Positions 1 to 26,126 of a stretch of DNA of 26,126 nucleotides are shown here, in pieces. Within the stretch, counting starts at the first letter, position 1; each line of letters opens with the position of its first letter. Under the pieces are notes generated by a model that searched no databases, was not told the DNA's origin, and saw only the letters and a program-made list of their open reading frames with translations. The position numbers and the translations under genes were made by a program. The DNA is from a virus, in IMG/VR virus record IMGVR_UViG_3300028589_000042, positions 1 to 26,126 of that record. One strand, given 5' to 3'.

Positions 1-546
1 GGCATCATCGGCAGCTTCGGGGAGGAGCCCGCCGTGGCCCCTGTAGCTGCCCCGGCCACCACCGTGCCGCTGATGACCCCCAGCTCGACCAGCACCACCA
101 GTGCGAGCCCGAGCACCACCAGCACCCCCACGACCACCACCACGGCCCCGAAGCCCACTCCGGTCAGCAATATGGCCAAGGCGGAGGCCGCGCTGAAGAA
201 GGTCAACCGGGGCGCGGTGCTCACCGAGGCGGACTTCAAGGCGGGCAAGTACATGATCGAGTTCCCAGTGATGGACATGATCAGCATGAAGCTGACCCGC
301 AAGACCGCGGACGTGAGCATGATGCAGATGCTCAAGGAGCTGCACGCCACTGGGCTGCCGATGAAGGGGGTCGGCCTCAAGGGCACCTTCCCGCTGATCG
401 ACAACTACGGCAACGAGTCCAAGGGCCAGGTCATCTGGAGCTACTGGGAGGCTGACACGCTGGCCAAGATCAACTGGGCCAAGTACGCCGGGATCTCCCC
501 GGAGAAGGCCGCTGACGCCTACGCGCTGCACCCCGACCTGCGATGA
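1..546 (+). CDS. Thr/Ser/Pro-linker protein, probably exported or membrane-anchored, 5' end possibly outside the window
   Basis: The frame is open from base 1 to the TGA at 544-546. It begins with a short hydrophobic stretch (GIIGSFG) followed by about 45 residues rich in Thr, Ser, Pro and Ala, then a compact domain of about 120 residues rich in Lys and Met with no family I recognise. A Thr-rich linker behind a hydrophobic stub is typical of a membrane-anchored or secreted protein, so the true start may lie upstream. Against that, GTG at 34 has a good Shine-Dalgarno sequence (GGAGGAG, 21-27) and would give a 170-residue soluble protein. The next gene starts inside its stop codon, so the two are translated together. 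The stop is firm; the start is not. Confidence 0.6.
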   Translation, partial: GIIGSFGEEPAVAPVAAPATTVPLMTPSSTSTTSASPSTTSTPTTTTTAPKPTPVSNMAKAEAALKKVNRGAVLTEADFKAGKYMIEFPVMDMISMKLTRKTADVSMMQMLKELHATGLPMKGVGLKGTFPLIDNYGNESKGQVIWSYWEADTLAKINWAKYAGISPEKAADAYALHPDLR

Positions 547-815
547 GCCTCGCGGAGCCCATGTACGGGCCGATGTGGTTCGCCCTGCAGCCCAAGCCCG
601 TCCAGGACGAGGTGATGGCCTGGTTGGCTGAGCATGGGATCTCCCCGGAGCACTGCGCGGGCTTCGACATCACGATGGACCACAAGAACGTCACCGCCCA
701 CCTGTACGACCTGGACGTCTTCGGGCACGGCCAGTACGACGACGAGGGCAACGTGAGGATGGCCGAGCCGGAGTTGTTCCGGCCCAGATGGCTCCCCGCA
801 GTCCTGGCTCGCTAG
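543..815 (+). CDS. Hypothetical protein, 90 aa
   Basis: The ATG overlaps the stop of the previous gene (ATGA), so translation is probably coupled. It encodes a small acidic soluble protein without membrane segments or signal peptide. Visible features are a PVQDEVMAWLAEHGI amphipathic helix near residue 20 and a segment rich in Asp, Gly and Tyr around residues 55-70. I do not recognise a family. The TAG stop lies within a small dyad (CTCGCT at 808-813 with AGCGAG at 820-825), which could act as a weak hairpin at the end of this unit. Confidence 0.65.
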   Translation: MSLAEPMYGPMWFALQPKPVQDEVMAWLAEHGISPEHCAGFDITMDHKNVTAHLYDLDVFGHGQYDDEGNVRMAEPELFRPRWLPAVLAR

Positions 816-843
816 CGTGAGCGAGAGCACAATGGGGTGCTAT

Positions 844-866
844 TCTCGATGTTGAGGACATCGAGA
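844..866. promoter_or_regulatory. Perfect 9-bp dyad, candidate operator
   Basis: TCTCGATGT (844-852) and ACATCGAGA (858-866) are exact reverse complements separated by TGAGG. A TATTCT hexamer at 841-846 could be a -10 element, which would put the dyad across the -10 and transcription start, a common operator position. The sequence GGACATCG also occurs twice, 18 bases apart (856-863 and 874-881). The dyad could instead form an RNA hairpin just before the GTG at 881. The arrangement is seen directly; the regulatory role is inference. Confidence 0.45.
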
Positions 867-880
867 CGAACGGGGACATC

Positions 881-1144
881 GTGGCTATGGCAGTGCACTC
901 AGAGGTCATGGACGACGACTTCAACCCCTCACGCCGAGGACGACGCCCGATGGTCAAGGTGGAGCCCCTGATCGAGGAGGTCCTCAAGGTTGAGGGTCGG
1001 TGGGTCAAGTTTGAGATCACCGACTCCCGTGAGGCCAACTCGGTGCTGCGTCAGTTCGCCAAGTACGACGACATCGAGACCTCCTCCGAGACCCGCGAGG
1101 ACGGCGGCAAGAACGTCTACGCTCGGTACGTCCCTGGTCGGTAG
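881..1144 (+). CDS. Hypothetical small protein, 87 aa
   Basis: The GTG at 881 is preceded by GGGGA (872-876) at good spacing; an ATG two codons later is the alternative. The protein is soluble. It starts with a flexible region containing a basic stretch (PSRRGRRP), followed by a beta/alpha segment (VKVEPLIEEVLKVEGRWVKF) and a charged C-terminus. No motif identifies a function. The gene stands apart, with 65 bases of dyad-rich DNA in front and the long hairpin region behind, so it probably has its own promoter. The basic N-terminus would suit nucleic-acid binding, but that is a guess. Confidence 0.65.
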   Translation: MAMAVHSEVMDDDFNPSRRGRRPMVKVEPLIEEVLKVEGRWVKFEITDSREANSVLRQFAKYDDIETSSETREDGGKNVYARYVPGR

Positions 1145-1214
1145 CCTGGAGCTACCTCTCCACAAGGTTCCTGTCGGTTGAGGCCTGGCTTTGGCCAGCT
1201 ACCTCCTGGCAGGG

Positions 1215-1256
1215 CACGAACCCCCGGTTTGCTCCCCCTGCGCCGGGGGTTTCGTG
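1215..1256 (+). terminator. Hairpin H1, terminator-like
   Basis: CACGAACCCCCGG (1215-1227) pairs with CCGGGGG plus TTCGTG (1243-1256), with one bulged T and a 15-base loop. The stem is very GC-rich, as in actinobacterial terminators, which often lack a long U tract. It lies 70 bases beyond the end of the 87-aa gene and would end that transcript. Confidence 0.55.
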
Positions 1257-1327
1257 TACCTTCGCAGTGTCCCCACAAGGGGGCATCAAACACAGCGGTG
1301 GTGCGCTGTGGGTGGTGGTTTTCTCTG

Positions 1328-1362
1328 CACGAGGCCCCCTGGCTACGCAGGGGGCTTTCGTG
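1328..1362 (+). terminator. Hairpin H2, terminator-like
   Basis: GCCCCCTG (1334-1341) and CAGGGGGC (1348-1355) form a perfect 8-bp stem with a six-base loop, extended by CACGA (1328-1332) and TCGTG (1358-1362) across a small internal loop. The outer CACGA/TCGTG arms and the following GTGTACC are the same as at H1, 113 bases upstream. Confidence 0.5.
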
Positions 1363-1438
1363 TACCGTCGAGGGACAAGCTTCAGCGCATAGCGCCCAGT
1401 CATGGGGAAATGGCAACGCGGATGCAGAGCGGTCCGCA

Positions 1439-1473
1439 GCACGGCCCTCGGTTACCCACCGGGGGCCTTGTGC
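1439..1473 (+). terminator. Hairpin H3, terminator-like
   Basis: GGCCCTCGGT (1443-1452) pairs with ACCGGGGGCC (1458-1467, one T-G wobble) around a TACCC loop. Outer arms GCAC (1439-1442) and GTGC (1470-1473) pair across a TT bulge. This is the third hairpin of the same plan, 111 bases after H2. Confidence 0.45.
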
Positions 1474-1548
1474 TTGCCAGGAGCCTGGTGGCAGAGGCGC
1501 TACCGCTGGCACCGGTACCGGCCGCTGCAACGTCGGCCCGCCTCACCC

Positions 1549-1562
1549 GGGACTAAAGTCCT
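1549..1562. promoter_or_regulatory. DosR/DevR-like palindrome
   Basis: The sequence GGGACTAAAGTCCT contains a perfect GGACT/AGTCC palindrome with an AA centre. It matches 13 of 14 positions of the core of the mycobacterial DosR (DevR) box, GGGACTWWAGTCCC; the flanks do not match well. It lies 63 bases before the first small gene of the late region. Binding by a host response regulator is an inference from sequence likeness only. Confidence 0.4.
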
Positions 1563-1624
1563 GTGTCCGATTCCTCCCGTGTGTCTGCCGTCACGTCTGG
1601 AGTGACGAGGAGCAGCATCTGTCC

Positions 1625-1762
1625 ATGGATGGACTCAAAGATGCGTTCTGGCTGGTTCTGAACGTCTTTGCCACGCTTTGCGAGGCAGCTCAGAAGAGCC
1701 TTGAGGGATACGCGGCCCGCAAGTGCCGCGAGTACATCGCCTCCCTGGCCGAGGACGCATGA
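1625..1762 (+). CDS. Small hypothetical protein, 45 aa
   Basis: This is a short frame starting at ATG 1625. A GAGGAG at 1607-1612 lies rather far upstream (12 bases); an in-frame CTG at 1619 would be better spaced but is a rare start. The product has a hydrophobic stretch near the N-terminus (FWLVLNVFATL) followed by a basic and acidic helix (AARKCREYIASLAEDA), suggesting a small membrane-associated or amphipathic protein. Its TGA is followed after one base by the ATG of the next gene. No family recognised; support comes from the tight spacing and sensible composition. Confidence 0.5.
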   Translation: MDGLKDAFWLVLNVFATLCEAAQKSLEGYAARKCREYIASLAEDA

Positions 1763-1763
1763 G

Positions 1764-1925
1764 ATGCCTCAGCGCCTGGTCGACCTTCTCGATGAGATCG
1801 CACGAGAGAAGTACGCCCGCGGGCAGGCGTGCTGTGGTGGCCAGGCCCACTGGCTGTCGTTGCGTCTCCAGGAAGCCCTTGCTGAGCTCACGGGGGATGT
1901 AGGCGATGGACCAGCCCCAGCGTGA
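1764..1925 (+). CDS. Small hypothetical protein, 53 aa
   Basis: ATG 1764 follows the previous stop by one base and has GAGGA at 1751-1755. The frame is open further upstream to an ATG at 1668, but that would overlap the previous gene by about 95 bases with an implausible Arg/Ser/Pro-rich extension. The product is a mostly helical soluble protein (RLVDLLDEIAREKYARG) with an ACCGGQAH segment that could bind metal or form a disulphide. The function is unknown. Its last 20 bases overlap the next micro-gene in another frame. Confidence 0.5.
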   Translation: MPQRLVDLLDEIAREKYARGQACCGGQAHWLSLRLQEALAELTGDVGDGPAPA

Positions 1926-1986
1926 GGTCCTGATCTTCCTGGTCTTCCTGATCGTCTGCATCGTGGCGCTCTACACCTTCCTCTGA
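1906..1986 (+). CDS. 26-residue single-pass membrane peptide
   Basis: ATG 1906 is preceded by GGGGGA (1892-1897) and runs to TGA 1984-1986. The product begins MDQPQREV and then is an almost unbroken hydrophobic helix (LIFLVFLIVCIVALYTFL), a textbook single transmembrane segment with a short polar N-terminus. It overlaps the end of the preceding gene and lies 46 bases before the portal gene. Phage membrane micropeptides of this kind often modulate lysis or exclusion, but nothing here shows its role. Confidence 0.5.
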   Translation: MDQPQREVLIFLVFLIVCIVALYTFL

Positions 1987-2032
1987 AGGCTCGACGCCGC
2001 CCGGAAGATGGAGGCGACGAGAGGATCACCCT

Positions 2033-3931
2033 GTGCCTGACACCCCCACGTATGGCGATGTCCTGCGGTACGACGACCGGACGGTCCCGCAGGCCACCGG
2101 AGGCGTGAGCCAGAACCCGTTCGCTGAGCTGGGCAGCACCGGCCTGAAGCGTGCCACCGGCATCATCGACGAGGAGTACCTGCCCGCCCTGCGTGGGCGC
2201 AAGGCCGTCAAGGTCTTCAAGGAGATGTCCGACAACGACCCGATGGTGGGGTCGCTGCTCTTCGCGGTTGAGAAGCTGCTGCGTCAGGTCACCTGGCGAG
2301 TGGAGTCCGTGGACAACACCCCCGAGCACGCCCAGGCCCAGGAGTTCCTGGAGCAGTGCATGGAGGACATGTCCCACACCTGGGACGACCTGATCGCCGA
2401 GATCCTCTCCTGCCTCATCTACGGCTGGTCCTGGCACGAGATCGTCTACAAGAAGCGGGTCGGGCCCTGGGAGAAGGACCCCACCAAGAAGAGCAAGTTC
2501 ACCGACGGGAAGATCGGCTGGCGCAAGATGCCGGTCCGCTCCCAGGAGACCCTGCTGCGCTGGATGTTCGACGAGACCGGCGGCGTGCAGGCCATGGTGC
2601 AGATGGCCCCGCCGTACTACACGACCACCGTGCTGCCGATCAACAAGTCCCTGCTGTTCCGCACCGGGCTGCACAAGGGCAACCCCGAGGGTCGCTCGAT
2701 CCTGCGCACCGCCTACCGCCCCTGGTTCATGAAGAAGCGCCTGGAGGAGTTCGAGGCCATCGGCGTCGAGCGTGACCTCGCAGGCATGCCCGTGGCCAAG
2801 GTGCCCTCCTCCTACATGAACGCCCAGAAGGGGAGCAAGGAGCACAACGCCTTCCTCGCCTTCAAGCGCATGGTGCAGAACGTCCGCCGGGACGAGCACG
2901 AGGGCCTGGTCTTGCCACTGGAGTACGACCCGGTCACCAAGCAGCCCATGTTCGAGTTCGAGCTGATGTCCTCGGGTGGAGCGCGCTCCTTCGACACCTC
3001 CGCGATCATCCAGCGCTACGAGCAGCGCATCCTGATGACCGTGCTGGCCGACTTCATCATGGTCGGCCACGAGGGTCAGGGCTCCTACGCGATGCACGTG
3101 GACAAGACCGGCATCTTCCGGGCCGCGCTGAACACCATCGCCGAGACCATCGCGGACACCTTCAACCGCCATGCCGTGCCCCGGCTGTTCGAGCTCAACG
3201 CCTGGAAGCTCGACGAGCTGCCCAAGATCGTCCCGAACAACGTCGACCCGCCCAACCTGGCCGAGCTGGGCCAGTTCATGACCTCGATGGCAGGCATGGG
3301 CATGGAGTGGTTCCCCGACCCCGACCTGGAGAAGTTCCTGCGCGAGGTGGCCCACCTGCCGGAGATGCCGGAGGAGGTCGAGGAGATGCGTCGGGACATG
3401 GCCCAGCAGTCCAACCTCATGTCCTACGCGCAGACCCGCATGGACGTGGAGGGGATGGCCCAGCAGGAGCAGCGGGTTGCCGCTGGCGAGTCCCCAGCAC
3501 AGGCTCAGATGGCCCAGGAGCAGCCCTCAGAGGCCGCGCAGGAGCAGCAGGTGGTCGGGGAGCAGCGTGCCCAGGCCAGGGCCTCTATGGACCCCGAGGT
3601 GCAGCAGTCGCAGCAGGTCCAGATGCAGCAGCAGATGGAAATGCAGGCTCAGGACCCCACCGCTCAGGTCAAGGCCGAGTCCGACCAGGCCAAGGCCAAG
3701 GCTGACATGGACATGAAGTCCATCGACCTGCAGACCCGAGAGCGCGATGCCAAGCGGGATCAGCAGCTCAAGGACCGTGACGCCAAGCGGGACCAGGACG
3801 TCAAGGACAAGGACGCCAAGCGCGACCAGCAGATGAAGGACGCGGACCTCAAGCGCAAGGAGCGCGAGGCCCGGATCAAGGCGAAGAACGGGCCCACTCC
3901 CCCGAAGACCAAGAAGAAGGCCAAGCCATGA
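2033..3931 (+). CDS. Phage portal protein
   Basis: This is the dodecameric ring protein at the capsid vertex through which DNA is packaged and ejected. GTG 2033 has GAGAGGA (2019-2025) seven bases upstream. The 632 residues contain the usual portal layout: an early helical region (MVGSLLFAVEKLLRQVTWRV), a conserved-looking core (CLIYGWSWHEIVYKK), and a stem-to-crown region around residues 300-440 (RILMTVLADFIMVG). The type resembles the DUF935/Mu gp29-like portals common in actinophages. The last 190 residues are unusual: Gln-rich, then Lys/Asp-rich with three near-identical 11-residue repeats from residue 572 (DAKRDQQLKDR and variants), predicting a long charged helix. The papain-like protease gene starts within its stop codon. 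No terminase gene precedes it in this window. Confidence 0.88.
   Translation: MPDTPTYGDVLRYDDRTVPQATGGVSQNPFAELGSTGLKRATGIIDEEYLPALRGRKAVKVFKEMSDNDPMVGSLLFAVEKLLRQVTWRVESVDNTPEHAQAQEFLEQCMEDMSHTWDDLIAEILSCLIYGWSWHEIVYKKRVGPWEKDPTKKSKFTDGKIGWRKMPVRSQETLLRWMFDETGGVQAMVQMAPPYYTTTVLPINKSLLFRTGLHKGNPEGRSILRTAYRPWFMKKRLEEFEAIGVERDLAGMPVAKVPSSYMNAQKGSKEHNAFLAFKRMVQNVRRDEHEGLVLPLEYDPVTKQPMFEFELMSSGGARSFDTSAIIQRYEQRILMTVLADFIMVGHEGQGSYAMHVDKTGIFRAALNTIAETIADTFNRHAVPRLFELNAWKLDELPKIVPNNVDPPNLAELGQFMTSMAGMGMEWFPDPDLEKFLREVAHLPEMPEEVEEMRRDMAQQSNLMSYAQTRMDVEGMAQQEQRVAAGESPAQAQMAQEQPSEAAQEQQVVGEQRAQARASMDPEVQQSQQVQMQQQMEMQAQDPTAQVKAESDQAKAKADMDMKSIDLQTRERDAKRDQQLKDRDAKRDQDVKDKDAKRDQQMKDADLKRKEREARIKAKNGPTPPKTKKKAKP
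3746..3844 (+). repeat. Three 33-bp repeats coding hendecad units in the portal tail
   Basis: Three tandem units (3746-3778, 3779-3811, 3812-3844) encode DAKRDQQLKDR, DAKRDQDVKDK and DAKRDQQMKDA, with a decayed fourth unit beginning DLKRKER. An 11-residue period suits a hendecad coiled coil. Codons differ between units, so this is not a very recent DNA duplication. Confidence 0.75.
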
Positions 3932-4587
3932 CCGAGCGGGTGTTGGACTGGAAGCCGCGCTTCGACACCCGGTCGTTGGGCCATAAGGTCTCGCTTGCCT
4001 ACGCCCTGGAACGCCCGCTGCGGGCCCGGATCTGGAAGCGCACGGTCTGGCTCGACCAGGGCAGCGAGGGGGCCTGTGTGGGCTTCTCCTGCGCGCACGA
4101 GATGGCCCTCACCCCGCGCCGCTGGTCCCCGGAGTACACCGAGCAGATGGCACGGGTGCTCTACCGGGAGGCGCAGAAGCGTGACCAGTGGGCCGGGGAG
4201 AGCTACGAGGGCTCCTCGGTGCTGGGCGGGATGCAGGCGCTGAAGGACCGCGGGGAGATCAAGAGCTACCGCTGGTGCACCACCGTGGAGGAGGTGCTCT
4301 GGGCGGTGTCCTACATCGGCCCGGTGGTGATCGGGGTCAACTGGTACGCCGGGATGTTCGCCCCGGACGCCAACGGGCACCTGCACACCAAGGGACGGCT
4401 GGCCGGTGGGCACGCCATCGTCATCGGGGGCATCGACCCCAAGAACGAGCGGGTGTTGCTCTACAACTCCTGGGGCAAGGGCTGGGGCAAGGACGGCGCG
4501 GCCTGGTTGTCCTTCGCCGAGCTGGACCGGCTGCTGCATGAGGACGGAGAGTTCGCCGTCCCCCTCAAGACCCGGCTGGTGGTCTGA
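3928..4587 (+). CDS. Papain-like (C1 family) cysteine protease
   Basis: A 219-residue protein with the papain-family active-site pattern: the oxyanion Gln44 and catalytic Cys50 in DQGSEGACVGFS, the catalytic His162 in GGHAIVIGG, and Asn180 in YNSWGKGWG. These appear in the correct order and spacing for a compact C1 peptidase without a propeptide. There is no signal peptide, so it would act inside the infected cell or in the virion. The ATG overlaps the portal stop (ATGA) and the next micro-gene overlaps its own stop, so it is made with the portal. Possible roles are processing of head proteins or attack on host proteins after delivery. The enzyme class is well supported; the target is unknown. 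Confidence 0.85.
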   Translation: MTERVLDWKPRFDTRSLGHKVSLAYALERPLRARIWKRTVWLDQGSEGACVGFSCAHEMALTPRRWSPEYTEQMARVLYREAQKRDQWAGESYEGSSVLGGMQALKDRGEIKSYRWCTTVEEVLWAVSYIGPVVIGVNWYAGMFAPDANGHLHTKGRLAGGHAIVIGGIDPKNERVLLYNSWGKGWGKDGAAWLSFAELDRLLHEDGEFAVPLKTRLVV

Positions 4588-4649
4588 TGCGCGCCGGGAT
4601 GATTGCAGTGGTCCTTATGTTGCTCTTCGTGGTTTGGGTGGTGTTCTGA
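4587..4649 (+). CDS. 20-residue membrane peptide
   Basis: This is a tiny frame, ATG 4587 to TGA 4647-4649, encoding MRAGMIAVVLMLLFVVWVVF: two basic/polar residues and then a single hydrophobic helix. Its start overlaps the protease stop (TGATG) and its stop overlaps the start of the next gene (TGATG), so translation would be coupled at both ends. The overlaps and the purely membrane-like composition argue that it is real despite its length. Function unknown. Confidence 0.5.
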   Translation: MRAGMIAVVLMLLFVVWVVF

Positions 4650-4888
4650 TGACTCCTCGACCGCACAGCACCACCTTCGCGGTGAAGAGCATGCTCCGGG
4701 TGCTGGCCATCGCCTTCTGGCTGTTGGGCTTCGTGCGTGCCTCGGACGCGCTCCGGATGGCCTATCACCCCGATGCCGTCTACTGGCCCTGGGTGGACGC
4801 CATCTTCGGGCTCTGTTTCTTCCTCATCGCCACCATCCTCTGGATGGAGGCCCGACATGTGGGGTCTTCCCCGGACAGGCATGAGTGA
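4649..4888 (+). CDS. Two-TM small membrane protein, 79 aa
   Basis: ATG 4649 overlaps the stop of the micropeptide. The protein has two hydrophobic segments, about residues 16-30 (LRVLAIAFWLLGFVR) and 50-68 (AIFGLCFFLIATILWM), joined by a loop with aromatic residues (HPDAVYWPWVD). The ends are polar. The size and two-TM plan would fit an accessory holin or other small phage membrane protein, but it lies about 2 kb before the endolysin, so I do not call it a holin. The next gene starts in its stop region. Confidence 0.6.
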   Translation: MTPRPHSTTFAVKSMLRVLAIAFWLLGFVRASDALRMAYHPDAVYWPWVDAIFGLCFFLIATILWMEARHVGSSPDRHE

Positions 4889-6825
4889 TGCTTGAGATGA
4901 CGCAGTCCTCCTTCGAGGAGGTCGAGAAGATGTCGCCGCGGGATGCCCCCGCGGTGATCGGCGCGCACTGGACCACCCGGCTGTCCCGGGTCGCCGACCG
5001 GGTCGAGCCCTACGCGGCCAAGCGCCGCAAGCCGATCAACCGCCCCCTGGTGGATCGACACCTGCCCACTGTGAAGCGGGTCGGCGGGAAGCTGGTCACC
5101 ACCGGGCGCACCAAGGCCGCCGAGACGATCCGCTCGATCTCCTACGACGTGTCCTCGATCAACGACAAGGACAAGCTGATCCGCGAGGTGGCCACCGGGC
5201 AGGGCAAGCTCCGCCCCGTGTCCAAGTCCTACATCCCTGGTAAGGGCTTCGTGCCTGCCTCCCAGATCCCCAAGACCCAGCTCCGCTCGCTGGCGCAGGG
5301 AGAGCGCAAGGCAGGGGTGGCCCGCCTGAAGCGACAGGCGGCCGAGCACTCCACCGCGACGAGGGAGCAGAACAACGCCATCTCCCGGGCGCACCGTGAG
5401 ATGACTGGGCCGCCTCGTCTCTTCGACCCGAACCGGCCCAGCCACTCCACCGTGAACTCGGGACGCAAGGCCTACGACCGGTTCAACTTCAGCCCCTTCA
5501 ACGCCCACACCGCGGGGATGCTGGGTGACGCCAAGGCCGCCGCGTTCAAGCATGGCGGTCGTCGGTCCAAGGGCTTCATCGCTGCCAAGCCCGACGCCTC
5601 GGATGCGGTGATGCGACACGAGACCGCGCACCTGACTCCCAAACGCTCCTCGTACCGGATGCAGAACTTCAACGCTGGGCAGCTGGCTCGGGAGGAGGCC
5701 CGCGCTGACATGGCGGGCAACCACTCCTCGATGCGCTACAAGTCCTCGCACCGGGCCATCAGCAACAAGGGTGAAGGATCGGCCTACGCCATGGCCGCCA
5801 AGAACCCGGTGGCCCGCTGGATGACCCACAAGCAGCAGCAGGCACAGGGCGGCCAGTACAAGGACATGTTCTCCAGAGAGAACATGAAGGGGTACCGCGA
5901 GGTGCAGAACCGCATCGCTGCCTCCCGGACGCGCAAGGGGCAGGTGCAGAAGTCGTACATCCCCGGGGTGGGCTGGAAGCCGATCACCGCCGCCACTGCC
6001 AAGCAGAAGGCCCGCATCCCTGGTGCGCACGCCAAGATGCACCGGGTCAACCGGCTGGACGCTGCGTACCAGAAGGGGGACGCCAACCTGCGGGACGCCG
6101 TCGCCGACCTGCCCAAGAAGCACTTTGGTGTCAAGCTCGACCGCGACTCCTGGACCGACCAGGCCGGGACCTACCGCAGGGGTAGCGCCAAGCGTGGCAA
6201 GAGCTACGTCGAGGGCTCTGCCACGACACGCACTAAGCAGAAGGTGATCCAGGCTCACGAGGACCAGCACGCAGCGCCTCGTCGCAGTGGCTACCGGCTG
6301 CACCGCCAGATCCACCCCAACAAGCAGAAGCTGATGCGTGAGGAGGCCCGCGCGGACTACCGCTCGGCGGGTCACTACAGCAACCCCAGGCAGGACTCCG
6401 GGTACGCCCACGTGGCGCGACGACGCGACAAGGCCCTCAAGCAGCCCAACCGTCCCGCCAAGGGATCTGGAATCCAGGCGCGCGTCATGCGCGAGTACGG
6501 AGAAACCGACTGGAAGAGGGCCACCAACCAGATGGCCTACGAGGGGCAGGCACAGCGAACACTCAGCACAGTGGGCTACACGATGAGCCCCAAGGTGCGG
6601 GATCGCTCCGTCGACGCCTACCGGGACCTGCAGAACCGGATGCGCGCCAAGGGCGTCCCCGAGGGCGGGGTCAAGAAGTCCTTCCAGCCCTGGGACGGGG
6701 TGCACTCCGAGGTGTCCAAGATGGGCCCAGACCAGAGTGAGTTGCACGTCGCAGGATCCTCAAATCAGAAGCGCAAGGCGCGTCTTCGCAAGCTCCCACC
6801 TGACGCCACCCGGAGGGTCTGTTGA
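4885..6825 (+). CDS. Protein with two tandem HExxH metallopeptidase-like modules, 646 aa
   Basis: Counting from GTG 4885 (ATG 4888 is equally possible), the protein carries two zincin-like sites. Module A has HETAH at 245-249 with EEARAD at 270-275; module B has HEDQH at 458-462 with EEARAD at 486-491. HExxH followed 20-25 residues later by a Glu is the gluzincin arrangement, and the repeated (R/K)xxYR and EEARAD context shows the modules are homologous. Three related linkers, VSKSYIPG at 112, VQKSYIPG at 354 and VKKSFQPW at 596, are spaced exactly 242 residues apart and bracket the modules. The protein is basic and soluble. It could be a virion-carried protease or effector cut into units at the linkers. 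The metallopeptidase call rests on motifs only. Confidence 0.65.
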   Translation: MMLEMTQSSFEEVEKMSPRDAPAVIGAHWTTRLSRVADRVEPYAAKRRKPINRPLVDRHLPTVKRVGGKLVTTGRTKAAETIRSISYDVSSINDKDKLIREVATGQGKLRPVSKSYIPGKGFVPASQIPKTQLRSLAQGERKAGVARLKRQAAEHSTATREQNNAISRAHREMTGPPRLFDPNRPSHSTVNSGRKAYDRFNFSPFNAHTAGMLGDAKAAAFKHGGRRSKGFIAAKPDASDAVMRHETAHLTPKRSSYRMQNFNAGQLAREEARADMAGNHSSMRYKSSHRAISNKGEGSAYAMAAKNPVARWMTHKQQQAQGGQYKDMFSRENMKGYREVQNRIAASRTRKGQVQKSYIPGVGWKPITAATAKQKARIPGAHAKMHRVNRLDAAYQKGDANLRDAVADLPKKHFGVKLDRDSWTDQAGTYRRGSAKRGKSYVEGSATTRTKQKVIQAHEDQHAAPRRSGYRLHRQIHPNKQKLMREEARADYRSAGHYSNPRQDSGYAHVARRRDKALKQPNRPAKGSGIQARVMREYGETDWKRATNQMAYEGQAQRTLSTVGYTMSPKVRDRSVDAYRDLQNRMRAKGVPEGGVKKSFQPWDGVHSEVSKMGPDQSELHVAGSSNQKRKARLRKLPPDATRRVC

Positions 6826-7631
6826 CCACCATCGTGCAGTCGCCTAACTACTACGAGGGCCGCGTGGCCCCCGTTCGCGTGGTGGTGGTGCACACCGGTG
6901 AGACCCCGGAGTCGGACACCGCGGCCGAGGGGATGGCCAACTGGTTCTCCCGGACGACCACTCGCGCCTCCGCCCACCTGTGCGTCGACCTGGACTCCAC
7001 GGTCCGCTGCGTCGACGACGAAGACACCGCCTGGGCCGCTCCTGGTGCCAACGCGGATGGCCTGCAGATCGAGCTGGCCGGACGCGCGGGACAGACCTCG
7101 GGGGACTGGGCAGACAAAGAGTCGGCGACCATCCTGACCCGTGCTGCTGCCGAGGTGGCGGTCTGGTGCATCAAGTACCGGATCCCGGCCCGGTGGCTCA
7201 CCGACAAGGAGCTGGCCGACGGCAAGACCATGGGGCTGACCACGCACGTGCAGGTCTCCCGGGTGTTCAAGCGCAGCGACCACTGGGATCCGGGCCCGAA
7301 CTTCCCCAGCGAGCTCTTCCTCAAGATGGTCGTGGACTTCATGCCCAAGGCCCCGGTGCAGCCGGTGCCGATTCAGCCCAAGCCCGCCAAGATCATCGTC
7401 CCGGCCTACCCGGGGCTGGTGCGGCGGGGACACCGCGGCAAGGCCGTGCTCGCGGTACAGCGACGCCTCAAGGAGCGCGGATGGCGGATCACCCAGGACG
7501 GCATCTTCGGCCCGGGCACGGAGTCGGTGGTGAAGGCCTTCCAGAAGGAGAAGCGACTTACAGCGGACGGCATCGTGGGCCCGATTACGTGGCGCAAGTT
7601 GTGGACAGCCCCAGGAGCGATCAAGCGATGA
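6822..7631 (+). CDS. Endolysin: N-acetylmuramoyl-L-alanine amidase with peptidoglycan-binding domain
   Basis: The enzyme cuts the amide bond between muramic acid and the stem peptide of the host wall at the end of infection. Residues 1-165 form an Amidase_2 (PGRP-like) domain: zinc ligands are likely His24 (VVVVHTGE), His142 (TTHVQVSR) and Asp156 (WDPGPNFP). A Pro-rich linker (about 172-190) leads to a PG_binding_1 domain at about 200-262, with two QRRLKERG/DGIFGPGT-type repeats. The TTG start at 6822 is set by GGAGGG (6812-6817) and overlaps the previous stop. The holin-like gene starts in its stop codon. No mycolate esterase (LysB) is seen nearby. Confidence 0.9.
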   Translation: MTTIVQSPNYYEGRVAPVRVVVVHTGETPESDTAAEGMANWFSRTTTRASAHLCVDLDSTVRCVDDEDTAWAAPGANADGLQIELAGRAGQTSGDWADKESATILTRAAAEVAVWCIKYRIPARWLTDKELADGKTMGLTTHVQVSRVFKRSDHWDPGPNFPSELFLKMVVDFMPKAPVQPVPIQPKPAKIIVPAYPGLVRRGHRGKAVLAVQRRLKERGWRITQDGIFGPGTESVVKAFQKEKRLTADGIVGPITWRKLWTAPGAIKR

Positions 7632-7858
7632 CCAACGTCCTGCCCTACGCCAAGGCCATCGTCGGCTTCGTCGCCCCGGCCGCCTCCGCCCTGATCGCAG
7701 CCACCCAGCCCGGCACCCCGGGCAAGGAGGCGATCACCGGCACCGAGCTGCTGGTGGCACTGCTGACCGCGTTCGTCACCGCCAGCGTGGTCTGGGCGGT
7801 GCCCAACAAGGACCCCCAGGCGCAGCACCAGGACGAGTCGGTTCAGCCACCGGCATGA
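7628..7858 (+). CDS. Holin-like protein, two TM segments, 76 aa
   Basis: The ATG overlaps the endolysin stop (ATGA). The protein has two hydrophobic segments, about 10-27 (AKAIVGFVAPAASALIAA) and 38-56 (ELLVALLTAFVTASVVW), with a short polar loop between and a hydrophilic tail. Size, topology and position directly after the amidase fit a class II-type holin that opens the cell membrane to release the endolysin. No sequence motif defines holins, so this is a context call. The next membrane protein overlaps its stop. Confidence 0.72.
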   Translation: MTNVLPYAKAIVGFVAPAASALIAATQPGTPGKEAITGTELLVALLTAFVTASVVWAVPNKDPQAQHQDESVQPPA

Positions 7859-8106
7859 ACGTCTTCACCGTCAGCTGGCTGCTGTGGATCGGCTTCTTCG
7901 TGATCGAGGAGGGCATCGCGCTGACCAACAAGCGCAGCGGCGACACCCTCTCCGAGCACGTCTGGAAGTGGTTCGCCATCCCGCAGGCGGGCAGCCGCGA
8001 GGACGGGAAGCGTCCCAAGACGGTGTGGATGCGCGTGCGGCGGTTCCTGCTGCTGGCCTTCATGGCCTGGCTGGTGCTGCACTTCGTCACCGGGGGCAAG
8101 TTCTGA
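7855..8106 (+). CDS. Second holin-like or lysis membrane protein, 83 aa
   Basis: ATG 7855 overlaps the previous stop. Hydrophobic segments lie at about 4-24 (FTVSWLLWIGFFVIEEGIAL) and 63-79 (RFLLLAFMAWLVLHFV), with a basic and polar middle part (KRSGDTLSEHVWKWF). Two adjacent small membrane proteins behind the endolysin suggest a holin with an antiholin or partner, a common arrangement in actinophages. Which one forms the hole cannot be told from the sequence. Confidence 0.65.
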   Translation: MNVFTVSWLLWIGFFVIEEGIALTNKRSGDTLSEHVWKWFAIPQAGSREDGKRPKTVWMRVRRFLLLAFMAWLVLHFVTGGKF

Positions 8107-8312
8107 TGCGACGCTTCGCCCTGGTCCGCCACCACGACGTCTCCGGGATCTCCGGGACCGGGATCGTGGCGGACGGGGTGCGCTTCGCCGACGGCCAGGT
8201 GGTGCTGCGCTGGCGCGGGGAGCGCTCCTCCACCGTGATCTGGCCCTCGATGGAGGACGTCATCTACATCCACGGGCACGGCGGGCACACCAGCGTGTCC
8301 TGGATCGACTAG
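8106..8312 (+). CDS. Small conserved-type phage protein, 68 aa
   Basis: The ATG overlaps the previous stop (TGATG). It encodes a compact beta-rich protein with DVSGISGTGIVADGVRF near the N-terminus and a VIYIHGHGGHTSVSWID end. I recall proteins with this SGxSGTG ... IHGHGG pattern being widespread as unnamed small proteins in actinophages; that is memory rather than a search. The His-rich HGHGGH could bind metal. It closes the lysis cassette; 42 bases separate it from the next gene. Confidence 0.65.
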   Translation: MRRFALVRHHDVSGISGTGIVADGVRFADGQVVLRWRGERSSTVIWPSMEDVIYIHGHGGHTSVSWID

Positions 8313-8354
8313 GTCAGTAGCCAGCGCCGAGAAGATAGAGCTCAGGAGGTCTTC

Positions 8355-11327
8355 ATGGACGAGTTCTACAACGAGCGCTTCGCCAAGCAGGTCGAGCGTG
8401 CGGTCGCCCGCATGGACGACGACGAGGCGGAGATGTTCGTGCGCTTCGCGGCATACGAGATCCACAAGGCGGACATCGACGCCAACCAGCGGCTCATCAG
8501 CAAGCGGGTGGAGCAGATCCACGCCGAGATCCAGCGTGACGTGGCCAAGGCCCTGGCCTCCACCGTCTCCAAGGGCCTGGACGTGCCGGTCGACGAGGTC
8601 GTCACCCTGGTGGACGAGATCGCCAAGGGGAAGAAGAGCCAGCGCCGCAAGGCCGAGCGGGAGGAGCTTCGTCAGCTCCGCCAGTGGCGTGAGGAGTCGG
8701 TCCGCCGTGATGCCGCGGGCCGGTTCACCTTCGAGAACGGCAAGCCCGGCTCAAACGTGCACGTCAAGGCCTTCGAGCGGGACTTCAACCTCACTGGTTC
8801 CCTGAACTCGGCCCAGGGTCGCGGGAACTCATTCCAGGAGAAGTGGAACGCTCCCGGGGACAACGAGACCGCCTTCACCAACAAGCGCACGTACGACCGC
8901 ATCGCGGCCGGTGCCGAGCTGCTCCAGGGCAGCGGCAACCCCAAGCTGGAGGCGGCAGCCCAGATGGGCCGCTTCGCTGGTCGCTTCGGGCCCGAGGCGG
9001 AGAAGGTCGTCGGCCCGCACCTGCGCAAGACGGCCTACCGCTACCGGGGCACCGAGCGTCGCCCCGACCCGGCGCTGCTCAACACCCACGAGCAGGTGAC
9101 CGCCAACATGGCCCGCCACGATGGGCTCCGGGAGGTCGACGACACCACCCGTGTCGCAGCGGCCCAGCGCACCGCCACCGGCTACCTGATGTCCAAGCTG
9201 CCCGCCAAGCGCCTGGCCACCCTCCAGCAGGCCTCCGGGAAGATCCCGCCCTCCCAGGGCGTGATCATCAACGAGGAGGGCACCATCGTCACCCAGGCAG
9301 TCGGTCATGCTGATGACCACTACCTGCCATTCAACTTGAAGAACCTCAAGGGCCTGCAGGGTGGACACTATGTCCGTTCGCGCTCCCAGGGCGGTCTGAC
9401 CACCGAGGACATCTACACGGGTTTGGTGTCCGGTGCTCGGAGCGTGACGGTGGTCAGCCGCTCTGGTGTCTTCACGATCAACTTCGAGGACGACTTCCGC
9501 GGCGGCCGTCGGTACAACGACAAGGCCCGGGCCATGATCGGGCAGTACGCGCACACCCTGGACGCGGTCCAGTCGCAGCAGGTCGCTCAGCGCAAGCTCT
9601 CCCCGGAGGAGCGCGCCGAGATCCGTGACGAGGTGGAGCGAGAGCACGCCGACCTCATCGCTGATGGTGCGCTCAAGCGCTCCGACCTGGAGGAGATCAT
9701 CGGCGAGCGGGAGATGGAGTACCTGACCCGTCCCACCCTCACCAAGGTCGAGCTGGCGGAGATCGACGCCCTCGCGCGCAAGGACAACGACGACGAGCGG
9801 AAGTACCGGGTCGCCCGCTCTGAGCTCATCTCCCGCAAGATGGAGGAGAAGAGCGCCCGGAACTACCGGCTCGACGGGGAGGGCTACAAGGCCGCCCTGG
9901 AGGCGCTGGAGGAGCAGTTCCCGTACTACATCGCCTCGGTGGAGGCGAAGACCCGCTCGTCCACCCAGTCGGACAACCCCTTCACCGCCGAGGAGGACAA
10001 GGGCTACGTCATGCCCAAGTACAACCGTCCTGCTGGCGCGATGGCGGGCTACTTCGACGAGGAGATCAACGGACGCACGAAGGTCCCGGCCAACCAGACC
10101 CAGTACCAGAACTGGGCGCACAACGAGCTCAACTCCCGCACCAAGGCCGCTCCCAAGGGCGAGGGTGTCGAGGGCGACACGAAGCCCAAGGACAAGAAGG
10201 ACGAGCGGCTCAAGCTGCGCGAGGCGGGCATCGAGGGCAAGCGTCAGAAGCAGGTCGACGACGCGATCAAGCAGATCGTGTCCATCTACGGCCAGGGCGA
10301 GGGCGTGAAGCCGATCCTGTCCGAGGCCACCGACGACGAGGCGCTGCGCGCCATCCTCAAGAGCCGCACTCGCCGCGAAGAGCTGATGACCGAGATCAAG
10401 CGGGTGCACGGCCTGGCCCAGCGCTCCACCGATGACGCCACCAAGGGGATGGCCAAGGAGGCGGAGATCGCCTTCCGCACCATCAAGCACTCCGCGGTGG
10501 GCGCGACCTGGAGCGGGAAGGAGCACGCGGCCAGCCCTGATGCCCCCTTTCGCTTCGACGGCAACGCTTACAGCCCTGCCGCGCCCGCTGATCTCATCCG
10601 TCGCACCTACCGAGACCAGGCTGCCAAGGCTGGTCTCAAGGAGGGAAACCTCGAACCGGGTGGCATGAGCGACGGCGACCTGCGCGACAACGCTGCCCTC
10701 TACGGGTTCATCGGCGAGGCGGTGACCGATCCCGAGTTCGACAAGGAGTCGTTCATGAGATCCGCCGTCGCGATGGGTGCCGAGGTGGACACCGCCGAGG
10801 TGATCGCCAACAACCGTGGGCGGTACAAGAACGACGCCAAGCGCCTCAAGGCCCTGGCGAAGTTCTACCTGGACCGCTCCGAGGCCTTCCACCGGGCGCG
10901 CTCGCTGAAGGCGAACCTGGAGCAGGGTGGGTCCAAGCCCGAGGTCCAGCGGGCCACCGGCACCATCGGCTTCGCCGGAACCACCGGCGGAGGCACCACC
11001 CGCGGCAACCTCGTCTCGCTGCCCACTCCCGGGACGAACCTCAAGGACAGCGCGCACCAGACCGACGACGTCGTGAAGGAGCTGCGGAAGTTCAAGGCCT
11101 CCCTGAGCGAGGAGAGCGACAACCGGCTGGTCGTCAACGCCCTGATCGACCGCATCCACGAGTACCAGGAGTCTCCGGCCTCCGAGCGCTCGCTGGACAA
11201 CGCGGACTGGGAAGAGATGGTCCGGGACCTCACCGAGATCCTCGACGGGATGAAGGACGAGGACGTGCGCGGCAAGCTCGACACCTGGCTGCTCTCCCGG
11301 AAGCTCAACCGACCACGTGAGAAGTAA
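8355..11327 (+). CDS. Large unknown protein, probably virion-associated, 990 aa
   Basis: A strong AGGAGGT (8344-8350) precedes ATG 8355. The protein is hydrophilic and highly charged, with a helical N-terminus (1-110), an RRDAAGRF motif at 117-124, a probable folded region at about 300-400 (GLTTEDIYTGLVSGARSVTV, then FRGGRRYNDKARAMI), long Glu/Lys/Arg helices in the middle, and a helical C-terminus. It has no signal peptide or membrane segments. It lies directly before the MuF-domain gene, which shares the RDxxGRF motif, so a minor head or ejected protein is likely. I do not recognise any catalytic motif or family. At nearly 3 kb it is the largest complete gene here. Confidence 0.75.
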   Translation: MDEFYNERFAKQVERAVARMDDDEAEMFVRFAAYEIHKADIDANQRLISKRVEQIHAEIQRDVAKALASTVSKGLDVPVDEVVTLVDEIAKGKKSQRRKAEREELRQLRQWREESVRRDAAGRFTFENGKPGSNVHVKAFERDFNLTGSLNSAQGRGNSFQEKWNAPGDNETAFTNKRTYDRIAAGAELLQGSGNPKLEAAAQMGRFAGRFGPEAEKVVGPHLRKTAYRYRGTERRPDPALLNTHEQVTANMARHDGLREVDDTTRVAAAQRTATGYLMSKLPAKRLATLQQASGKIPPSQGVIINEEGTIVTQAVGHADDHYLPFNLKNLKGLQGGHYVRSRSQGGLTTEDIYTGLVSGARSVTVVSRSGVFTINFEDDFRGGRRYNDKARAMIGQYAHTLDAVQSQQVAQRKLSPEERAEIRDEVEREHADLIADGALKRSDLEEIIGEREMEYLTRPTLTKVELAEIDALARKDNDDERKYRVARSELISRKMEEKSARNYRLDGEGYKAALEALEEQFPYYIASVEAKTRSSTQSDNPFTAEEDKGYVMPKYNRPAGAMAGYFDEEINGRTKVPANQTQYQNWAHNELNSRTKAAPKGEGVEGDTKPKDKKDERLKLREAGIEGKRQKQVDDAIKQIVSIYGQGEGVKPILSEATDDEALRAILKSRTRREELMTEIKRVHGLAQRSTDDATKGMAKEAEIAFRTIKHSAVGATWSGKEHAASPDAPFRFDGNAYSPAAPADLIRRTYRDQAAKAGLKEGNLEPGGMSDGDLRDNAALYGFIGEAVTDPEFDKESFMRSAVAMGAEVDTAEVIANNRGRYKNDAKRLKALAKFYLDRSEAFHRARSLKANLEQGGSKPEVQRATGTIGFAGTTGGGTTRGNLVSLPTPGTNLKDSAHQTDDVVKELRKFKASLSEESDNRLVVNALIDRIHEYQESPASERSLDNADWEEMVRDLTEILDGMKDEDVRGKLDTWLLSRKLNRPREK

Positions 11328-11330
11328 GCA

Positions 11331-13271
11331 GTGACTGCAGGGATCCTCGACCCGTCCCCGGCGATGGCCGGGGCGCAGCTGAGCTCCACCGAGCAGGACC
11401 TGATCAGCCGGATCGACGCGGACACCAAGAACGCCCACACCCTGGCCAAGGTTGCCGGGGTGCTGGGCGCGTCCATGTTCGTCTACCGGATGTACATGCG
11501 GCGTCGGCTTCGGGAGGAGATGAAGGAGACCCTGCCGGAGAAGCTGCCTGTGATCGCCGGTGCGGTCTTCGGATCCTTCCTGCCGTCCTGGGTGCATGTG
11601 ATCGCTCCTGCGGTCCTGGCGGGCTACCTAGAGGGCCACAGGGCGGTCAAGCTCGGCAAGGTGCCCGAGCCCTACCTGCGAGACGTCGCCGAGACGTACG
11701 CCAGGGAGCTCGGGGAGCACATCAACGAGGTCAGCTACGACGCGATGATGCAGGGCTTCCATGCCCAGGTGAACCGTCGTGTGCCTGCGCGCCGGGCGAT
11801 GGAGAACGTCATCTCGGCGTACGGGGTGCCCGCGCGGACCATGAACGCCCTGGTGAAGATCTGGACCGGCGAGGACAACAAGGTGCTCTCCCGGAGCCCC
11901 TCTCCCAGCAAGCGGGACCAGAAGGCCGCCTCGCTCATCGAGCGGGCCTTCAAGCTGCGCTCGGAGCAGTTCGGTGACACCGAGGCCTGGACCGCCAGCC
12001 GTCAGGGCAAGCAGATCACCTGGATGTACAACCTGAGCAAGGGCACCCTCCCACCCGGCACCACTCGGGTCTGGCGCACCGCCCGAGACGAGCGGGTCTG
12101 TCCCTCCTGCGGGCCGCTGGACAAGACCGAGGTGCCGCTGGACCAGCCCTTCATCACCGACATGGGTGAGTACTGGTCCCCTCCGCTGCACCCCAAGTGC
12201 CGGTGCGACATCGACCTGGCCATGAGCATCACCCTCGCGGTCAAGGAGTCGGTGGGGAAGGCTATGGGCGATGATCCCTTTGACCGAGACCGACGCGGAC
12301 GATTCGCCCGTGACGAGGCTCGCCTGGCTCCTGAAGTGGCCCGGCCTGACTTTGAACCCGCGCCGGTCCGTCGCACCGCGCGTGAGGTGGCGGAGGAGTA
12401 CCGCCGCCTGAAGAAGACGAAGAAGAAGCCGTCCTTCAAGCCGGTCTCCTTGGGTGGCCCCAAGCTCGGCGGGGTGTCCTTCAAGCCCGTCGACTTCTCC
12501 GCCAAGGAGACGCCGCAGCTGGGCAAGCCCGACCTGGGCCAGAAGCCTGACTTCACTCAGCCGCGCCCGATCATCGGACGCGAGAAGCCGGTCATCCAGA
12601 AGCCGCCGTTGAAGCTGCCCGCGTTCAAGGGGCTGGAGCTGGACTTCCCCACGTTGGCCTTCGGGCCGACCCCCAAGGGCGTGGTGCGCCTGGCCGTCCC
12701 GGTCTACGGCATCAAGGCCAGCGACGAGATCGGTGTGGACATCTACACGGGTCCGAGCGAGCGGGTGTACGAGCGCTCCGAGCTGGACACCGCGCTGACG
12801 GCGTACTGGGACGCCGTCAAGGAGAAGGACATGATGATGACCTTCGGCCGGGAGGGTCACATCACCTACGAGGACCCGCACTGGCCGGACCACACCATGC
12901 ACGTGGAGAAGGCGATCTACGGATACGTCTGGAACGACGCGCTCTCCGCCGACCGGAACCAGCTGCACCGCGAGACCTACCCGGTGCTCATCATCGACAA
13001 CAACACCGGCAGGGAGTTCTACTTCGACGTCTCGGCCTACGAGCTGGCCCAGGAGAACGGCATCCTGGAGGAGCTGGAGGAGAAGAAGCCGGTCGTCTTC
13101 AAGATGCAGCACGGCTGGCCGGACGGGACGAACACCAAGCCCGGGCAGCATGGGCCAGACGTCATGCGCTACAACGAGGGCAACTGGCAGATCCAGGGCG
13201 AGATCGTCGACGACTCACTGCTCTCGGAGTACCCGCACTACCAGAGGGCCTACGTCACACCCATCGCGTAG
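11331..13271 (+). CDS. MuF-domain minor head protein with C-terminal extension, 646 aa
   Basis: GTG 11331 follows the previous stop by three bases. Residues 240-295 hold the Phage_Mu_F signature: VWRTARDERVCPSCGPLD (Cys257, Cys260) and LHPKCRCDI (His287, Cys290, Cys292), normally found in a minor head protein placed next to the portal. The N-terminus has two hydrophobic segments (about 39-54 and 71-100), unusual for a head protein. After the MuF domain come FDRDRRGRF (318-325), a Lys/Pro-rich linker, and a separate C-terminal domain (about 460-646) with no motif I can name. MuF proteins often carry toxin or enzyme domains at the C-terminus, so this domain may be an effector. The gene ends facing the minus-strand cassette. 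Confidence 0.8.
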   Translation: MTAGILDPSPAMAGAQLSSTEQDLISRIDADTKNAHTLAKVAGVLGASMFVYRMYMRRRLREEMKETLPEKLPVIAGAVFGSFLPSWVHVIAPAVLAGYLEGHRAVKLGKVPEPYLRDVAETYARELGEHINEVSYDAMMQGFHAQVNRRVPARRAMENVISAYGVPARTMNALVKIWTGEDNKVLSRSPSPSKRDQKAASLIERAFKLRSEQFGDTEAWTASRQGKQITWMYNLSKGTLPPGTTRVWRTARDERVCPSCGPLDKTEVPLDQPFITDMGEYWSPPLHPKCRCDIDLAMSITLAVKESVGKAMGDDPFDRDRRGRFARDEARLAPEVARPDFEPAPVRRTAREVAEEYRRLKKTKKKPSFKPVSLGGPKLGGVSFKPVDFSAKETPQLGKPDLGQKPDFTQPRPIIGREKPVIQKPPLKLPAFKGLELDFPTLAFGPTPKGVVRLAVPVYGIKASDEIGVDIYTGPSERVYERSELDTALTAYWDAVKEKDMMMTFGREGHITYEDPHWPDHTMHVEKAIYGYVWNDALSADRNQLHRETYPVLIIDNNTGREFYFDVSAYELAQENGILEELEEKKPVVFKMQHGWPDGTNTKPGQHGPDVMRYNEGNWQIQGEIVDDSLLSEYPHYQRAYVTPIA

Positions 13272-13313
13272 CATGGTGCCGCGGCTGGGCTTCCGGGGGA
13301 TTCACCAGCTGCG

Positions 13314-13685
13314 TCAGCCTTCACCCCTGGACTGCACCGTCGGTCCAGGGGTGTCGTGCTTCTTGCCGACCCAGTTCAGGTGCGGCTCGTGGGTCTTCTG
13401 GAACCGCAGGAAGGTGTAGACCCGGAAGACCAGCAGCACGTCGATGGCGATGCCGATGATCATCCCCCAGGCGTTCTGTGTCCAGGTCTGAGACAGGAGG
13501 GTGTCGCCCTTGGTGACCAGGCCGACGACGGAGCGGGCGTAGAGCAGGAAGATGATGATCACCCAGCCGGTGGCGTTCAGCGACGCAGGCCGGAACCAGT
13601 TGCGGGGCCGGTGCAGCACCAGGAAGAGCCCCGAGGCGATGAGTCCGGTGAGGATGATGACCCACCAGACGATGAGCAGCGTCAC
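13314..13685 (-). CDS. Three-TM membrane protein, 123 aa
   Basis: This is the last gene of the minus-strand cassette; its GTG start overlaps the stop of the upstream gene (GTGA). It has three hydrophobic segments: about 3-25 (LLIVWWVIILTGLIASGLFL), 39-60 (TGWVIIIFLLYA) and 73-92 (GMIIGIAIDVLLVFRVYTF). The C-terminus is polar and its codons contain the terminator-like stem. Small multi-pass proteins of this type are common in actinophages and are sometimes called holins; no motif decides it. An overlapping frame on the same strand (13321-13665) was rejected because it lacks membrane character and coupling. Confidence 0.68.
   Translation of the reverse strand: MTLLIVWWVIILTGLIASGLFLVLHRPRNWFRPASLNATGWVIIIFLLYARSVVGLVTKGDTLLSQTWTQNAWGMIIGIAIDVLLVFRVYTFLRFQKTHEPHLNWVGKKHDTPGPTVQSRGEG
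13322..13353. terminator. Convergent hairpin, terminator-like
   Basis: CACCCCTGGAC (13322-13332) and GTCCAGGGGTG (13343-13353) form a perfect 11-bp stem with a ten-base loop. It lies between the plus-strand MuF gene and the end of the minus-strand cassette and overlaps the last codons of the minus-strand gene, so it could end transcription from both sides. Confidence 0.55.
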
Positions 13686-13921
13686 GATTTCTCTCCCGAG
13701 CTTGGCGTGGCGTAGTACCTCAAGAATTGCTCGCAGAGCCAGTCATCGTAGTGATTGGCTGCGTTGTGCTCCCGGAGCCTGCTGGTGATCTCCTTGGATT
13801 CGTGCAGGTTGCGCACCGCTCGCTTCAGGTCACGGTCCGCCTGGGCATTGGAGTTCTCAGCGCATCGGAGCGCGGCTCGCGCCGCTGACTCTGGGCGGTG
13901 GCGCTTCCAGAACCATCTCAT
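13682..13921 (-). CDS. Small helical protein, 79 aa
   Basis: The ATG (complement of 13919-13921) overlaps the stop of the upstream gene. The product starts with a basic aromatic patch (MRWFWKRHRP) that could touch the membrane, followed by a charged helix and LREHNAANHYDDWL. The form resembles small actinophage proteins placed in DUF7620, but this is a tentative likeness. Codon third positions look less GC-rich than in the neighbouring head genes. It is coupled at both ends within the three-gene cassette. Confidence 0.6.
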   Translation of the reverse strand: MRWFWKRHRPESAARAALRCAENSNAQADRDLKRAVRNLHESKEITSRLREHNAANHYDDWLCEQFLRYYATPSSGEKS

Positions 13922-14256
13922 CGCTGTGGGCCTCGTTGCTTTTGAGTGCGTCGGTGGTCGAGTTCCTCTAGGAGCGAGGTGGTGGTTCTGGCCGCTTCGG
14001 TCGCCGCCTCGGCTCGCTCCTCTGCCTTCGACAGCGCGTCTCTAGTCTTCTGGTGTGCCTCTTGCTCCTTAGCGAAGGCGGCCTTCCAGGAGTCACGGTC
14101 AGCCTCGGCCATCTCCCTGGGTCGCTTCGTGTCCAGCACACCTGTGACGACCAACGCGAGGATGATCCCGCCTGGGCCCCACGTCACGAGGATAGAGACG
14201 AAATCAATCGTTGAGGGGTCTGGGGCGGCAGCAACCAGGCTGAGTGCCTCGATCAC
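13918..14256 (-). CDS. Single-TM protein with coiled-coil tail, 112 aa
   Basis: This is the first gene of the minus-strand cassette. GTG (complement of 14254-14256) is preceded by GGGGAG at good spacing. A single membrane segment at about 19-41 (VSILVTWGPGGIILALVVTG) is followed by a long charged helix (about 47-100, rich in Glu, Ala, Lys and Arg) that should form a coiled coil. This resembles a spanin-like or holin-like accessory membrane protein, but there is no lipobox or signal. It would be transcribed from the 94-base divergent region shared with the protease gene. Confidence 0.65.
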   Translation of the reverse strand: MIEALSLVAAAPDPSTIDFVSILVTWGPGGIILALVVTGVLDTKRPREMAEADRDSWKAAFAKEQEAHQKTRDALSKAEERAEAATEAARTTTSLLEELDHRRTQKQRGPQR

Positions 14257-14350
14257 GCATCTCCCCTATCTCTCACCCCATTGCAGTGCCTCTGCTTGCT
14301 TCAAGCGTATGAACGCCAACTAGCCTTGATCGGCTCGCGATGATGGGGAC
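14257..14350. promoter_or_regulatory. Divergent intergenic region, probable promoters
   Basis: The minus-strand cassette and the plus-strand protease gene start on opposite sides of these 94 bases, so promoters for both directions are expected here. A short hairpin (GCTTG/CAAGC around CTT) lies in the middle. Candidate hexamers are weak and I do not assign -35 or -10 boxes. The base composition is visibly less GC-rich than the flanking genes. Confidence 0.4.
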
Positions 14351-15505
14351 ATGGATCCCATTGCCAAGGCGCTGGAGCAGCGTGGCGACACTCTCGCCGA
14401 GGTAGCCGAACTGCTGTATGGCGATGGTGCCTGGGAGTACGTCTCCAAGAAGAGCAACTCAGATCAGCAGCGCCGCGAGCGCCGACAGGCTCAGGTGGGA
14501 CTGGCTTCCAACATCCTCGGCCTCGCCGCGGGTACCGCAGGCACCGCCGAGGCAGCTCGGCAGTACCGGGACGCCAAGCAGGAGGCCTCCGGCGTGAAGC
14601 CGTACGCCGCCAAGCACCGCGCCGAAGGTCGGATCGCCAGTCTCAAGCCCATCAAGGCAACCGCCGGTCTGATCCGTCGTCACCCGGTGAAGGTCGCCGC
14701 CGCGGGCCTCGGCCTGCAGGTCGGCAACGTGGCCGGGGATGCCGTGGCCAACCGGGTGCTGGCCCGGTCCGCGAAGAAGAAGCCTGTCTCCAAGGGTCTG
14801 GTCAAGGACTCCAAGCAGGTCTACGGCAACGTGAAGACGACCGCCCAGAACGCCGAGCGTGCCTCGGAGGCTGCGGCGAGCAGCGCCGAGAAGGTCGAGC
14901 GGCTCATCCCCAGCCAGAAGAAGGCTGTGGTGCTCGGTGCCGGGGCGGTCTCGGCACTCGGTGCCTCCACCTACGGGGCCAGCTACTACGGCACCAAGCA
15001 CGGCACCCGGGCCGCGGCGAAGCCCAAGAAGCAGCGGAAGTTCAAGCTGCACACGGTGGACACCAAGGCGGGCACGGTCGAGAAGAAGTTCGACTGGGAT
15101 GCCACCTTCGAGATCTCCAAGAAGGACGACGACAAGCGTCAGGTCTTCGGCTGGGCCTCGGTCATCACCAAGGACGGCGCACCGGTGGTCGACCTCCAGG
15201 ACGACTACATGGCCATGGAGACCATCGAGAAGGCCGCCTACGACTACGTGAAGTCCTCCCGCAAGGGCGGGGACATGCACCGCCGCAACGGGGCTGAGCC
15301 GCACCACGTCTCGGACATGATCGAGTCGTTCGTGGTGACCGAAGAGAAGAAGGAAAAGCTCGGCCTCCCTGCTGACTTCCCCACGGGCTGGCTGGTCGGA
15401 TTCCAGGTCAACGACGAGGACACCTGGAAGCTCGTCAAAGACGGGAAGCGAACGCAGTTCTCCATCCACGGCTCCGGCCAGCGCGTAGAAAAGGTACTCG
15501 ACTGA
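14351..15505 (+). CDS. XkdF-like prohead protease (Peptidase_S78_2 type) with long N-terminal extension
   Basis: The C-terminal 130 residues match the XkdF-like head protease pattern: VFGWASV at 265, VVDLQDDYM, IEKAAYDYV, His310 in GDMHRRNG, a WLVGFQVNDEDTWKLVKDGK segment, and Ser371 in TQFSIHGSG. His310 and Ser371 are the likely catalytic pair. Such enzymes cut scaffold and capsid proteins during prohead maturation. The N-terminal 250 residues are unusual: basic and helical, with a Gly/Ala hydrophobic stretch at 192-215 ending in SYYGTKH, a form repeated in neighbouring head proteins. The motif IAKAL occurs at 4-8. The next gene starts in its stop codon (TGATG). Confidence 0.78.
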   Translation: MDPIAKALEQRGDTLAEVAELLYGDGAWEYVSKKSNSDQQRRERRQAQVGLASNILGLAAGTAGTAEAARQYRDAKQEASGVKPYAAKHRAEGRIASLKPIKATAGLIRRHPVKVAAAGLGLQVGNVAGDAVANRVLARSAKKKPVSKGLVKDSKQVYGNVKTTAQNAERASEAAASSAEKVERLIPSQKKAVVLGAGAVSALGASTYGASYYGTKHGTRAAAKPKKQRKFKLHTVDTKAGTVEKKFDWDATFEISKKDDDKRQVFGWASVITKDGAPVVDLQDDYMAMETIEKAAYDYVKSSRKGGDMHRRNGAEPHHVSDMIESFVVTEEKKEKLGLPADFPTGWLVGFQVNDEDTWKLVKDGKRTQFSIHGSGQRVEKVLD

Positions 15506-16674
15506 TGACGACTGTCGCGGAGCAGAAGCGGCTGTACAACAAGCACGCCACCGAGAAGAAGGAGCGTCGTGTCGCCGCGGCCACCGTCGGCGGTGCCGCC
15601 CTCGGCGTGGGCATGGGCATGGGCGGCTCTGTGGCCGTCTCGCGCGGCGTCAACGCGGGACGTGGTGCTGCCTGGGCCCTGCGGAACGGACCCCGGGCCA
15701 AGGGCGTCAAGCCTGCCTTCGAGCGGGCCAAGCAGGGTGCCAAGTACGGGGCCAGGATCCCCAACAGCCGCACCGAGGCGCTGACCACCGGTCCGGTGCC
15801 GATCATCGCCGGTGGCTACGGCGGTGCCTACGGTGGCATGTTGGCCGCTGACCGCCGCCAGTACCCGGAGTACAAGCGCACCAACCAGGGCTTCGCGCCC
15901 CGGAAGAAGGCCAAGGAAGTGCACAAGGCCTTCGCCGGAGGTGGCAGCGTGCAGCGCGGCCTGTCCCTGATCGCCCAGGCTCCCAAGCCCACCAAGGTGG
16001 CCCCGCAGAAGTTCTCGGCACCCACCCCGCGGCTGACCCCGCTGAAGCCGAAGCAGCCCAAGGCTCCCACCATCCACAAGGCGTTCACCCCGATGCTCTC
16101 CTCGACCCGGGCGATGCGCCTGGGTCAGGTCGGGACCACCTCGGTGGCTCGTGCCCGGCAGAGCTTCGGTGGTGCGGCCAGCCGTCAGTTCGCTGCCCCG
16201 AACATCGCCCAGGGCAAGCGTGCCGCCGGAGCTGCTCGCTTCGGTGCTGCCTCTGGTGGTGCCGCGGTCCCGCGTGGTGCCGGGGCGGCTGCCAGCGCCA
16301 TGGCGGGCAAGCTGCGTCCGGCGGCTCCCCAGGGGATGGGTCGCGCTGCGTTCACTCAGACCCAGGGTGGCGGAGCGGTGCCTCGCGGTGCCGGTGCCTC
16401 CGCGCACGCCGCGGCCAGCCGTCTGCGCCAGCCCGCCGGTCGTCACCGTGGTGCCGGGGTCTACCGCCAGGGCGCTCAGAAGACCCAGGCCTTCGGCCAG
16501 CGCGGACTGTCTGCGGGCCAGTCGGCAGCCCAGCGTGGCTACGCTGCCGGTCAGCAGGCTCGCCAGAAGGCGGTCGGCTTCGCCAACCAGCACAAGAAGC
16601 CTCTCGCCATCGGTGGCGGAGCAGTCGCGGTTGGTGCGGGCGGCGGGATGTACGCCGGGAACCGGAAGCGCTGA
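15505..16674 (+). CDS. Basic Gly/Ala-rich head-region protein with glycine zippers, 389 aa
   Basis: ATG 15505 overlaps the protease stop. The protein is strongly basic and dominated by Ala, Gly, Arg and Gln. It has three glycine-zipper, membrane-like stretches: about 23-45 (VGGAALGVGMGMGGSVAV), 97-115 (PIIAGGYGGAYGGMLAA) and the extreme C-terminus 366-389 (AIGGGAVAVGAGGGMYAG then NRKR). EVHKAF at 138-143 and TIHKAF at 189-194 resemble the linker motif of the metallopeptidase-like protein. Two copies of an AVPRGAGA unit lie in the second half. I recognise no family. Its position between the protease and scaffold suggests a head-assembly or ejected internal protein. Confidence 0.72.
   Translation: MTTVAEQKRLYNKHATEKKERRVAAATVGGAALGVGMGMGGSVAVSRGVNAGRGAAWALRNGPRAKGVKPAFERAKQGAKYGARIPNSRTEALTTGPVPIIAGGYGGAYGGMLAADRRQYPEYKRTNQGFAPRKKAKEVHKAFAGGGSVQRGLSLIAQAPKPTKVAPQKFSAPTPRLTPLKPKQPKAPTIHKAFTPMLSSTRAMRLGQVGTTSVARARQSFGGAASRQFAAPNIAQGKRAAGAARFGAASGGAAVPRGAGAAASAMAGKLRPAAPQGMGRAAFTQTQGGGAVPRGAGASAHAAASRLRQPAGRHRGAGVYRQGAQKTQAFGQRGLSAGQSAAQRGYAAGQQARQKAVGFANQHKKPLAIGGGAVAVGAGGGMYAGNRKR
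16255..16440 (+). repeat. Imperfect internal repeat, AVPRGAGA unit
   Basis: Two segments, 16255-16326 and 16369-16437, encode related units: GGAAVPRGAGAAASAMAG and GGGAVPRGAGASAHAAAS, each followed by a basic-Leu-Arg and Pro/Ala-rich tail. The DNA has diverged at many third positions. Confidence 0.6.
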
Positions 16675-17840
16675 TGGCCACGCTCACCCCGCTGCAGCAG
16701 CAGCGACCCGTGGTGCTGCGCGACACCCTGTCGGGTCGGTTCGTGCAGTCGGGTCGGCGTCAGACCGCCGACGTCCTGGTGGGCAGTGGTGTCTCCAAGC
16801 GGCGTCCGATGTCGGACGAGGAGCTGGCCGCGCGCAAGAAGGCCCAGGGGTACATCTCCCGGACCACCACCACGCACGGCCAGGCCGCCCTCGGTGCCAA
16901 GGGTCTGGGCTGGAAGGCCGGACGGGCCGCAAGCGCAGCCCAGGGAACCCGTCATGGAGTGACCGCAGCCCGGCGGGCCAAGTCCTGGAACAACCGCTCG
17001 TTGAACCTAGCCATCGTTGGCTCTGGTGTCGGTGGCGTCGGCGGCTACAACTTCGCCAGCTACACCGCCGAGGACGGTCGTCGTCAGCGCAACATCAAGA
17101 AGAACTGGAGCAGCGGGATGGACTTTGGACTGAGCTCGGTCCAGCAGGGCACCAACCTGGAGGAGATCTCCAAGGCGGGCTTCAGCTACGGCGGGCCTGC
17201 CCGCCTCCAGACGGTGAAGTCCACTGCACGGGAGGTGCGCCGTGGACCGCAGCTGCTGGCCTCCTCGGCCGCTCCGCCTCCCCGGGCGCGGGCGTTCGAC
17301 CCCAAGAACCCTTGGGGCGACCCTCCGCGCAAGTCGCGCAAGAAGGCCTACATCGCCGGTGGTGCTACCGCCGCCGGGGCCGCGGGCGCGGGTGGCACCT
17401 ACTACGCGGTGAAGAAGGCCTACGACCCCGAGCGCAACCGCAATCGGCGTCTCGACGCCTACGCCAACGGTGCCATGGTCGGCTCGGGTGCCCTCGGCAC
17501 CGGGGCGCTCTACTACGGCAACAAGGCCATCGGTCGCAAGCGAACGGTGGCTGCGCCGCCTGACCCGCGGGCCTTCCACCCCAAGACCCGGGATCTGCGG
17601 GACGAGAAGGGGCCGAAGAAGGGCAGCAAGGCGTACGCCACCAGCGGGAAGGTGACGAGCCGCACTGGGCTGCGCGCCGTCAACGACATCCCCGAGTTCC
17701 GTGGCGGTATCAGGAACGCAGGCAAGGCCGTCGGTCTTGCCGCGGGTGCAGCTGGCCTCGCAGTTGGTTCGCACCGAATCCGTCAGTACAAGAACGGTCG
17801 CGGGCGTACATACAAGCCCATGCGGCAGATCGAGTACTGA
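16674..17840 (+). CDS. Basic Gly/Ala-rich head-region protein with four glycine-zipper segments, 388 aa
   Basis: ATG 16674 overlaps the previous stop. Near the N-terminus is LRDTLSGRF (15-23), close to the RDxxGRF motif of the MuF and 990-residue proteins. Four Gly/Ala hydrophobic stretches follow: about 110-125 (LNLAIVGSGVGGVGGY), 225-248 (AYIAGGATAAGAAGAGG, then TYYAVKK), 266-284 (GAMVGSGALGTGALYYGNK) and about 352-370 (GKAVGLAAGAAGLAVGS). Between them are Arg/Lys-rich segments and two related RAFxPK units (RAFDPKNPWGD, RAFHPKTRD). EISKAGF fits the recurring linker motif. There is no known family. It is very likely related in build to the preceding protein and to parts of the protease and scaffold. 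Confidence 0.72.
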   Translation: MATLTPLQQQRPVVLRDTLSGRFVQSGRRQTADVLVGSGVSKRRPMSDEELAARKKAQGYISRTTTTHGQAALGAKGLGWKAGRAASAAQGTRHGVTAARRAKSWNNRSLNLAIVGSGVGGVGGYNFASYTAEDGRRQRNIKKNWSSGMDFGLSSVQQGTNLEEISKAGFSYGGPARLQTVKSTAREVRRGPQLLASSAAPPPRARAFDPKNPWGDPPRKSRKKAYIAGGATAAGAAGAGGTYYAVKKAYDPERNRNRRLDAYANGAMVGSGALGTGALYYGNKAIGRKRTVAAPPDPRAFHPKTRDLRDEKGPKKGSKAYATSGKVTSRTGLRAVNDIPEFRGGIRNAGKAVGLAAGAAGLAVGSHRIRQYKNGRGRTYKPMRQIEY

Positions 17841-17881
17841 GGGTGTTGCAGGCACTTGGAAACTAAGAGCGAGGTACAGCA

Positions 17882-18979
17882 ATGGCCAAGCGCGTAAGAG
17901 AAATCCGTGACCTGATCATCGACGAGGTGTCGTTGGTCGACCGGGGAGCGAATCAGCACGCGGCAGTGACTATCGCCAAGTCTTATGACGGCGAGGAGGA
18001 CCAGGGAATGGACATCTACGACGAGCAGGGCAACCCGCTCGACGCCGACTCCCTTGAGGACGGGGCCATCGTCTACGGCGAAGACGGCCAGGCGTACCTC
18101 TTCGAGCTCGGTGACGACGACGAGGCTGAGGGCGTCCACGAGGACGACCTTGAGGCTGAGTACGAGGAAGAGCTGGAGCCCGAGCTTGTCGGGAAGGCCT
18201 TCAACTTCAACTCTGCGAACCGCTGGGCTCGCACTGTTGGCCGGGGCGGCAAGCCCCCGCGCGGCGCGAAGGACTCCGTCACTGGCATCAAGGGCCAGCT
18301 GGGCGGCCCGAAGGGCAAGAAGGGCCCGAAGCGCAACGACGGCGGTGTCCGCGGCGCTCGCGCCTCCTTCGGTGAAGGGCACGCCAAGTTCGCTCGCAAC
18401 CACCCCAGCGCTCACTCGGCACTCATCTACGGAGGCGGCGGCGCGGCTGCGGCTGGCGTCGGCGGTGCCACCTACTACGGAGTGAAGAAGAACATGGGTG
18501 CTGCTGACATCCTTCGCGAGGAGCTGTCCAAGGCTCTGAACGATGACGACCGCGACTACGCGATCTCCAAGGCGCTTGAGGCCGTTGACGCCTACGCCGA
18601 CCAGGCTGCTGAGGCCGAGGAGATCGCCAAGGCCGAGCGCGAGCTTCGCCTGGACCGTGAGTACACGGAGATCGCCAAGTCCTACAACCTGCCGGTGCAC
18701 CCCGAGGTGCTCGGCCCGGTGATGAAGCGTCTCGCGGAGTACATGTCCGACGAGGACTGTGAGGTCATCGCCAAGTGCTTCGAGGCCGCCTCTGAGGCGC
18801 TCTTCGAGGAGACCGGCTACATGGGTGGCGGCGACAACGTCGACATCTACCAGCAGGTCGAGGCAGCTGCCATGCAGCACGTCGGCAAGGCCGGTGTGTC
18901 CCACGAGCAGGTCGTCGCAGACCTCTTCGACATGAACCCTGGCGCGTACGACGAGTACCTCGCCGAGACCCAGCACTGA
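17882..18979 (+). CDS. Probable capsid scaffold or head-maturation protein, 365 aa
   Basis: ATG 17882 follows a 41-base gap with a weak GAGCGAGG ribosome site. The N-terminus IIDEVSLVDRGANQHAAV (12-28) is the segment that opens many phage head proteases and their scaffold partners. An acidic region (about 36-100), a basic Gly-rich region, a Gly/Ala hydrophobic stretch at 180-203 (GGGGAAAAGVGGATYYGVKK) and a long acidic helical C-terminus follow. The helical, acidic C-terminus directly before the decoration and major capsid genes is typical of scaffolds. IAKSY (31-35), VGKAF (103-107), ELSKAL, AISKAL and IAKSY (264-268) may be cleavage sites. No catalytic residues are seen. Confidence 0.6.
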   Translation: MAKRVREIRDLIIDEVSLVDRGANQHAAVTIAKSYDGEEDQGMDIYDEQGNPLDADSLEDGAIVYGEDGQAYLFELGDDDEAEGVHEDDLEAEYEEELEPELVGKAFNFNSANRWARTVGRGGKPPRGAKDSVTGIKGQLGGPKGKKGPKRNDGGVRGARASFGEGHAKFARNHPSAHSALIYGGGGAAAAGVGGATYYGVKKNMGAADILREELSKALNDDDRDYAISKALEAVDAYADQAAEAEEIAKAERELRLDREYTEIAKSYNLPVHPEVLGPVMKRLAEYMSDEDCEVIAKCFEAASEALFEETGYMGGGDNVDIYQQVEAAAMQHVGKAGVSHEQVVADLFDMNPGAYDEYLAETQH

Positions 18980-18996
18980 GACAGGAGGAAATCTAA

Positions 18997-19413
18997 ATGA
19001 GCTACGAAGAGAGCCTCCGGTCGATCTCGCTGAACGCGGACTCGTCCCTGGCCGTCTACACCGGGGTCCCCAACACCCCCGGCGCTGCGAACCCGAACTA
19101 CGGTCTGCAGTACCGCTTCGTGAAGATCACGGCCGCCCACCAGGTCGGCCTGGCCACCACGAAGGCCACTGACCTCGCGGTCGGCGTCATGCAGAACAAG
19201 CCGCAGGTGGTCGGCCAGGCCGCCACCGTCGGCATCGCAGGTGTCACCAACGTCATGGCCGGTGCGGCCGTGGCAGCCGGTGCCGCCGTGACCTTCGACG
19301 CCAACGGCCGGGGCATCACCGGCACCGTTGGAACCGACAAGATCGTCGGTATTGCTCTGGGCGCTGCTGGTGCTGCGAACGAGCTGTTCCCCGTCCAGCT
19401 CCGGATCGCCTGA
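18997..19413 (+). CDS. Capsid decoration (cement) protein, DUF2190-like
   Basis: AGGAGG lies just before ATG 18997. The 138-residue product is a small beta-rich protein full of Ala, Gly, Val and Thr, with the pattern of phage decoration proteins placed directly before the major capsid gene: RFVKITAAHQVGLAT, AVGVMQNKPQVVGQAATVGI, GAAVAAGAAVTFDANGRG and KIVGIALGAAG. Proteins of this kind bind the outside of the expanded head and strengthen it. Position and composition support the call; no catalytic function is expected. Confidence 0.8.
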   Translation: MSYEESLRSISLNADSSLAVYTGVPNTPGAANPNYGLQYRFVKITAAHQVGLATTKATDLAVGVMQNKPQVVGQAATVGIAGVTNVMAGAAVAAGAAVTFDANGRGITGTVGTDKIVGIALGAAGAANELFPVQLRIA

Positions 19414-19423
19414 GAGGTAGGCA

Positions 19424-20419
19424 ATGAACCCCACCCAGAGCGACCTTCACGTCAACGCCCCACTGACGAACGTCTCGGTCGCATACATCCAGAAGTCCGA
19501 TGCGTTCATCGCGACCAAGGTCTTCCCGAAGGTGTCGGTCTCCAAGCAGTCCGACCTCTACTGGAAGTACTCGAAGTCCGACTGGCGTCGTACCGACGTG
19601 CAGCGTCGTGCGCCCTCCACCGAGACCCCCGGTGTCGGCTGGAACGTGACCACGGACAGCTACTTCGCGCACGTCTACGGCGTCCACAAGGACATCGACG
19701 ACCAGCTCCGTGCGAACGCTGACTCGCGGTTCCGTCTCGACTCCGACGCCACCTCGTTCGTCACCAACCAGCTCCTCCTGAAGCGCGACCTCGACTGGGC
19801 CGCGACCTACTTCAAGACCGGCGTCTGGGGCACCGACTACACCGGCGTGGACTCCGCCCCCACGGGCGCGCAGCTCCTGCGCTGGTCGGTCACCTCCTCC
19901 GACCCGATCTCCCAGCTGGCCACGCTGCAGATCAACTTCGTGCAGCAGACCGGCTTCAAGGCCAACACGCTGGTCATCGGCGCGAACGTGCTGAAGGCCC
20001 TGAAGAACCACCCGGCCATCATCGACCGGATCAAGTACACCCAGAAGGGAATCGTGACGACTGACCTCATCGCGACCCTCTTCGACGTGGACAAGATCCT
20101 GGTCTCGTACGCCACGGTGGCCACCGGCCCGCAGATCCCGGACGCAGCTGCCCAGGACGCTGCTGCGACCTTCGACTTCATCGCGAACCCGAACTCGGCG
20201 CTCCTGTGCTACACCCCGAGCTCCCCCTCGCTGATGCAGCCTGCGGCTGGCTACACCTTCACCTGGAACGGCTACCTCAGCGGCAACGCCGAGGGCATTC
20301 GGGTCAAGCGGTTCCGGATGGAGCAGATCGCCTCCGACCGCATCGAGGGTGAGATGACCTACGACATGCGGGTCATCTCCAAGGACGTCGGCGTCTACCT
20401 GAACAACATCGTCGCCTGA
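19424..20419 (+). CDS. Major capsid protein
   Basis: This is the main shell protein, 331 residues, with GAGAGG before ATG 19424. The start (LTNVSVAYIQKSDAFIATKV, then FPKV) is characteristic of a large actinophage capsid family with the HK97 fold (Phage_cap_E-like). Further features are VYGVHKDIDDQLRANAD, the helix NQLLLKRDLDWAATYF, NTLVIGANVLKALKNHP and the C-terminal MTYDMRVISKDVGVYL. It lies between the decoration protein and the connectors, and a very strong hairpin follows 12 bases beyond its stop. There is no long N-terminal delta domain, consistent with a separate scaffold. Confidence 0.9.
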   Translation: MNPTQSDLHVNAPLTNVSVAYIQKSDAFIATKVFPKVSVSKQSDLYWKYSKSDWRRTDVQRRAPSTETPGVGWNVTTDSYFAHVYGVHKDIDDQLRANADSRFRLDSDATSFVTNQLLLKRDLDWAATYFKTGVWGTDYTGVDSAPTGAQLLRWSVTSSDPISQLATLQINFVQQTGFKANTLVIGANVLKALKNHPAIIDRIKYTQKGIVTTDLIATLFDVDKILVSYATVATGPQIPDAAAQDAAATFDFIANPNSALLCYTPSSPSLMQPAAGYTFTWNGYLSGNAEGIRVKRFRMEQIASDRIEGEMTYDMRVISKDVGVYLNNIVA

Positions 20420-20431
20420 CGACAGACCCAC

Positions 20432-20471
20432 CCAGAGGGGGCTGAGAGCTAAGCCTCTCGGCCCCCTCTGG
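20432..20471 (+). terminator. Strong 17-bp hairpin after the major capsid gene
   Basis: CCAGAGGGGGCTGAGAG (20432-20448) pairs with CTCTCGGCCCCCTCTGG (20455-20471) with one T-G wobble and a six-base CTAAGC loop; outer ACAGA and TCTGT can add pairs. There is no clear U tract. It probably reduces read-through into the less-needed connector genes or protects the capsid mRNA. AAAGGAG of the next gene begins six bases later. Confidence 0.75.
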
Positions 20472-20489
20472 TCTGTAAAGGAGCAGAAG

Positions 20490-20792
20490 ATGATCAGTCC
20501 ATGGGGAGTGGACCACGGAGCCGACGTGGTCTCCAAGCGTCTTTCTCACTACGTCGCTGGCGGGGCGTTGGGTGCCGGTGCAGGCGTGGCGGGCGACCAG
20601 ATCATGCGTCGCACCGACAAGGAGTACAAGGCCAAGGCGCGCAAGGACCCTGTGGGTCTCGCCGCCGTCGGAGGTCTTGGTGGTGTCGCTGGTGGCACCG
20701 CCCTGGCCGGTCCCCGGGTCGGTCTCGGGCTGGGAGCCGGTGTTGCTGGTTCGCTGTACGCGCTTAACCGGAAGAAGAAGAAGGAACGATGA
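20490..20792 (+). CDS. Small glycine-zipper protein, 100 aa
   Basis: AAAGGAG (20477-20483) precedes ATG 20490. The protein has Gly/Ala hydrophobic stretches at about 21-35 (YVAGGALGAGAGVAG) and about 55-92 (LAAVGGLGGVAGGTALAG and VGLGLGAGVAGSLYAL), ending in a basic NRKKKKER tail. VVSKRL at 13-18 resembles the motif of the scaffold. It is the smallest of the set of glycine-zipper head-region proteins and nearly consists of that module alone, so it may be a membrane or self-assembly element. The next gene overlaps its stop by four bases. Confidence 0.65.
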   Translation: MISPWGVDHGADVVSKRLSHYVAGGALGAGAGVAGDQIMRRTDKEYKAKARKDPVGLAAVGGLGGVAGGTALAGPRVGLGLGAGVAGSLYALNRKKKKER

Positions 20793-21304
20793 GCTCTTAC
20801 CTCGGCGTCCAGGACGCCACCTACATCGTCGGTCGTCCCTTCACTGATGAGGACGGCGAGCACCAGCCTGGCGAGGAGTACTCCGCCGAGCAGGCCGCCA
20901 AGCTGCACTACCTGGAGTCCTTCGTGTCCTCCGGGTACCTCTTCCGGGTCTGGGACAAGAACTCCTACGACCTCCTGCCCCCGCACGTGTTCAACGCGGT
21001 GCGGACCGTGCAGGAGGCCAAGGACGCCATCGCGGGCGACCAGAGCGACGTCGGGCTTGGCTGGGAGAAGCCCGCTCCGCTCAAGCAGTCCGAGAAGGAG
21101 GCGGAGGTCCAGGCGAAGATCCACGAGAACGTCCTGGAGCACGCCCGCCAGGCCCACCAGCAGCGTGGCCTGACCGACTCCGAGAAGGTCGTCCAGGCCG
21201 AGCTGGAGCAGAAGTCCGAGGTGGAGACCCAGGACACCGACGGCACCACCGACGGCCGGATCCGCAAGGCCACCGCGAAGAAGACGGCTGCCAAGAAGGC
21301 CTGA
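20789..21304 (+). CDS. Hypothetical head-tail region protein, 171 aa
   Basis: ATG 20789 overlaps the previous stop (ATGA). The N-terminal 75 residues form a folded-looking domain (YIVGRPFTDEDGEHQPGEEY, then YLFRVWDKNSYDLLPPHVF); the rest is a charged helix ending in ATAKKTAAKKA, a basic tail like that of some DNA-binding proteins. Position directly behind the capsid gene is where head-completion or accessory connector proteins lie. No definite family. Confidence 0.65.
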   Translation: MSSYLGVQDATYIVGRPFTDEDGEHQPGEEYSAEQAAKLHYLESFVSSGYLFRVWDKNSYDLLPPHVFNAVRTVQEAKDAIAGDQSDVGLGWEKPAPLKQSEKEAEVQAKIHENVLEHARQAHQQRGLTDSEKVVQAELEQKSEVETQDTDGTTDGRIRKATAKKTAAKKA

Positions 21305-21305
21305 C

Positions 21306-21779
21306 GTGAGCTTCACCTACACCAGTGACCCGCTGAACACGCCCCTGGACGCCGTGCGCTTCCTGATCGGGGACGTGGACTCCAGCGAGCCGCAGCTCCA
21401 GGACGCCGAGATCGAGTGGCTCATCGAGCTCTGGTCCGCCAAGGGGAGCCTGTACTACCCGGCCAGCATGGCCGCGGAGGCCATTGCCGCCAAGTACAGC
21501 CGCGAGGTCACGGTCTCTGCTGACAGCCAGTCCGTGGGGATGGGCGAGCTTCAGCAGAAGTACCTGAGTCTGGCGGATCGCCTCATGACTCAGCACCAGC
21601 AGCTGCTCGCCGGTGGACTGGTTGATGCGGGCGGCGTCACCACCGGCGAGCAGCCTGATCAGACCGTCCGTCCGCTCTCCTTCGGTCGTGCCATGCACGA
21701 CAACATCGAGGCGGGCCGTCAGGACTACGGCGGGGTCGGGCCGCACATCTGGCTCCCGGAGATCAACGGGGGCTACTGA
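21306..21779 (+). CDS. Head-tail adaptor protein, 157 aa
   Basis: GTG 21306 follows the previous stop by one base. The start, SDPLNTPLDAVRFLIGDVDS, then QLQDAEIEWLIE and the helix MAAEAIAAKYSREV, is typical of phage head-tail adaptors (gp6/gp15-like) that bind under the portal. The C-terminus is Gly-rich with PHIWLPEINGGY. Gene order (adaptor, stopper, tail completion, terminator) supports this, and the next gene overlaps its stop. Confidence 0.72.
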   Translation: MSFTYTSDPLNTPLDAVRFLIGDVDSSEPQLQDAEIEWLIELWSAKGSLYYPASMAAEAIAAKYSREVTVSADSQSVGMGELQQKYLSLADRLMTQHQQLLAGGLVDAGGVTTGEQPDQTVRPLSFGRAMHDNIEAGRQDYGGVGPHIWLPEINGGY

Positions 21780-22192
21780 TGCGCGTCTCCCCCACCGCGC
21801 AGGCCTACATCCGCAGACGGGCCTCCGAGCTGATGGCGGACGAGTGCCGCATCTTCAAGCCGCAGAAGCCCGTCCTGGACCGCAACACCGGCAAGACGGT
21901 CACCCCGTCCCCGGTGACGAAGTACGAGGGCCCCTGCCGGTACTGGGAGGTTCAGTCGGGTCAGCAGATCAGCGTCGGCGACGAGCAGCTCACGTTGACC
22001 CAGTCCTACCTCTCGTTGCCCTACGACGCCCCAGTCCCTGAGAGCGACGACATCGTCGAGATCACCAAGTCCGTCGACTCGACGCTACAGGGCACCACCG
22101 TGGCGGTCATCTCCATCACCCGAGGCGGTGGCCTGCGGGGCTCCCGCAAGCTCCTGGTCCGGGTCGTGGAGTCGAAGAAGGACAGCTGGTAA
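21779..22192 (+). CDS. Head-tail stopper-like protein, 137 aa
   Basis: ATG 21779 overlaps the adaptor stop. The beta-rich protein with ADECRIFKP, LDRNTGKTV, YEGPCRYWE and a later AVISITRGGGLRGSRKLLVRV resembles the DUF6093-type stoppers of actinophages, which close the channel after packaging. Assignment relies on this pattern and on its place between the adaptor and the HK97 gp10-like gene. Confidence 0.65.
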   Translation: MRVSPTAQAYIRRRASELMADECRIFKPQKPVLDRNTGKTVTPSPVTKYEGPCRYWEVQSGQQISVGDEQLTLTQSYLSLPYDAPVPESDDIVEITKSVDSTLQGTTVAVISITRGGGLRGSRKLLVRVVESKKDSW

Positions 22193-22671
22193 TGGCCGAC
22201 CGGGCAGCCGCATGGGTGCAGTTCGACGACGTCGAGACGCTGCACGAGACCCTCAAGACCGCAGGAAAGCGGGCCGAGGGGTCGCTGCTGGACATGCTCC
22301 AGGAGGTCGGCGAGATGATGGCCACCCGGATGCGCGAGCTGGTGCCGGTGCGGACCGGGCGACTGCGCTCCGACATCCGGGTGATCCGGCTCGGGGCGCA
22401 GGTGATCGTCGGCCCCACCATCGTGCCGTACGCCGCCCACGTCGAGTTCGGCACCGGAGGCCGGGGCGAGCTGACCGGTGGGGCGTTCATCATCTCCAGC
22501 CGCCGCGGCATCATCGCGCTGGAGCCGAAGAAGACCGCACCCATCAAGGGCCAGCGGGCCCAGCCGTACGTGCGTCCTGCGGCAGCGGAGTTCGTCAAGC
22601 AGCTCGGTCCGCGGGCCGCCACCGTCGGCCTGGAGATGGTCGTGGGGAGGTCCACCAGTGTCCCCGTCTGA
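22192..22671 (+). CDS. HK97 gp10-like tail completion protein, 159 aa
   Basis: ATG 22192 overlaps the preceding TAA. The signature PVRTGRLRSDI (52-62), VGPTIVPYAAHVEFGTGG and AQPYVRPAAAEFVKQL is that of the HK97_gp10/tail-component family, which joins the tail to the head connector. The last 14 bases overlap the next gene. Confidence 0.82.
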   Translation: MADRAAAWVQFDDVETLHETLKTAGKRAEGSLLDMLQEVGEMMATRMRELVPVRTGRLRSDIRVIRLGAQVIVGPTIVPYAAHVEFGTGGRGELTGGAFIISSRRGIIALEPKKTAPIKGQRAQPYVRPAAAEFVKQLGPRAATVGLEMVVGRSTSVPV

Positions 22672-23116
22672 CGTCTCGCGTGGAGACCTGACCGCGCACC
22701 TGCTGACCAAGATCCGGGCCGAGCTGGTCTGCGGCGATGCCGAGGCCCCCGAGGAGGGCGGCTGGGACGACAACCCCTCGCTGCCCACCAGCTCGTTCCA
22801 GGCCTACAGCGTGCTGACCCCGATGCCCAGCGGCGACGGGACCGGTCCGGTGAGCGACTCCAGCGCGGACTGGATCCTGCCGTACCGGATCGACAACTAC
22901 GGCATCAGCCGGGAGCAGTGCGAGTTCCAGGCGGACCGCACCAGAGCGCTGATCCGGCCAACGAAGCGCGAGCAGGCTGTACTCGGCGGAGAGAATTACC
23001 GCATACAGCAAGTTCGCACCACGAGCCTCGGTGGGATCGGCAAGGAGAACAACGTCGAGCCGACCGAGTACTCCCAGAGCGACACCATCGCAGTCCACAT
23101 CACAAAGGAGTTCTGA
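22658..23116 (+). CDS. Tail terminator-like protein, 152 aa
   Basis: The GTG at 22658 is chosen because GGGGAGG (22644-22650) lies seven bases upstream and a longer frame reads implausibly. DLTAHLLTKIRAELV, a central YSVLTPMPSGDG and WILPYRIDNYGISREQCEFQ, then ENYRIQQVRTTSLGG suit the tail terminator (gpU-like) fold, which stops tail-tube growth. No sharp motif exists for this family, so the call depends on gene order between the gp10-like gene and the tail tube. Confidence 0.65.
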   Translation: MSPSDVSRGDLTAHLLTKIRAELVCGDAEAPEEGGWDDNPSLPTSSFQAYSVLTPMPSGDGTGPVSDSSADWILPYRIDNYGISREQCEFQADRTRALIRPTKREQAVLGGENYRIQQVRTTSLGGIGKENNVEPTEYSQSDTIAVHITKEF

Positions 23117-23304
23117 TGACCACCAAGGACAAGCCGGAGCAGGCCACCGAGACCGTCGTGGTCGAGGACGGCAAGACCAAGGAGCTCAAGCTCAACCGCA
23201 ACGGGCTGGTAGAGCTGTCGCACAGCAAGCTCGGCGAGACCGCTGTCGTGGCCGAGTCGGTCCCCGTGTGGCTTGAGAAGGGCTTCCAGCTCAAGCAGAA
23301 GTAA
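23116..23304 (+). CDS. Small hypothetical protein, 62 aa
   Basis: ATG 23116 overlaps the previous stop (TGATG). The product is acidic and basic in patches, with VEDGKTKELKLNRNGLVELS and a final VPVWLEKGFQLKQK. It is probably a small tail-assembly or connector accessory protein, as genes of this size commonly stand before the tail tube gene. No family recognised. Confidence 0.6.
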   Translation: MTTKDKPEQATETVVVEDGKTKELKLNRNGLVELSHSKLGETAVVAESVPVWLEKGFQLKQK

Positions 23305-23310
23305 ACGGGG

Positions 23311-23328
23311 TGGCTGGAAAACCGGCCA
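23311..23328 (+). terminator. Short hairpin before the tail tube gene
   Basis: TGGCTGG (23311-23317) pairs with CCGGCCA (23322-23328) around an AAAA loop, with one wobble pair. It has no U tract and is weaker than the capsid hairpin; it may be an mRNA processing or stability element rather than a terminator. Confidence 0.35.
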
Positions 23329-23378
23329 TCTCACCCAGACGATAAGAGCGGCCACGCCATACACATCAAGGAGCACTG

Positions 23379-23867
23379 ATGGCTCGCATCATCCCCAATG
23401 AGAACACTTGGGTCGGGTTCGCGACCACGGTTGCTTCTCTGAACAGCCCCACGACCGCCGAGGTCGCTGCGGCGGTAGACCTGACCCCCTACGTGATCTC
23501 GATCAACGCGAGCTCGTCGGGCAACACGGTTCCCACCCCGTCCTTCGACTCCCTGTTCGAGACCAGCATCGCCGGTACCGTGCAGGCCTCGTTCTCGGCG
23601 GACTTCTACCGTGACGACGACCCCGGTGTGGGTGGCGACCTGGCCTGGAAGACGCTGCCGCGTCGCACCTCCGGCTTCTTCATCATCAGCCGATTCGGTG
23701 GCGCTGGCACCGGCAACCTGCCCATCGCCTCCGACAAGGTCGAGGTGTGGCCCACGCTCATCGTCTCCCGCACGATGGCGAACATGTCCAACAACACGGT
23801 GATGACCTTCACGGCGACCGCTTCGGTTCCGCGTGAGCCCGCCGAGGCCGCCACCGTCGCCGCGTAG
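23379..23867 (+). CDS. Major tail (tube) protein, 162 aa
   Basis: AAGGAG precedes ATG 23379. The product is beta-rich with few charges: VDLTPYVISINASSSGNTVP, ETSIAGTVQASFSADFYRDD, RRTSGFFIISRFGG and NTVMTFTATASVP. This is the composition and layout of the small tail tube proteins of actinobacterial siphophages, which stack as rings around the tape measure. Position just before the G/GT chaperone pair strengthens the call. Confidence 0.82.
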   Translation: MARIIPNENTWVGFATTVASLNSPTTAEVAAAVDLTPYVISINASSSGNTVPTPSFDSLFETSIAGTVQASFSADFYRDDDPGVGGDLAWKTLPRRTSGFFIISRFGGAGTGNLPIASDKVEVWPTLIVSRTMANMSNNTVMTFTATASVPREPAEAATVAA

Positions 23868-23907
23868 TACCTAGTCCCCTACTCATCCTCACCGCCCGGA
23901 GGAAAGC

Positions 23908-24330
23908 ATGACCAAGAGCATCAGTGTGAGCACCGTTGCTGCGCAGCAGGAGCAGAGCCAGGCCTCCAAGAAGGCCACCCTGGACCTGTTGCGCAGCAAG
24001 CGGCGTCGCACCAAGACGATCAGCCTGGACATCAACGGCCAGCAGGCTGACTTCGTCTTCCAGGCCCTCTCTGCCGCGGAGCTCGACAAGCTCCAGGCGA
24101 AGTTCCCTCCCACCGCCGAGCAGAAGCTCAAGGGTCTGGCGTGGAACTCCGACACCTTCCCGCCCGCTCTGGTGGCCGCCTGCCTGCAGGAGCCCGAGGT
24201 CTCCTACGAGGAGATGGTGGAGATCTTCACCTCGGGCGAGTGGAGCACGGGTGAGCTGTCCACCCTCTTCAACACGGCGACCTCGCTGTGCATGGAGGGC
24301 ATGGACATCCCTTTTTCCGTGAACGGCTGA
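23908..24330 (+). CDS. Tail assembly chaperone, short form (gpG-like)
   Basis: GGAGGAAA precedes ATG 23908. The 140-residue protein has a Lys/Arg-rich N-terminus, a small beta segment (TKTISLDINGQQADFVFQAL) and a helical C-terminal half. It lies between tail tube and tape measure and contains the -1 slippery site 15 bases before its stop, which is the defining arrangement of lambda G-type chaperones. These keep the tape measure soluble during tail building and are absent from the virion. Confidence 0.83.
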   Translation: MTKSISVSTVAAQQEQSQASKKATLDLLRSKRRRTKTISLDINGQQADFVFQALSAAELDKLQAKFPPTAEQKLKGLAWNSDTFPPALVAACLQEPEVSYEEMVEIFTSGEWSTGELSTLFNTATSLCMEGMDIPFSVNG

Positions 24331-24695
24331 GGCACGACTCCAGCTTCGCGCTGGAGATGAGCTACTGCTTCGAGAGAGGCATCAGCCACGACGAGTTCCT
24401 CGCGTGGAGCAACGAGGCGAGAGCCAAGACCCTCGCGTTCGCCTTGGAGCAGGCGTCCCGGTGCCAGTTGTGCGGAACCGCAGAATGGGAGTGGGACGAG
24501 AACAGGTTCGCCTATGAGCCCGAGGAGAAGTTCTGTCATGGCTGCCACCTCAAAGCGGTGGCCTCCGAGGGCAACAACTCTCTCCCCGGCACCACAGTCG
24601 AACTCACTCCCGTCACCGATCTGAGCAAGGCCGCCAAGAAGGTCAGGTTTCAGAGGCTGGCCCAGATGGATCTGGGTGACGACGAGGAGGACTAG
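23908..24695 (+). CDS. Tail assembly chaperone, frameshifted long form (gpGT-like) with zinc-ribbon extension
   Basis: Reading 23908-24315 and then, after a -1 shift, 24315-24695 gives a fusion of about 262 residues. The extension begins FRERLRHDSSFALEMSYC and carries two Cys pairs, CQLCG and CHGC, about 24 residues apart, which look like a zinc ribbon, with a conserved-looking EWEWDENRFAY between them. The extension has no good start of its own; an in-frame ATG at 24288 lies before the slip site without a ribosome site. The long form normally bridges the chaperone to the tape measure, whose GTG overlaps this stop. Confidence 0.8.
24309..24315 (+). promoter_or_regulatory. Programmed -1 ribosomal frameshift site CCCTTTT
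   Basis: The heptamer is split by the zero frame as C CCT TTT, the X XXY YYZ pattern. After slippage the tRNAs re-pair on CCC TTT and reading continues with TTC CGT GAA CGG in the -1 frame. The zero-frame stop follows at 24328-24330. Confidence 0.85.
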
Positions 24696-26126
24696 TGGCT
24701 GACGAGCAGAAGGCCAATGTCGTACTGACGGCCGACAACCGGCAGTACGACCGCTCGATGCAGCAGTCGGCGCAGGCCACCAACTCGCTGCTGCAGAGCG
24801 TCGTCGCCCTGTCCAACGGGATGAACAAGCTTGCCCAGAGCACGGGCAAGAAGATGCAGCTCGTCAGCGCCGGTGGTGTTGCTGGCCTGGCGGCGGCCAC
24901 CGCAGCGGCAGCCAAGTTCGACAGCCAGATGTCGACCATGCAGGCCAACGCCGTTCTCACCGGCCGCTCGGTCGACCAGATGGCCAAGAACGTCAACAGC
25001 CTGCGGGGCACGTTCGCGGTCACCACCGACCAGGCCATCGCGCTGCAGACCCAGCTGACGAAGATGGGTCAGACCCAGGGGATCGACAAGATCTCCGCCT
25101 CCATGCTCAAGCTCGGTGCGGTCACCGGGGAGTCGGTCGGGGCCCTGACCCAGTCGATGGTCTCCCTGCAGCGCCAGATGGGCGTGATGGGCCCGCAGTC
25201 CACCGAGCGGCTCTCCGCCGCCCTGGCCAACGTGAGCGCCAAGTCCGGCGTCGCGGCCACCTCGGTGCTCGACTTCTCCAACGCTATTGCGCCGATCTCC
25301 AAGGTCGCTGGCCTCTCCACCAAGGAGGTCATGGGCTTCTCCGCCGCCTTCGTCAAGGCGGGCCAGGACGGCGGCCAGGCGATGACCGCCTTCAACTCGC
25401 TGCTCACCAACATCACCCGGGCCACCCAGTACGGGTCCCCGGAGCTGAAGGCCTACTCCAACCTGCTCGGCGTCTCGGTCAAGCAATTCAAGGAGATGCC
25501 CAAGAGCGAAGCCGTCATCCGGATCTTCGAGCAGATCAACAAGCAGGGCCCGGGGGCGATCAAGACCCTGGACCGCTTCGGCCTCGACGGCATCCGGACC
25601 TTCAAGGCACTGCAGGCCATGGCCCAGCAGGGCGGCATCCGCCAGGCCATGGGGCAGGTTGCCGAGGGCTTCGACGAGAAGGGCGTCAAGAAGTTCGACG
25701 ACGCCTCCAAGGCCGCGATGGACGGCCTCAACGACCAGCTGCAGACGCTGGGCAACAACCTGGCCCGAGTGGGTGCCTCCTTCGGTGCGGCCTTCGTGCA
25801 GCCCGCTCAGGACGTGGTGTCCGGGATCAACGCCATCATGAACCCGCTGGCCGGGCTGCTGGAGTCCCTCGGCAACATCCCTGGCCTGGCCGCCGCTGCC
25901 GGTGTCGCCTTCATGGGCATGGCGGGCACCATCGTGCGCTCCCTGGGCCTGCTGACCGGTCTGTCCGCGCTGCGGATGATGACCGGCGGCACCGCTGCCG
26001 CGGGGTTCCGCTACACGCGAGCCCAGATGAACGGGACCGCCCCGCCCGCCTTCGCGGCTCGCGCCGCAGCCACCCACGCAGCAGGCGGTGGCCGGGGGCT
26101 GCAGCGCTGGTTCTTCAACGCCGGAC
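24695..26126 (+). CDS. Tape measure protein, 3' end beyond the window
   Basis: GTG 24695 overlaps the TAG of the chaperone extension and is preceded by GAGGAGG. About 477 codons are present and the frame is still open at the window end. The N-terminus (KANVVLTADNRQYDRSM) and the following Ala/Ser/Gln-rich helices match the TP901/PhageMin_Tail type: AAKFDSQMSTMQANAVLTGR, LTKMGQTQGIDKISASML and FSAAFVKAGQDGGQAM. Hydrophobic segments appear near residues 405-430 (GLAAAAGVAFMGMAGTIV). The protein sets tail length and probably enters the cell envelope during DNA ejection. Confidence 0.88.
   Translation, partial: MADEQKANVVLTADNRQYDRSMQQSAQATNSLLQSVVALSNGMNKLAQSTGKKMQLVSAGGVAGLAAATAAAAKFDSQMSTMQANAVLTGRSVDQMAKNVNSLRGTFAVTTDQAIALQTQLTKMGQTQGIDKISASMLKLGAVTGESVGALTQSMVSLQRQMGVMGPQSTERLSAALANVSAKSGVAATSVLDFSNAIAPISKVAGLSTKEVMGFSAAFVKAGQDGGQAMTAFNSLLTNITRATQYGSPELKAYSNLLGVSVKQFKEMPKSEAVIRIFEQINKQGPGAIKTLDRFGLDGIRTFKALQAMAQQGGIRQAMGQVAEGFDEKGVKKFDDASKAAMDGLNDQLQTLGNNLARVGASFGAAFVQPAQDVVSGINAIMNPLAGLLESLGNIPGLAAAAGVAFMGMAGTIVRSLGLLTGLSALRMMTGGTAAAGFRYTRAQMNGTAPPAFAARAAATHAAGGGRGLQRWFFNAG

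Follow-up and report, generated by a model that had tools for sequence, protein, structure and literature searches.

What is a protein with two HExxH sites doing among the head genes of a phage? The question is raised by a fragment of 26,126 bases that belongs to an uncultivated virus (IMG/VR), hereafter the window. Its head module consists, in this order, of portal, C1 protease, a 646-aa ORF, amidase/endolysin, a 990-aa protein, MuF-like protein, XkdF-type protease, putative scaffold, a small presumed decoration protein, major capsid protein, connectors and a putative major tail protein (Table 1). The 646-aa ORF begins with GTG at 4885, an ATG at 4888 being equally good. A sequence-only reading had described it as a duplicated metallopeptidase, or a decayed relative of one, built as a polyprotein that is cut at three evenly spaced KS(Y/F) linkers. 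The elements on which that description was based are placed exactly: the linkers begin at residues 112, 354 and 596, each 242 apart, and both HETAH and HEDQH are accompanied by REEARAD.

Table 1. Features of the 646-aa ORF and of the surrounding head module.
Feature	Position	Strand	Remarks
Portal protein	2033..3931	+	Portal_Mu, E 1.5e-35; anchors the head module
Papain-like C1 cysteine protease	3928-4587		phrog_16701, E 1.7e-52; Pfam C1, E 0.0014
Polyprotein-like basic ORF, 646 aa, 72.3 kDa, pI 10.8	4885..6825	+	Leader, two HExxH modules, C-terminal peptide
Leader unit, residues 1-114	4885..5226	+	12.8 kDa, basic, ends VSK
VSKSYIPG (residue 112)	5218..5241	+	Cleavage proposed after K114 (codon 5224-5226); same element follows the tag in L009 and L011
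Module A, A-type zincin-like, residues 115-356	5227..5952	+	26.9 kDa
HETAH, residues 245-249	5617..5631	+	Putative zinc site, module A
REEARAD, residues 269-275	5689..5709	+	Putative third-ligand Glu, module A
VQKSYIPG (residue 354)	5944..5967	+	Proposed between-module processing site after K356
Module B, B-type zincin-like, residues 357-598	5953..6678	+	27.4 kDa
HEDQH, residues 458-462	6256..6270	+	Putative zinc site, module B
REEARAD, residues 485-491	6337..6357	+	Putative third-ligand Glu, module B
VKKSFQPW (residue 596)	6670..6693	+	Third proposed site, after K598; matching place in L051: ALAKNFTPWDGITSE
C-terminal peptide	6712..6822	+	VSKMGPDQSELHVAGS...
N-acetylmuramoyl-L-alanine amidase/endolysin	6822-7631		Peptidoglycan-binding domain; inside the head module
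MuF-like protein	11331-13271
XkdF-type head protease	14351..15505	+	Pfam Peptidase_S78_2 (PF14550), E 6e-20, above the curated cut-off
Putative scaffold/core protein	17882..18979	+	Repeated (V/I)(S/A/G)K(S/A) motifs; N-terminal EVSLVDRGANQHAAVTIAKS
Major capsid protein	19424..20419	+	E-type by tblastn matches
Tagged 100-aa small protein	20490..20792	+	N-terminal tag MISPWGVDHGADVVSKRL; the one tagged protein of the window

Searches with the whole ORF among phages, viral contigs and genome contigs, with part of it among plasmids, and with a four-row alignment among genome contigs found no homologue. Relatives were reached only through a search with the portal, which gave 43 related loci, and then through alignments and the tag pattern described below. 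Among the portal-derived and later loci, 11 modules are present in 9 contigs including the window: two each in the window ORF and in L051, and one in each of seven other contigs.

Modules A and B are about 28% identical and, judged by their alignment, truly homologous (local score 123; mean 42, sd 7 and maximum 71 in 500 shuffles). A tree separates an A-type, comprising window module A, module 2 of L051, L009 and L011, from a B-type comprising window module B, module 1 of L051, L052, L055, L006 and L007. Pairwise identity among the modules is mostly 20-40%, reaching 72% between L006 and L007. Window module B pairs with module 1 of L051 (54%); for window module A the nearest sequences are the A-type modules of L011 (39%) and L051 (37%). 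The order of the types is A then B in the window and B then A in L051, with KS(Y) sites at the joints in both, and each type also occurs as a free-standing protein in relatives, usually adjoining the portal. By these comparisons A and B are anciently diverged subfamilies combined in a fusion, and the modules behave as units that can be exchanged. The duplication proposed earlier thus survives as homology. As a simple and fresh event it does not, given the diverged types and their reversed order in L051; a recent duplication was rejected on the low identity between A and B and on the closer similarity of each type to its counterparts in L051 and L011. Nor does the equal spacing of the linkers, also considered as a meaningful feature, carry any meaning. 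The spacings in L051 are 238 and 276, so the repeated 242 must be a coincidence of compensating indels.

What has been kept constant in these diverged modules is the series K-S-...-G-...-G-...-HExxH-...-R-...-REExRA, in which HExxH and REExRA are invariant in 11/11 modules (9 contigs); in the two modules of the window, the distance from the second His to REE is 21-24 residues. Gluzincin peptidases, for example those of the M78/ImmA type, combine HExxH with a downstream Glu. The invariant residues fit what would be expected of a conserved zinc site of the gluzincin type, with putative ligand roles. Conservation in homologues had been suggested as a check on the zinc site, and as a sequence pattern the site is supported by it. 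The modules are unlikely to be decayed metallopeptidases, since HExxH and REExRA have remained invariant at identities of mostly 20-40%.

Like gluzincins, the modules have HExxH followed by a helix-like REExRA segment; unlike gluzincins, they gave no family match above significance in Pfam, PHROG or PDB. The best sub-threshold Pfam matches among the ten members scanned were Peptidase_M76 (E 0.11), SprT-like (0.15) and AbiH (0.22), the first two being zinc-peptidase families. Structure prediction and a fold search had likewise been suggested beforehand. Two AlphaFold2 models were of too low quality (pLDDT 54 and 58) to demonstrate a zincin fold; they place HExxH and REE on nearby helices, and Foldseek recognised no zincin with either of them; its matches, mostly to ribosomal S7 at 13-19 Å, were dismissed as noise. 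The modules have the sequence features of gluzincins, and because these are features of sequence, with fold and activity putative, we call them zincin-like and do not assign them to the gluzincins.

The single-module proteins of the relatives point to what the linkers may be. Six of the seven open with a tag of the consensus M.SA(F/W)GV(D/E)HG..(I/V)SK, and KS(Y/F/L) comes immediately after it, as in MISAWGVEDG-VSK-SYIPGKGF (L009) and MRSAFGVEHG-ISK-SFVNGKF (L052). The seventh (L100) starts with MATMDEIANGL-IIK-SFIPGKGW, so that IIKSFIPGKGW stands 13 residues from its start. The tag is carried by 74 distinct proteins of 63-827 aa, mostly small and basic with a median net charge of +12. All of them begin with M.SA(F/W)G(V/I)(D/E).. 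and have (I/V/F)xK 9-16 residues past the tag Ser (74/74), the residue before the Lys being mostly Ser and P1' mostly Ala, Gly or Ser. The codons of the tag show synonymous variation, which argues for selection on the peptide; an element acting at the DNA level was rejected on the same free variation.

In the 12 contigs mapped, the tag genes lie on the strand of the portal gene, either between portal and major tail protein or immediately ahead of the portal. When all 2.9 million viral contigs were scanned in an unbiased way with a DNA pattern of the tag, 18 stretches were obtained, and all 18 carry head or tail genes of this group. Wherever its genes were mapped, the tag is a peptide common to otherwise unrelated proteins of the head module. 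It was not seen in the stretches read from the nearest cultured relatives, ValentiniPuff, Ottawa and Laroye, or from MT835491, and the tag strings are absent from the literature searched, which had bioRxiv and most subscription papers outside its reach. A clear SAFG tag is missing from the 646-aa ORF itself; SSFEEVEKM, close to its N-terminus, is possibly a degenerate form. For the leader unit no homologue was found. A 259-aa tagged protein in a relative (L011:13993-14769; MKSAWGIEHVVSKRVVKVGEYIYHTTKN...), with KMSPDSSALHV at its C-terminus and a domain that matched nothing in a Pfam search, is a candidate for a further cargo enzyme.

The end of the tag has a counterpart elsewhere in the head module. 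(V/I/F)(S/A/E)K(A/S/G) occurs 91 times in 24 scaffold homologues where 4.1 are expected (22-fold) and 39 times in protease precursors where 6.6 are expected, counts that are not independent within a family. It occurs 0 times in the major capsid protein (3.2 expected) and 0 times in the decoration family (1.8 expected), and a chance origin was rejected. Because (V/I)xK before S, A or G is found both at the end of the tag in 74 proteins and in dense array in the putative scaffold, the KS(Y/F) joints of the ORF look like processing sites. The most likely cutting enzyme, we infer, is the gene product of 14351-15505, which shares its Peptidase_S78_2 match with XkdF-type head maturation proteases. 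This domain was found in the window and in 16 of 26 related contigs, the remainder being mostly short fragments. ISK stands directly before the S78_2 domain in the protease and was given no weight, since it may be part of the domain itself. In the literature searched we found no experimental report on the substrate specificity of XkdF-type proteases, and no description of the substrate motif and tagged cargo proposed here for Peptidase_S78_2.

The N-terminus of the scaffold (17882-18000) looks like an extended version of the tag, S..VD.G...IAK. Segments matching it occur in several PHROG profiles of head maturation proteases, which suggests that the tag mimics a junction between protease and scaffold. 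The C-terminal peptide of the ORF, KMGPDQSELHVAGS, has counterparts of the form KM(S)PDxSxxHV close to the C-terminal ends of other cargo proteins (L011, L009) and within some protease precursors (L028, L031). A similar sequence, NPTQSDLHV, forms the N-terminal arm of the major capsid protein and is conserved in relatives.

We propose that the ORF encodes a head cargo polyprotein of two zincin-like units belonging to a T4-like system of targeting and processing, a reading that we consider somewhat more probable than not. The polyprotein would consist of a basic leader, two modules and a short tail peptide, with (V/I)xK-S(Y/F) at the joints. During prohead maturation the XkdF-type protease would cut after the Lys, giving pieces of about 12.8, 26.9, 27.4 and 5.4 kDa and thereby freeing the two units of ~27 kDa. 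These would remain in the head, would probably be ejected with the DNA, and would then work as zinc peptidases against a host target. In the relatives, modules made singly would reach the head by means of the N-terminal tag, which would then be cut off. Cutting at the linkers had been suggested before. It agrees with the resemblance of the joints to the tag end and to the scaffold element and with the occurrence of the units as free-standing proteins; the accompanying picture of two like units has to give way to one of two diverged types. The literature searched yielded no proteomic study of virions from this uncultivated group.

It might be objected that KSY(I/V)PGKG(F/W) is a conserved beta-hairpin belonging to the fold of the module itself, and that the ORF product is an uncut multidomain minor head protein of 72 kDa. 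KSYIPG is indeed conserved together with flanking G, F/W and A beyond a minimal site, and a short hairpin appears at this place in both of the poor AlphaFold2 models. However, (V/I)xK before S, A or G also terminates the tag on dozens of proteins unrelated to the modules and crowds the scaffold, and the modules exist separately in relatives. We regard this explanation as unlikely, though it deserves to be taken seriously.

The function proposed for the units can be disputed as well. Modules as basic as these (pI about 11), in a system where most tagged cargo is small, basic and without known enzymes, could have a zincin-like fold and yet be non-catalytic, serving as DNA-binding internal head proteins; against this, H, E, H and both Glu of REE have stayed invariant at identities of mostly 20-40%, which makes such a role rather improbable in our view. 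We give still less credence to the idea that the modules are metallopeptidases which process the linkers themselves or form a second head-maturation protease. Their position in the head module beside substrates with matching motifs would suit it, but contigs such as G006 and G009 have the tag and the motif while no HExxH module was found in the head region read, and an XkdF-type protease is present in them.

Three other parts of the head module may be mentioned. The C1 protease (3928-4587), in which a Cys/His/Asn triad is recognisable by eye, sits between the portal and the HExxH ORF as a third hydrolase-type gene of the module; similar genes are found in Streptomyces and Gordonia phages. The amidase has weak homologues 3' of the HExxH gene in two relatives. 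Between MuF and the XkdF-type protease (13314-14256) three small ORFs lie on the minus strand within an otherwise plus-strand head module. Two of the three have hydrophobic N-terminal segments, and they may be a holin or membrane cassette.

The logic of targeting and processing is itself already known from T4 and SPN3US. In T4, gp21 removes the N-terminal peptides of internal proteins bearing a CTS, degrades the core and trims the capsid protein (PMC9958956). In SPN3US, gp245 cleaves many head propeptides, and the propeptides of SPN3US/phiKZ are mostly 111-254 residues long, with two of 20 and 24 (PMC10052503). The cargo proposed here is comparable to IPI-III and gpAlt of T4 in that head-module genes encode mostly small basic proteins with a common short N-terminal peptide, and the XkdF-type enzyme is comparable to gp21 as a dedicated prohead protease in the head module which, by our proposal, trims cargo and digests the core. 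As in T4 and SPN3US, the scaffold is rich in sites and the cargo has one near the N-terminus. In contrast to the T4 system, SA(F/W)GV(D/E)HG..(I/V)SK looks unrelated to the CTS, with which no common descent is claimed; the proposed cut is after Lys, the protease is of the XkdF type (S78_2), the cargo amounts to dozens of different proteins across the group, zincin-like modules among them, and the capsid protein carries no site. With the gp245 system of SPN3US/phiKZ this one has in common that many head proteins possess an N-terminal propeptide and contain repeated cleavage motifs; it differs in its leader, of ~13 residues, and in its motif, which ends in Lys.

Relative to the libraries and the incomplete literature searched, three things appear to be new: the tag, the link between it and XkdF-type phages, and the family of zincin-like modules. 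Taken together, the observations may reflect a head-loading code, for which we see a little over an even chance: one N-terminal peptide ending in an XkdF-type lysine cleavage site would load many small proteins, including a new zinc peptidase family whose members could also be fused as polyproteins that are cut in the prohead. The tag is short and the idea is directly testable by reporter fusion. If it is true, there would be a second, independent system of capsid targeting and processing besides that of T4, and a cleavage rule would be predicted for XkdF/S78_2, a widespread and uncharacterised class of proteases. A new zincin-like family would join the head cargo, and a single phage group would offer dozens of candidates for internal head proteins or ejected proteins.

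Follow-up and report, generated by a model that had tools for sequence, protein, structure and literature searches.

Internal head proteins that are ejected from the capsid have been well studied in T4, podoviruses and giant phages, and to our knowledge have hardly been studied in siphovirus-like phages. T4 proheads assemble on the membrane, and the T4 head protease cuts at the motif L/I-x-E. In this phage, several non-essential internal head proteins (IPI-III and Alt) carry a short N-terminal peptide which is removed by the prohead protease gp21, an enzyme that also digests the scaffold, and the cargo is variable and can enter the host (PMC9958956). In the SPN3US gp245 system, N-terminal propeptides of 20-254 residues on internal and other head proteins are cut at a short motif, some of them repeatedly (PMC10052503), and the capsid protein of HK97 is cut between K103 and S104, which places Lys at P1 (PMC10275583). 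Polyvalent proteins, known from phages as well as conjugative elements, represent a further comparison; they are multi-domain proteins encoded with head genes for which packaging and injection have been predicted, and their domains include metallopeptidase, ART, ParB-like and MuF-linked ones (PMC5512222).

In the current work, a window of 26,126 nucleotides (the whole stretch of DNA that was analyzed, a 26-kb fragment of an uncultured virus) was compared with these systems. As in T4, several proteins of the head operon share a common N-terminal peptide, for which 90 distinct leader sequences were retrieved from related loci, and the last residues of this leader form a motif that recurs in scaffolds (E-[VI]-S-K in leaders, [VI]-x-K in scaffolds), as would be expected of the predicted head-protease site. 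The simplest account, by analogy, is that the leader system may work like the T4 capsid-targeting sequence. It nevertheless differs from T4 in that leader and cut motif are dissimilar by sight, with Lys at P1; in that an XkdF-type protease, a siphovirus-like head and a Mu-type portal are involved; and in that the presumed cargo carries C-terminal Gly/Ala stretches, with many pieces joined as polyproteins. SPN3US belongs to another phage type and uses another motif, and its propeptides are longer than the leader of approximately 14 residues seen here. The delta-domain cut of HK97 (PMC10275583) likewise combines a P1 Lys with a small P1' residue, but constitutes a single site within the capsid protein itself, and no cargo leader system is known to have been described for it. 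Compared with polyvalent proteins, the domains encoded here appear meant for separation by the head protease, and many of the pieces are tiny, basic and Gly/Ala-tailed; a term search of the polyvalent-protein paper (PMC5512222) returned no leader signal, XkdF or glycine-rich segments. Based on the sequence comparisons detailed below, we consider it reasonably probable that the Gly/Ala stretches belong to internal cargo of the capsid. A leader would address this cargo, the XkdF protease would process it on the C-terminal side of Lys, and it would be delivered together with the DNA.

The head-gene locus and its relatives

The window, with a G+C content of 63-73%, encodes a Mu-type portal, a MuF protein, an XkdF-type head protease (matching Peptidase_S78_2 with 71.9 bits against a curated cut-off of 24), cement and capsid proteins, as well as two large family-less proteins, a scaffold-like protein, neck genes and a tape measure (Table 1). 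Through the capsid protein, 80 uncultured viral loci were recruited from IMG/VR, their capsid proteins being 67-93% identical to that of the window, and genes in these relatives were called as part of this analysis. In most of the longer loci, MuF and protease are followed by between one and several variable proteins rich in Gly/Ala, and these in turn by scaffold, cement and capsid. Homologues of the 388-aa protein are 24-45% identical (29 aligned). No named-phage homologue was found by tblastn for this protein, the scaffold and one leader protein, and the candidate cargo proteins yielded no significant Pfam or PHROG match. A host search returned a single capsid relative, located on a 12.5-kb contig of a Bacteroidetes MAG which may represent a viral contaminant.

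Table 1 Features of the window and of its proteins (arrows mark predicted cut positions; residue numbers refer to the protein named).
Feature	Position	Strand	Remarks
646-aa protein	4885..6825	+	two HExxH modules
MuF-type minor head protein	11331..13271	+	one candidate cut site
MuF protein, candidate cut site	ESVGK↓AMGD (K310)		between MuF domain and C-terminal domain
XkdF-type head protease	14351..15505	+	Peptidase_S78_2 at residues 253-380, Pfam E 6.4e-20
XkdF protease, Gly/Ala stretch	residues 192-215
XkdF protease, predicted sites	YVSK↓K (K33), PVSK↓G (K148), FEISK↓K (K257)		N-terminal cargo-like region
389-aa candidate cargo protein	15505..16674	+	three Gly/Ala stretches
389-aa protein, Gly/Ala stretches	residues 23-46, 100-115, 367-385
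389-aa protein, predicted cut sites	KEVHK↓AFAG (K141), PTIHK↓AFTP (K192)
388-aa candidate cargo protein	16674..17840	+	four Gly/Ala stretches
388-aa protein, Gly/Ala stretches	residues 112-125, 225-246, 266-282, 352-366
388-aa protein, predicted cut sites	EEISK↓AGF (K167), YAVKK↓AYDP (K248)
Scaffold-like protein	17882..18979	+	predicted Lys cut sites
Scaffold-like protein, Gly/Ala stretch	residues 179-201
Scaffold-like protein, predicted cut sites	after K33, K105, K230, K250, K266, K298, K336
Scaffold insert, residues 106-203	18197..18490	+	holds Gly/Ala stretch 179-201; absent in L002
Cement protein	18997..19413	+	negative control; without strong Lys motif
Major capsid protein	19424..20419	+	query for relatives; both cargo motifs 0 in 81 homologues
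100-aa leader-bearing basic protein	20490..20792	+	three Gly/Ala stretches
100-aa protein, leader MISPWGVDHGADVVSK	20490..20537	+	predicted cut after K16; matches relatives' leader
100-aa protein, Gly/Ala stretches	residues 21-35, 55-74, 77-92

Leader peptide, charge pattern and lysine motifs

Many of the small head genes open with a leader of the consensus M-x-S-A-[F/W]-G-[V/I]-[D/E]-H-G-x-E-[V/I]-S-K, which lies at residue 10 or earlier in 73 of the 75 non-redundant proteins that carry it, and a description of which was not found in the open-access literature searched. When the leader search was repeated with H swapped for any other residue, 0-6 matches were obtained, and 0-5 when the P1 Lys was swapped for R, D, E, N, Q, S, T or H. 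A degenerate 29-base leader pattern, run blind over 2.9 million IMG/VR contigs, matched 48 stretches, 46 of which also contain head genes of this lineage. Among 113 distinct 24-base leader cores, the entropy amounts to 0.24, 0.20 and 1.48 bits at codon positions 1, 2 and 3, respectively; this free variation at third codon positions points to selection on the leader peptide and rules out a DNA-level signal.

Leader genes are situated downstream of the capsid gene and between protease and scaffold in the relatives, and between the portal and MuF genes in three loci (L080, L135 and L136). The proteins that they encode vary widely among loci and occur in up to five copies, and the canonical leader is missing in 22 of 43 well-covered loci, where the Gly/Ala stretches and Lys motifs are kept. 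The sequence following the leader is basic in all 75 non-redundant proteins, with a median of +0.143 per residue as compared to -0.126 for scaffolds, and the predicted fragment 17-100 of the 100-aa protein has a net charge of +10. A Gly/Ala stretch is present in 47 of these 75 proteins (none in the other 28), and in 40 of the 47 it is located 20 residues or fewer from the C-terminus. The likeness of the leader to the scaffold N-terminus of cultured relatives (ETSGVDHPAHxxGWVVxKSA) suggests that it may mimic the scaffold.

Across the 80 relatives, the head genes in which the Gly/Ala stretches lie are punctuated by two motifs, E-[V/I]-S-K↓[A/S] and [V/I]-x-K↓[A/S][F/Y/W]. Observed over shuffled counts of E[VI]SK are 34/0.1 in leader proteins, 19/0.4 in cargo genes and 21/1.1 in proteases, as compared to 1/1.0 in tape measures and 0 observed in the capsid, cement and neck proteins of the relatives. 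Overall, E-[VI]-S-K and [VI]-x-K-[AS]-[FYW] show an approximately ten-fold to several-hundred-fold excess in leader proteins and cargo genes, nominal values which are inflated because the counts take in related sequences, non-redundant counts being lower yet still above expectation. The former motif is also in excess in proteases and the latter in scaffolds; neither is over-represented in capsid, cement or neck proteins, and in tape measures they are so weakly at most. Arg-substituted and reversed motif controls were mostly near expectation. The earlier note had described the stretches as ending in Lys/Arg, a feature which belongs in part to these lysine motifs; the motifs themselves and the N-terminal leader had escaped it.

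Among 71 scaffold homologues, eight Lys columns reach a conservation above 60%, and each of the eight has V, I, L or F at position -2. In the scaffolds of six cultured phages whose capsid protein is about 40% identical, V or I precedes Lys at -2 in 44 instances, the expectation being 16.8 (other offsets, 9-16). No such excess is seen in the capsid proteins of these phages, and KPP23 is the only one whose scaffold shows no significant [VI]xK excess (p=0.37). From the motif distribution, the conserved scaffold Lys columns, the cultured scaffolds and the HK97 K103/S104 cut, we infer that the head protease cuts after the Lys of V/I-x-K, with the exception that the Lys preceding the protease domain may be structural rather than a cut site.

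Exchanged pieces and HExxH modules

The scaffold-like protein contains a basic, Gly/Ala-bearing insert of approximately 98 aa, bounded by two [V/I]-x-K sites (VGK↓AF and VKK↓NM), with a net charge of +15 as compared to -51 for the remaining scaffold. The scaffold of a close relative (L002) lacks this insert and aligns on both sides of it, and four others (L015, L021, L033 and L042) hold different inserts at the same place. In an AlphaFold2 model of the scaffold, which has no significant PDB match, the insert is disordered (pLDDT below 50 over nearly all of its length) and is flanked by a small beta region (44-76) on one side and by an alpha-helical part (207-364) on the other. Similarly, the piece of the protease gene which begins at residue 31 ('VSK') and runs to 157 has counterparts in L068 (42% over 137 aa, E 5e-10) and L018 (33% over 99 aa, E 2e-7), in both cases outside the protease, within a separate cargo gene that neighbours it; the L018 cargo protein in addition matches the YDPERNRNRR region of the 388-aa protein (E 1e-5). 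Since the protease piece recurs in these cargo genes, the mobile unit appears to be the piece delimited by Lys motifs. The proposal that a module had spread between genes is thus supported for such pieces rather than for the Gly/Ala stretch itself.

The 646-aa protein contains HETAH at 245 and HEDQH at 458, in modules that start at V-x-K↓SYIPG (K114 and K356) and in which the HExxH is followed by E-A-R-A-D. Peptide patterns returned no relatives of this protein, a distant alignment being too variable for searching, and a KSYIPG DNA pattern was used instead, which retrieved L135 and L136 (a third match, in L137, looks like the wrong frame). The L135 gene unites leader, HExxH module and C-terminal Gly/Ala stretch, as the leader directly precedes the module (MISAWGVEDGVSK↓SYIPG) and the C-terminus of the protein is a Gly/Ala tail that includes basic residues (TTGLVGAGVGTGAGAGLYAHQRRKK); in the L136 homologue the leader also directly precedes SYIPG. 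The K↓S junction shows no variation among six HExxH modules despite the differing upstream part, be it the leader or another segment. The module in the 646-aa protein has no Pfam or PHROG match, and AlphaFold2 produced a poor model of the L135 protein (pLDDT 51), insufficient for establishing a metallopeptidase fold, so that the putative metallopeptidase is a reading of the motif.

Gly/Ala stretches and the proposed fate of the candidate cargo

When uncharged stretches were recomputed, the Gly/Ala-rich segments listed in the earlier note were recovered at their positions, except that the 100-aa protein holds three rather than two. In the window they comprise 14-24 uncharged residues, about 60% of which are Gly or Ala, with basic flanks and an aromatic C-terminal end, and in the relatives they are charge-free with a mean length of 17-19 residues. 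The Tyr-Tyr or Tyr-x ending that had been pointed out is borne out by aromatics at 0.18 per residue in the last five positions versus 0.03 mid-stretch in the window, a bias repeated in the relatives. Flanks in the named gene classes mostly contain 20-39% K/R and 4-13% D/E, the weakest being the C-flank of the scaffold (18% and 13%), while the flanks of comparison runs contain less K/R, at 10-12% for the tape measure and 3-7% for the cement protein.

The GxxxG glycine zipper suggested previously was not recovered, as G-to-G spacing of 4 in the window is 20 versus 18 in shuffled stretches (z -1.4 to 2.4 in the relatives); spacing of 5 exceeds shuffles in three relative classes (z 4.1-6.3; window z 2.0). 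In approximately 80 cross-gene tests, window stretches were scored against profiles of the stretches of other genes in the relatives, and similarity beyond composition was obtained for a few that beat their own shuffles (scaffold 179-201, p=0.010, and 389-aa 367-385, p=0.012, with the leader-protein profile; 388-aa 225-246, p=0.002, with the protease profile), while most failed; a single sequence family for all stretches was accordingly rejected. Their membrane-like nature is weak, given that hydrophobicity lies under the usual transmembrane cut-off: Kyte-Doolittle values of at least 1.6 over 19 residues are attained by 0-4% of stretches in these gene classes and by none in the named window genes, for which a rough dGapp of 2.6-6.6 kcal/mol was calculated, and classical transmembrane helices were rejected for this reason. 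The Gly/Ala tail is nevertheless long enough to span a membrane, has an ordered polarity and is borderline in hydrophobicity, and for these reasons the role that we prefer for it, as a plausible one, is that of an ejected membrane-active segment.

The docking of head-assembly partners that had been envisaged for the stretches would imply that protease, cargo and scaffold are tethered by the stretches and basic regions, either mutually or to the membrane of the producing cell, and that these regions are afterwards destroyed or stay behind, never reaching a new cell. Stretches do occur in protease and scaffold genes, the acidic scaffold and its basic partners suggest electrostatic association in the prohead, and the Lys motifs fit scaffold digestion. 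However, the stretches are variable and dispensable, their number (3 to 14 per locus) and place changing and only 17 of about 76 scaffolds possessing one; the leader proteins vary and multiply as accessory cargo would; and the stretches are not hydrophobic enough to serve as stable anchors in the producing cell. We therefore regard this role as disfavoured and unlikely. Somewhat less likely again is DNA condensation by histone-like basic peptides kept in the head, with the stretches serving as flexible or weakly self-associating spacers. The strongly basic character of all leader proteins would fit, as would the scarcity of cross-gene similarity beyond composition and the lack of GxxxG enrichment, but spacers need neither a membrane-spanning length with ordered polarity (basic start, aromatic end, basic tail) nor the extreme C-terminal position seen in most stretch-bearing leader proteins, and some of the cargo has HExxH modules. 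Finally, a chance coincidence of stretches and motif in the low-complexity Gly/Ala-rich proteins of a high-GC genome, for which the G+C content of the window and the Gly/Ala runs of tape measure and cement proteins could be adduced, is very improbable and largely refuted by the leader, flank and motif controls, seeing that stretches, Lys motifs or leader recur in relatives of 44-51% G+C (such as L018, L039 and L080), that flank charge is sharply unlike that of the tape measure and cement runs, and that motif controls are near expectation.

Under the preferred explanation of leader-addressed internal cargo, proteins with the leader of approximately 14 residues, or lying inside larger polyproteins, would co-assemble with the strongly acidic scaffold in the prohead. 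The XkdF-family head protease would then cut after Lys in [V/I]-x-K↓small residue, which would destroy the scaffold, trim the leader and separate the cargo pieces, so that scaffold peptides would exit the prohead and the basic pieces would stay. The released pieces would be small and very basic, many of them terminating in a Gly/Ala stretch of 17-19 residues that has aromatic residues at its edge and a basic tail, while others would carry the putative HExxH metallopeptidase. The leader, the motif distribution, the charge pattern and the exchange of pieces between genes can be read from the sequences themselves; from such sequence features we infer cutting by the XkdF protease, packaging of the pieces and their ejection from the head together with the DNA. 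The stretch is predicted to be too weakly hydrophobic for insertion during synthesis and may, once a new cell is infected, enter its membrane or oligomerise there, a step which is the most speculative of the scheme and is put forward tentatively.

Taken as a whole, we give about an even chance to a large uncultured tailed-phage lineage with a capsid-loading code of its own, in which the leader S-A-[F/W]-G-V-D-H-G-x-E-V-S-K and a Lys-specific head protease would load, release and deliver into each infected cell a fast-changing set of small basic proteins. Many of these would have a membrane-active Gly/Ala tail at the C-terminus, and some a metallopeptidase domain. Modular carriage of proteins by phage heads into the next cell would follow from the leader and the cut-after-lysine signal. 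The short leader would allow the capsid cargo of a whole lineage to be listed from sequence, would assign a function to dozens of small genes that otherwise escape annotation and, should it work in trans, would represent a new tag with which proteins of choice could be loaded into phage capsids. It would also come with a testable cut rule for XkdF-type head proteases, [V/I]-x-K↓small, which apparently reaches the scaffolds of cultured Arthrobacter, Microbacterium, Rhizobium and Roseobacter phages.

Glycine spacing and a capsid relative

In the Gly/Ala-rich stretches of the relatives' head proteins, a spacing of five residues between glycines is enriched in three classes (z 4.1-6.3, values possibly inflated by relatedness), and a spacing of four is not over-represented. 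The only genome-collection match to the capsid protein (65% identity) lies on L134, a contig of 12.5 kb that was binned in a Bacteroidetes MAG but may be a viral contaminant there.

Cargo and leader proteins of related loci

The cargo protein of L052, a related uncultured viral locus, contains a segment (YRGLS...LPMSSFTENEHIAHTF) judged by eye to be ADP-ribosyltransferase-like, and the 'DGNHRA' segments of the L036 and L023 leader proteins appear ParB-like by the same means; Pfam searches of these proteins returned no match.

Features in the window and in related loci
Feature	Location	Strand	Remarks
Papain-like cysteine peptidase gene	window 3928-4587		directly 3' of portal; Pfam Peptidase_C1
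646-aa protein	window 4885-6825		two HExxH modules (HETAH, HEDQH)
Three small ORFs	window 13314-14256	minus	between MuF and protease
1145-aa cargo protein	L052:5263-8697		many Gly/Ala stretches
Leader proteins, 438-452 aa	L036:6501-7856, L023:6479-7792		'DGNHRA' segments

Further genes of the head region

The small ORFs interrupt a head operon otherwise located on the plus strand; two of the three carry strongly hydrophobic stretches, and nothing in Pfam matched the two that were scanned. In the 646-aa protein each HExxH is followed by EEARAD, and the C-terminal 'VKKSFQPWDGVHSEVSKMGPDQSELHV' is similar to a small gene of the related locus L135 (KKSAWGIVHKGSPDQSALHIPGN). The papain-like gene, whose Peptidase_C1 match (E 0.0014) falls just below the cut-off, possibly encodes a further cargo enzyme.
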